From contig OX031070.1 of assembly GCA_943736015.1 (NCBI GenBank), forward strand, positions 21,349,673 to 21,413,672: 64,000 nt of DNA. The letters run 5' to 3'. Under the pieces are notes generated by a model. That model made no database searches. It was not told where the DNA came from and saw only the letters and a list, made by a program, of their open reading frames with translations. Shown here one piece after another: positions 1 through 64,000 of this stretch (its first letter is position 1; each line of letters starts with the position of its first letter). This stretch comes from Tridacna crocea. Its lineage: Eukaryota; Mollusca; Bivalvia; Cardiida; Cardiidae. A program made the translations under genes and the position numbers.

Positions 1-734
1 AACAAACAAACAAAATTTGGGTGTTTCCTATCAGCTTGAAAGTTTCATTTCATTTATCTAGCAGGCTAAGGTTTGGCCATAAAATTTCATTGTTGCTACC
101 ATTATGAACCAACCTAGAACAATCCAGAACCCAGAACCCTTTTGTACTGATGCAATAAGCTTGACACAAATACGGGGACGTCCATTACACTCATGAACAA
201 AAAGACACATGAAAAGTAACCCAAAGCAGTAACTCGTGCATTATAACAACATGAAAAAACAAAGTATATCCCATTGTAAAATCTAAAATGATAGGAACAA
301 AATAAAGTAACCTTATAATGTCCCTCTTGCAACCTTTAACAACATACCAAAAATTCTATATTATGTCACTGTTACAAACATGAAACAATAGAAAAATCTT
401 GTACAATCAGACTGATGTATTCCATCATATTAAACACTTTTTTATACACCTACAAATATAGACATAATACAAAACAAGCAATTTGTCACAATTTAAATGT
501 GTTACGATACAAACTATTGCTTTTTCGAAATAACTTCAATGAATGATACAACCTGCAAAAATTTGCCTACCATTGTCCTTTTGCAGCCTGAAATAATAAA
601 AAAAAATTTTCTTGCATCCCATTTATATCCTGCACCAGTATTGTCACAAAAAAAAACAACAAAAATGTATCTAACGCCAACATAAACTGACAAAATGAAA
701 TAATCTATGGGTTAAAAGAAAGAAAGAAAAAACA

Positions 735-776
735 TGCTCACACACACACACCTACACACACACATATATATATATG
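735..776. repeat. CA/TA microsatellite
   Basis: A run of CA dinucleotides passes into TA dinucleotides. The flanks are AT-rich with no coding signal. Confidence 0.9.
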
Positions 777-835
777 TAATACAAAATAACCCATACGTAC
801 CTGTTACAATCTGTAAAAAAAAAGTTTACCCCCTC

Positions 836-2400
836 CCTGTGTTCATTCTATAAACTGAAACAGTGAAAACATATCTCTTTTACAATGAATATGTGCCCTC
901 AAACAAATTGAAACAAATAGTATCCCTCCAGACATACTTACATTTCCTCTTACAATCTGAAATAATATGAAAACATATAAAATATCTATTGTCTATAACC
1001 TGGACAAGGAAAAAAAAATACGTATCTTTTATATCCCTGATAGAACTTGAAAAAATACATAACATCCCTATTGAAAATCTCAACACTAAAACAGTATCCA
1101 CTATAATAGAAAAAATAGAGAATAAAAATATATGTCATGTTTCACGACGACATTTAGATAATATCTGTACATTATACAATGCATACCTACTTCACTTGTT
1201 ACAATATACAAGTACATAATATTTCTACAAACTGCTGCTATACATGTATGTTTTGACTTAAACAATAAAATACATCATTTGTATCCTGATACGAGGCAAA
1301 ATATGAACTGCTGTGTAAAATATTTGAAATAGCTGAAGAACATTACATAACTTGTGTCCATACTTGCAACTACTCATATTAATCTTTTAACAAGATAAAA
1401 TTTGAAAAAAATATTTTGTGTCCCTCTTACAGCCTGTGTCATGCATTTATCCCTTTGGTCCTGTTACAACCTGAAATGATGAAATACCATTTTTTTCCCG
1501 TACAAGTGAAATGCCTCTGTGTACATTCTTAGAGTATATCTTATTATGAGTGTTCTTTTGGCAACTGATACCAAAAAAAAAAGTTTTGCATAGATACAAC
1601 CTGAAAAACAGAAAGACATTCCTTCTACCTTTAAACAACATCAAATATCCTCTGAGTCAATCTAACAAGTAGATTTAAGACATAAAATAACATACTTTAT
1701 AATTGAGTCTACAAATTGCAGAACAACTAATTAATATCAAAAAACTAGAATGAAGTTTAATTGGTGCAAACAAATCTGATTGTTTTTACATGTAGTTGCC
1801 ACATATTTTATAAATACATGTATTTGCTCAACATACCTAAAATATCAAGCAATGCAAATGATACTTAATTACATGTTAGTTTTGTTGACTACCAGGAAGT
1901 TGTCAAAGTGAAAGACTAAATATTAAAAAAAAAGATGGATTGTTACAAAGAAAACAAAAACTACAGCCAATACTATAAAAAATGATAAAAGACACATTTT
2001 TCAAGAGTGAAAAACACTTATAGTGTAATAAAGTAAAAAATAAATTTGTAACGAACATCATACACAAAAAAAAATTGACAATTTCCTCTCCAGGAATTAA
2101 AATTCAGCTGTCCAAAAATGAACTCGGCAATAAAATTCTTGAACTCAAAACACTATTTATAGTATAATCCATGGTGGTCTAAAAATATCCTAGTATCTTC
2201 AATACCTGAAAAAGAAGTTTTAGCTGGGGAGGCAAGTGGCACTACTCCCTTCAATTTCTTCCCAAAGAATAATCATTATTATTGATGTTTTTATTGTTAT
2301 TATTACCTTATCATCATCATTATTGAAAATATAATTATAGCAAAACAAGAAGAAACTGCCTTAGCCTTTATTCTTGATGATTTTATTGCTCATAGACCTG
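836..2400. repeat. Segmental duplication, copy 1
   Basis: This stretch aligns by eye, in order and with many indels, to about 3790-5990. Shared landmarks are the opening CCCTGTGTTC, the phrase TTACAGCCTGTGTCA (about 1427 and 4420), CTAAAATATYAAGCAATGC (about 1838 and 5385), and a block containing CAGCTGGGGAGGCAAG (about 2222 and 5845). Most of it consists of loosely repeated phrases around TTACANCCTGAAA separated by A-rich tracts. I see no convincing gene; the 2215-2285 block may be an old exon on the minus strand. Confidence 0.75.
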
Positions 2401-2996
2401 TTATTTTGAAATTTCTGGACTTTTTCCTCAAATTCCAAAATTCCCAGACACATTTCAAAATTCCCTGAAAAATCTCTTGACCTAGAAAAAATATTTCCCT
2501 GGCTTTTTCTTAAACTCTAAACATTCTGTTTATGTTCTGTTTATGTTCAGTCATGGGAAATGAATAACATACCTGAAAATATCCTTTTGTGTCTATAACA
2601 CCTGATGCCCTGACACACCTGAAAAGTTCTGTTGTGCTCTAAAACAATCTGAGCCTGTAAAACAGTGCATATAATCTTATTCTCCTTAACCTTAAGCCTA
2701 TAGTATAATGCCTGAAAAAGGCACTTTTACCGTTATACAACCTTAAAGAATTTCTTGAGCCTTGACACTACACCTAAAAAGTTCCTTAGTACTGAAAAAA
2801 ATGAAACTGTAAATTTGCTTTGTGCTCATATACAGCCTGAACCAAGAGATAGCAAACCATTCTGTATGCAGTGGTACAACTTTATAACAAAACATATAAC
2901 TAGAAATATACATTTAAAGCAATTTTCTTATGCCCATGATACAACAAAAAATAATACATATAGTGTTCCCTGTGTCCCTGTAACAACCGACTACAA

Positions 2997-3225
2997 TTAA
3001 CCCATTACCACACAATCCCTACTTTTGACACCCCTAAGAAAGAGGCCTTTTGAAAACACTATGGGAAAAGGAGAAAATGCTGGTAACCAGCATTTTCTCC
3101 TTTTCCCACAGTGTTTTCTACCCTTCCCAGAACAAATTTCTATTTTTTAGTCACCTTTATTTTGTTGTCTGCAAATGCTTTCAATTTGGACCAGTCTAAA
3201 ATTTTCTCGTGTGGTAAAGAGTTAA
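2997..3225 (+). mobile_element. TTAA-hairpin MITE, subfamily A
   Basis: Reference copy for the family. It is 229 bp, bounded by TTAA, with ends CCCATTACC and GGTAAAGAG. A short arm of about 60 bp (containing ACACAATCCCTACTTTTGAC) precedes a near-perfect central palindrome of about 60 bp, followed by a longer arm of about 110 bp (containing GTCTGCAAATGCTTTC). The TTAA target and CCC termini suggest a non-autonomous piggyBac-like element. No coding capacity. Here + means the short arm comes first. Confidence 0.9.
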
Positions 3226-3789
3226 ATATCCTTTTGTGTTTTGATGAAAACAATTACACAGTATCATCACATAAGTCAATCTGATTAATAATGGGTTACA
3301 ATATACCATATACATATATCAAAATTTCTTTGTATTTATTAGAATTTTAAACATGTTACAATAAATAGTATTCCCTCTTTTAAAAAAAACGTTAAGAATC
3401 ACACATGTCCATTTACATAATATAAAAATATATTAAAATATTCATGGTATCCCTTTGATATTCTGAAGCCGAATATATGTTCTCACATGAAACAAACCAA
3501 ACTGTACCTTGCTTCTATATGCTAACTGAAATAAAAGAAACAATAGATTTATATATGTACATATATATATTGACAGAAAAATTAGATAAACCAGTAGATA
3601 CCAGGCTGACACAAGTAAATTAAATAGGCAAATGAAGAATAAGATGTAATTTGGCTGTAATGATATATATTCTTCAATTATAAAACAAATATGATTTAGC
3701 TTTTACCTCATCAATGGAAAGTTGTCACAATTAGTAAAATATCTGTACAAAATATTCTATTTGACCTGTTACTACTTAAAGGAACAGTT

Positions 3790-5990
3790 TAACTCCCTGT
3801 GTTCTTGCTATAAAATGAAACTGAAAATAAATATCTGTTATAGCTTGAGAAATATATGCCCTGATAGATGTTCATCTTAAAACAATTAAAATATACACAT
3901 TTTCCATCAAATAAAGTGATTAAAATATTTAAAAATCTATTGTTTACACCATGAACAAGATAAAAATAATCAAACAACATGAAGCAGTCTTTATATCCCT
4001 GATACACATTGAAACAAAACATAATATCCCTGATAAAAATCTTAACAATAAAACAGCATCACATGTATCTGAAAAAATTAAAGAATAAAAATATCTAATG
4101 TTTCACAAAAAATTTTTTTTGTATATCTATGCCTTGCCCTAATGCATATATCTATGCCTTGCCCTAATGCAAAACTTTTTTACTTGTTAGAATATACAGA
4201 TTCATAATGATTCTGTATATATTATTGATATACATGTATACATATAAGTTTAAATAATAAAATACATCTTGATAAAACCTGGCAAAATATGAACAATATG
4301 AAATATCTCTAAAACAGTCTGAAGTAAATTACCTAGCCTATGTTATATCTTGCAACTAAAAACATTAATCTCTTCACAAAATCAAATTTTGAAAAATATT
4401 TTTATACATCCCTTTTACAGCCTGTGTCAGTTAAGCATTTCTCTCTTCATTTCCATTACAAACTGTAATCATAAAACATCTTTTATTCTCCTATAGAGCT
4501 TAACAGTACAAAAGTAGCATTTGTGCCTTAAACAACCAAAATAATACAAAATATCTCACATAAACATAACTTTCAAAATATTATGTTTTGAGTGTTAAAG
4601 AATATTATGTTTTGAGTGTTCTCATTGTGTTAAAGAATATTATGTTTTGTGTGTTCTCATTGTGACTTAAACAGTAAGAAAAATTAGCTTGTGACAAGAT
4701 AAAACCTGAAAGATAAAAAGACATTCCATGTACTCGTAAACAACATCAAATATCCATTGTTTCCATCTTACAAATATATGTCATAAAATAATGTATACTT
4801 TACCCATTGTCCCTCTGAAAACTCAAACCATAAAAATAGTCCTTGTGTCCTGATACAAAACAAAACAGTTCAAATATCTCAAGTACATTAAACATGAAAC
4901 ATCTCATATGTCTCTGTTGCAATCTAAACAAAAGTAGTAATACTTACAGTATTTTTGTTTTAACCTGAAAACATTAGAAATTTCCCTTCTTCAACCTTGC
5001 ACCCTGATGCGTTCGAAAGCAATATGTAATATATCGCCTGTGTTGCTTTCATAACCTAAAATAAATACATTACAGTATCCCTTTTACAATTTACAACAAT
5101 AAATACATGTACATATAATCTCCTTCATTTACAAAGTGAAACAGAAGAAAGATTACCCCATGTCCATTTTTCAACATAGAATTATACATATCCCTTATGC
5201 CCCAATGCACAAAAATAAGAGAAAAATATATAAAATCCCTTCTATCTACACATCATAGCATAACTGGTCAATCATATAAAAATGGTATTAAATTTAATTG
5301 ATACAAACAAATCAGAATGATTTTAGTTGACAAGTACTGACACATACACATGCATATGTTGTACATTTGGTTTGCTTAACATATCTAAAATATTAAGCAA
5401 TGCGAAATTATGAAACACAATTATATTAGAAGATATGATGACAACTAATAATTAGTAGACATTTAGTAAGAAGAGTCAAAGTGAAAGACTAAACAATAAC
5501 AGTAGAAGAAAACGGAAAACAACAGCCAACAGTTTCAAAAATTAGAAAAAACATTTTTCAAAAGAGACTTTTAACAAAAGAACAGGTAATACAACCACTA
5601 CCATGACTAATTCATATTGTATAAGTGGTATGTGTATCAATCATTTATCTTAATTTCGTAACACAGACAAGTGGACAATAATTTCCTTTCCAGGAATAAA
5701 AGGAACAACCTTATATTCAGCTGTCTATAAATATGACCTTGGCAACAAAATTCTAAAACTTAAATTTTTATTAATGGTATAGTGCACCAGAGTGCCCTAA
5801 ACATGTTCTCATAATATCTTACATTCCTGAAAAAGAAAATTCAGCTGGGGAGGCAAGGGACGCTATTCCCTTCAGTTTCTTCTCAAAGAATAATTTGAAA
5901 GTGTAATTTCTCTAATCATTAATACAGCCAAATGTGAAGAAACTGCCTTAGCCTACTTCTTTATGGTTTTATCATTTTTGCTTTAAATTA
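3790..5990. repeat. Segmental duplication, copy 2
   Basis: Partner of 836-2400, longer mainly through local expansions such as a doubled 24-bp phrase at about 4127-4166 and a triplicated phrase at about 4568-4665. Divergence is high, so the duplication is old. The composite element at 6083 begins about 90 bp beyond its end. Confidence 0.75.
4568..4665. repeat. Short tandem triplication
   Basis: Three copies of a unit containing AATATTATGTTTTG and GTGTT follow one another, the second and third separated by CTCATTGTG. Confidence 0.8.
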
Positions 5991-6082
5991 AGAAATTCCC
6001 CATTAACAATTTTTCACTGACTTTTTCCATGACCAAGGACACCTAGATTCTAGTTTAGTCTTGTATGTGTGTAGTGTCCAAA

Positions 6083-6746
6083 GGTCTCAGTGTACAGTAA
6101 ATACCACAGTTCCTCTGTTGTCGACAAACAACTACAACACCGACTTGAAAATTTCCTTCAAACACCAACCTGAAAACAAAGAGACCTGTTCTTAGTCTAA
6201 ATGCAATGTACAACTGCTAATTAATCACAACAAATCATATGAATACTGTAAGAAAAGCACAAAACCTATCACTCATAGCTATTTGGCACGTTTGCGGAAA
6301 CTGCTCGAAATCGAGCGATTTTACGATAAACTCAATGTGCAGCAGACAGCAGATTTGCATTGATGGCCTCTAACTGGCATGCTTTCTGTACAGTAAAATC
6401 AATTCAAAGTCTGTGGACATGCCAAAAAATACCATGATTCCAGCTACTTTTTCCACAATTTTATGGCGTATTCCTACCTTTCAAAATAAGCACGCAAAAA
6501 CAGAAAAAGTCCGCAAACCTACCACTTTGGATTCCTAGAGGCACAGGGTACCGGTAAACTGTGGAAGAGTCATGAGCTTTTAGTTCCGAATTTGCAAATG
6601 GGCTTTATTTCAGATTTTGAGCCCATTCAGGGCACCAGTATCAATCCTTACCTTCAAATCTGCGGTCAAATCTTGCATTTTCTTGATATTTATAAATTTG
6701 ACCATGGCCACTTCGAATATTCCACGCCTTACTGTACACTGATACC
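6083..6746 (+). repeat. 664-bp terminal direct repeat, left copy
   Basis: It begins GGTCTCAGTGTACAGTAA and ends TTACTGTACACTGATACC; these are inverted repeats matching at 17 of 18 positions. There is no ORF of note inside. Subterminal CTGTACAGTAA recurs at about 6386. Confidence 0.9.
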
Positions 6747-7557
6747 TTAAGGAGTGAAAAAGTTTTTTGCCTACTTTAGTTTAATCTAGATTTAAACACT
6801 TTAACCTAATTCTGAATGATTTAGACCTCTTAAATCACAGCTGGATGCTATAAAGCATGTAAATAATTGAAATTAACCCTTGCACCAAACAGCACATTTC
6901 ACCCCATTTTAGAGTGCAGAATTTACTCACAGTCAGTTGATTTCAAAAACTCCTTCTTCCCTTGAAGCTTCTTTCTCATACTTTTACACCCACTGATCAA
7001 TCTTGGTTTACATTCTAGTGTATTAAATGATACCTTCTGCATGATCCTTTCATCTCTAAGTGCAAATTTAACTTGCAGAAAACAGTTTTTCGGCCCGTAC
7101 CATGCCAATTTATCTGTGAATTTTGACAAACTTGCTTCCTTTTTCCTTACCTAAGGACTGCTACTGCAATATTACATCACTCACAGCTTGGAGAACATTA
7201 GATAATCAAATGCAAATTCAAATAAGCCCTTATTTAAATAATATTGTGACAAAATACCCAATACAGGAGTGTATTTACAGTCCAGGGGAGGTAATTCAAA
7301 TTTTCCAACTTGAGTTCTCTATCTCAACTGATTTTCTAAACCCAAGTCCAAGCATCTCTGAGGCAAGCACTTGCACTGTAAAGATGTAACCTGATATTGC
7401 AGCTGATAAACCAACATATTTAATTGTCTTAATGGTCATTTTATCTACAAACCTGTCCGAAAAACAAAGAAATCTGACCAACATCTCACTTTCTATGTGG
7501 ACTTAGTCTTGCACAGAACAGTTTTCTAAAGGAAATCAGTGGTTTTTGGAATTTACA

Positions 7558-9441
7558 ATGTCTTTCCAACCTTATAGAACACGGAGAAGCTGTAACAATT
7601 CATACAAAAAGAGGGCTACCCAGTTTAAGAAGGGTTCGCGCCAAGTCATGGATAATGTCGTGGAAAATGAAATTGAACCTGAGCCCATGCCTTCAACCTC
7701 GGGATGTCATGCACCAAAAAGATGTCGCCTTACAAGCCAAGAGGCAGTCGATTTGGCAAAAATTTCAACTTCTCCTGACCTTCCCTATATTCTTCGACCG
7801 AAACATGTCACAGATGAATGCCCGGGCATAGAAAATACAAAAATGGAGGAAAATGTTATCGTCAATATGAGAAACGTAGCTGAGCTGATAAACCAAGTAC
7901 ATGGATTTACGTGCAAAAAATCAAGAGTCACTGTCGATCTTGTTAACCGAACTGGCCTATGTGTATCATTTGCAATGAAGTGTAGTTCATGTGGATTTAG
8001 ACTTGAGCCTTTCCGAATGTCAGACACAGTAAAGAAAACTAAAGGCCCACCGGCCGGTGCACTGAATGAAATGGTTGTATTACCCGCAATCAAAACAAAA
8101 GTTGGCCTAGCTGATATTACTACAGTCTTAGCCTGTTTAAACATCAAAGCTCCAAGCAAAAAAGCAATGCAGCTGAAATTCAATGCTATGTGCGACAAAA
8201 TGACAGCACTCAATGAGAGGCAAATGGGACTAAACCAAGAGTACCTACAACGTGTAACCTCATTAGTTCCGACACATGCAGGAATTGATGTTCAGTACGA
8301 CGCTTCATATTCAAGTCGACCGCAAGGCGGCTGTGAAAAGGCAGAACAGAGCTTTGCCCCTCTGATTGAACATTCAACAACCAGGAAGCTTCCAATTGCA
8401 GTCGGGGTGGCCAACAAACACTGCAGATTAAAGGCCTGTGACCATAACAATGCAAAATGCAAGAAGAACTACAGTTCAGTTGATACTATAGCCTCCAGTG
8501 AGCGCTCACTTTTATTCGACACGCTTAACGATGTTCGAAAGAGGGGTCACATTACACTTCGCTCGGTAACGACTGATGCCAGCCAACAACTCAGCAGAGC
8601 CCTAAAGGATTTCAAAGCCAACACCAATTCAAACATATCGCATCAAGTTTGTTTCATACATAGAGGCCGAACACTTCAAAAACACATTCGAGCGATGAAG
8701 TTAACCAGCATACCTACATGTTACGACAAACGAATGTATCAACAAAAATTGGCCAGTTGTATAAGGATTAGAATTAGAATGGAGCTTAAAAAGGCAAGAG
8801 CAGTTACAAAAAGTGACGACTCTTTCGTTCTTGCTGGCTCGAGAGCTACAGGTGTCGTAATGAAATGTCTTTCTGGTCAACACCAGCTTTGCCGAGAATT
8901 TTCCTACGTATGCAGGAGCCACCTAGCTTCTTACACAACAAGTCACTTACCATTTGGGGTACATTTACAGCTCAGCCAAAGAGAATTGTGCTTAATTCAG
9001 AAAGAAATTAATGAAGTATTTAATGAAGATAGCCTAAAAAGCATGAGCAGATTATTTACCACCAATTACTGTGAAAGCTTGCATTCTGCAGTGTTTACAC
9101 TGGCTCCAAAATCGGTTTGTTACACACGCAACTTTGCAGCCATGTGCCATTCCGCCACACATTCTCGCTCTGTAGGACCAAGCCGATCAATGATAAGTAT
9201 TGCACAAGAAGCCGGCTTAAAGGTTTACAAGCAATCTAGATTCTATAAGCAGCTGAAACTAGCAGACCGACAAAGGCAATATCACTCTAGAAGACAGGCT
9301 TCTACAGAATTTAAGCAGCAAAGATACTATCTGCGAAAAAGAAAATCACACAGTTTCTTCTTCAACAGTGACTCCCTGTATAGTATGGAAAATGTCGCCT
9401 CTCGGTCTGCTATTGATCATAGCTATGGCCTATCCTCATGA
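7558..9441 (+). CDS. Mutator-like (MULE) transposase
   Basis: Uninterrupted 627-codon frame from the first ATG (7558) to a TGA, long enough for an intact transposase that cuts and joins element ends in the nucleus. The N terminus is basic and proline-rich. A CxxC pair lies at residues 142/145 (CSSCG). The core starts with GIDVQYDASYSSRP (Asp244, Asp248), followed by a Cys cluster (289, 294, 301), VTTDASQQ (Asp340) and an NYCESLHS motif with Glu506 before LAPK. This order of D, D and (N)xxESxH..PK matches the Mutator-like transposase domain common in invertebrate genomes. The C terminus is Arg/Lys/Gln-rich and probably binds DNA. Upstream non-coding exons are possible. There are no internal stops, in contrast to the decayed transposons elsewhere in the window. 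Family call is from memory of motifs. Confidence 0.88.
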   Translation: MSFQPYRTRRSCNNSYKKRATQFKKGSRQVMDNVVENEIEPEPMPSTSGCHAPKRCRLTSQEAVDLAKISTSPDLPYILRPKHVTDECPGIENTKMEENVIVNMRNVAELINQVHGFTCKKSRVTVDLVNRTGLCVSFAMKCSSCGFRLEPFRMSDTVKKTKGPPAGALNEMVVLPAIKTKVGLADITTVLACLNIKAPSKKAMQLKFNAMCDKMTALNERQMGLNQEYLQRVTSLVPTHAGIDVQYDASYSSRPQGGCEKAEQSFAPLIEHSTTRKLPIAVGVANKHCRLKACDHNNAKCKKNYSSVDTIASSERSLLFDTLNDVRKRGHITLRSVTTDASQQLSRALKDFKANTNSNISHQVCFIHRGRTLQKHIRAMKLTSIPTCYDKRMYQQKLASCIRIRIRMELKKARAVTKSDDSFVLAGSRATGVVMKCLSGQHQLCREFSYVCRSHLASYTTSHLPFGVHLQLSQRELCLIQKEINEVFNEDSLKSMSRLFTTNYCESLHSAVFTLAPKSVCYTRNFAAMCHSATHSRSVGPSRSMISIAQEAGLKVYKQSRFYKQLKLADRQRQYHSRRQASTEFKQQRYYLRKRKSHSFFFNSDSLYSMENVASRSAIDHSYGLSS

Positions 9442-9557
9442 ACAAAAGTAACAAGAACAGAATATGAACAAACTCTTCAAACAACAAAACCGAGTAACCA
9501 CAGAAAATGTATGCAACAGAACGTTTTTCCCCCTTTCCGAAAATAAACGATTCTTAC

Positions 9558-9947
9558 CGCATCTGGGAAGAGACATCGCTTCATTGCCCGATGACCAGTG
9601 CATTCTCCATTTTGTCTACAAACTTTCCTCGCATTGTTAACTGATGCAGGTTCATACGACAAGTGGTCTATATTTACACAAAGCTTATTGTGACAGACAT
9701 GAGAAACATGCATGGAGCTGCATAACTGTACTGGACTATTCTCCAGAAAGAACATTAGTCGGTGAACCAGCAGTTTCAACCGTTTGCCATTCACAGTAAC
9801 CCTATATATACCATAACCATATACATCAGTTGGACCGGTCCAAACGACACACTCACCGCCAGCAGCTACGAATTTGCTGACTAGAGCACAACGTATTGTA
9901 TCAGCATGTTCATGATCCAAAGCAGTTCCGAAGAATGCACGGGCCAT
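9558..9947 (-). CDS. His-Me finger (HNH-type) endonuclease ORF in the MULE
   Basis: From the first in-frame ATG (9945-9947) the frame runs 130 codons to an excellent donor, GCG|GTAAGA, at 9558/9557; it stays open to 9477 if unspliced. Codons upstream of the ATG are also open, and an acceptor-like ATTACAG lies about 20 bp before it, so a further 5' exon is possible. The core reads VVWTGP..GYG....HR, then HVSHVCHNKLCVNIDHL. This is the zinc-loop/His-Me finger signature of phage homing endonucleases (zf-His_Me_endon type), with the likely catalytic His in VSHVCHN and Cys/His metal ligands around it. It is convergent with the transposase inside the same inverted repeats, so it is probably cargo or an accessory of the transposon. 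An exon after the donor was not found. Confidence 0.72.
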
Positions 9948-10289
9948 ATTTGGGTATGTTGAATTTATTTCTGTAATATCAGGAAAAGCGAATTTGTTGA
10001 TAGGCAACCCATATTTATCGGTTGCTAGCCATAAAAATACTTGAAACTGTCTATAGAGGACGAAACTTGGTAAAATTTTGATTAACGGACTTTTCCAGAA
10101 AAAAACAATTTTGGAAGCTTATTCCTACATATTGGATTACCTCCCCTGTTCAGAGTCCTTCTATTGATATATCATAAGCTTCAGAGCATTGCAAAGGGCA
10201 TTTTATGTTTGGAAACTGGTCGAATATCTGACCGAAATACATTTCAGCCTGATTTTCAACGAAAAAAAAATTGTCATCTTACCTCTTAA

Positions 10290-10953
10290 GGTCTCAGTGT
10301 ACAGTAAATACCACAGTTCCTCTGTTGTCGACAAACAACTACAACACCGACTTGAAAATTTCCTTCAAACACCAACCTGAAAACAAAGAGACCTGTTCTT
10401 AGTCTAAATGCAATGTACAACTGCTAATTAATCACAACAAATCATATGAATACTGTAAGAAAAGCACAAAACCTATCACTCATAGCTATTTGGCACGTTT
10501 GCGGAAACTGCTCGAAATCGAGCGATTTTACGATAAACTCAATGTGCAGCAGACAGCAGATTTGCATTGATGGCCTCTAACTGGCATGCTTTCTGTACAG
10601 TAAAATCAATTCAAAGTCTGTGGACATGCCAAAAAATACCATGATTCCAGCTACTTTTTCCACAATTTTATGGCGTATTCCTACCTTTCAAAATAAGCAC
10701 GCAAAAACAGAAAAAGTCCGCAAACCTACCACTTTGGATTCCTAGAGGCACAGGGTACCGGTAAACTGTGGAAGAGTCATGAGCTTTTAGTTCCGAATTT
10801 GCAAATGGGCTTTATTTCAGATTTTGAGCCCATTCAGGGCACCAGTATCAATCCTTACCTTCAAATCTGCGGTCAAATCTTGCATTTTCTTGATATTTAT
10901 AAATTTGACCATGGCCACTTCGAATATTCCACGCCTTACTGTACACTGATACC
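10290..10953 (+). repeat. 664-bp terminal direct repeat, right copy
   Basis: Same length and orientation as 6083-6746. I found no difference on a line-by-line comparison. It is followed directly by AAAACC and then by AT-rich sequence resembling that left of the composite element. Confidence 0.9.
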
Positions 10954-11357
10954 AAAACCTATAGAAAATATACCCTAATCTTTGCTAAAAACATAATATG
11001 TTAAAAATGTGTACCTTTAAGAGCATGATTCACAACTGTATGAAATAAAAAAATAGAACATTAATACTGCATGTAATAAATAAGGAAAACAAGCAAAGAC
11101 TCTCCTGCCCTTGTTCAAAATGAAATATTTAAAATTCCCTATTATTCATACACCACATAAAGAAATATTTAAACTATACCCTGTCCCTAGTACAACCTGT
11201 ACCAAGCAAAAAATACCCTTGGTCCTAGTAATACATGAAACAATACAAAAAGATGAGCCTATCCTGTAAGTTCTACACACAAATCCTAACACAATAAAAA
11301 ATACACTGTGAGACTAAAAGAAACCTAAATATGAGCCATGCTGCTGAAAAAGGGGGC

Positions 11358-11586
11358 TTAACTCTTTACCACACGAGAAAATTTTAGACTGGTTCAAATT
11401 GAAAGCATTTGCAGATGACAAAATAAAGGTGACTGAAAAATTGAAATTTGTTCTGGGAAGGGTAGAAAACACTGTGGGAAAAGGAGAAAATGCTGTTTAC
11501 CAGCATTTTCTCCTTTTCCCACAATGTTTTCTAAAGGCTTCTTTCTCAGGGGTGTCAAAAGTAGGGATTGTGTGGTAATGGGTTAA
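11358..11586 (-). mobile_element. TTAA-hairpin MITE, subfamily A
   Basis: 229 bp, TTAA at both ends, CTCTTTACC and GGTAATGGG termini, central palindrome around 11490-11530. Long arm first. Confidence 0.9.
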
Positions 11587-11716
11587 TGCATCTCTCTGAT
11601 AGCTGGTAACCAAGCAAGTCATCACAGTATGACAGTCATAAAATTTGTTCTGTATAACAATCTACCGAATCACAAGGTACACTGGTCCTTTGACATGCAG
11701 AAAATTTACGAAAAGC

Positions 11717-11812
11717 AAAAAGTTTTGGCCTAGGTCAGCCTGCCTGGACTGCGCAGGCTGACGTGGGTCGATACTTTTGCAATTGCATTAAGCCCCATAT
11801 TCTCAGAGCATG
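11717..11812. repeat. Palindromic element with GGTCAGCCTG / CAGGCTGAC core
   Basis: Inverted halves AGGTCAGCCTGC and GCGCAGGCTGAC meet near 11750, followed by GGTCGATACTTTTGCA and AGAGCATGA. Related copies lie at about 16000, 35340, 41755 and 52170. Confidence 0.7.
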
Positions 11813-11815
11813 ATT

Positions 11816-12042
11816 TTAACCCATTACCACACAATCCCTACTTTTGACGCTTCTGAGAAAGAAGGCCTTAGAAAATATTGTGGAAAAAGGAGAAAATGCT
11901 GGTTACCAGCATTTCTAGTTACCAGCATTTTCTCCTTTTCCCACAATGTTTTCTACACTTCACAGAACAAATGTCAAATTTTCAGTCACTTTTGCTTTTG
12001 ATTTGGATAAGCCTAAAATATTGTCGTTTGGTAATGAGGTAA
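11816..12042 (+). mobile_element. TTAA-hairpin MITE, subfamily A, with expanded hairpin
   Basis: Left TTAA intact, right TTAA decayed to GTAA. The palindrome carries an extra short internal repeat of ACCAGCATTT, so it has three half-arms. Confidence 0.8.
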
Positions 12043-12083
12043 ACGGAAGAATATTTTTTAACTCATTACCAAATGACACTATT

Positions 12084-12294
12084 TTAACTCTTTACCACAC
12101 AACTCCGACTGTTAACAACCATGCAAAAGAAGCCCTCTGAAAACACTGAGGGAAATGGAGAAAATGCTGGTAAATAGCCCACAATGTTTTCTTTCCTTCC
12201 CATAACCGATTTCAAATTTTCACTTTCATTTTGTCGTCTGCAAATGCTTTCTATTCGGACCAGTCTAAAATGTCGTCACTTGGTAAAGAGTTAA
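12084..12294 (+). mobile_element. TTAA-hairpin MITE, subfamily A, hairpin arm deleted
   Basis: Both TTAA ends are present. Part of the second hairpin arm is missing, so the element is 211 bp. A 30-bp solo end (12058-12087) directly precedes it. Confidence 0.85.
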
Positions 12295-12487
12295 TTTATA
12301 CTTCTCACCGAGTTTGACCAGTCTGCATGTAAATCAGGTGGTAGAATTTACAACTGACTTGTAAACATCAAATGTTGAGTCACTTGAGGGTTTTGGTTTG
12401 AGCCCCAAAGCTGGCAATCTTAAATTACGAATAGTAGTTTTGAATGAGTCATCATTAAACTGAAGTTCTGTCTGACAGTGCTATACA

Positions 12488-12710
12488 CCAACCCATTACC
12501 ACACAATCCCTACCTTTGATGCCCCTTAGAAAGAAGCCTTTGGAAAACATTGTAGGAAAAGGAGAAGATGCTGGTAACCAGCATTTTCTCCTTTTCCCAC
12601 AATGGTTTCTACCCTTCATAAAACAAATTTCAAATTTTCAGTCACGTTTATGTCTGCAAATGCTTTTGATTCGGACAAGTTTAAAATATTGTTGTCTGGT
12701 AATGAGTTAA
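12488..12710 (+). mobile_element. TTAA-hairpin MITE, subfamily A
   Basis: Left target decayed to CCAA, right TTAA intact. The hairpin core is nearly perfect. Confidence 0.85.
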
Positions 12711-13107
12711 GGCATGACTATAGATGATTTCATCCTGTATCTTGCATTATCTCTGGTACAAAAGTAATAAAGCCGATATGAGCAACCAGTGGTAAAAGTA
12801 GAGAAATGCAAATTCAATCAGTAGCCTTTCAGTTGAGCTGTATTAGTGGCCACTTAAAACGAGTTTTATATTAATTTATTGTTTACTGTGAGGATTAATA
12901 GAGGTACAACTCTGAAGAAAACATTTTGAATCCCCCAAAATCATCTGGACACCTAAAATTCAGCCTATCAAAAAACTCCACACAGATACAATTTGCTTAT
13001 GATTTTTTATCAAACCCGTAAACTTTCAACTATAGTTTTCGTAGTTTTTCTGTCCCATGCTTAAGTATTGCAGGAATCAAGAAATTATTTCAATATTCAA
13101 GCACATT

Positions 13108-13366
13108 TTGTCTCTCTCTCTGAGCAAATCTTAAAGCAATCTCAAAGCCTTTAATCATTTCAGTCTCTCATACTACAACCTTTCAGAAATAATCATTTCC
13201 AGTCAAAAATATTTTGCCACTCTCTCTCTCTCACTTTGCTAGTGTTGACTGGTCTTTACTAGTCTTCATACCATAGTTTTCTTATTCCATGCTACACCTC
13301 CAGCACTCCAGAAACCACTTTTGACATTAAGCTGCTATCTCTCTCTCTTTCTCTCTCTGTATCTTT
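13108..13366. repeat. CT-rich microsatellite tracts
   Basis: Three separate TCTCTC tracts at about 13110, 13215 and 13340 lie in otherwise unremarkable AT-rich sequence. Confidence 0.8.
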
Positions 13367-13599
13367 TTTCAACCCCCCCACACAGAAAATCGAAAATCAA
13401 AAATATAAGACCATTAATAAGACCATACCTGCTTGTTGGTCTCTGTTCTATAATCCTTTATCACACAAAGTCAACTTTTAGAGACTCATAAAGGAGAGGC
13501 TTTTGAAAACATGGTAGGAAGAAACTGTGTATAAATAGTATTTATGATTTCTTTTCCCATAATGTATTCAACCCTTTCTGATACAAATCTCACAATTTG

Positions 13600-13930
13600 A
13601 GTTATCATTCTATTTATCATCTGCAATCACTTTGAAACTCTCTTCAAAATAACAACTCTGACATACCTTTCTGATCCTTTCTATTTATCATCTGCAATCG
13701 CTTAAAAATCATCTGCAATCACTTTGAAACTCTCTTCAAAATGACAACACAGATGTACCTTTCTGTTCCTTTCTATTTATCATCTGCAATCGCTTTGAAA
13801 TCATCTGCAATCATTTTAAAACTCTCTTCAAAATGAAAACATAGACATACCTTTCTGTTCCTTTCTATCTATCATCTGCAATCGCTTTGAAACACTCTTC
13901 AAAATGACAACACAGACAAACCTGTCCGTT
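13600..13930. repeat. Minisatellite derived from a MITE arm
   Basis: About three to four imperfect units of roughly 90 bp contain TATTTATCATCTGCAATC, CTTTGAAACTCTCTTCAAAA and CTTTCTGTTCC. The ATCTGCAATC phrase resembles the GTCTGCAAATG phrase of the MITE long arm, and a diverged MITE (about 13450-13600) precedes the array. Confidence 0.75.
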
Positions 13931-14113
13931 TGTTTCTGTGCCTTATTTTGATATTCTTCTCTAGAGATATGTGGAAAAGCAGTCAGTGGCTTGGAAAGAA
14001 AATTGTGCAAAGTACTGGTAAAAGAGACTCCAGGAAAGCATGGATAGGTTCACTGGCTGCCGCGATATAACTGAAGATGGCGTTAAACACCATACAATAA
14101 ATCAATCAATTCA
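13930..14113 (+). mobile_element. 5'-truncated tRNA-derived SINE (Nin-like core)
   Basis: It carries the core GTGGCTTGGAAAGAAAATTG, then AGTACTGGTAAAAGA, CAGGAAAGCATG and GATATAACTGAA, ending in a CAAT-type tail. It matches the 3' half of the SINE at 45756; the tRNA head is missing. Confidence 0.75.
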
Positions 14114-14202
14114 CTAGAGACATGTTTACAATAAATAATCATAAAATTCTTAAATATATACTGCTTGACTTCTATTCTGAACCCCAGGCTTCTCTAAAAC
14201 AT

Positions 14203-14377
14203 TTAATCCTTTCCCAAACAACAAATTTTAGACTCTTCCAAACTGAAAGAGTTTGCAGACAATTTTAACTTTCATAACAATGGCAGACAATTATCTGAAC
14301 AGGCAGTGTTTTCAGTGTTTTCAAAAGACTCGTACTGCAGCCACGTAAAATCTAGGGCTTGTTTGGGAAAGGGTTAA
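14203..14377 (+). mobile_element. TTAA-hairpin MITE, subfamily C, internally deleted
   Basis: TTAA-bounded with CCTTTCCC and GGGAAAGGG ends. Subfamily C is recognised by AACAACAAATTTTAGACT near one end and GGGATTGTTTGGG or GGGCTTGTTTGGG near the other. Confidence 0.8.
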
Positions 14378-14439
14378 AACATGATGTTTTCTTACACCTA
14401 ACTTACTTAAACCATCGTCACATCTTACCGGTTGATTGT

Positions 14440-14700
14440 TGTGGAAATTACTGCAGTTGGCCGAAAATGAACGTATGTTGAAATTTCACGAATATAACCG
14501 TAGTTAAACATATTAATGAACATAGTTTAAACGTGATTTGCTTGTAGTAAGCACACATTTTTTAAACATGTTCAAAAATTGGTTACGGTTAACTATGATA
14601 TTGTGTCGCAACTCTATCCGTAGTATGAACGTAGTTGATCTTAGTTAACCACAAACACCCTACTTAACCGTAGCGTGTTTTGCAGTTGACCATAGTTTTT
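14440..14700. repeat. Cluster of CCGTAGTTAA-like motifs in both orientations
   Basis: At least seven variants of AACCGTAGTTAA or its complement occur within 260 bp, suggesting a decayed inverted-repeat element. Clear ends are not visible. Confidence 0.5.
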
Positions 14701-14779
14701 GAAGAACATCCTTTCTTTCAAGGTGGCGAGGTCAAGCCCAAATAGGTCAGTTGCTAGCACAAAGGACTTGAAAACAGGG

Positions 14780-15009
14780 GGTATGATCTTTACTACACAG
14801 CAAACTTTCATACTCATCTACATTGAGGAAATTCACAAAGGAAAATTGACATGTTGTCAAATAATGATACTTGTCCTTTAATAGGTAGAAAACATCAAGG
14901 AAAAAGCAGAAAATGCTGGTTACCAGCATTTTCTCCTTTTTCCACAATGTTTTCAAAAGGCTTCTACTTCAGGTTGGTCAAAAGTTGTCATTTTGTGGTA
15001 AAGGGTTAA
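14780..15009 (-). mobile_element. TTAA-hairpin MITE, diverged
   Basis: Right TTAA at 15006-15009 and a clear hairpin around 14895-14955; the left end is degraded. Confidence 0.75.
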
Positions 15010-15980
15010 TTAAAACCCACATTGCATGATATTCCCATTACCAGGATTAAAAGCATGAAAAAAAGTCAAAAGGCTTGTCCTAAATCAAGTATAGATCCTT
15101 TTTCCTGAGTACTTTTATTATAGCTGCATAATACATTAACCAACCACCTTAGCAAAATTTATAATTTACACAGTTTTTACCATGAATCCAGCAATCAATG
15201 AGTTTGCAGTTTTCAAGGCCTGTATGGTAAAAATCTTATAATTAGGCAGATAGGATGGTAAATGGACAAGAGGGACAATGAATATGGTCAATGGACAATA
15301 GAACTGGCTATTTCAAAATTTGTAATCAGCATTTTCCTTTGCTCACATTTGGTACAAGGCAGTTTTGTAACTGACAGGTAGCCCTTGAAAGGTACGTGTA
15401 ACATCAATATTACAAGAATCTGTTTGCATTGATTAGTAATCAATGGTAGGATTTGAAAAACAGACAAAGGTATGAGAAATAAATTCTCCATTTAAACTTT
15501 TATGTTATACATACAGTTTCTGCTTCTGCTATTTGCACTTCTTCTCCATTGACAGACACAGTGAAGCTCTTTTTTTAGGGGGGAATTGCTTTGTTTCAGC
15601 TTCAGAAAACTTCTGCAGCAGTTTGCTTCAGGGACTTCAAGCAGGTTTGAGACTTTGAAGTTTGTGCCTTGCACTTTTACCTCTGTTGTCACTTGGATAA
15701 AACCTGAGAGTACAGTGAAAAATATGCTTTGTACCTGTGTAAGATGATTTGTGGGGTTTAAAAATTACAAAGCCTATGACATTCCTTAATGCTCCCCGCA
15801 AAACCAGGCACATTTGGGCTTTCACAATAGCTATGATAAAAAAAAAAGTATGAAAAGAATGTGCATGCATTTTCAGAAATTGAAGGAAAGACAAATGTGT
15901 TTAGTGTTACTAACTCACTCACTCACTCACAGCATGTCATTACATATTTTTGTGTCCTTAAAGTCAGTTTTGTTTACCAG
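15010..15980. other. No gene supported
   Basis: Mostly unique AT-rich sequence. A minus-strand stretch at about 15500-15692 reads as a short open frame ending in a possible donor (GTATGT), but it needs a frame change and matches no family I can defend. Confidence 0.4.
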
Positions 15981-16079
15981 CTGACTAAAATATAAGGTCA
16001 TGTGACAGCAGAAATTGATGATAAGCAAAAAGTTACAAGGCATGTCAGCTGGTCTGGGTCAATATTTTTTGCATTTGCA

Positions 16080-16308
16080 TTAACCCATTACCAAACGACA
16101 ATATTTTAGGCTTAACCAAATCGAAAGCATTTGCAGACGACAAAATAAAAGTGACTGAAAATTTGAAATTTATTTTGTGAAGGGTAAGAAACATTGTGGG
16201 AAAAGGAGAAAATGCTGGTTACCAGCATTTTCTCCTTTTCCCACAATGTTTTCTAAAGGCTTCTTTCTCAGGGGCACTAAAAGTAGGGATTGGGTGGTAA
16301 TGGGTTAA
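16080..16308 (-). mobile_element. TTAA-hairpin MITE, subfamily A, inside a palindromic element
   Basis: 229 bp with intact TTAA at both ends and a perfect-looking hairpin. The flanks (TTTGCA before, CAGAGCATGA after) are the two sides of a GGTCAGCCTG-type palindromic element, so the MITE entered its GCATTAA. Confidence 0.9.
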
Positions 16309-16509
16309 ATTCGCTTTATACAGAGCATGACTCCTAAATTTTATAGCATAGTTATTACAGTACTACACTAGAAATGCATTAGAAAACTGAAGAACCCAAG
16401 GAAGAAAACTTGAAAACAGTGTAGGGGCCAGTATAATGTTGCCTTTTAACTCTTAAACACACAAGGAAATTTTAGACCTGTCCAAATTGAAGACATTTCC
16501 AGACAAATT

Positions 16510-18400
16510 AAGCTGTCGACAACAAATAATAAATCAATTGCAAAAATATTATTTAGTTAACTCAGTAAGAAAGGCTTTAAAATGAAGTAAATAATATTTC
16601 ATATGAGCAACCATTTATTGAAAATGTCAATTTCACATCAAGTTAAATTTGACATTTAACACATATTGCCCCAATTCCGACAGGAACGAGCTGTTCATTG
16701 ACTGTGACAGGACAGGAAGTAAGCCAGACGGACATACGATTGAATTGCAGTTATTTCTTTGTGACTAGTTCTAAATTAGCTGCTGTAGCCCCTGTCTGTC
16801 TATAAATTATCAAACTTAAGTCAACATGTCAGGCTAGCAACATTGTTTCTTTTCTCATGAAAAGACTGGACACATGATGAGTGATGTCATTCAGTTTCAC
16901 CCGTTCCTGCCAGCAACATGTAAATACAGCGTTTTTCTAAACATTTGTTCCAATACGGACGATATTTCTTCTTTTCAATGAAAAAAGGCGGTTCTTTTAA
17001 GAAAAGATAATTATTTTCAAGCGCATAATTCGAACGAGCATTTCAAATTAAAGAGATTAATGTTTTGCTGGCCATGGAATTTCCTCAGACTTCAAGCCCC
17101 TTTCTTTCCATTGATTTTACACAGTATTTGCGTCTTAAACTCCAAAATTGACTTTGAAGATTGCGTAGAATTCTAGTAAAATATGAAATCCGTACCTGGG
17201 ATAGCCTTTTTTCAATCCTGAATAAGTAAATTTTGCTGAAAACACGAAGAAACGACAGTCAATTACAACTTGCCAGCCTCCATTTTATTTACCTCTGCAG
17301 ACGAAGTGATTAGTCCTGCAAGTTGATTGGATAATCTGTACCAGGTGATCAGTTTTATTATAATTAGCTTGTACGTCAGCGCAGGTGCTAGAGCAGGTGC
17401 TCGAAAATGTGACGTCATGACCATGCTGCCATGTTTCTTGCATTTTTAAGATATTTCAAATGTGCATTGTGATTGTTGGCTTACGCGAGAAGTTTACAAA
17501 CAAGAAAATGCGCGCAAATTGAATAAACTCCAGGCATCGTGCTATCTCAAATGCTTTCCTTTGAAATATATTCTATACCTACGTTTAATGACCAGTGAAC
17601 AAAATTGATCGTCATGGTCGCGGCATCGGTAGATCTACCGTAAATCTGGAGTCTTTGGATCGATTTTCTACACAAAGAACAATCACAAAGTCGAAAACAA
17701 GCTTAGCAAATCATGTGTTATTCTAATGTTTTATGATATTCATACCTGATAATTTTACGTCTATCTAGAATAAGGCGAATTTTACCCAAAATCTGAGAAA
17801 TTTATGAATGCTTCTTCCATTCAAGAAATCCGCGGCCGAAAAGAGTCTCTGTGGGGTGCACATGTGGAAAAGTAGAGTTCTTGACCACGTGATCTGCATG
17901 TCATGTTTCTTTCAATTGGTCTTTGGAATGCTAATCTAAAATTAAACATTTTTATTATCCAAATAATGTTCTTAAAAACTGATTTTTATAAAATTTCCTT
18001 CAGACAGATTAAAAAAAAAACATTACAAAAAAGATAAATTTGTATAAACGAATAAATACATTAGTCAATTAATCATGCAATTGATTAACATGATGCATTG
18101 TTTATAATTCAGTTAATGTTAGTTGGTTGAATGGTGTTTTACGCCGCTTTCATGATAATTTTTAGACAAATCATGGCGACAGAGTTTCCTCGGTTTCACC
18201 AGTGTTGCAGGGTTACCTTTCACATGACTTGGCTGTAGAGCCAGTTTATCTTGCTGTGTCGTGGTTGAACGGTCATTTCCCGCCAAATCAATCATAACTA
18301 TATATTTTTCTTTCATCCACACTCTCCAGCATGTCCAAGTCGAATCTATGACCTGTATACGTGACTTAAAATGAAAGTATGCTTCGAGTGAAAGAAGACC
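16510..18400. other. MITE-free unique stretch, possible regulatory region
   Basis: About 1.9 kb without any recognisable transposon, in contrast to its surroundings. It contains a consensus CRE, TGACGTCA (17410-17417), and a GCAGGTGCT repeat just before it. No coding frame is convincing. Confidence 0.35.
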
Positions 18401-18402
18401 AA

Positions 18403-18632
18403 TTAACCTTTTGCCATACAATCCCTGGTTCTTTACGATCCTGAGAAGGAAGCCTTCTGAAAACAGTGTAGGAAAAGGAGAAAATGCTGGTAACTAGCAT
18501 TTTCTCCATTTTCCACAATGTTTTCTTCTCTTCCTAAAACAAATTTCAATTCTTGAGTCACATTTACTTTGTCATCTGCAAATGCTTTCAATTTGAACTG
18601 GTCTAAAATTATGTTGTGTGGTTAAGAGTTAA
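18403..18632 (+). mobile_element. TTAA-hairpin MITE, subfamily A
   Basis: Both TTAA ends intact. It shares its right TTAA with the next element, so two insertions used adjacent or identical targets. Confidence 0.85.
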
Positions 18633-19141
18633 CCTTTTCCCAAACAACAAAATTTTGGACTAGGCCAAATTCAAAGCATTAGCACATGACAAATCAAATG
18701 TAATGCAAATGATGATTTTTGTTTATGAAAGAGTAGAAAAACATTGTTGAAAATGGAGAAAATAGTGGTCACCAGCATTTTCTCCTTTTCCTACAGTGTT
18801 TTCAAAAGCCTTTTATCCCAGCGAGCCCACCCAGGTGGCTCAGTGGTGAGCGTGTCGGACTCATAACCTGGTAGTTGTGAGTTCGATATCCGGTTGAGGC
18901 GAACGTTCTTTCTTTCCGGCGTATTTTCGCCTCTCACCTCTGCTGAAGTATGTGAGAAAAGTAGTCGGTGGCTTTGAAAAGAAAGTTGTATAAGTACTGG
19001 TATGAGAAAGCCAGGAAACACATGTGCGTCACCGACCGCCATGATATAACCTTAGCTGTTAAAGTGGCCTTAAACCCCAATACAACAAATCCTATCTTTC
19101 CCAGCGTCGTAAAAACCAGGGATTGTTTGGGAAAGGGTTAA
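18629..19141 (-). mobile_element. TTAA-hairpin MITE, subfamily C, split by a SINE
   Basis: TTAACCTTTTCCC start and GGGAAAGGGTTAA end. The right half resumes at CCCAGCGTCG after the SINE at 18824-19098. Without the SINE it is about 230 bp. Confidence 0.88.
18824..19098 (+). mobile_element. tRNA-derived SINE, full length
   Basis: The head has a pol III A box (GGTGGCTCAGTGG) and B box (GAGTTCGATATCC). The core has TAGTCGGTGGCTTTGAAAAG and AGTACTGGTATGAGA, and the tail is ATACAACAAAT. An 8-bp target duplication, TCCCAGCG, flanks it (18816-18823 and 19099-19106). Confidence 0.88.
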
Positions 19142-19424
19142 ACAAAGGAGACAAACCTATGCTACCATGGTTGAAAGCTTTTCATCGCTCAAAGGTCGCC
19201 TTCGACGTGAAAACACGGACTACAATTCAGTATGCAGATGCTGAGTCAGCCTCGTTACATTTGTAAATGTGTAAACAAACAATTTGGTTTGGAATTTTCA
19301 GGCCGCAGAATATTTGTTATAAATTTCTATATGGAGACATCTGGAAAATTGTTCTGAATGCGAAATATTTCACAAGGAGGAGATTATTTTGAAAGCCATC
19401 TGCAAACTTTATCAACTATAAAAA

Positions 19425-20060
19425 CCCGAGTGTTGTCTTTTAATATTTTCCATGTAGTCCATGAATTTCTGATAATAGTAGTTTTCATATTTTTGCCAAT
19501 GATTGGTGCTACATTGATAGGTCTGTATAGTTAAAATAGGTCTGCTTTTTTATCTTTCTTATATAAGGTAGTGATGATATGATCTATTTTCCATGTCTTT
19601 AGAACGATACAGGATTTCATGGATTCTTGGATAATCATTTTTAGAGGCTTGACCAGTTGGATTGCCGTTTCTTTAATTAACTTTGGGTGAATCATGTCCG
19701 CACCTGGCTTTTTTCTGTCAATTGCAGACGTGTAGAGTATATTTTTTCCCAGAAATTCAATCTCCTTATTTGTTTGGTCTGTGCTGTCTCCAAATGTAGG
19801 AATATTGTATATTTCCTCTGTTGTTAATACAGTACTGAAAAAAAGTATTAAGCATTAATGGTTTTTTCTTAATCATTCGTCACAACACCCCTATCTTTGT
19901 CTGCAAGGCATTGGAATTTGTATTTTACTTAAGTTTTAGATTGGACAAATCGCCAAAATATTTCAGTATCTTCTTTGGACTTGAGTGCAACAGTTTTCTT
20001 GTAATTGTATTTAGCTTTCTTTACCAGATCTGCTGCTTTGTTTTTTGACTTAATGTATTA
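19425..20060 (-). mobile_element. LINE fragment (reverse transcriptase)
   Basis: Read on the minus strand it gives KAADLVKKAKYNYKKTVAL, then KKPGADMIHPKLIKETA, LVKPLKMIIQESM, a WKIDHIITTLYKK segment and YRPINVAPIIGK. This is the N-terminal half of a non-LTR reverse transcriptase of CR1/L2/Jockey type, before the catalytic FADD motif. It is broken by several stops and frame changes (for example an early stop after the DLF residues near 19535), and neither LINE end is present. It is an old dead copy. Confidence 0.8.
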
Positions 20061-20335
20061 ATCCCATATGTCAGAATTTCAACAACAATTGCTTTTTTCC
20101 AAAGCGTTTACTTTTTGCTTACTGCCTTACAGGGTTTCCCTAGTCATCCACGTATTGGCGAACCTCTCAAACCTCAGTCTGCTCTCCGGTTTATTTTCTC
20201 TAGGCAATTTTAATAGAGTATCGGCAAATCTTAACATAGTTGGTCTGCGCATTTCCATCCATGAATAAGTTGTCTCCGTCTATCATGCTTAATTTTCCAA
20301 TATATACTGCAACACTCCAAAAAGAGGCATTCGGA

Positions 20336-20405
20336 CATTTGCGTAAATTACCGACTCGGATCAGCCTGTGCAGTCCGCGCAGGCTAATCCGAGACGGCAC
20401 TTTAC
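20336..20405. repeat. Palindromic element, GACTCGGATCAGCCTG type
   Basis: Inverted arms CGGATCAGCCTG and CAGGCTAATCCG around GTCCGCG, with a GACGGCACTTTAC tail. Confidence 0.75.
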
Positions 20406-20577
20406 GACTAATTTAAATTTTGTGCCACAGTAGACTCTTAGTATCTGAAAGAGTTTAAGACAACAACTGCTGATCTGATTTGTACAGAATTTAATCCAAT
20501 GAAAATGTATGTACACAACAGACAAGTCACTCTCTAAAAGGATAATGTTCGTAACCATCGACAAATCTTGTCTACAG

Positions 20578-20786
20578 ATTTTTCAACATTGAAAGAACCC
20601 TGCTTCTGGTGCTGGATCTACGTCTACAGCTCTGACCACAAGTTCCTGGACAGCAGATTCTGTGTAGTGGACAGTCCGCGTCCGACCTGCAAGACTGACC
20701 AAGGCGTAATTGCATCATACACAAAAGACGTGTGGTCGGCACTGGTTTTGGACATTCAGCTGAAACTAAAGAAAGTAGTCATATGA
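20578..20786 (+). CDS. Possible terminal exon, unrecognised
   Basis: An acceptor-like CTTGTCTACAG (ending 20577) is followed by an open frame to a TGA at 20784-20786. It has balanced codon use and reads PCFWCWIYVYSSDHKFLD, SRFCVVDSPRPTCKTD and a Lys-rich end. Cysteines are frequent, as in a secreted or ectodomain fragment. No other plus-strand exon was found, and I do not recognise the family. It may be a spurious frame. Confidence 0.25.
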
Positions 20787-20916
20787 TATAAAACAAACCC
20801 GGTTTACATGCCAATAATTAGACGTTATTTGAATAAAATTTAGAGCCTAGAGTGCTATCAACTCTAGTAATTTATGAACAGGCCTGCAACACGCGAAAAG
20901 GGACATTCAGACATCT

Positions 20917-21110
20917 GCGTAAAGTGTCGTCTCGGATCAGCCTGCAGGAACTCTGCAGGCTGATCCGAGACGACACTTTCCGTATTTTTATGTGTTTTTC
21001 TGTTTAGAGCATGTCTAATCTAGCACAAAATCTACTGTAGTCTTAAAGTGCAGACTCGGATTAGCCTGCACGGACTGCGAAGGGTCATCCGAGAGGACAC
21101 TTTGCGGAAA
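20917..21110. repeat. Two palindromic elements, GTGTCGTCTCGGATC type
   Basis: 20922-20980 is a nearly perfect palindrome (AGTGTCGTCTCGGATCAGCC against its complement). A second, diverged copy lies at about 21043-21110. Confidence 0.8.
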
Positions 21111-21298
21111 CACCCCAATACCCTTTTTCGCGTCTTGCAAGCCAGTTATAAAGAGTTCATCCTTTGCGCACCAAATACCTATAGGTGAAATGAACATTTC
21201 AGTCAGCTAAAAGGCTATAAGACCGACATGTCTTCTGGTCAGAACACGTCCTATAGATGCTTGAGAGTGTATGTATACATTTGAAACCAGATAGTATG

Positions 21299-21527
21299 TT
21301 AACCCTTCACTCCATATATACTCGTTTCTACGCATTGCTTGTAGGAGCCTTTGGAAAACATTGTGGCAAAAAGTGAAATTGCTCGTGATGAGCAATTTCA
21401 CCTTTTGCCACAATGTTTTCTATGCTATCAAAAGGGGTCACATACCCATAAAAAACGGCTTCATCCTTGCTGTTATTTAGGGTCAATTAGAGATACCATA
21501 GAAATGCCTTATGGGGTAAAGGGTTAA
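21299..21527 (+). mobile_element. TTAA-hairpin MITE, subfamily B
   Basis: 229 bp, TTAA-bounded. Subfamily B has ATGCCTTATGGGGTAAAGGG at one end and a hairpin built on GTGGCAAAAAGTGAAATTGC. Two further copies lie at 35548 and 38098. Confidence 0.9.
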
Positions 21528-21685
21528 GCACACAGTATGTTCTTTGATCTTCTTTGTCCACAAACTCAAAAAAAAAAATTCACGTTGCGAGGCCAGAGGC
21601 ATAATAAGATTTTCTGGAGGTCCATTAAGTTACTGAAAAAATAAATTATAACCAATATGTACGTCGAAGGCTACTGTATACTTAC

Positions 21686-24224
21686 AATTGCATTGGCAAG
21701 TTTCACAACCTCTTGTGTCCCGTTTTCGGCCGTATTTACAGGAGCCTGTACAAAGGACGTCTGGACATGTGACCTCGTTAGTTTGGGCTGTTACTGATGA
21801 ACTGGTACCAACAGTCGATGTAGAAACTGGTTGTTTGGTTTGACTTTCTTCTGTTGTCTGTGCATTGTATTCCCTTGCTAGTGCACTCATCGTGGTAGAT
21901 ATTTTGGTTGCAGTAGGGTCTGATTTTGTCGAAATCATACTGTCACCTGACAATTTTGACATTTCTGCAGATGCAGTTTGTGTTATTTTATCATTTGTTA
22001 TTTCCTCGGCCAAGGAAGCCATATTTGTTGTTTCTTCGGCAGTAGTCATTGTTGCTACAACGTTATCTTGGGCAGGTTTCGGATCTGCTTTAGCTTCAGT
22101 GACAGTATCGACCGTCACCTTGGCTTCCGCTGCATCAGGTTGATTGATTGGCACTGTTTGCGCTAACTCCGTTGTACCAGATGTCGTTGGTTTGATCACA
22201 TTCAAAGTAGTTTTACTTTTTGGTGTTGTGTTTTTTTCTGTTATTGCCAAGGCATCGGTTGTCAACGCCGTAGTTGTTGTAATGAAGGTACCAGCTTGCT
22301 TATTGGTACCATTCTCATTAGATTTAAAAACAATAACACCGTCATTTGTACTCTTGTCAACAATGTTCGTGACAGTTGGTGCAATAGTGCCTTGTGTGCT
22401 GTTAAATCCCACGGTTGTAACATCAGAAGCAGTAACAGCATCGGTCGATAACGTTACGGCTGAACTTTCTGATGCTGTGGTTTGACCAGGAGTAGCTTCG
22501 GCGGATGGTGACGAAACATATTGTTTTGATGCTACAATCGAATTCATGGTGGATGATGTCATTGCTGGGGATGGGACGAGTTCTTTGACTTTTTCTGTAA
22601 CCTCTAATGACTGACCGTTGGTCACAGGTTCGTTTGGGCTACTTTCAACAGCAACAACAGATCCAGATTCAGGTAACTGTATATTATTTGTTGGTACAAT
22701 AAATGATGCTCTTGCACTTGTAATTGTTTCACTGGGTGTATTTTCTGCGGTTGAGAGTGTATTACTCTGTCCTGGATCTGACAGTTTGTTTTTCTGGGTA
22801 CTTGAATCAATTTGTGAAGGCTCTACGATAATGTCTACTGCTGGCATGTTTGCTTCAGCAGGTATTACAACATTCGTTTCAACAGCCGGCACATCAGTCG
22901 GGTCTGTGAGGATAACATTTTTCCTGGTTACTGAAGATTTCTGGTCAGCTGCCGGACTGTTTTGCTTAACAATTGGTGCTGTTTTAACTGAGTTAATGAG
23001 ATTAGCAACCCTCCTTGCATCTCGCGCTGCATCTTTTACGGCATGACATGACACAAATCCTGAAATAGACACCAGTAGGGCCCGTTTTCCTAACCATTCC
23101 TAAGAACGTTCTTTGTTTTATTCTCCAGAATTTTCTATATTTGAAAGTAACACAACTTCTGGTTGGCCATACCAAACAGTTTAGCCAATCAGAAGTTTTA
23201 TTACTTTAAAACTTTTCTTGGAAAATGAGACTAAGAATATTTTCAAGAATGGTTGGGGAATACAGACCCAAGGCTCTGAAATGAAAGATCTTACTGAAAA
23301 AAATATCGCTTTCAAACTTTGGCGTGGCTCAACTGAGTTCGGCATAAAACGTCTAAGTTATATAAATGAGCCACGGTCTGGCAAAAGTGGGCTTTATACA
23401 TCTCCGTGATGCCTTATACCAAGCAAGTTATCATCTTATTATGGATCCGTAAAGTCCTTTTTCTCTTACAATCGACCCGAGTCTGTATACACCGACCATT
23501 CTTGAGAATATTCTGTGTCTTATTCTTCAGAATTTTGTCAAAGTGAAAGTAATACAATTTCTGATTGGCTAAACCAAATGGTTTAGCCAATCAGACGTTC
23601 TGTTACTTTCACAGTTAAAAAATCTTGAAGAGTATGACAAAGAATGTTCTTAAGAATGGCAGGTGAATACAGACCCATTTAATAATATTTGAACAAAATA
23701 GTATTTAATCCAAGCTACATCTATATTTATTTGATTCATGGGAAAAAAAATCAGAATATTGCATTTCGTAAGATTTCGGAAAATCTCGGTGTCTCCCTTT
23801 AAACTCTTGTCCAACATTTATCTGTTTTCACAACCCTGTAGATTAATGCGTTTGAAAATATTCTTTAAAAAAAAGGGGGGGGGGGGGGAAATACTGATAA
23901 TTAGGAAATTCTCATTTTTCCACTATGTTTTCTACGTTTTCAAAGACAAATTCTATCATTTGAGACACACCTGATCTGTTGTCTGCTAAAGTCTTCTGTT
24001 TAGATCAGTCAAGAATTTGTTATCCGTTAAATAGTTAATTAAAATCATATTTATCTCACATATATTATTTTCATTTAAAAATCATCATAATCTTCATCAT
24101 CATCATTATCATCAACAACAACTACAACGACTATCGTCATCCCTATCAAAGAATTGTAAGCATGATCAAATTTACCGGAGAAAATAAAGCCCGTTATCAA
24201 CAGAGAAATTCCGTAATGCACCAT
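21686..24224 (-). CDS. Secreted Ser/Thr-rich protein with antistasin-like motif, 3' incomplete
   Basis: Exon 1 (24176-24224) encodes MVHYGISLLITGFIFS and ends at a G|GTAAAT donor. Exon 2 (21686-23059) starts after TCTATTTCAG and continues in frame as GFVSCHAVKD. The hydrophobic start with this junction is a typical signal peptide, so secretion is likely. Exon 2 gives about 458 residues, very rich in Ser, Thr, Val and Ala with few aromatics, so a mucin-like, O-glycosylated stretch is likely. It ends in CPDVLCTGSCKYG followed by GCETCQC, the spacing of antistasin-family protease-inhibitor domains. It stops at a strong T|GTAAGTAT donor in phase 1. The following exon must start by completing a Cys codon and was not found. 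Intron 1 (about 1.1 kb) holds two palindromic MITEs. The function as an inhibitor, matrix or shell-related protein is inference. Confidence 0.8.
23084..23270. mobile_element. Palindromic MITE with AGCCAATCAGAAG core
   Basis: Inverted ends TAACCATTCCTAAGAACGTTC and AAGAATGGTTGG, with inner arms GAAAGTAACACAACTTCTGG against CAGAAGTTTTATTACTTT. It lies in intron 1 of the antistasin-like gene. Confidence 0.8.
23470..23685. mobile_element. Palindromic MITE with AGCCAATCAGAAG core
   Basis: Second copy, ends GAGTCTGTATACACC and TGAATACAGACCC, with a centre AACCAAATGGTTTAGCC. A third, interrupted copy lies at 46812-47250. Confidence 0.85.
23840..24040 (+). mobile_element. TTAA-hairpin MITE, strongly diverged
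   Basis: It retains ATTTTTCCACTATGTTTTCTACG, GTTGTCTGCTAAAG and a terminal GTTAA. A homopolymer G tract of about 14 bases replaces part of the first hairpin arm. Confidence 0.6.
24067..24140. repeat. TCA/ACA trinucleotide microsatellite
   Basis: Imperfect ATC/TCA repeats pass into CAACAACAACTAC. They sit just downstream of the signal-peptide exon, inside its intron. Confidence 0.75.
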
Positions 24225-24527
24225 TTCGACCAGCTGTACCGTTCCGTCGAACTACATGAAGTCGGATGACCAGCACGAAAACAAATGCGGAGCTGAGCGG
24301 TCAAGTTTAATAAATAACTATTGTATTTTATACATGTTTGCTTCGAACAAAACCACAAGGATGACCTTCGTAATTTATTAATTACTCGCTCACCCTTTGA
24401 CCAGGCCGGTTGACGTTATTGTTAAGTTGAAAGACGTAAATATATCTCAATGTATTTCCTGATAAATACAAGAACAGGGCGAAACAGGCCATTATAGTAG
24501 TGTATAGTTGAAAAACTTATTTTTCTG

Positions 24528-24757
24528 TTAACCCTTTCCCAAATGGCAAACTTTTGGAGTAGACCAAATTGAAAGCATTTGCAGAGGACAATTCAACTCT
24601 TGCTGAAAAGATGATTTCTGTCTATGATAGGGTAGAAAAAATTGTGGGAAAAGCAGAAAATGTTGGTTACCAGCATTTTCTCCTTTTCCCCACAATGTTT
24701 TCAAAAGGCTACTATTCCAGACCAGTAAAAACCAGGGATTGTTTGGGAAACGGTTAA
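24528..24757 (-). mobile_element. TTAA-hairpin MITE, subfamily C
   Basis: Both TTAA ends, CCCTTTCCC and GGGAAACGG termini and a clear hairpin. Confidence 0.88.
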
Positions 24758-24949
24758 ACCGAGGACAGAAGTGATCAGACCGTGCTTTTCATTTCCGTCC
24801 AAGTATGGCTTGTATTTCCCTAGAATATTGGGAACAGTTCACCATTTCATCGCTACAGGCGGAAACATAAGATTGTATGGGCGGTAAATATCAAGATCAG
24901 ATTGCACAGAACGTGCAGTCTGATCTTGCATATATACTGCCTAATTGTT

Positions 24950-25177
24950 TTAACCCATTACCACACAATCCCTACTTTTGACGACCCTGTGAAAGAAACC
25001 TTTAGAAAACATTGTGGGAAAAGGAGAAAATGCTGGTAACCAGCATTTTCTCTTTTCCCACAATGTTTTCTACCCTTCACAAAACAAATTTCAAATTTTC
25101 AGTCACTTTTATTTTGTCGTTTGCAAATACTTTCGATTTGGACAAACCTAAAATATTGTCGTTTGGTAAAGGGTTAA
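24950..25177 (+). mobile_element. TTAA-hairpin MITE, subfamily A
   Basis: 228 bp, both TTAA ends. A palindrome of the AAGATCAGATTGCAC type (24892-24940) directly precedes it. Confidence 0.9.
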
Positions 25178-25199
25178 AAGCAAGCCTATACAGGACAGA

Positions 25200-25300
25200 A
25201 ATTTGTCTCAGGGGTTGGTGGTATCAGATCCAGATTTCCTGATTACAAATCCCAATGCTTTGACCACTGAGCTATAGAGATTCCGACTCATTAGCAGAAG
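25200..25300 (-). mobile_element. tRNA-like SINE head
   Basis: On the minus strand it reads TATAGCTCAGTGGTCAAAGC (A box) and then TGGATCTGATACC (degenerate B box). No acceptor-stem pairing is convincing, so it is a SINE or tRNA-pseudogene fragment and not a working tRNA. Confidence 0.55.
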
Positions 25301-25378
25301 CTAAGGGGTCACATGGTATAAAGGTAAACAAATAAAGAAAAAATAAAGCGGTCAGCGTGTTTATTACTCAAGAAATCG

Positions 25379-25813
25379 TTAACTCTTTCGACGTCAAATA
25401 CATAAATTCGACTTTTGTCGACCGCTGAAAATATAACCCACTGAAACATAGAAATCAATTTTATATAAAAGCTTGACTAACTAAGCGGACAGTGTAGAGT
25501 CAAGATCAGACTGCACGATCTTTGCAATCTGATCTTGATTTATGCTGTCCGCAAAACAAAGTCTCTGTTTTTGCCTTTGACTACTGAAGACTTCAGATCT
25601 TTCAGAGCTTAGGAGCCCTATTTAAACTTGCCCTCTTTCGATGGCCGAAAATATAGTCCACCAAAATGCAGAGAGACTCTTTCCGACCTATAGAATTATT
25701 CAACAAGCAGACAGTATACATCTAAGATCAGACTGTTCGTTTTGTGGAGTCTGATCTTAATCTATTGCGGCCGCGAAAGCCTCTGTTTAAGCGTGCAGAG
25801 CTGAAAGGGTCAA
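25379..25813. mobile_element. Two tandem TTAA elements with AAGATCAGACTGC palindromes
   Basis: The start TTAACTCTTTCGACG is matched by a GCTGAAAGGGTCAA end. Each half holds an inverted repeat AAGATCAGACTGCAC / GCAATCTGATCTTGAT (about 25505 and 25730). Related copies lie at 28605 and 61633. Confidence 0.7.
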
Positions 25814-26434
25814 GACGCAGACTAGGGTCTGTGTTCGATTGTCATTAACCCTTGGACCTCGATAATCGTAGAAAATAATCAGCAGGCTGCACACAGGTTA
25901 ATTCTGAACCTTGGCATTCACCTTCCGTTAACCGAGTGAGAGCAGATTATATATAAACACATTTTCACTTGTATAAGAACTGTAATGTCGCTCTCGAAAT
26001 AAAATGGATCAAGTTGTATGGTGTTTTCCGGCGGCACCAGTAATTTCTGTGGACAAGATCAAGATCAGACGTAAAGCATGGAACGTCTTATGTGATACTG
26101 GATTAAAATGAACTGAAACTACGGCTGTGTAGTGTTTTTTACTTTTTTTCAAATCACTGTGTACGTCGAATTCATCTACTATATGGCCAAAGAGTAAACC
26201 CCTTGTCCATGACAAACATTATAGGTAGATCTTGAGGACTGATTATATAATGACCAGGCCACACTGTACAAAGCATGCAGTCCTATTTTACACCGACTGC
26301 CACTAAATTATAAAATGTGACAAACACTTTTCTTTTTTCTCAGTCTACTTTCTAAGATCTCGAAAACGGACAAACTGCCGATTTCTCGGTGAAAGTATTG
26401 GTCCTATGACTGCCATTATAAGAAGAAACGCACA

Positions 26435-26651
26435 TTAACCCTTTACCAAACGACAAAATTCTGCACTGGTCCAAACTGAAAGCACTTGCAGACGACAAAA
26501 TAAACGTAGCCCAAAAACTGATACTTTTTTCCAACACTACCCGGGGTAGAAAAAATTGTGGGAAAAAGGAGAAAATGCTGGTTACCAGCATTTTTTCCTT
26601 TTCCCACAATGTTTTCATGAGGCTTCTATCTCAAGGTCGTAAAGGGCTTAA
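26435..26651 (-). mobile_element. TTAA-hairpin MITE, subfamily A-like
   Basis: TTAACCCTTTACC start, hairpin at about 26550-26610, shortened right arm ending AAAGGGCTTAA. Confidence 0.85.
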
Positions 26652-27329
26652 ATTTTTCAGATAAAAAAAAAACCTAATTATTCTATGCCATTTCTGGCTA
26701 GTAGGCCTACATCTACTGGTATTAACGTAGTAGACCCCAAATAGAAAACAGCTGTTTTTCCACTATAATATTATCAGGACTACAAAATTTGCTATGATTC
26801 AAAAAGAGTGTTATTGTACTGCTTTAACCAAGCAACTTTTTCATTTTTATCTTTTCTAGAATTATCATTTATAAATCTAAAACCGCTATATTTTGATTAC
26901 AAAGACAGTAATTACCTTCCTTTTCTGGAAACTATAAAAGCATCTTCAAATAATTTCAAGATAGGCATAAAGAAATTTCTGCTTAGTTAAAAATGTGCAA
27001 AAGTATTACACCTATGTAAATCTGTGTTTATCAACTATCAAGAAAACTTTATGCAATGCAGCACCAGAGGTATTAGGGGTCTACTACCTTAAAGTCGACA
27101 AGACCAAGGGCCAAATTGCATGTTGTGGGTAGTCTGGTGTTAAATAATCATCACCAAACAATGTAACAAGTAGACTAAGGGTAACACAGTTAATGATGAC
27201 CTAGCCTCCCACATGTCTAACTTTCACCTTTAATACAATGACTTTTTTGTTATCTGTTCTCGGAAAGAGTATTTAGCGAATAACAAAAAATGTGAATCAT
27301 CTTTCACGCTACTAAGGAATTATACATTA

Positions 27330-28008
27330 TTTAATTAATTTCCTGACGAAAAAAAAAACTCTATTCTGACCAATATTGAAAGCATTTGCTGACGACAAAA
27401 TCAATGTGACTGAAAAAAATTAAACTTGGTTTGGGAAGGGTTGAAAACATTGTGGGAAAAGGAGAAAATGCTGGTTACCAGGACAGGCCCGTCGGAAGGA
27501 AATTTCATTTGGTCCGGCCAGTATGGCGGGCGACGAAATCGTCAAGCCATGCTTTGGGGGGGGGGGGGGTTCTTTAGAAAAGAAGCCTTTAGAAAACATT
27601 GTAGGAAAAGGAGAAAACGCTGGTAACCAACATTTTCTCCTCCCCCCACAATGTTTTCTACCCTTCACAAAACAAATTTCAGATTTTCAGACACTTTTAT
27701 TTTGTCGTCTGCAAATGCTTACAAATTGGACCAGTCTAAAATATTGTCGTTTGGTAATGGGATAAGCCATGCTAGGGGGGTCCGAGGGCATGCTCCCCCG
27801 GAAAATTTTTTGAAAATAAGACGCTCTCTGGTGCATCCTGGCGCATTTTTTGAGGTTTATATTGCGCATTTTTTTTTTCGAAAATTGGTCTGGCCATTTT
27901 TTCATTTTCGGCCGAAAATTTGGTCCGGCCATGGCCGGACCGGCCGGACCGCTTCCGACGGCCTTGCTCAGGATAGTCAAAAATCGGGATTGGGTGGTAA
28001 TGGGTTAA
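27330..28008. mobile_element. Triple nest: MITE in GC-rich element in MITE
   Basis: The outer TTAA-hairpin MITE (left half to about 27480, right half from about 27970, ending in TTAA at 28005) is split in its hairpin by a GC-rich element. That element's ends GCCCGTCGGAAG and CTTCCGACGGCC are inverted repeats, and it has a GGTCCGGCCATGGCCGGACC palindrome inside. It is in turn split by a subfamily A MITE (about 27568-27765), flanked by AAGCCATGCT on both sides. The insertion order is therefore readable. Confidence 0.85.
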
Positions 28009-28019
28009 TCAAACACCTC

Positions 28020-28149
28020 GCATCTGGTAACCAGCATTTTCTTCTTTTCCCACAATCTTTTCTACTTTTCCATTGACGAAATCAAATTTGTTTTGTCTTC
28101 AGCAAATGCTTTCAAATTAGTCTACAATTTTGTCGTTTGGTAGAGTTAA
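28020..28149 (+). mobile_element. TTAA-hairpin MITE, right half only
   Basis: It begins inside the hairpin (CTGGTAACCAGCATTTTC) and continues to GGTAGAGTTAA. Confidence 0.75.
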
Positions 28150-28212
28150 AACCTTCATCACAAAGCAAGGTACAAAGGTACAGTAGTATTAAGATAATTT
28201 CAATGCATCATG

Positions 28213-28213
28213 T

Positions 28214-28242
<29 letters not shown>
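28213..28242. repeat. CT microsatellite
   Basis: Uninterrupted TC dinucleotide run. Confidence 0.9.
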
Positions 28243-28244
<2 letters not shown>

Positions 28245-28604
28245 TCTTCTTTCACCTTGGTACAGAATATACCTTATTTTCTTGTGGCCAGTTATCTTTG
28301 GTCACTTATATGTTAAACAAGAAAAAACAACAGTTAGAAGAGAACGATATTTTTTTATATCTATTTTGTATAGTCTTCTCTTTAACAAGAAGTCATAAAT
28401 CCATCATGATCAACAGTGACCTTTCAACTACATGGCTTGGTTGTCAAACTTGACCGTTTACTATTAACTGGACACTCACCCATTACCTCCTAAAACAAAT
28501 TTCTGAGATTGAAACATGTTTTGAAATACATGGCGAAAACTCTCTGGCTGTACAAACTGTTGGTTATGAAAGTGCAGTTTGATCATGATTTAAGCAAAGG
28601 CGAC

Positions 28605-28822
28605 TTAACTCCATCCAGATATGAAAACCTGATCTTTGTACGACTGAATATACTCATACAAAACTAAAGAAGAATCTCAGGTACAGGCTGGACTGAAGAA
28701 AAGCAACACAGTCTGTGTAGATCCAAGATCAAATTGCTCATTCTTTGCAGTCTGTTCTTGATCTATGCCTTTCTACAGAAGCCAGTTTTCGCGTAGGGCA
28801 CTTAGAGGCTGAACCCTCTAAC
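28605..28822. mobile_element. TTAA element with AAGATCAAATTGC palindrome, diverged
   Basis: TTAACTCCATC start. Inverted AAGATCAAATTGC and GCAGTCTGTTCTTGATC at about 28723-28763. Same family as 25379. Confidence 0.55.
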
Positions 28823-29203
28823 AAACAATTCAGTGTTCTAACGACCCATAAAGTTAAATGAAAATACTGAAGAAAAATGAGAAAATAGTTGTAACCAGCA
28901 ATTTCTCCTTTCCAAACAATGCTTTCTACAATATGGACCCTATCTATTTCAATGTCTGCAAATGCTTTAAATTTGGACACGTTTATATTTTGCAAAGTTT
29001 TTTTCACTTGCCCAAATTGAAAGTATTTGCACATGACAGTTAAAAAGGCGACAAAAATGAAGGGACTTTTCTTGAAAGGGGAGAAAACATTGAGGGAAAA
29101 GATGAAAATGCTGGTTACCAGCATTTTCTTCTTTACCCATAATGTTGTCAAAGTCCTTCTTTTTCATGGCCTGTAAAACTTGTGATGGTGTGGTAAAGGG
29201 ATA
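28823..29203. mobile_element. Two diverged TTAA-hairpin MITEs, back to back
   Basis: Hairpin traces at about 28875-28925 and 29085-29145, with GTCTGCAAATGC at 28950 and GTAAAGGGATAA at the right end. The boundary between the two copies is blurred. Confidence 0.6.
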
Positions 29204-29484
29204 AATAGTGGTTTGGCTACTAAATATTTACCGACCTATATAATAACTTGTATGTTAAGATGATGTTGAAGACTTTTACGACCTATTTGTTGGCTTGTCC
29301 CAACTGAGTTTTATCATTTATGTCAGCAACATTTCGATACATAAAAGGAACATCAGAAGCCACATCTCACTAAACTCTTTACCAAACAACTGAATTTTGT
29401 TCTAATTAAAAAAAAAAAGAAACATGCATTTGACAAAATAAAGGTGAATCAAACGATGTAATTTGTCTTCAAATCGAAAAAAAA

Positions 29485-31004
29485 CTAGAAGGCCCTGAAG
29501 GGCCTGATATTGCTCTACTGGCAGAGATTTTGCTTTTATTCTAGTATACACTATGAATTCATGATGCAAAAAGAAAAAAAATACAATGATTAAAATCAGA
29601 AATGCCGACTTCAACAGATTAAATAAGAAATCAAAATTTTCAACTTGAAATGGCTTCTTTTCCCATACTGATTGTCGATATTTTTCAAAATTGATAGGGT
29701 TGGAGCTATTGATAAGATAAACAAACTCTGCAAGTTTCACAAAAATCTGATAACAAATGCAGACTTTATCACGTACACAAGAAATAAACAAGAAATGCAT
29801 ATTTTAATGCGTAAACAAGAATTGGTAATTTTTAACTTGAAATGGCTACTTTTCCCATACTGTTTGTTCGATTTATTTCAAAATTGATACTGTTGAAGCT
29901 TTTGGCGAGATAAACAAACCGTGCAAGTTTCACAAAAATCTAATAACAAATGCACATTTTATCCCGTAAACAAGAATTTGAAATTTTCAACTTGAAATGG
30001 CTACTTTTCCCATACTGTTGGTTGGATTTTTCTCAAAATAAATTGGGTTAAAGCTACTGATAAGATAAAAAAAACTGTGTGATTTTCATGAAAATCTGAC
30101 AAGAAAGACCGACTTTATTGTGTAAACATGAATTAGAAATTTTCAACTTGAGAGGGCTACTTTTCCCATACCGTTTGTTGGATTTTTTTTCAAAATCAAT
30201 AGGGCTGAAGCTATTGATGAGATAAACAATCTGTGCAAGTTTCACAAAAATCGTGCAACAAATACAGACTTTATCGCGTAAACAAGAATTAGGAATTTTC
30301 AACTTGAAATGGCTACTTTTCCCATACTGATTGTTGGATTTTTTGTTAAAATAGATAGGGTTGAAGCTATTGATGAGATAAACAAACTGTGCAAGTTTCA
30401 CAAAAAACTGTCCACAAATGCAGACTTTATCGCATAAACAAGAATTAGAAATTTTCAACTTGAAATGGCTACTTTTCCCATACTATTTGTTGGATTTTTC
30501 TCAATATCAATAAGGTTGAAGCTATTGCTGAGATAAACAAACTGTGCAAGTTTCACAAAAATCTGACCACAAATGCAGACTTTATCGCGTAAACAATAAT
30601 TAGAAATTTTCAACTTGAAATGGCTACTTTTCCCATACTATTTATTGGATTTTTCTCAATATCAATAGGGTTGAAGCTATTGATGAGATAAACAAACTGT
30701 GCAAGTTTCACGAAAATCTGACCACAAATGCAGACTTTATCGCGTAAACAAGAATTTGAAATTTTCAACTTGAAATGGCTACTTTTCTCATACTGTTTGT
30801 TGGATTTTTCTCAAAATCAATAGGGTTGAAGCCATTGATGAGGTAAACAAACTGTGCAAGTTTCATGAAAATCGGGCAATAGATACAGACTTTATCGTGT
30901 AAACAAGAAAAAGACTAACGGATGGACAGACGGACGGACAGACGGATGGACGACGGAAACCACGCCATGACATAAGCTCTGCTGGCTGAAAGCCAGTAGA
31001 GCTA
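29485..31004 (+). mobile_element. Helitron-associated element (HINE-like) with 155-bp core array
   Basis: The 5' end has a small hairpin, GGCCCTGAAGGGCC, and TGCTCTACTGGCAGAG. The interior is a tandem array. The 3' end has a GGACAGACGGACGG microsatellite and a terminal stem AGCTCTGCTGGCT / AGCCAGTAGAGCT. Non-coding with asymmetric ends and no target duplication, as known for Helentron-associated elements of bivalves. Confidence 0.8.
29640..30905 (+). repeat. Tandem array, about eight units of about 155 bp
   Basis: Each unit contains AACTTGAAATGGCTACTTTT, GTTGGATTTTT, GGTTGAAGCTATTGA, GAGATAAACAAACTGTGCAA and GACTTTATCGCGTAAAC. Units differ by scattered substitutions. The unit length recalls the BIV160-type bivalve satellite core (from memory). 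Confidence 0.88.
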
Positions 31005-31468
31005 AAAAAACATTGTGGGAAAAGGAGAAAATGCTGGTATCCGTTTTAAAATGCTACTTAATGGTCTCTATAACTCAAAATTGTGAGGTTAAGGGTAAAT
31101 CATGACTATCCTGGCCTCGCAAGTGCTAGACTGTGACTCCATAATGCCTTGCTTAAAGGGCAAATCCTAAGATTTTTTGACCATACTGTTTTTTTGCTCC
31201 AATCAGCTGCAAATGATGTTAGTAAACACGTGTCCATCAGTTTTCATAAATACCACTCTGTAACATGCCATAAATCACGCTCGAATTGTCACGCTGATAT
31301 ACGGCCCCAAAAATGGTGCATGGCTTACTTCCCCTGATTCGCTTATCTTCCGTACCTGTGTGACGTCATAGTCGCGTAAGCCTGTGTTTACAGTCAGTAG
31401 AAATAAGTAGGAACGCTGATGATTATACGCAGATATCTGAGTATTAACATAGAATTCAGCCGAAAAAA

Positions 31469-31831
31469 ATGGTAAATTGTGCAGCCTATGGCTTCAACGT
31501 CGAATCAGGAACACATAGAATTAATATGTTCAAATTTCCGAAGGAATTAAAAAGGAGGAAACTATGGATTCAACGTTTAAACCGGGGCCGGACAGTAACG
31601 GAGGATTTTGTGCCATCAGTTCATTCCAAATTGTGTTTGAAACACTTCGAGGACAGTCAGTTCTTAATAAGTCCAAAACTCGTAAAAGAAGTTGGTTATA
31701 GGAATATCAGGCTGCGATTAAAACCTGATGCTGTGCCGACATTGTTCGAAACTCGGAGTCGAAATAAGATAGGCCATAAGACAGACATTCCGCAATGGCA
31801 ATCTCCAAAAAGAAAAATAAACATAAGGTCG
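31469..31831 (+). CDS. THAP-domain exon of a Kolobok-like transposase, incomplete
   Basis: Starts at ATG 31469 in an AAAAAAATGG context. Residues 1-90 follow the THAP fold: MVNCAAYGF, then HRINMFKFPKELKRRKLW, SKLCLKHFED and LKPDAVPTLFE. THAP fingers use C2CH zinc ligands. The first Cys (4) and the later C..HF pair are present, but the position of the second Cys holds Phe9, so zinc binding may be impaired. After about 121 codons a possible donor (TCG|GTAATT) precedes a MITE. No catalytic domain follows, so this is a fossil exon rather than a working host gene, although domestication cannot be excluded. Confidence 0.75.
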
Positions 31832-31944
31832 GTAATTCCTTTAATTGTTTTTCGTAATATTTTATCCTTTTCTAGATCTACATTCTGGACAAAGTAGAAA
31901 TTGGTGCCGTTTTCTCCCTTTTTTTCCCTAAATGTTTTCAACAT

Positions 31945-32176
31945 TTAACCCTTTACCAAGAGACAAAATTTTAAAATGGTCCAAATTAAAAGCACTTGCA
32001 AACAAAGTAAACCTAACTGAAATACTAGTATTGAAATTTGTTTCCACCAGGATAGAAAACATTGTAGGATAAGAAGAAAATGCTGGTTACCAGCATTCTC
32101 TCCTTTTCGCACAATGTTTTAGAAAGGCTTCCATCTCAGGGTTGTAAAAACCAGGGATTGTTTGGTAAAGGGTTAA
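31945..32176 (-). mobile_element. TTAA-hairpin MITE, subfamily A-like
   Basis: Both TTAA ends and a central hairpin (about 32065-32115). Inserted just after the THAP exon. Confidence 0.88.
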
Positions 32177-33600
32177 TTTGCACATGACAAAAAATGGTAA
32201 TCAAAAAGTTGAAATGAAATTTGATTTGTAAAGGATGGAAAACATTATGGGAAAAGGAGAAAATCTTAGCATTTTCTCTTTTCCTCACAATGTTTTCAAA
32301 GGCAACAACATAACATATTCATCCAAATTCATAACATAGATTTTGGAAGTACCAAAGTCTGGATTGTTCAAATGATGTTAACTTTCAAGTGTTTCAGCTT
32401 TTTCTTCCTTTTCCACAATGTTTTCAAAAGGCTTCTGTCTCAGGGTTGTAAAAAACAAAGGGTCAAGTGACCATTCACCAAACACAAAAATTTTAGACTG
32501 GTTCAAATTCAAAGCATTTGCAGACAACAAAAGAATTGTGAACCAAAAATATTTGCAGCTGATTGGAGTAAAAAACAGTATGGTCAAAATATATTAGGAT
32601 TTGCCCTTAAACAGTAAACATCTTTTTCTTCCCACACTGTTTTTCAAACACTCTTTTTTTGGGTATTGGAAACTAGACCTAGGGTTTGTATGGTAAAGGG
32701 TGAAGTCAGTATCTGGCTACCCCTAGTCATGGTCATAAATGTTAATCCATCACCGGCCAGTTGAAACAATACAGGAAATGGTTACATAACATTTGCATAT
32801 CTCACCCCTTTACTCTGTAATGTTTGTTTGTGACAGTAAACCCATGTTACAGCTTTTATCTCATACACTACTTCTCTTCGACATTTCACTCTTAAAAATG
32901 ATTTGACAACTTACAATCATTTTGAACAAATTTTGAATTGTATCTTTACACTTCTGATTTGTGGATATTTCCCTGTTCCTCTCCATACTCTGTCTTCTAG
33001 ACAGGCTACTGAGAGAAATCTTTTGTTTTTACGACCCTTGTAAAGATAGAAAAAACTTTCGAAAACATTATAGGTAAAAGAGAAATGTTGCTGACCAGCA
33101 TTTTCTCCTTTTTCTACAATGTTTTTTACCCATCAAAAACAAGTCCAAACATGCAAGTTAAATTTAATTTGTTGACTCTGATTGCTTTCAATTCGGTTGA
33201 GTCAATAAATTTGATGTTTGGTAACAATTTAACCCTTTCCCAGACGGCAAATTTTGGACCAGACCAAATTCAAAGCAAAATTCAAATTCGGATACTGCTC
33301 CCTGTGAACTTAACCAGAACTTGTGCCCAATGTGTTGGATTTATATTTAACCCTTTACCAATCAATCCATAATTTTTACGACCCCGAAGACAGCAGACTT
33401 TTAAAAACATTGTAAGAAAGTAACCATCTACCTAGTAGAAAGTAACCTAGTAACCAGCATATTCTCCTGTTAACACAGTGTTTTACGCTGCTGGAAAAAA
33501 AAAAATCAATTTTTGAAACATATAACTTTATTTTGTCGTCTGCAAGCTATTTCAGTTGGGACCTGTTTAATATTTTGTCGTATGGTAAAGAGTTAAAAGT
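32177..33600. mobile_element. Cluster of diverged TTAA-hairpin MITE fragments
   Basis: Hairpin or arm remnants occur at about 32180-32300, 32380-32590, 32600-32705, 33020-33235, 33229-33300 (subfamily C start) and 33348-33596. The last has a TTAACCCTTTACC start and a GTAAAGAGTTAA end. Confidence 0.65.
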
Positions 33601-34167
33601 AGAAAATATTGTGGATAAAGGATAAATTGATACAAACGTGGTTACCCAGAATATAAAATAATTTTGATGACTGTCTTAATGATCTCGGAACATATTATTT
33701 TCATATTAAATTTCACGCTCGTTAACAGCATTTCAAACTATTCTTATTCTCACGAAAATCGCGATTTATTGTGTAACCCTTCACCCATGAGAGAACAAAT
33801 TTTGTACCTGTCAATGTTTACAGAATTCTTTACAAGGTACAAATATAGAATCCATCAACAAATAGTTAGAACTAACATCTCACGATTATCAATCGTAAAA
33901 GTCAAGAAATCGGTTATTTGACATGAAACTAAAGTATAGGAGAAATGTCTTTAAAAGTGTCGGGGAACTGTGTAGTCGTGGAACTGTCTTGAAACCGTCT
34001 TTTTGATTATTATTATTATTAATGCCACCCGTAAATCTACTGAAAATACCTCAAGTGAAACAAAGCTTATGCCGTACACTTAATTCTATCATGTATCGAA
34101 TAATATTTCCGTAAACGACGTTCGCCCCGTAGCCTAATACATGTAGGCGTGATACTCATCACGCTGT

Positions 34168-34352
34168 TCAAAAGTCCGGCATAACATCGTTATTTTCGCC
34201 ATTGGTGGGCGAATTTTTACTTTTATCCTCATCATCAGAAACTATTAAGTTTCATTAAAAACTTGGTGGTACATGTACGGCCTTACCGGCCTAGAATCGT
34301 GTATTCCTTCGTCTTAAATATCGCTCATTTCACTATCTGAAACAAGGTCCAT
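34168..34352 (-). pseudogene. Remnant of a second Kolobok ORF (acidic N terminus)
   Basis: On the minus strand, ATG 34350-34352 opens MDLVSDSEMSDI. After a stop the same frame reads DEGIHDSRPVRPYMYHQ. Another frame continues IVSDDEDKSKNSP and ENNDVMPDF to a stop. Acidic Ser-rich segments with an RPYM motif resemble the start of invertebrate hypothetical proteins that carry a P2X7-type C-terminal zinc domain. That domain is not present here, so the comparison is tentative. Confidence 0.4.
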
Positions 34353-34739
34353 ATTGAAACAAACGCTCCTATGACGTCACAGATCAAGGTGCGCTACAAT
34401 AAGTAAGGGAGGTAAGCGATGCAAGAAAAACTAATAAGCAAAGATATAAATTGAAAAAAAGTACTTTTACTAATTTTTTTTTCAAATTACAGTATTACCA
34501 GGTTGCCATTTGATGGATGTAGATTTAAAAATTAATCATATCAGAAACTTGTTGATTTGCCCTTTAAGGATACTTTTAATTGTATACAGCACTATAAACT
34601 GGGAACAAAAGAGGCCCCTCTGATTATTTAATACAATACCAATGTAACTGTGATTCTCCAATTTCCCAAAGAATGTAGACCTTAATTATGCCATTTTGAT
34701 AGTCTTTCAGGGCTATCACTGCAGTCAAATGACCAATCT

Positions 34740-34856
34740 TTGTGCTTGAGAAATTTCTTCTAAGGTTAACAGCATTTTCTTCTTTTCAAACAATACATGT
34801 ATTTTAGAAAGCTTCTTACCAGTTAAAATTGGAGGCTGTGTGGTAAATGGTTGAAT
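34740..34856 (-). mobile_element. TTAA-hairpin MITE fragment
   Basis: Half hairpin (AACAGCATTTTCTTCTTTTC) and a right end GGTAAATGGTTGAA. Confidence 0.6.
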
Positions 34857-35063
34857 TACATTCATATCTATGAATTTCGGAAACAAAATGAAGAGTGCCA
34901 GGGTAGCTTTGACTCAGTAAAACAATAAAAACTGAACAAGGCTACAGAGAACACGTTTTTATATCCAAAATACTGATGGCAAGACAGTGAAAGACATGTA
35001 ACCAAAGAAACAGAAGAACATGTTGGTAATTTATTTTTCAGCCTTACTCTGGTAAAAGCGGGT

Positions 35064-35278
35064 TTAACCCATTACCACACAATCCCTACTTTTGACAACC
35101 CTGAGAAAGAAGCCTTTAGAAAACATTGTGGGAACAGGAGAAAATGCTGGTAACCAGCATTTTCTCCTTTTCCCACAATGTTTTCTATCCTTCAAATTTT
35201 CAGTCACTTTTCCTTTGTCGTCTGCAAATGCTTTCGATTTGGAAAAGCCCAAAATATTTTCGTTTGGTAATGAGTTAA
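35064..35278 (+). mobile_element. TTAA-hairpin MITE, subfamily A
   Basis: Both TTAA ends, perfect-looking hairpin, and a short deletion after the hairpin. Confidence 0.9.
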
Positions 35279-35334
35279 AACATCTCTCTTATGATACCAA
35301 GCATATCATCAAATGATTAAACTGACTGACTCAT

Positions 35335-35480
35335 GATGTAGAATGGTCTTTTGACATGCAAAAAAAAAAAAAAAAAAAAAAACCATTTAGATCCAGATCA
35401 GCCTATGCAAAGTGCACAGGCTGACTCTATTCAACACTTTTTGCAGATATAGCATGTCCCCTTTTTCACAGAGCATGGCT
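35335..35480. repeat. Palindromic element with poly-A tract
   Basis: TTTGACATGCA, a run of about 22 A, then AGATCAGCCTATGC / GCACAGGCTGACTC and AGAGCATGGC. Same family as 11717. Confidence 0.65.
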
Positions 35481-35547
35481 TGTTGTTATTGAAAAAAAAA
35501 AAATGCGAAAGCAGCATTCAGGACATTTATCTAATGAATCCTGTATG

Positions 35548-35776
35548 TTAACCCTTTACCCCATAAGGCATTTCTATGATTTCTGTAATTGACCCTAAGT
35601 AACAGCAGGGATGAAACTGTTTCTTATGTGTATATGACACCTTTTGATAGTATAGAAAACATTGTGGCAAAAGGTGAAATTGCTCGTCATGAGTAATTTC
35701 ACCTTTTGCCGCAATGTTTTCCAAAGGTTCCTACAAGCAATGCGTAGAAAAGAGTATCTATGGAGAAAAGGGTTAA
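35548..35776 (-). mobile_element. TTAA-hairpin MITE, subfamily B
   Basis: 229 bp with both TTAA ends; CCCCATAAGGCATTTCTATG follows the left terminus. Confidence 0.9.
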
Positions 35777-35829
35777 CATATAAAGCACCTTTCACTTATC
35801 TTGTCAGTTACCTTTCTTGAAATGGCCTC

Positions 35830-36050
35830 CAACACACAAAAAGGGACATTCTGACATTTCTGCAAAGTGTTGTCCCAAATCAGCCTGTCCAATCCTCGGA
35901 AAACTGATCCGAAATAACACTCCGATTTAATGAAATTTGTGCCAGTCTACTGTGGGACAAAATCTAATGTGTTAAGTGTTGTCTTGAATTAGCCTGTGCA
36001 GTGTGCAAACTGATGCCTGACAACACTTTCAGCAAATGTCTGTATGCCCC
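35830..36050. repeat. Two diverged palindromic elements, GTGTTGTCNNNAATCAGCC type
   Basis: Traces at about 35868-35925 and 35968-36040 match the family at 20917 but with many substitutions. Confidence 0.55.
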
Positions 36051-36253
36051 ATGGCTTGTTGCATGACAAATAAGTCTGCCGCAAATCTGTTTGGATTGCA
36101 GTGGACAGCTTTTTTTTTAGGGGGCAGGGGAGAGGGGGAAATGGAAGAGTGCCTGGCAGAGAGGGCCAACTTTTTACCATTAGAAACAAATTTGCAGCTG
36201 ACTAACTTCAAAATATTCCATTTAGTATAGAAGTTATCAACCTTAACCATTAT

Positions 36254-36465
36254 TTAATTCATTACCAAAAGCCAGTATTTTAGGCCTGTCCAGATGACAA
36301 AATAAAATTGACTGAAAATTTGAAATTTGTTTTGCAAAGGTTAGAAAACATGGTGGGAAAAGGAGAAAATGCTGGTTACCAGCATTTTCTCCTTTTCCAA
36401 CAATGTTTTCTAAAGGCTTCTTTCTCAGGGTCGTCATATGTAGGGATTGTGAGGTAATGGGTTAA
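36254..36465 (-). mobile_element. TTAA-hairpin MITE, subfamily A
   Basis: Both TTAA ends. Part of the long arm (the GAAAGCATTTGCAGAC segment) is deleted. Confidence 0.85.
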
Positions 36466-36672
36466 TGCCATTTTAGCTTATAATCCCATTTTTGCAGATG
36501 ACAAAATGAATGTCACTCAAATATGAATTTTTTCTTTCAAAGAGAATATAATGTTGCAGAAAAAAGAGAAAATACTGGATAACAGCATTGTTTTCCTTTT
36601 CCCGAAATGTTTTGTGAATATGTCTTTCTCTGGGTCGTTTCAAAGTCTGTGCAGTTTGGTAAATGGTAGAGA
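36466..36672 (-). mobile_element. TTAA-hairpin MITE, strongly diverged
   Basis: GCAGATGACAAAATGAATGT, a weak hairpin at 36555-36610 and GGTAAATGG are recognisable. Confidence 0.55.
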
Positions 36673-37184
36673 AACAGAGTCTTAGGAAATGCAAAGTTGA
36701 ATAGGACATTTTCATACCAAATCAAGCCTCATAATAAGGTAAAAACAAAATCCAAAAGTTACAACCAAAGCTTCATGATCAGACACCCCCTCTACATACA
36801 ACACACAGAGGGGAAAAAACCAAATTTAAATTTTTAAAACAAGACTTCCAAACAAAAACAAGTTTCATATAATACTATCAAGCAAGGGAAATGATCTTGA
36901 AAACAAGTATAGATGTATAAGAATTGAATTCACATAGTAAAAACTTAAGGAAACAAAAACCTTGTCAACAATCAATAAATGCTATTTGGTTACCCACCCA
37001 TTACCATCTGAAACAAAGGTGCAGTAGACAATTTGGATAACATGTACATGGTATATCAAATATGGATATCCTTTTATGAACATGACTTACTGATAAATAG
37101 TGTAAATATAAGAATACATATGAACACAAATTGCGACAAACTGAGAATCTGTGTGTGATAGGCAATTTCTCTTTCAAATGAACA

Positions 37185-37414
37185 AATCCTTGTTTAGCCA
37201 CACAATGACATTTTTGACTTGTCCAATTTAAAAACGTTTGCAGGTGACACACCAAGTTTAGCTAAAATGCTCGAATTTTATCCTTTGATAGAGTAGAAAA
37301 TATTGTTGGAAAGGAGAAAAAGCTGGTAACCAGCATTTTCCCTATTTCCACAATGTTTTCAAAGTATTCTCTTTCAAGGTTATTAAAAATTGAGATTGTG
37401 TGGTAAAGGATTAA
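37185..37414 (-). mobile_element. TTAA-hairpin MITE, diverged
   Basis: Hairpin at about 37300-37355, right end GTGTGGTAAAGGATTAA; left TTAA lost. Confidence 0.75.
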
Positions 37415-38097
37415 AAGAATCATGTGAAGCAAGACTCAAACTGGTGTCATTCAACCCCAAATTACCGGTTAAAAAAAAGTGCACTACATGTGGGTTCAAC
37501 CGCTTAGCTGCAAGCGCTTGATTTTCAGTAAAAATTTGAAGTTAAAAAGGGGCATAACTGTGATAAAAATATGTTGATGATTACCTGTCAATCTTGTATG
37601 AGTTCCCCTTTTGATAGTTAACAACATGTCAGAAACTGACATGAATACCATTCATAATAATAGGGATATATATATATAGGATCGGACATGAGTGGGCTTT
37701 TGAAATAAGATTTAATGAGTCTAGGGAAATGTTATCAAGCAAGCCTTTGGTGAGCTTAATACATGTTACCTCGACAAGTTTAATAAAATCTTATCTCAAA
37801 CGCCAACGACTGTCAGATTCTTTTCATCACACAATGATATTTCCCAAAATAAAGATCAGATGATGCAAAAATATTCATAAATGTTCCTGTGATATTTTCC
37901 ATGAGACTCATTCACATGTATGAAATGCACACAAAATGAGGTAAAAAATGATGTCACACAAACGTGATATCAAATGTGTATAAGATAAAAAAATTCATAG
38001 TGGGTATATTACACTGAAAACAAGGGAGTTTATGTGAATTACGAACTGAAAGTTTTCGCACATCGACGGCAAAGAAGATGATACCAGGACTACAACA

Positions 38098-38326
38098 TTA
38101 ACCCTTTACTCTACAGATACTCATTTCTACGTATTGCTTGTAGGATCCTTTGGAAAACATTGTGGCAAAAGGTGAAATTGCTCGTGACGAGCAATTTCAC
38201 CTTTTGCCACAATGTTTTCTATACTATCAAAAGATGTCATATACATATAAGAAACGGCTTCATCCTTGCTGTTATTTCAGGTCAATTAGAGATGCCATAG
38301 AAATGCCTTATGGGGTAAAGGGTTAA
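38098..38326 (+). mobile_element. TTAA-hairpin MITE, subfamily B
   Basis: 229 bp. Its hairpin is the cleanest of the subfamily: GGTGAAATTGCTCGT against ACGAGCAATTTCACC. Confidence 0.92.
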
Positions 38327-38399
38327 CTCACTGTTTTCTTCAAAAGCAGCCAAGCCAAACATCATCAAAAGAATAAAATCAAGCTTTTTAACCAATCTA

Positions 38400-38628
38400 T
38401 TAACTCTTTACCAAACCACAAAATTTTGAACTAGTTTGAATTGAAAGCATAAGCAGACAACAAAAATTAAAGTGATTCAAAATTGGAATTTGTTTTGGGA
38501 CTGGTAGAAAACATTGTGGGAAAAGGAGAAAATGCTGGTTACAGCATTTTCTCCTTTTTCCCACAATGTTTTCATAAGCTTTCCTTCTCAGGGTCGTTAA
38601 GAGTAGGGATTGTGTGGTAAGGAGTTAA
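38400..38628 (-). mobile_element. TTAA-hairpin MITE, subfamily A
   Basis: 229 bp, both TTAA ends. Confidence 0.9.
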
Positions 38629-38913
38629 TAAAGATTCACTTTTAGCATTTTAATGGAAAAAATGAGAAAAAAAAAAAAATCATTTGCTCTTACAAGGCCA
38701 TTTATTCCTTATAAAAATACAAACATATAATTATGTATAATGCCCATAAAAATTTCAAAAGCACATTTTAATAGTACTAAAGGGTCCAAGCTTCTTATAA
38801 ACTTGTAGGTGAGGAATTGTTGGAAATATCAAAATAGGTGTCCATAAAAAGTTTAGGTAATTCACAGAAAACATATCAATTACACAAAAAGATCACTAAC
38901 GATGATTACATAT

Positions 38914-39110
38914 TTAACTCTTTTACCGCCCAACCAAATGTTAGGATTTGTCCAGGCTGAAAGCATTTGCAGATTACACTATGTCCAAACTGCTAGTATT
39001 TGTCTTGGAGTAGAAAATACTGTGCGAAAGGAGAAAATGCTGTGTACCAGCATTTTTTTCAATTTCTCACAGAATTTTAAAATGGCTTCTTCTTCATCTG
39101 GCTAATTTTG
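38914..39110 (-). mobile_element. TTAA-hairpin MITE, diverged
   Basis: TTAACTCTTTTACC start and a degraded hairpin near 39020-39070; right end not visible. It ends about 270 bp below the TWNK stop codon. Confidence 0.65.
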
Positions 39111-39373
39111 AGTGTAAATCTTAATTTCACAAGATGAACACAATTTACTGATAATTTAATTACTGAAAATTTTGCATTAAGCATTTTGGACTAGGTACTT
39201 TTTTGTCTTTTCAGACAGATTTTTGAGAACCATTGAAAACATATGTTCTGTGTTGCATGTGGTGTCAGCTAAAAGCAATAGAGCATAAGACACTCTTTTG
39301 CGGCCATTGCTATATAGTTTCTACTTTTGAAGTTGTGGCTGAATCCATCTTTAAAATACTCAATTAATATGGT

Positions 39374-42300
39374 TTAAGTTTTCTTTTTTGGATTCATCGT
39401 GAAGCCCAGAGTCTCTTTGTCAAATGTCAAAACCATGACTCCTAGGTCACCATCAAATCTATTTTTGGAAATCTGAAGAAGACAGAATTAAAATAGTTAC
39501 TTTTTTACATTCTAAATGGTTGTAGACTATCTCTATTAATAATTGTTTAACCCATTACCAAACGACAATATTTTAGACTGGTCCAAATTGAAAGCATTTG
39601 CAGACAACACAATAAAAGCGACAGAAAATTAGAACTTTGTTTTGTGAAGGGTAGAAAACATTGTGGGAAAAGGAGAAAATGCTGGTTACCAGCATTTTCT
39701 CCTTTTCCCACAATGTTTTCTAAAGGCTTCTTTTTCAGGGGCGTCAAAAGTAGGGATTGTGTGGTAATGGGTTAACCAAACAATCCTGTGTTTTAACAAC
39801 TTTAAAGAATACAGCTTTTGAAAAATATTGTAAGATAAGAAAGCATTTAACAAGCACTTTGTATTTTTCCAAAACAGTTTTCTATCTTTTCAAAACAAGT
39901 CCTATTATCTGGAAATGCTTCAATATGGAAAAAGTAAAACTCTCTCGTCTATACCAGAGTGATATTTATTCTAGTTCATTAAATTATAACAATAAACTAG
40001 GCACGTTCAGACAATAAAAAATAAACAATAAACTCTGCAATTCCAGAGCTAGCTTGATCAAGACAAGTTTTGAAACGTCGAAGATTTTTTTTATACCCAA
40101 CTAGACTTCATTTTGGCTGCAATCTTATCCTGACCTACTAACTCTGCAATGATAAATAAAGTTAAATGAAACTAATTTGTTAAAAGTCTACAGATCAACT
40201 GGTTAGGAGCCTCTGAAGACAGTACATATCAATATAAGACTGCAGAGAACCTGCAGTGTGATCTTGAACGACCTGATCACCTGTAAGATACTTAAACAGA
40301 GCTCCAGATAAGAGGGAGTAATGGTATTATAAATCCATTATTTCTCTTCCAAACCCTATGTTATGGGTACTCATTAGAATCGTCTCGATGAGATGATTCT
40401 AATGAACACCCACAACATAAGTTTTAGCGGACAATCATTGACATTTTCAACTTGAAAACAAAATCACTCCCTTTATCTGGAGCTCTGAATAACTAGTCAT
40501 CAGCCCATCATCAAGCATGTATTCTGGGTCTCTCCCATTGACCAAAATGTCAAATTTCATTTGTTTAACTCTTTGAAAAACAATCCCGAGTTTTAAGGAC
40601 ACTGAGAAAAAAAGGCTCTTGAAACACTGTAGAAAAAGGAGGGAATGATAGTAACCAGTAGATTATTTACTATCTTTTTCTCCTCTTTTGACAATGTCAT
40701 CTGCCAAATCAAGGCCATATCCCATTACTTTAGCCATATTTCTTAGTCGTAAGGAAATGTTTCAACTTGGACTAATCTGACATTTTTGTATCTAGTAAAA
40801 GATGAACACCCCACAGATCTGGATTCATATTCCATGTCAGAGTTCTAGATATTTTTCTTTTTCTAAATTTCAAGAACAGCAGTCTGATTAGCCGAGACAT
40901 TCTTGAAACTTTAACCCTTTACCACACAATGCTCAATCTTGACGACCCTAAGAAAGAAACCTTTAGAAAGCATTGTGGGAAAAGGAGAAAATGCTGGAAA
41001 CCAGCATTTTCTCCTTTTTTCAAAATGTTTTCTCTCCTCTTCGATACAATTTTACTATTTTCAGACGCTTTTATCTTGACGTCTGCAAATGCTTTAAATT
41101 TGGACCAATCTAAAACTTTGTTCTTTGGTAAAGAGTTAAATAAACAAAAAATTACCTGCAAGTATTTTTTCCCTCCAGGTTTAGTCAGTCTATTATCTTG
41201 AATGAGGAGAATATTGTCCGACTCCTGTGATACCTTGGCACTTCCAAATATGGATGAAATAGACAATTCTTCACCTTTATCAACCTGTCAAATACACAAT
41301 ACAAGAGTATTTTTTCTGTATAAAATCTGTTTTACATACATGAGCCATATTCTATGAAATACAAACATTAACCCTACTTTTGATGCCCCCGAGAAAGAAG
41401 CCTTCATCACCTTTCACCTTTATCAACCTGTCAAATATATGATACAAGAGTATTTTTCCTGAATAAAATCTGTTTTACATACATGAGCCATACTCTATGA
41501 AATACAAGCATTAACCCATTACCACACAATCCCTACTTTTGACGCCCCTGAGAAAGAAGCCTTTTAAAAACACTGTAGGAAAAGGAGAAAATGCTGGTAA
41601 CCAGCATTTTCTCATTTTCACACAGTGTTTTCTACCCTTCCCAGAACAAATTTCAATTTTTTAGGCACCTTTTTTTTGTTGTCTGCAAATGCCTTCAATT
41701 TGAGCCAGTCTAAACTTTTGTTGTGTGGTAAAGTGTAAATGCCCAAAGTATTGATACAGGTCAATCTGCACAGACTCTGAGGGCTGAACTGGGTTGAAAA
41801 TTTTTGCATATGTGTTAACCCTTTACCAGATGAAAAATATTAGCCTTATCCAAAATGAAAGTATCTGCAGATGACAACTTCATTGTAGCATAAATAGTGT
41901 AATTGTTCTTTCATAGGGTAAACTAGAACGGTCACTGAATGTGACTTACTACCCCGCCAGGACTTTGACAGAAACAGGCAATTTAACAAAAAATGTTCTA
42001 AGTTCAAGGAGAGTTTACCCTGAAATGAAAGAAGGTGATTGAAAACCTTGCTGCGTCTTGCACAACTTCAGTATGCAATCAATGTATCAACAAACTTTCA
42101 ATACATTAGCAGCAAAACTGTAGGAGGAGTTCGCAACATAAAATTACTCATATTTTGTACACACACAGATGGACAGACAGATATATTGACAGGCTGATTC
42201 CAGTATACCCCCATAACATGTGTTTTGCGGGGGTATTAAAAGTTTTAACTTCAAGGGGGATAATTCCTCAACCATGAGGAATCAATATATGTGCAAAGTT

Positions 42301-45300
42301 TCAATACAACTGAAGGAAAACTTAAGGAGAAATTTGTGCCACAAAATTACTAGTATATTACAGACAGATAAATGTTGAGAAAAAAAGTGTCGAGTTCAAG
42401 GGTAGATAAGGGTAGATTTATTACAGACAGATAAATGTTGAGAAAAAAAGTGTTGAGTTCAAGGGTAGATAATTACTAAAACATGAGGAACTGACAGATG
42501 GATCTGAAGAAAAGCAAGTGTCAAGTTCAAGGGTAGATAATTATTCCTCAACCAGGAGGAGTTGACACTTGAAAATTGTGTCTTGCAAACCTTCAATATA
42601 TGATCAATATATGTGCAAAGTTTCAATACAATCAAAGGAAAACTGTAGGAGAAATTTGCGACACAAAATTACTAGTAAAACATAAACAGATAGATGTTGA
42701 GAAAAAACAGTGTCAAGTTCAAGGGTAGATAATTATTCCTCAACCAGGAGGAGTTGACACTTGAAAATTGCGTCTTGCAAATCTTTAATATATGATCAAA
42801 ATATACGCAAAGTTTCAATACAATTGAAGGAAAACTGTAGGAGAAATTTGCGACACAAAATTACTAGTATATCATAAAGAGATAGATGATGAGAAAAAAC
42901 AGTGCCAAGTCCAAGGATAGATAATTCCTCAACCAGGAAGAACTGACACTAGAAAATTGCAGGCAGATTCCAGTATACCCCTGAAAACATTCGTTCTAAG
43001 GGGTTATAATTACATCAAATTCAATCAAAAGCTATTCCTAAACTAATCCATTTATACCTTTCTTGGATGTATAATTATTGTTACATGACAATTATGGTCT
43101 GTGGCAAATTTGCGGAACTTTGATACAATCCTGTCTTGTCGCATAAAAATGTTCTGTACAGGGGCATCATACTGGTCCATTCCCACCATGAACTGAAGGT
43201 TGTCTAAAATAACGTGTTGAATGTTATGTACATACACTGCATGAAACATAGTCTGAAAATAAAACAGGAAAATTAAAAGAATTTTTAAATGAGTACATCC
43301 CTTAACACATGTGTATTAGACCTTTAAAACATAGCAAAAATCCAAATTAAACTTTGGCATGTGTGTATAAAATATTCTAACCCGACATGTGAATTTGGCT
43401 CTATAAACACAGTGCAAGGAAAGCGTGGTAAAGTCTGTGACAATCCATGTAGAGTGATGTCATCCTATATCGAGTGACGTCATTCAATGAGTTAGTTATT
43501 CAATGGAACACAATCTTCATCCGCATTTTTGCTCTAAGTTTGTTTTCCTTTCATTAAGAGTTGGCCATGTTAGAATCGACATGATCTTCTTTCTATCATG
43601 GTTAATCGTATAATAAACCACATTGTGAGTTATAAGGCGCAATAATAACCCACTGGGGCTATTGCCCTCGTGGATTATTGATTGGGCCTCATAACTCACA
43701 ACTGTGGTTAATTGAACGATATACCAAGATAGAAAGAAGATTATTTCTTAAATATCACAGAAAACTTACTTCAATAACTTGATCCACATTCTGTTGACCA
43801 TGGTAAGCCATGAAGTACATGGGTAAATGCATGAATTCCTTTGACACCTCATCAAATTCATCCAGGTGCCGTGTCATATTTTTACTGAAAAGGTCCCAAG
43901 GTGATTTAATAGGTGATTTGTTTCCTTCTGTTTTTTTTCTTTTTTAATTATTCTATGATATCAAGGCAGTAAATAACTATCTGTGAGACAGAAAAAGTTT
44001 AGACTTTTCCAAACTGAAAACATTTACAGACGACACTTTAAATGTGGCTTTAATAATGGCATTGGTCAGTGACAATGTTGTCGAAAGGGAGAAAATACTG
44101 GTTACCATGCTCCTTAATGCTCTCGAAAGCTTTACTCTACACACAAAATTGTTTGGTAAAGAGATAACTGTTTCCAGCTCCCTATCCAATGCTATAGTAC
44201 ATTGCATGAGTGACGAGCATTTTGCAAAAATTCTTCTTTACTTTGTAAAACAACAGAAATGGATGAATAAGAAAAAAAATGTTTAGTAATGATTGTATGA
44301 CTTGAAAGTCATAAATATTAAGTTAAAATTGAAAGTTCAAAGCACATGTAGACAGAGAAGATCATGATCAGACTACCCAATAAGCAAACACACTGCCACA
44401 TGATGCCCGACTGCACTGTGTCTCTAGCAGCATCAGACTTTTAACAGTTCCATTTGTAATTCGTCCATCTCATTTTCAATATGTTGTCACTATACTTAAT
44501 TACAGGACGGAATAGACCACAAGAAATTATGAGCAGGATCAAAGTTTTGGAGCACCCTTCCCGTCCTTACTTGCCCATGAAGTTTGTAAACAGATTCTTT
44601 CCAAGCCACTGGATGCTTTCCCACATAGCCATCGTTGAAACAGTGGGCAGCAAAGAGAGAGGAATGAATCCTGTTGCAATGACTATTATTAATGCTGGGT
44701 GGGTAATTTCCCCAGCTGAGAATCAAACTAGCAACCCCCTATTCTTCTGTCCTGTACACCACTAATAGCGCTACCAGCTGGACAAGAGGAAATGCTGATT
44801 ATCAGAATTTTCTTTTTCCCCCCATACATGTATTTTCAAAAGCCTTCTTACTGAGGGTCACTAATATTTAGAAAAGGAGCTGAAAAAACAAAAACTCACC
44901 TAGCAAATTGTTGCAACATCATTTTAACAAGTCTTACATTGCAAATTTCAAAACTTCCCCACAAGGTGGTTACCTGAATACATATACAATGCCATTAATT
45001 ATCAACAATTTTGATAACTAAAGATCAGGTTAAATAGACATTAACAAACAAAAGATAAAGTAGGTAAATAAATATTCAATATCTTATATTTATCTAAATA
45101 GCTGCCATACTTAGAACTTGTAAAGCTGGAAATGTTTGTCTTACCAAGGTTTTGATGTATGAAAAAACACTTACTTTCTAAAATTACTACATCTGAAAAG
45201 CATACTCTACCTAGAATGCACAAATCCTTAACTCTTTACCAAATGACAAATTTATAGACTGGTCCAAATTAAAAAGCATTTGCAGACGACACGATAAATG

Positions 45301-48300
45301 CAATTGAAAACTTTAAAATTTGCTGAGGGGAGAGTAGAAAACATTGTGGGAAAAGGAGAAAATGCTGATTACCAGCATTTTCTCCTTTTCCTACAATGTT
45401 TTTAAAAGGCTTCTACCACAGGGTCATCAAAAGTTGGGATTGTGCGGTAAAGGGTTAACCATATTCAAGATATGAAGTTTATCACACTCTATTATGGGTT
45501 TAAGCCTACACACACAAAAAAAAAGAGCATTTCATGTGCTGCAGCTGCTTTTTCTGTGAATGATGTAAGTACACAAGAGGGCATAACTTAATTGAGTCAT
45601 AAATATTGCATGGGTTACCTCCAATTCTAGTATGGGCCCCAATAAACAGGTATCAAATGTTCCAAATTTGAAGAAACTACATAAACTCTTTACCACACAG
45701 TAAAATGTAGACTTCCAAGTTCAAAGCAGACATTAAATGAACCCTAAACCCTTTAGCCGAGCCTCGGTAGCTCAGTCGGTAGCATGCAAGACTTAAGAAC
45801 ATGGGGTCCAGGGTTCGATACCTGGCTACGACCCCTGGCTTGGCAAATGTCTGTCCGAGGATTGATGATAGTCACTGTGACAGGATTCATTCCTCTCCCA
45901 CTGCTGAACATTGTTTTGATGATGATCATGTGGGAAAGCAGCCAGTGGCTTGGGAAGAAAATTGTGAAGTACTGGTAAAAGAATCTCCAGGAACGCATGA
46001 ATAGGTGCACTAGCCGCCACAATATAACTGAAATAATATTGAAAACGGCATGAAACACCATACAACCAATCAAACAATCAACCTTAACCCTTCACCAGAA
46101 GACAAAATTGTGGATTGTTTCATATTCAAAGCAGTGGCTGACAACAAAATTAAATTGACTTAAAAGCTGCAATTTGTTTTAGAAAGGGTAGAAACATTGC
46201 AGGAAAAGGAGAAAATGCTGGTTACTAGCATTTTCTTCTTTTTTTCTACAATGTTTTCAATAGGCTATTTTCTCAGGGTTGTTAAAAGCAGGGATTGTGT
46301 GGTAAAAGGTAAACCAAACAATCCCTGGTTTTCACACCCTGGGAAAGAAAGATTTCAAAACATTGTGGGAAAAAAAGAAAATGCCTGTAACCAGCATTTT
46401 CTCCTTTTCCCTCAATGTTTTCTACTCTATCAACGACAGGAATTATCATTTGGAGCTACATTTTAATTGTTGACTTCAAGGACTTTCCATTTGGTCTGGT
46501 CAGAATTTTGTTGTTTGGTAAAGGCTTTTAATTGTGGTTCAAATAATTGTTTTTTACTTTGTCTCTGATAGTGTAAAAAAATATTGCACGAAAAAAAAGA
46601 TGCTGGTTATTGGCATTTTTCTGCTTCCAATAATGTTTTCAAAAGTTTTCTTTTTCATGGTTGCAGAAACTTAGAACTGTGTTGTAAAGGGTCGATTAAT
46701 GACCTTATTTCAACATTTCAAAAATTTGTACAAGTCAAGACAATGACAGTGCAATGAAAAAAAAAAAATTCTTTTTCCAAAAAAAAAAAAAAAATCTTTT
46801 ACTTCTAATAATAGATCTGGATCCATATTCACCAACCATTCTTAACCCTTTCCCAAATGTTAAATTTTAGACTCTTCAAAACCAAAAGAGTTTGCAGTCG
46901 ATAATTTCAAATTTGATGTAAATGGCGGAAAATTATCTAGAAGGGTAGAAAACAATGTGGAAAAAGGAGAAATTGCTTGGGGGTTGTAACAAGTAATTTC
47001 TCCTTTTCCCACAGTATTTTCAAAAGACCTATACTGTAGACATGTAAAAACAAGGGCTTGTTTGGGATAGGGTTAAGAACATTCTTTGTCTTATTCTTCA
47101 GAATGTGTCAATGTGAAAGTAACAGAGTTTCTGATTGGCTTAACCATTTTGTTTAGCCAATCAGAAGTTCTGTTACTTTCACAGTCAGGAAATCTTGCTT
47201 GAAGAATAAGACCAAGAATGTTCCTAAGAATGGTTGGTAAATACATACCCTGAACTCTACATACCCCTTGCATGCACAAATCCAGACCATATTCAGACAG
47301 AAAGGTGGTTTTTCCACTACCAGTGGGCCCAGTTAAAACAGTCAGCTCCCCTTGACGAAATCCTTTTAGAATATCATTCAGCTTGGAATACCTCTTCCAC
47401 TGTAATGACAGGTCATCACAAATAAACTCTTTATCTGATATCATACAATGATTTTTTACACTTGTCTAAATTAAAAGAACAAGCTTTTGGTGCAAAATAT
47501 ATATTTTGGCTTAAAAATAAAGGAAATTATTGTAATAACATGGGAGTAAAATAGGAAATTATTGGCTTACAAAAGACTTCTATTAAAATCAGAACGTACA
47601 ATTAACTTGAAAGACAATGGACTAAAAGCAATAAAGCAAATCTAAATTTTACCAAAGTCTGATGAATTCTTCCTAACCTCCATCTCTCCTTAACAGCCAG
47701 CCCTTTAAATCACCATCTCTTTTATTACAACATAGATCTCATTTATTTATTTTTTTTGAATTTCCTTTATTAAATTCTCTTCTCCCCACAAGGTTTTTGA
47801 AAAACCTCTTTTTCTGAGAGGATGAAAAGCAGGATTGTTTAACCCTTCACCAAACAATTCCTGGTTTTAACGACGCTGAGGAAGAAGCCTTCTAAAAACA
47901 CTGTGGGAAAAGGAGAAAATGTTGGTAACCAGCATTTTCTCAATTTCCAAAAATGTTTTCTACTCTTCAAAAGTCAATAGTCCATTTCTGAATCACCTAT
48001 ATGTATTTTGTTGTCTGCAAATGCTTTGAATTTGGGGAAGTCTAAAATTTTGTTGTTAGGTTAAGGGTCATAGTCAAACAAAGGGTCAAGGAACAGTGTC
48101 CTACATACCTTCACACCTGTAACATGTTCATGATGGGAAAGCTCTTTATAAATTTCAAGTCTAAGATGTTCGAATGTGTGGATAGCTTCGTGACTGAGTG
48201 GCCGGGCCATTTTTAACTTCTTTCTGATATCTTCCTCTATCTGTATACATTCCAACGGCATCTCATTGACATGGGCTGGCCTGTTCAAAAAGAATAAATG

Positions 48301-51300
48301 GACCTCTGGCAATTATTTGAATGAAATTTGCAGTTTGATCTCAGATATTCAACTTGTGAAAGTGGAAATCTTCACAAAGTGGAAATATCTGTGACTTTGC
48401 AATTTTGAAAAGTTTGCAAACTTTTCTGCACTCATCTTTTTCCACAAGTATGGCAATAAAGATTGTCTTGGAAAACATATCCATATGCAAATTGTCAGTA
48501 TTTGACAATTTTGCAATTTTTTTGACACGTATATATTTCCTTATTAAAGGTATTTTAAGTTTTAGCAAAACAACAATACAGTGATGACATGGCTATCACA
48601 ACAACTTGACTTCTTTTTTTAGAAAATAGCTCAGTTAACAGATATATACATGCACAAAACTACAAAGAGCAATTTTCAATAAACAAATTGAAATTTCAAT
48701 ATTTTGCACAATGGTGGAAGATGATCTACAAAGCAATTGTCTAAAGACTGATTTTGGTTCAACCCTTTTCTTCCCTAAGTAGTGTCTTGACTTTGTCTAA
48801 GAATGTGCAAAAGCAACTAGTGGCTTAGAAATGTTGCTGTCTAGGACCAATAAAGATAGGGACATAGACTGGCCTTAACTCTTTACCAAACGACAAATTT
48901 ATAGACTGGTCCGAATTGAAAGGGTTTGCAGACAACAAAATAAACGTGACTGAAAAATCGAAATTTGATTATGAAAGGGTTAAAACATTGTGGGAAAAGG
49001 AGAAAATGCTGGTTACCAGCATTTTCTCCTTTTACAATAATGTTTTCAAAAGGCGTCTACCTCAGAGTCGTCAAAAGTTGTCATTGTGTGGTAAAGGGTT
49101 AAATAAGTATATTACAAATGAAGATTGCAACTATACAAACATATTGTATGAGTAAGCCAAACAGAGTTAAGTCTTACCTAAATAGCAAACATCTTTTCTC
49201 GTTCAATTTTTTGGCGATAAACTTGGACATTTCCCAGGCTTTTATATCTGTTCCAAGCCACAAATATATCTTCTCAAATTTCTCTAACAATGGGACATGC
49301 TGAAATCGTAATATCCGCTTTCATTAAGCCATTTCAGCACAGGTTGATATAATACCAACCAATAAAGTGTACAAATAAAACTTCGGAGAAAAGCGTACAT
49401 GTGGAATGAAAATACCGTTTTGGGATTATATGGAAAACATTGTGAGGAAAGGAGCAATTGGGAAAACAATGTGTGGAAAGGATCAACTGCTTGTTACAAG
49501 CAGTTGCACATTTTCACAAAATGTTTTCAAAGGTTCTCTTACACAGAAGCATAAAATAATGTATGAAACAGATCTGTAGCATAAACTAAGAAAGCAAACT
49601 GATAAAATATAGATTATCAACATAGCTTACTCTTTAATACATGTGAAAACTTGGTCATGCAGGGGGACGTATATAGGCCCAAAGGGACTTGTTAGTGAAA
49701 TTGCTTAAAATCTAGAATGCCTCCAGAGATCCAAATTTCAAGAGTCACCTGCACAACTACACATCATAGCAATTATTTATGGTAAGTTTCAAATTATTCA
49801 AATGGAAACTGTAGGAGGAGTTGCATACACAAGGGGCCAAGGCATTATATGACCATTTGGACATTAAAAAATGGACATATTCCACATATTTTCACTCAAA
49901 CAAGTGGACTATTGAAGCACCTACCTCATGCGGAAAACGATCAATATCTTTGATAGAGAATGCAGTCAAAGTCGTTCCCTGAGATATAGCCATAGCCTGA
50001 ATTTCTCCTGATGTTATCACAAGCTTCCTGTAAAAGTTCTTGGTTTCAGGTGTTGGTTTTGTTTGCCATCCAAAAATTCCAGTGTCCATCTCTCTACATA
50101 ATTGGAAAAAAGCCGATGATAATCCTAAAAAGAAGTATTTTCTCCTTTTCCCACAATGTCCAAACATAATTCCAACTATCCCACTGAGCCACACTTTAAC
50201 GTTTGCAGCATGATAAAATTTAGACTCGTCTGAATTGAAAGTATTTGCAGATGACAGTTTCAATTTGGCTCATGTGAAATATGAAATGATTTTTCTTTGA
50301 TAGGGTAGAAAACATTGTGGGAAAAGTAGAAAATGCTGGTAACCAGCATTTTCTTCTTTTTCCACATTGTTTTCAAAAGCCATCTCTTTCAGGAGCATAA
50401 ATTTGGACTTGTCCAAAATTTAGTCATGTGATCAACCCTTTACCAAGCAATCCCTGGATTTTAGAACCCTGAGAAAGAAGCCTTTTGAAAACATCATGGG
50501 AAAAGGAGACAATGCTGGTAATGCCTAAAGTCAAGTTTCTAATTTTGAGTCACATTTATAGCCCGCAACTGCTTTCAATTTGGACAAGTCTAAAATTTTG
50601 TTGTTTGGTAAGGAGTTAAGTTTGAAAAAATTCTTATCATACTTTGGAATTGTTATCACTGGTTCCATTTTCACATCTTCCTCCTCAGTTATAACAGCTG
50701 AGTAGACTCGGGCACCAAGCAGTTTCTTTTGTGTGGAAACAATCGGAAAATATACACTATATTTGTTGTCTTGATGACTGTATCGGACCCCATATCTCTT
50801 GAACGTTGACCTGGATATACCCTGAAGGTAAAAAAATAACAGATTTGACAATGATTCACACAGAATGACATCATTAACTCTTTCATTACCAATGATAATT
50901 TCTGAAATAGCTTCAGCGAATGTTGTATCTTGAGGTCTTGTGATGTAACATATCACTTATAGTGTAAGGTTTTTGTCTTGCAGCAGCAAACTACTTGTAT
51001 TGTGAGCTTCTGTCTGGTAGCATGCCGTAACTCTAACAACACAGTATTTGCATCTATCTCACTAAGTTGAGGAGCTTCCACATTTTCCTGATAGCAATTC
51101 AGTAACTCACTGCTGGATAGTATTGACAGGACAAGGCAATCTTGAAAATGACTTGAATTATTAAATCTTCTTATGATCAATGGTTACAAGACATTTGAAA
51201 CCTTTGAAGGACTGGGAACATACCAAAATTATTTCTGAATTACACAAGTATCAAGGTTGTTTTTTCTTTGTTTAGGTAAGTGTTCCCTTTTAATCCTTTA

Positions 51301-54300
51301 CCACACAATGCTGACTTTTGACGCCCCTGGGAGAGAAGCCTTTTGAAAACATTGTGGTAAAAAGGAGAAAATGCTGGTAACCAGCATTTTCTCCTTTTTC
51401 CATAAAGTTTTCTACACCATCAAAGCAAAAGTGCATCATTTTAGCCACTTTGAAATTGTTGTCAGAAAATGCTTTGGATTTGGATAGGTCTAAAATTTTG
51501 ATGTGTGGTAACGGGTTAAAAGGGACATGTAGTTAAATCCCGATTTCATTGCACACCTTGTGCCACTTATAGGATACAGAGGCAAAGCCCCTACGTGCTA
51601 TTTTTGGTGATGGTATTTGATGATCGACCAATCAAAATTCTACTGTTCCTATATACATGTATAGGCCAAAAAGCTTAAGTGGCCAAAATCTGCATGTACA
51701 TGTACCATGATTATTCTTATTGAAGATGAAAATTTGCAAAGTCTGCCCTTAAAATATCTCATACAGGTGACTTTCGTTGATGGAGATTATGAAAGAAATA
51801 AACATTCTGACACTCTAGCAAATGGGAGCTTAACTCATTACCAAATGACAATATTGTAGACTTGTCCAAATTGAAAGCATTTGCAGACGACAAAATAAAA
51901 GTGACTGGAAATTTGAATTTGTTTTGTGAAGGGTAGAAAACATTGTGGGAAAAGGAGAAAATGCTGGTTACCAGCATTTTCTCCTTTTCCCACAATGTTT
52001 TCTAAAGGCTTCTTTCTCAGGGGTGTCAAAAGTAGGATTATATGGTAATGGGTTAATGCATCTCCATGATGAATCAAGACTTCACATAATTAGGTATCCA
52101 TCAAAATCAATTTTCTTTGACAACTAGTTATATCATGAGGAAGACTTGTCCTTTGTGACATAAATTGATCAATAGTGAAAAGTTTCTGCCAGGTCAGCCT
52201 GCGCAGATTGCATAGGCTGACCTGGGTCGATACTTTTCAGATGCATTTAGCCCCCTTTTCACAAAGCACTGCTCATATATACCTGCCAGTCAAATAAAAA
52301 GAGAAGATTTTCAAATTCATCATTGTCAGCTGCAGATAGATCATTTGCCTCTGTAAGTATATTCTCCACATCTTTCACTTTGTCTTCCATGTCTCCCATT
52401 GGATCTGTGTCCTGTATCCCTTGAAAACATTCCATCAGGTACTTTCTGACAATGAAAACATCAGAGATACAGATAAAGTTTTATCTAAACTCTTTACAAA
52501 ATAATAACTTGTTTTCAAAATCTTTGAAAAGGTGTTTAAAAAAAATCTGTGGGAAAAAGAGAACAGGTGATCAGCATAATCCCTCTTTCCAACAATGTTG
52601 TCTGTTCTATTAGTGATAGGTCCTAATTTCAAGTCATATTCAAATAAATGTGTGACCTGCATATACATGTATACAATATGGACCAGTGTAAAAATTTGTA
52701 GTTTGCTGCAGGATTTAAGCAGACTCTATTATAGACTTTTCATACAGGGTCATTTGAACTGTTTCAATAAATAAAACTAGAGCTGTTACTGAATGTGACT
52801 TAATACCCCAGCCAGCGCTTTGACAGAACACGGCCTTTTGAATACACTGTGGGAAAAATAGAAAATGCTGGTAAGCAGCATTTTCTTCTTTTCCAACACT
52901 GTTTTGTAGACTACCGGTATCTGATAAAAATCTCATTATTTGTGCCATATAAATTTTGTCCTCTGCAAGTGTTTTTGAATTAGACCTGTCTAAAATAGTG
53001 TAGTTTTGGAAAGAGTAAAAGCCACATAGTGGCCACAAGTAAACAAAACTTTGCAGTCACATTCAATTCATTGTCTTCAAATGCTTTCAATATGGACAGG
53101 TCTTAACAGTTGATACACATAATTTTTTGTTGAAGGGTTAAAATAAATCTGGTTTCCTGCTTACTTTCTTCCTTTTTTCAGGAGAATATGTGTGACATTA
53201 TCCTGCAGCTGGTTCCAGTTTCCTGTCTTTCCACATGCATTGCACTTGAAATAACCTGGAATGGATAATACTACCCATAACAGTGCAATTTCATCTCTTT
53301 TCAAATTGAAATAATGACTATCAAATAAAGAGTCGCATAATCCAGGGACAACAAGATGCATATTAACCCATTACCACACAATCCCTACTTTTGTTGCCTC
53401 TAAGAAAGAAGCCATTAGAAAACATTGTTGGAAAAGGAGAAAATGCTGGTAACCAGCATTTTCTCGTTTTCCCACTATGTTTTCTACCCTTCATTAAAAA
53501 AAAAAATTTCAGATTTTCAGCCACTTTTATTTTGTCGTATGTTTTCGATTTGGACAAGCCTAACATATTGTCATTTGGTAATTGGTTTAGCAATCCCTGT
53601 TAGTGAAAGCTTGAAAACATGGATGAATTGAAGAAAATGCTGGTAAGCAGCAATTTTTCATTTTCTACAGTTTTCTGTCCCAACAGATAATGTGAGCTAT
53701 TCTGAATATTATCTGCAGATGTTTTGAATCTAAAATTTGTCATGTGGAAATGACTTCTTACCAGACATATAGTTGATGTACACTCTGTGTTCATCCTTCT
53801 TCCTTTTCATTGCAACTTTACCAAATTTTGGACATACAATATAATACCCGGTATAACTCTCAGCGTAGGGTAAGTCATTCTCATGCAGGAATCCTTCAAT
53901 GTTCCGCTGCAGGGTGTAATTTCTGGGATCAAGAAATTTATCAGAGAATTTTGTATCTACTGACTTGTCTGTTTTGATAGATGATTCACCAGGTGTTTGT
54001 TTTCTCCTTGACTCTTTTCTTCTGTCAGAACTTGATCCTTCATACTCTTCATTTGTTCTCTTTTCATCATCTATCAACTCAGTTTCAGTTTCTTTGGTCA
54101 CTGTATTATCTAAAACCTCATTTGCTTTCTTTAAGCTGTCATTAAGGTCATGAGCTTCAGCAGGCACTTCACTGTAATCTTTATCATTAGATTTTGGTTC
54201 AAATAATGATTTAATATCTTTACTTGAAGTGACATGTTCAACATCACTGTCTTCATCAACGCTAGTTTGCTCATGTAACACATCATCAGAAGTTGGTTCA

Positions 54301-54644
54301 TTTTCTTTACAGCACATTATAGCACTTGTGTGAAGCCAGCACACTTTACTCCAGGAATTTCTAAGGTCTTTTCTTAAACTAATGTGAGACTTTATCTTAG
54401 AGTTGAAACATGACCCCCTACCAATTCCTTTTCCATATAGTACTGAAGTATCTGTGACTTCTCCTCTTTGTTGTGAAAATGCATTCTTCTTGATAATCAT
54501 CAAATGTAGTTTATCTTCAATGTCTTTTAATCGTGCCGAGGTTAAAACAGACCAATGTCTTCCACACTGACATCTGGTATTGAGTACACTGATTAACTGT
54601 GTCACAGATTTTGAATAGACTGCTAAAGCTTGAGGCAGGGCCAT
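39374..54644 (-). CDS. TWNK: Twinkle mitochondrial DNA helicase, complete, 14 exons
   Basis: Hexameric 5'-3' helicase that unwinds mitochondrial DNA at the replication fork. Exons on the minus strand: 53762-54644, 53165-53255, 52283-52445, 50995-51087, 50643-50821, 49925-50093, 49178-49299, 48109-48280, 47265-47399, 44900-44973, 43770-43884, 43058-43252, 41156-41284, 39374-39472. Every junction is GT-AG, phases agree throughout, and the sum is 2619 nt (872 residues). Walker A GPTGSGKT is at residues 648-655, the Walker B-type HVILDNLQF has Asp749, HPRK ends at 797, and the Arg-finger region SKNRFDGD is at 842-849. A degenerate N-terminal zinc ribbon keeps Cys271, Cys299 and Cys302. The primase-like region ([29 protein letters not shown]) is present. 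It is longer than human TWNK (684 residues) because of an acidic Ser/Lys-rich linker at about 110-240 after a likely mitochondrial presequence. Exon 4 (50995-51087) is the least certain; skipping it keeps the frame. Confidence 0.96.
39547..39775 (-). mobile_element. TTAA-hairpin MITE, subfamily A
   Basis: 229 bp in the last TWNK intron, 74 bp from the exon 14 acceptor. A degraded second copy (to about 39945) shares its right TTAA. Confidence 0.92.
40297..40487. mobile_element. MITE with CAGAGCTCCAGATAA terminal inverted repeats
   Basis: The ends CAGAGCTCCAGATAAGAGGG and CCCTTTATCTGGAGCTCTG are inverted. An inner palindrome TCATTAGAATC / GATTCTAATGA lies at 40370-40410. About 191 bp, in the last TWNK intron; superfamily unclear (the CAG start is hAT-like, but no 8-bp duplication was seen). 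Confidence 0.8.
40565..40800 (+). mobile_element. TTAA-hairpin MITE, strongly diverged
   Basis: TTAACTCTTTG start, a scrambled hairpin at about 40615-40690 and GGACTAATCTGACATTTT near the right end. Confidence 0.5.
40911..41138 (+). mobile_element. TTAA-hairpin MITE, subfamily A
   Basis: Both TTAA ends. Its right TTAA ends 17 bp before the last base of TWNK exon 13 (41156), so it occupies the first bases of the intron after the donor. Confidence 0.9.
41271..41513. repeat. Tandem duplication across the TWNK exon 13 acceptor
   Basis: TCACCTTTATCAACCTGTC at 41271 recurs at 41414, and about 100 bp after each match closely up to a TTAA and MITE short-arm sequence. The second copy carries an identical acceptor core and the first 14 bases of exon 13, but no further exon. 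The MITE arm in copy 1 is truncated, so the duplication came after the MITE insertion. Confidence 0.85.
41511..41740 (+). mobile_element. TTAA-hairpin MITE, subfamily A
   Basis: Left TTAA intact, right end GGTAAAGTGTAAA decayed. An additional left end of another copy (TTAACCCTTTACC) starts at 41816. Confidence 0.85.
41925..42240 (+). mobile_element. Helitron-associated element, second family
   Basis: 5' end CTAGAACGGTCACTGAATGTG, a GATGGACAGACAGA tract, and a 3' hairpin ending GCGGGGGTATTAA at 42236. In a TWNK intron. Confidence 0.65.
42241..43012 (+). repeat. Tandem array, about four units of about 185 bp
   Basis: Units contain TTCAAGGGTAGATAATTA, TTCCTCAACCAGGAGGAGTT, GCAAAGTTTCAATACAA and GAGAAATTTGCGACACAAAA. 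The array ends with CAGATTCCAGTATACCCC and a small hairpin, so it looks like the amplified core of the same element family. It ends about 45 bp from TWNK exon 12. Confidence 0.8.
43584..43741. mobile_element. Long palindromic MITE in a TWNK intron
   Basis: ATCTTCTTTCTAT at the left matches ATAGAAAGAAGAT at the right. Inside, GTGAGTTATAAGGC and GCCTCATAACTCAC continue the pairing towards a centre near 43660. It lies 28 bp from the donor of exon 11 (43770). Confidence 0.8.
43980..44170 (-). mobile_element. TTAA-hairpin MITE fragment
   Basis: TTTAGACTTTTCCAAACTGAAA, a broken hairpin and TTGTTTGGTAAAGAGATAA. Confidence 0.55.
44517..44790 (-). mobile_element. tRNA-derived SINE, minus strand
   Basis: On the minus strand the head has GCTGGTAGCGCTATTAGTGG and TTTGATTCTC (A/B boxes). 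The core has ACAGGATTCATTCCTCTC and CCAGTGGCTTGGAAAGAA, matching the SINE at 45756. Confidence 0.8.
45228..45458 (-). mobile_element. TTAA-hairpin MITE, subfamily A-like
   Basis: Both TTAA ends; hairpin at 45345-45400. Confidence 0.9.
45756..46083 (+). mobile_element. tRNA-derived SINE, full length (Nin-like core)
   Basis: Head GCCTCGGTAGCTCAGTCGGT (A box) and AGGGTTCGATACCTGG (B box). Then ACAGGATTCATTCC, core CAGTGGCTTGGGAAGAAAAT and AGTACTGGTAAAAGA, GATATAAC-like AATATAACTGAA, and an AACCAATCAAACAATCAACC tail. The head is tRNA-like but a mature tRNA fold is not kept. Confidence 0.88.
46084..46533. mobile_element. Two adjacent TTAA-hairpin MITEs in opposite orientation
   Basis: 46084-46314 runs long arm first and 46314-46533 short arm first, meeting at TAAACC. 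A third, weak fragment continues to 46696. Confidence 0.75.
46812..47250. mobile_element. Palindromic MITE (AGCCAATCAGAAG core) split by a TTAA MITE
   Basis: ATTCACCAACCATTCT is interrupted at TTAA and resumes as AAGAACATTCTTTGTCTTA. Right end AAGAATGGTTGGTAAATAC at 47228-47247. It ends 15 bp from the TWNK exon 9 donor (47265). Confidence 0.88.
46842..47076 (+). mobile_element. TTAA-hairpin MITE, subfamily C
   Basis: TTAACCCTTTCCC start, GGGATAGGGTTAA end, inserted in the CTTAAGAAC of the palindromic MITE. Confidence 0.9.
47839..48064 (+). mobile_element. TTAA-hairpin MITE, subfamily A-like
   Basis: Both TTAA ends. It ends 45 bp from TWNK exon 8 (48109). Confidence 0.85.
48875..49102 (-). 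mobile_element. TTAA-hairpin MITE, subfamily A
   Basis: 228 bp with both TTAA ends, 76 bp from TWNK exon 7 (49178). Confidence 0.9.
49685..49850 (+). mobile_element. Helitron-associated element fragment
   Basis: GAGATCCAAATTTCAAGAGTC, GGTAAGTTTCAAAT and GGAAACTGTAGGAGGAGTTG match 56240-56370. Confidence 0.6.
50210..50432 (-). mobile_element. TTAA-hairpin MITE, diverged
   Basis: GAAAGTATTTGCAGATGACA, hairpin at 50310-50375; both TTAA ends lost. Confidence 0.7.
50434..50618 (+). mobile_element. TTAA-hairpin MITE, hairpin arm deleted
   Basis: CCCTTTACCAAGC start and GGTAAGGAGTTAA end. Its right edge is 25 bp from TWNK exon 5 (50643). Confidence 0.85.
51290..51518 (+). mobile_element. TTAA-hairpin MITE, subfamily A
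   Basis: 229 bp with both TTAA ends. Confidence 0.9.
51830..52056 (-). mobile_element. TTAA-hairpin MITE, subfamily A
   Basis: 227 bp with both TTAA ends; the hairpin looks perfect. Confidence 0.92.
52170..52270. repeat. Palindromic element with AGGTCAGCCTGCGCAG core
   Basis: AGGTCAGCCTGCGC against ATAGGCTGACCTGG, then GTCGATACTTTTCAGATGCA and CACAAAGCACTGCT. It lies just beyond the TWNK exon 3 donor (52283). Confidence 0.75.
52480..53145. mobile_element. Diverged TTAA-hairpin MITEs with a Helitron-associated 5' end
   Basis: Hairpin remnants at about 52545-52600 and 52845-52905. Between them, CTAGAGCTGTTACTGAATGTG (52785) matches the 5' end at 41927, a truncated insertion. A last fragment with GTCTTCAAATGCTTTCAATA is at 53070. 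Confidence 0.6.
53363..53589 (+). mobile_element. TTAA-hairpin MITE, subfamily A
   Basis: Left TTAA intact, right end GGTAATTGGTTTA. It lies in TWNK intron 1, with a second remnant up to about 53745. Confidence 0.88.
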
Positions 54645-54764
54645 TTTGAAAAGGACTTTGTGTGTAGTACAGTTTTCTTTTCTTTCTCGCTTTCTTTATC
54701 ACCTATATCTGAAAAGAGAACACCACAAAAATTCTATATCTGAAAAGAGAACACCACAAAAATT

Positions 54765-55497
54765 TAATCTATTAACTTTTTCTAAACAGCAACATTCTAC
54801 ATTTTGTCCCAATCCAAAGCAATTGCAGACAAAAAATTCAATGTAGTTAAAATGATTATGCTAATATTTCAAAGAGCGGATGGAAAATATTGTGGGAAAA
54901 GGAGAGAATGCAGGTTTCTTACATTTTCTCCTTTTCCAAAATATTTCTTTTCCAGAATTGTTAAGAAACTTGATTTCCTGGTAAAGCATGATTTGATTAC
55001 CACTTTTAAAAATAAATCAGTTATTGCTTTCTTTTTTAAGCCTTTACCACATAGTACAGAATTTTAACGACCAAAGGCAGTAAGTTTCTTGAACCATATT
55101 TTATCCTTTTCCCACAATGTTTTCTATCCTTTCACAGACGATGGCACAATTTGAGTCTTATTCAGTATGTCTTCCTGCAATGTGTTTTATTTCGAGAAGT
55201 CTGAGATTTTGTTGTGTGGTAAAAAGTTATCTCTTTACCTCAAGATAAAATTTAAATTTTAAATTTTACCTTGTGGTAAAGAGATAACTTCTTAAAAAGC
55301 TGTCCAAAATGAAAGCATTTGCAGATGACATTTTCAATGTGGCTCAACGATGCGAAATTTGTTTGATAGGGTAGAAAACATTGTGGGAAAAGGAGAAAAT
55401 GCTATTAAACAGCATTTTCTCCTTTTCCTACGATGTTTTCACAAGGCTTCTTTCTCAGGGTATTCAAAAGTAGGGATTGTGTGGTAATGGGTCAAGA
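54765..55497. mobile_element. Three diverged TTAA-hairpin MITEs upstream of TWNK
   Basis: Hairpin remnants at about 54890-54945, 55100-55125 and 55385-55435. The last ends GTGTGGTAATGGGTCAA. They start about 120 bp above the TWNK start codon, where a promoter or 5' UTR is expected. Confidence 0.65.
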
Positions 55498-55885
55498 CAT
55501 TTTACTCCCGCTTTGCTGTAGTTTATCAAGAAACAACGATGAGCTATTTTCCGATATTTCATGGTTAAAACTTATGAAAAATATTGATTTTATTTTCCAA
55601 CTCTTTCACTGGAAACAGTAGATGCCACGCACTAGTTACGTGCCTCTCAACCAGATGGAATTATGACATAATTTACCCTAAATTTCTTGCAGTTTACATG
55701 ATCTTGTAACGAGTTGCTATGCAACCATAGGGTGGGTATGTCACAGAGAATAACCAAAAAGAAATGTCCTCGATTATAAGGTAAGTCCTCCAAAAATGGG
55801 TTAAAAGCATGAAACAGACTTTTTTTTTCAAAGTGACTATTTACCCGACTGTCGTGTATGCAGTGAAGAAAATTCATACTGCGAG

Positions 55886-56570
55886 GACTAAATGAATTGG
55901 ACCAAAACGCAGGAAGGCATGTGAATCCGCACGGCTTAGACAGTCTCAGTGGAGCACACGGCATAAAAGTACTTTGAATAAAACTTGTTTATGCTTCGTT
56001 TTCTGTCAAAGTCGTATCTTAAATAGAACAGAAACTTTATTAGTGATTCAAGACTTGAACACCCAATGTCTCCGCACCGCCTCTTGCCTAGGCTAGCGGC
56101 CTATACAACTCAATATGATAAAAATCTGTGTGTACAAGTATCTATACTGCCAGAATATGTTTTATATGATAGCTTGGAAGTTATGGCCTGAACATTAATT
56201 CAAAATGAAAAGTTGGTTGTTTCAGAAATCAAGGGCAGATAATTTTAGAACGCAAACAGCGATCCAAATTTTGAGAGTCACATGCACAACTAGTGATCAT
56301 GGAGATTCATTGTGGTAAGTTTCAAATACATCTAATTCCGATGGAAACTGTAGGAGGAGTTGTGCACACAAGAGATCGCTAACGGACAGACAGACAACCG
56401 GGTGTACAGTGTATACGACCCTTCGGGTGTATAAAAAGGATGCCAGCTACGCCTGTGCATTTGGTCTGTGACACCCTGTATAAAATGATTATTGCCGTGT
56501 GCTCCACTGAGACTGTCTAGAACTCCGTGCCGGTTCACATGCCATTCCGCATTTTGGCCCAACCCATTTA
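55886..56570. repeat. Inverted repeat, arms of about 80 bp
   Basis: 55886-55970 (AAGGCATGTGAATCCGCACG, then AGACAGTCTCAGTGGAGCAC) reads as the complement of about 56490-56572, with about 10-20% mismatch. Neither arm matches a gene I recognise. Confidence 0.75.
56215..56440 (+). mobile_element. Helitron-associated element, 3' half
   Basis: CAGATAATTTTAGAACGC, GGAAACTGTAGGAGGAGTTG, GACAGACAGACAACCGG and a 3' hairpin TATACGACCCTTCGGGTGTATA. It lies between the arms of the inverted repeat. Confidence 0.7.
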
Positions 56571-56845
56571 CATAATATACCTAAGAGTGTGATTCTTCAG
56601 TGCGGACACGACCGCGTCGTGTCCTGAATGAAGAAATCGGAAATGGCGCGCACGTAAGTCATGCCTCCAAGATGATATTTCATCAGTAAACGGTACACAA
56701 AATACAAAAACTTTACGCTAAACTCCTGTAATGAAAAAGTAGCTCCTAAGCAAATTTTGTTAATGGCTCTCAACATCAGTGCAGCTAGATGCATGTAATC
56801 AATTTGATCTATTTTTATTTCAAAAAAGATTTAACCTGATCCTTA

Positions 56846-57799
56846 CGAGGGGTGATCAGAAAGAACGTGGACCAGTGCCGGTATCAGAATATTGTTATAA
56901 AAAGCAACATGGAGTGTTCACTATTTTTGAAAGTAACCTCCTGTGAGTTCTATGCACTTATTCATTCTTGATTTCCATGAACGAAGCACATGCAGGAGCT
57001 CATCATGTAGCGTTACCATCAAGGACCCGGATTTAGCGAGGGGTAGCTCCTCTCTGCTCTCTAGTACATGCCACGTGAGAATCTTTCAAAACAGGCCCTA
57101 GTCTAAGGACACATGGAGTAAGAAATGAATTATACGGAGCATTGCTAAGTTTTTCCATTTTTAGTTTTTCCAAAGTTTCCAGTACAAGTGTGGCTCTGAG
57201 AGCTAGAGCGTTATTTTGGTGGAAAGTGACGTCACCCTGCAGGACTTCTGGCAAAGTTTTTCGTACCGTGTATGTGAAATTCATCTGAAATGTGTGAGCA
57301 TAAAACTCACTATTGACTGTAATATGTATAGATACAACTATTTTCCTGACAGCATCTTGGCAATCTTGCTCTACAGCCGTCATGGTTTTGTCTATGAGTG
57401 ATGTTGATGGACATCTAGATTCAGGGTCATCTTTTACAGTATTGCACTCTTGTCTAAACCAGTCTGATCAATATACAACTATCAGATTTCTTGAGCACAG
57501 AGTCCCCTTTAACTGGTTCTAAATCCCTTTTGATATCCAATAAATACTTTTTGAGTTTAATGTAAAACTTTATGATTACTCCCAGCTCAAACTAAACGTC
57601 GTCCGATATTTTAAACCGCTTATGCGGTATATGACCTCATTAAGATGACATTATAATTTACCTACCTGAATATGACAACATCTGAAAGCTTGAGCCAGTT
57701 ACCAGATAATTGGTGCTCATCTATACAAAATTTTGTAATTCTATGTGTAGTAGTTTTCAAAATAACAAGGTAGTCCACGATCTTTTTGATCACCCCACG
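56846..57799 (-). mobile_element. mariner transposon, dead
   Basis: The inverted ends (CGAGGGGTGATCAGAAAG at the left; the complement of CGTGGGGTGATCAAAAAG at the right) are flanked by TA. On the minus strand, 57033-57383 reads GDVTFHQNNALALRA and LSNAPYNSFLTPCVLRLGP, corresponding to the mariner FHxDNAxxH and PPYSPDLAP motifs. The second catalytic Asp of HxDN is Asn here. Several stops follow, and the 5' half of the transposase is not recognisable. About 954 bp. Confidence 0.82.
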
Positions 57800-58174
57800 T
57801 ACAACATCACTTAAATCGACTGTGAAATCTAAAATGAAAGATTGTTTTTCTTCAAAATTTAGATTTCTTCCAACTTTCTTAGAGTCTGTCAAATTTCACT
57901 TACACACTGCATTTCACCTTCTGATTTTCATATCCAATGACAAATTCTCCATCCATTTAGCTGCCTTATGAATCAAAATACAGCAACAGTAATTCCATAC
58001 AATTCTTCTTTCTGCAAAAGACTAAAAAAAAAAACTTGTACAAACAGTGTTTGTAAAGATAAGCAAGAAATAGAGTTATCACTAAACATGATTATATTCC
58101 CCCACCAGCTCCTTGTCATAAAAACAGGTCTTTGTCGCAGAATGCAGAATGGTTTAGTATGGAAGTAAGATTTT

Positions 58175-58440
58175 AAAAAATTCAAGGGGAGATAATTCTG
58201 TAAAAAAAAAAAAAAACCCCGGCTGGGTCATGAAACTGTGCATGCACAACTTTATATATATAGAAACACTGTGTGAAAATTTGAGTTCAGTACTTGAAAA
58301 ACTGTTGGAGTATTGCTCCATACAAATTTGTGTCTATGGACAGATGGATGGATGGACAGACAGATGAACGGACGGACAGAAAGGCATGGCAATTCCAGTA
58401 TACCCCCTCCACTACATTGTAGGGTGTATAAACATCTTTG
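58175..58440 (+). mobile_element. Helitron-associated element, 3' part
   Basis: CAAGGGGAGATAATTCTG, GACAGATGGATGGATGGAC microsatellite, and AATTCCAGTATACCCCCTCC with a terminal GTAGGGTGTATAA. Confidence 0.7.
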
Positions 58441-58595
58441 AAACAGAAAGATGGTGTTAGAAAAGCTAAAATACAAATACTGAAGCTTTTTTGGGGGCTC
58501 AATATGGAGTAAAAAAAAATGAGAAGTAACCTCCCAAGCAATCGCCTCTTTTCTCCTTGCTGTTTTTCATTCTGTTGAAAAGTGGGATTGGGTTA

Positions 58596-58660
58596 ACTTA
58601 ACCCATTACCACACAATGCCTACTTTTGACGACCCTGAGAAAGAAGCTTTTTCACTTGTG
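58596..58660 (+). mobile_element. TTAA-hairpin MITE, left end only
   Basis: TTAACCCATTACCACACAAT to GAGAAAGAAGC, then AT-rich sequence with no hairpin. Confidence 0.8.
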
Positions 58661-59660
58661 ATATATATTTCATTGTTAAAAAAAAAAAATGTTTCATTTT
58701 ACATTTTTGATGTACATTTCATTGAAAAAATATAGATTGGTTTTACATTCCTAAATTGCTGTACAAAATATTATGTTTACATTATATTATGTACTGTTTT
58801 TTTTTTTTATTTGAATGCTTGAATTTTTGTCTGGTCCTATATCCTTACATCCATATTGTTTATGTTTTTTATGTTTTGATATACTGTATATATTTGATGG
58901 TATTGAAATATATATTTGATGGTACATGTATTGAAATTTTCTCAGTGTCACTTATTATTTGTGTTTTATTGTTTTTGAAATAACTATACTTTGTTTTGAA
59001 CATAGTAAGCAAGGAAAATGAAATATGTTGAATTGCTATCAGCAAAATTGATATAATGACTGATAAAGCTGTCAGAGCAATAAAACTTGCGTTGGACAAA
59101 AAATTATACCTGTTAGTGAAAACAAAATCTCAGACAACAAACTTTTCTATTAAAGGTGGCCCTTCAGAAAATTTTACAAAAATACAAAAAAATTATCCTT
59201 ATACTCCCAAAGCCTTATAATTTTCATTTATAAAACCCTAGTAGTCAAAAACCATCCGACAACAAGAGAAATTAGAGATTTATTACAGCCAAGGTCGACA
59301 CTGAAGGGAAACACCGTCTATTTTTACATCAGCTACTTGCTCATTTACATACTTGAAATGTATAGATGGAGCTTCAAACGTAGTGTTCATAGGCCTAGAC
59401 ATTTGGAAAATAATTACACGTTTCTTATGTTATGGAATTTAAGAGTGATTAGTCATGTGCTACTCACTTAACCTTCCCACAATGCTTTTTTGATTTTCGG
59501 CGGGAAATCTAAAAATAGCCTTTTAAGGGAATAGCGTCAAAAAAAATTTTATTTTTTTCATTTTATCATTTTTGATTATTGATGAATTGTATTGTTTTTT
59601 CATATAAATTTCAGTGATACATATATTTTTAAATTTGATGTGATGTGAAAATTCTAAATA
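58661..59660. other. No gene supported
   Basis: AT-rich sequence with T runs and no recognisable repeat family or coding signal. Confidence 0.5.
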
Positions 59661-59667
59661 CCCACCT

Positions 59668-59896
59668 TTAACCCTTTACCAAACAACAAAATTTTACTCT
59701 GGTCCAAATTGAAAGTGCTTGCAGACGTCAAAATAAAGGAAACTCAAAAACTGAAATTTGTTTCCAGCAGGGAAGAAAACATTGTGGGAAAAGGAGAATA
59801 TGCTGGTTACCAGCATTTTCTCCTTTTCCCACAATGTTTTCAAAAGGCCTCTATCTCAGGGTCGTAAAAACCAGGGACTGTTTGGTAAAGAGTTAA
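59668..59896 (-). mobile_element. TTAA-hairpin MITE, subfamily A-like
   Basis: 229 bp with both TTAA ends; right-end phrase ACCAGGGACTGTTTGG. Confidence 0.9.
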
Positions 59897-60158
59897 AAGG
59901 CATATTTTACACCATATTTATCCTAATCAAAAACAGTCATGTTCAGCAGATTAATGACCAATTTAGTTATTGTCAATTACGTAATGAAAGATGTTTTATC
60001 ACCTATTTAATAGAGAATCAACAACTTCTAATTCCTTTTGATGACCTAGGTGCTTGTCATGAAATTAGTTATCACTTTATGAGAAATAATTGGACCAATA
60101 TATAATTACAATTTTACACTAAGATAAGCAACTGGTACAGATGATTGATAAAAATGCT

Positions 60159-60386
60159 TTAACTCTTTACCAAACGACAAAATTCAGGCCAAGACCAAAT
60201 TCAAAGCATTTGCAGACAACATATTGAATGTAGCCAAAAAGACAATTTCAGTATGTGATGGGGTAGAAAACATTGTGGGAAAAGGAGAAAATGCTGGTTA
60301 CCAGCATTTTCTCCTTTTCCTATAATGTTTTCAAAGGACTTCTTCCCAGGGTCGTTAAAACTCGGGATTGTGTGGTAAAGAGTTAA
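60159..60386 (-). mobile_element. TTAA-hairpin MITE, subfamily A-like
   Basis: 228 bp with both TTAA ends. Confidence 0.9.
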
Positions 60387-60399
60387 TCAAAGCAACATT

Positions 60400-61380
60400 A
60401 AATTAACATCATGTTAGCTGAGAAAACCTTTGAAAATATTTTGGTTTTGCTTCAAGAACAGTATGCTCTGTGAAAACAGGCGAAATAAATCTTGCTGGTG
60501 TTGCATAATTTTGAGAGAGAAAGAGAGAGATAACCAGCTGTTGAAGTCCAAGTTGTTTGAAACTCCAAAAAATGTCCATGTTATAGTAGCAAACAACAGT
60601 TTTTTGTCTGGAAAAAATTTGAAAGTACATGTACTTGCACAAGACAAATCAAATGATAAGAAAAACATAACATGAAGATTCGTTCTCCAAAAGGTAGAAA
60701 AAAGAGGAAATGCTTGTGTGGTAAAAGGTTTCAATATACAGTATTCAGTAATCTGAGTCAATTAAACTCTAATCGGATCAAACTACTCACAACTGCTGGA
60801 TATGAACTTTATGTAAGACAATGGAAACCATACTAGTGGAAGAGAGTAGGAAAATGTGCAAGAGAGTGCGAATGAGAAAAAGAGATTTTTGTATGATAAA
60901 TCAAAATATTGGGCATACAAAAGTATAAGAATACATATTAAGTGAACACAGTTATTTTTTAAGTATATATTTTGGTTTCAAAGCAAATTCGATCAAAGGT
61001 GCTGTATGTTTAAAAAATCAAACAGGTATAAACTACCTGTGGCAGGTATGATAGGTGTGAAATACATCCTATCAGTGTAAGATTGGCAGTGTAAACGGTA
61101 ACTGGTAAACAATGGAAAAACTACCAAGTAACTCTTGGAATATGGTAACTATGTACATACTAAAGACAACAAACACTCAAATTCCAAATTTGTGTTTTTG
61201 TACACCTTGAATAACATTATACATGAAATTTGACACTGGAGACAATTTCTCCTGAATTTTATTCGAGGACAAGTTCTCCACAGAAATCGCCCCCAAGCAT
61301 TTTGTGGACAAATTCTCCAGGGGACGATTTCTGCAGCATTCCCTCTTACACGCTTTTTCCCCTACCTCAAACTGAAATCA
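60400..61380. other. No gene supported
   Basis: Unique AT-rich sequence with a small MITE-hairpin remnant near 60695-60730. From 61235 to 61345 there are several TTCTCC phrases (see the 62330 cluster). Confidence 0.4.
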
Positions 61381-61383
61381 TAT

Positions 61384-61620
61384 TCAGAGAGTGAAATGGC
61401 AAATAGGGCCAAAAACACTACAGCAAGCACATTCAAAAGAGGATGCAATTACAACACCACGCTTGAATAGAGACCAAGGTTGATATCTAACGGACACGAG
61501 ATTTTCCCCCCATGTCTCATCGTGATCTATAGAATCGGGCGGCATAATAATAAGAGTGTGTGCCTCAGCAGCCCGAGTGGTGCATTGTGGACAAATGATG
61601 TCACTGACTTTTCCAATCAT
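61384..61620 (-). CDS. Small ORF with Cys pairs, unrecognised
   Basis: ATG 61618-61620 opens 78 codons: MIGKVSDIICPQCTTRAAE, later WGENLVSVRYQPW and ECACC..H near the end. CxxC pairs and balanced codons suggest a real or formerly real coding segment, perhaps a zinc-binding fragment of a transposon protein. There is no splice evidence and no neighbour to link it to. Confidence 0.25.
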   Translation of the reverse strand: MIGKVSDIICPQCTTRAAEAHTLIIMPPDSIDHDETWGENLVSVRYQPWSLFKRGVVIASSFECACCSVFGPICHFTL

Positions 61621-61632
61621 TACCCTAGGTTC

Positions 61633-61810
61633 TTAACTCTTTTGGCGCCAAAAGTATACAGGGGACTTCATCGACCACTCACTAAAATTCTCAATTTTTT
61701 TTTTTTTTGAAAGGTTTGGCTGGGAACCTTGATGGTGTAAATCCAAGCTCAGATTGCATTTTTTGCATATTGATCTGGATCTTTACCATCCGTTTTGATT
61801 CTAGCGTTAA
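61633..61810. mobile_element. TTAA element with AGATTGCA palindrome
   Basis: TTAACTCTTTTGGCGCC start, AAGCTCAGATTGC / GCATATTGATCTGGATC at about 61748-61785, TTAA at the right. Same family as 25379. Confidence 0.55.
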
Positions 61811-62327
61811 ATGAATTAAGGGTTCAATATTGCAGTTACGGTACAGTAATTTTATTATTATGAAAATCACACCTTTCTAGCTCTCTTTGTTCAGGAAATT
61901 TGCCTTTTCATCAGTTGTGAAAATTTGATCAATTAGACTGTGTTCATTTTATCAACTCCTTCCATTTAGCGGATATCTAATCCAATCAAATACTGATTCA
62001 TAGACCGTTCTTACACAAGACAACATCAAACATGAACTCAAAAGTTGAATGCAAGTGAAGGCTACCCAAAGAATTGAAGAGAGCAAAAATTAATCTTACT
62101 AATGATTTTTTAGTTGAATACAATTTATTGATTGTTCATAAATGTTTTCCTTACGAATTTTACATCGAATACAACATACACTGCATGAGAAAACACACGG
62201 GTATCTTAACTTTATTGTCTTTTCAACACATGTACAAGCAAAAAAAAAAAAAATTATCAAATCTGCATCACAATAACGGCATAGAAATAAAAGTTGACAT
62301 TATATTTTTTTATGGGGGGAAGATTTC

Positions 62328-62620
62328 TCCAGAGAACTCGTACCCACGGTACTTCTCTGGAGAACTCGTACCCTTGAGATTGGGGTATGCCGGTGTTACC
62401 AGTTTTCGTCGCTGTAAGAACAAGACCGCGGTGCACGGAAAATAGCTTACATATTCTAATTAATGGATCAATCTATTTAATCTTAATGTAATGCTGATTA
62501 ATTGTGCAAAAAGAAACAAACATTTATGTGTTTTACCCGACTCAACAAAATCAATTATATGGAGGTTAGTTCTCCAGGTCACGAGTTCTCCAGGGTACGA
62601 GTTCTCCCGATACCTATAAT
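62328..62620. repeat. Cluster of GAGAACTCGTACCC motifs, direct and inverted
   Basis: GAGAACTCGTACCC occurs twice at 62334-62374. GGTACGAGTTCTCC and variants occur at 62562-62610. The two groups are inverted relative to each other, as at the ends of an element of about 290 bp. Confidence 0.6.
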
Positions 62621-62870
62621 AGCAGCACTTTTAGCCTGTCACTTCTGATGCGTGGGAGGGGGGTAAAATAGAGGGGATTATTAATATTCTATTCATTTGT
62701 CTTTCTTTTTTCTATTGGTTCACCTGCAGTTGCTTTGCTTTTTTTAGGCATTTTATCAAAGTAGCACGAACTTGCAGCGCTGCTCGCCTATAGTCTTTGC
62801 CTGTATCCATATTAAAGAATTACATCTATGCCATACTGGTAAAATTTGATTGAGATGTGAATATCAGATT

Positions 62871-62896
62871 TTTTTTTTTGGGGGGGGGGGGGGGGC
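62871..62896. repeat. T/G homopolymer tract
   Basis: A T run followed by about 16 G. Confidence 0.85.
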
Positions 62897-63777
62897 GGGA
62901 TTTACACGAATTTGTTCTCTTGACAACCAGTTACAAATTTACGACCTACCGTAATCCCGCGTTCTTGAAAATTACCCTTCGAAATTGAAGAGTATCACAA
63001 AGGCACTTGATTGTTAAAAATATCGATAAATTGGCCGTTGTCTGCGCATGTCATATTCTTCGAAGATTCGATTGTCTTGTATGACACATTACTATAGCCC
63101 CGAAAGGGGCTGACTGTAATATTACGCTCTATAAAGTAGCAATGTAGAAAAAAGCTTTCATCAATACGTTTGAGGAAAAATGAGACCTGGTTTAGCTCCA
63201 GTTTTCTCTAAACTGCTGATCATAGCTGAGTGCCTGTACACACGTGGTAGCGTTTTAAATATTGAGTAAACGTTTATTTTAGTTTGAAATTCAAAGTAAC
63301 GGTTGTCACGTAGGAAAGTGGTTCGGCTCTATACCCAGGATGCCCAAATTAGATAGATGAGTATTTATAGAATGCCATCTAGCGGGAGATAATGATACAT
63401 AGGCAAATCCAAGTCACAGTTATGGTAAAGTTTAAATGTCCAAATTTTTTATCAATTGCACAAAGTTTCTTGTCGAAAACCAATATATTCTTGATGAATA
63501 CCAAAAAAGGTAGTAAGTCTGCAAGTGGAAAATAGTGGCGGTTACATTCAGCAAGAGTTCGTCGAACTTAATCATCGGTTCGTCTGAGGTTTGCCGAATG
63601 CACCAAGAGGCCACAAGTCAATCTCCGAGCACAGTTGTCGCACGTGGGTTTCTCTCACCATACCTGAATGAGAATAATCCGTGGTACAAGAGAGTGCATG
63701 GCCACACGTCGGCCGATAAAAGAATCACATGAGTTTTGCCGAATGACATTAGACCTTGCAAAAAATAATAATGTTAC

Positions 63778-63939
63778 CTTTCCAGAAGTTTTTACAAACT
63801 TTTCATCAGCGGCGAAATCAAAATAGACTTGAACATTTGATAAACCGTCTATGAAAATGTTAGCAAAATACTTTTCCCACCACAGTTTATCAATAATTTT
63901 ATACACCGATTTATAGTTTATCAAGTATATCTTCTTTTC
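63778..63939 (-). CDS. Internal exon of an unrecognised gene
   Basis: Acceptor ATATATGTAG|GAAAAG and donor GGAAAG|GTAACA enclose 162 nt, phase 0 at both sides, giving 54 residues. It begins EKKIYLINYKSVYKIIDKLW and includes FIDGLSNVQVYFDF and EKFVKTSGK. Codon use and composition look like a conserved globular domain. I cannot name the family. Neighbouring exons would lie beyond the right edge (5') and below 63778 (3'); I did not find a convincing next exon. Confidence 0.5.
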
Positions 63940-64000
63940 CTACATATATAGACTCCTTTTTCAAAGTTGGATTGGATTATATACAAACGAATATAAAATT

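Follow-up and report, generated by a model that had tools for sequence, protein, structure and literature searches.

A transposase gene and a nuclease gene meet tail to tail in the window, i.e., the whole stretch of 64,000 nucleotides of Tridacna crocea DNA that was analyzed. Which mobile element carries this pair, and where does that element begin and end? In a first-pass annotation, the two genes were assigned to a Mutator-like element (MULE) enclosed by a pair of short inverted repeats, and such a nuclease was not known from any described animal MULE.

A transposase and a nuclease in convergent orientation

The two genes are located as follows:

7558..9441, + strand: uninterrupted gene for a DDE-type transposase of 627 aa (open reading frame and Pfam; catalytic D, D and E by eye)
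9477..9947, - strand: gene for a His-Me finger nuclease (open reading frame, Pfam and I-PpoI alignment)

The transposase frame runs from an ATG at 7558 to a stop codon ending at 9441 and comprises 627 codons without an internal stop. It matches the Pfam family PF20700 ('Mutator') with an E-value of 5.6e-34 over profile positions 3-357 of 357, and this is the sole Pfam family at E-values up to 1. Among PDB sequences, no match to the transposase occurs at E-values up to 1. The protein contains the motifs GIDVQYD at residue 242, TTDAS at residue 338 and TTNYCES at residue 501, the last of which includes the presumed last E. A CCHC finger, CRLKACDHNNAKC (residues 289-301), follows the presumed first D. 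CFIH, which is of the type C/DxxH, comes at residue 365, after the presumed second D and before the presumed last E; the triad was assigned by eye and not from structure. Between CFIH and the last E, only a loose zinc-finger pattern is matched (CREFSYVCRSHLASYTTSH, residues 445-463).

The nuclease frame (9477-9947) is convergent with that of the transposase and has no internal stop either; read from a TTG at 10007, it would encode 176 aa. It matches PF05551 (zf-His_Me_endon; E 9.3e-13) and HNH_3 (E 7e-6), and aligns to I-PpoI (1evw) with an E-value of 3.1e-4 over residues 68-137 of the 176-residue query. I-PpoI is a homing endonuclease of the His-Cys box type, from a group I intron of Physarum. 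In this alignment of His-Me fingers and zinc-binding residues, S97, H98, C100, C105, H110, E114, N119, C125 and C132 are identical (residue numbers derived from the printed chain range). The remaining zinc ligands beyond the alignment were judged by eye. The two enzymes differ in their carrier, which is a group I intron for I-PpoI and a DNA transposon here. The intact transposase frame and the convergent zinc-loop nuclease of the first-pass annotation were thus both borne out. The profile searches it had proposed gave matches to PF20700 as well as to zf-His_Me_endon, but the term 'Mutator-like' is taken from the Pfam name only; PF20700 is matched in full, but this family may or may not separate MULEs from Kolobok elements, and no paper naming PF20700 was found.

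Relatives of both proteins were sought with short peptide patterns, which reach close relatives only. No relative of the transposase was present among six pattern stretches in viral contigs and 27 in genome contigs. For the nuclease, none of 98 pattern stretches in genome contigs and one of three in viral contigs contained a relative, the latter being distant (contig L001, 33% identity over residues 51-139). Inspection of six frames of at least 100 aa around this relative (positions 3000-8000 of L001), made without a profile search, revealed no evident transposase. AlphaFold models predicted from the two single sequences had mean pLDDT values of 34.1 and 35.3, too low for use.

An AATAAA is present on the + strand at 9542-9547, inside the nuclease frame. 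Because of this position, the transposase transcript may overlap the 3' end of the nuclease gene in antisense. For the - strand, neither AATAAA nor ATTAAA occurs in 9101-9500.

Ends and anatomy of the element

A repeat search and self-BLAST of the window delimit a mobile unit of 4871 bp (6083-10953), in which two long terminal direct repeats (LTDRs) enclose an internal region (INT):

6080..6082: left outer target-site duplication (TSD) AAA (3/3 compared to 10954-10956)
6083..6746, + strand: left LTDR, 664 bp, identical to 10290-10953 (tips 17/18)
6747..10289: INT, 3543 bp, with TTAA at both ends (from the sequence)
10290..10953, + strand: right LTDR, 664 bp, identical to the left LTDR
10954..10956: right outer TSD AAA, matching the left copy

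The LTDRs form a perfect direct repeat that flanks the transposase-nuclease pair. Trimmed to its tips, an LTDR starts with GGTCTCAGTGTACAGTAA and ends with TTACTGTACACTGATACC, which are inverted repeats of each other at 17 of 18 positions and of the type GG..CC. The outer AAA copies match fully (a 4-bp version matches at 3 of 4 positions), which in AT-rich DNA is weak evidence by itself. No further copy of the LTDR or the INT exists in the 64-kb window (self-BLAST, E 1e-3). The identity of the two LTDRs would fit a recent insertion or a recent homogenisation. From its sequence features, we consider it very probable that a single DNA transposon of the KolobokP type occupies 6083-10953, as a monomer that looks autonomous and was inserted, or else homogenised, recently.

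Comparison with KolobokP and Mutator-like elements

KolobokP belongs to the Kolobok superfamily and was described by Kojima and Bao in 2022, with 228 families in seven animal phyla; it is common in bivalves (PMC9587614). In a 2025 bivalve paper, this work is cited for Kolobok-like lncRNAs with a tandem structure. The present element shares the LTDR-INT-LTDR composition of KolobokP, and its LTDR falls in the longer of the two published classes (~450 or ~660 bp). The tips of KolobokP LTDRs are perfect or imperfect inverted repeats of 11-18 bp that follow 5'-RR..YY-3' (PMC9587614), a rule with which the tips found here agree. KolobokP TSDs measure 3-4 or 4-5 bp, as stated for solo LTDRs (PMC9587614), and the outer duplication here is similarly short (3 bp, weak in itself). 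The gene order corresponds as well, with the transposase on the direct strand and the nuclease downstream on the complementary strand (PMC9587614), the latter here being an I-PpoI-like His-Me finger enzyme. For this nuclease, Kojima and Bao name S97, H98, H110, E114 and N119 plus eight zinc-binding His/Cys residues. In the transposase, a CCHC finger after the first D is a mark of a few Kolobok lineages, and the KolobokP signature consists of C/DxxH between the second D and the last E plus a further zinc finger before the last E (PMC9587614); the CCHC finger at 289-301 and CFIH at 365 recur here, with catalytic residues placed by eye.

The differences from KolobokP are not decisive. The INT has equal 4-bp ends, although these read TTAA and not TATA as in KolobokP-1_MeMe (PMC9587614). 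The element is slightly longer than the autonomous families of oyster, which span 4022-4748 bp (PMC9587614). It also contains an inner inverted pair of CAGGGGAGGTAAT, of which no mention was found in the main text of PMC9587614. The placement in KolobokP is one by anatomy and motifs and not by a tree, because the scans for close relatives returned no transposase relative.

The C/DxxH signature is common to Kolobok and Mutator superfamily transposases (PMC9587614). MULEs typically have terminal inverted repeats (TIRs) at their ends and TSDs of 8-11 bp, with some lacking TIRs (PMC6446971), and in maize MuDR the two TIRs hold the promoters from which mudrA and mudrB are transcribed toward each other (PMC3440606). 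The element resembles MuDR and Mutator-like elements in its C/DxxH-sharing transposase superfamily and its two convergent genes, whereas its ends are direct repeats of 664 bp and its TSD is 3 bp long, instead of TIRs with a TSD of 8-11 bp. The MULE assignment therefore gives way to KolobokP, whose anatomy is found and whose direct repeats with GG..CC tips lie outside the interval that had been claimed. Kojima and Bao also drew a parallel to bacterial composite transposons (PMC9587614): two mobile end units surround a central region in both, but the KolobokP-type transposase is located in the central region and not in the end units.

The inner inverted repeat

The repeats that the first-pass annotation had taken for TIRs do exist inside the INT, in front of the two genes:

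7274..7282: TTTACAGTC, left partner of an imperfect 9-bp direct repeat (7/9 compared to TTCAGAGTC)
7283..7299, + strand: left inner inverted repeat CAGGGGAGGTAATTCAA, the 'TIR' of the first-pass annotation, 258 bp before the transposase ATG
10132..10148, - strand: right copy of the inner inverted repeat, 184 bp before the nuclease ATG
10149..10157: TTCAGAGTC, which forms the imperfect 9-bp direct repeat with TTTACAGTC on the left (7/9)

CAGGGGAGGTAAT occurs without mismatch at two sites in the window, 7283-7295 (+) and 10136-10148 (-), in inverted orientation, so that the pair is indeed enclosed by an inverted repeat, but its copies are not the element ends, as the 664-bp LTDRs lie outside them. 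Two further sites with two mismatches bring the number in the window to four, compared to 0.94 expected. Over 17 nt, the two copies of the inner pair still match at 94%. Just outside it, the 7/9 match at length 9 is reached by a fraction of 0.0022 of 20,000 random position pairs, and at most two mismatches at any length of 8-11 by a fraction of 0.011 of 20,000. In viral contigs, the LTDR tip had no match and the inner repeat had a single unpaired one (contig L002), which was set aside as chance since no second copy occurs within three mismatches in its 14,727 bases.

A Mutator-like element bounded by CAGGGGAGGTAAT (7283-10148), which merely happened to have a copy of an unrelated 664-bp repeat on either side, is very improbable. 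The exact 13-bp inverted pair, the name of the Pfam match and the 7/9 direct repeat, whose length would suit a MULE TSD (8-11 bp; PMC6446971), speak for it. So does the likeness of the two sides, which runs inward (17 of 2000 random window stretches are as good; with the 17-nt motif left out, 81 of 2000) but stops outward (1095 and 1317 of 2000). Yet identical LTDRs whose tips are of the KolobokP type enclose the pair, in keeping with the published anatomy, and the CCHC finger after the presumed first D is a mark of a few Kolobok lineages (PMC9587614). Moreover, the inner repeats are alike over their first 13-17 bp only and then weakly, which argues against them as ends of the present mobile unit, and when the whole INT is shuffled, 98 of 300 sequences contain a self-complementary 13-bp word (palindromes included).

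The latter frequency also fits the reading that the inner pair arose by chance or is a scattered host word that happens to be present twice here. We give this reading slightly less than an even chance. Words resembling GGGGAGRTAAY are scattered over the window, with nine occurrences at up to one mismatch compared to 2.0 expected, a number reached in 1 of 100 shuffles. Conversely, a shared word of at least 13 bp is found in only 34 of 2000 shuffles when the two leaders alone are compared, and the 7/9 direct repeat outside the pair does not suit a chance origin.

Alternatively, by analogy, the two convergent genes might have a 5' leader or promoter in common, represented by the inner pair; this would be compatible with KolobokP but is rather unlikely. 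Each copy precedes a gene and has the same orientation relative to it, weaker colinear matches follow further inward, and maize MuDR provides a model (PMC3440606). GAG/GTAAT and CCTGATATTRCAG, which occur in both leaders, could be a splice donor and acceptor. Against a shared leader, the two leaders do not stand out under strict local alignment, where 378 of 1000 shuffles score at least as well, and the direct repeat outside the pair is left unexplained. Other comparisons gave a split picture, with some tests above chance and others not. With lenient scoring, none of 1000 shuffles was as good as the leaders (31.8 compared to 31.0 for the largest shuffle), a leader comparison with boundaries chosen after the fact gave 0 of 3000 and 3 of 3000, and 7 of 2000 real window stretches equaled the whole leaders. 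The starts of the two coding frames, compared with each other, show no likeness (1939 of 2000).

Finally, the KolobokP INT may descend from an older, separate TIR transposon with a transposase and a nuclease, later captured between two Kolobok-type end units. The CAGGGGAGGTAAT pair and the degenerate 9-bp repeat would then be its fossil ends. We regard this as improbable.

Proposed mode of action of the KolobokP element

Judging from the sequence, the transposase would quite likely act on the LTDRs by binding their GG..CC tips, and would thereby move the entire unit or just one LTDR. The nuclease, as an I-PpoI-like homodimer, would cut the LTDRs, internally or at their ends, at a semi-palindromic site. 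Repair of the cut from the other LTDR or from a sister copy would add or restore LTDR-INT units, giving rise to multimers. Such a nuclease-induced crossover is a tentative part of the scheme. It corresponds to what Kojima and Bao call 'induced unequal crossover', a model that according to them awaits experimental validation (PMC9587614). A homing-like role of the nuclease, as suggested in the first-pass annotation, is plausible because the published KolobokP model proposes one.

The INT-LTDR junction CTCTTAAGGT was considered as a homing site. It resembles the I-PpoI target, but by a hand estimate this likeness was judged to be within chance, since TTAA and GG are already given by the element's own ends, and it does not count as evidence here. 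With up to three mismatches, the 15-bp I-PpoI site had one match in the window, at 35284 and thus off the element, compared to 1.19 expected.

Other features of the window

Shortly to the right of the KolobokP element, 11420-11998 contains inverted repeats of 99, 84, 41 and 33 nt with 87-97% complementarity; this self-complementary block looks like a MITE or foldback element. A tandem array at 29788-30909 has a 155-bp unit in 7.2 copies (87% matches), and one at 42517-42960 has a 192-bp unit in 2.3 copies; the word GGGTAGATAAT occurs in it at 42531 and at 42723, and once more just before the array at 42463. A frame with a THAP domain (31448-31894, + strand; PF05485, E 9e-14) may be a host gene or derived from a transposon, and 47094-47465 (- strand) is probably an exon for Twinkle, the mitochondrial DNA helicase (PDB 7t8b, E 3.4e-19). 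The Twinkle-like exon and the THAP domain give the window an animal-like character, and the exon points to nuclear DNA. Rfam gave no match in the window.

Significance for KolobokP

The element at 6083-10953 is ordinary in kind, an intact-looking KolobokP. The pairing of a transposase with a homing-type nuclease in one animal transposon is already published (PMC9587614), whereas the first-pass annotation knew of no described animal MULE with such a nuclease. The claimed novelty falls, as a published lineage is defined by just this pairing. With its identical 664-bp repeats and both frames open, the element is a convenient and possibly active source for tests of the nuclease target, which the 2022 paper left to experiment (PMC9587614). 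The inner pair is not the end of the element, yet it may have a meaning. How the composite architecture of KolobokP originated is an "intriguing question" for Kojima and Bao (PMC9587614). The reading of the inner pair as fossil ends, if true, would account for this origin, and the inner pair, if general, would bear on the assembly of a composite-like eukaryotic transposon.
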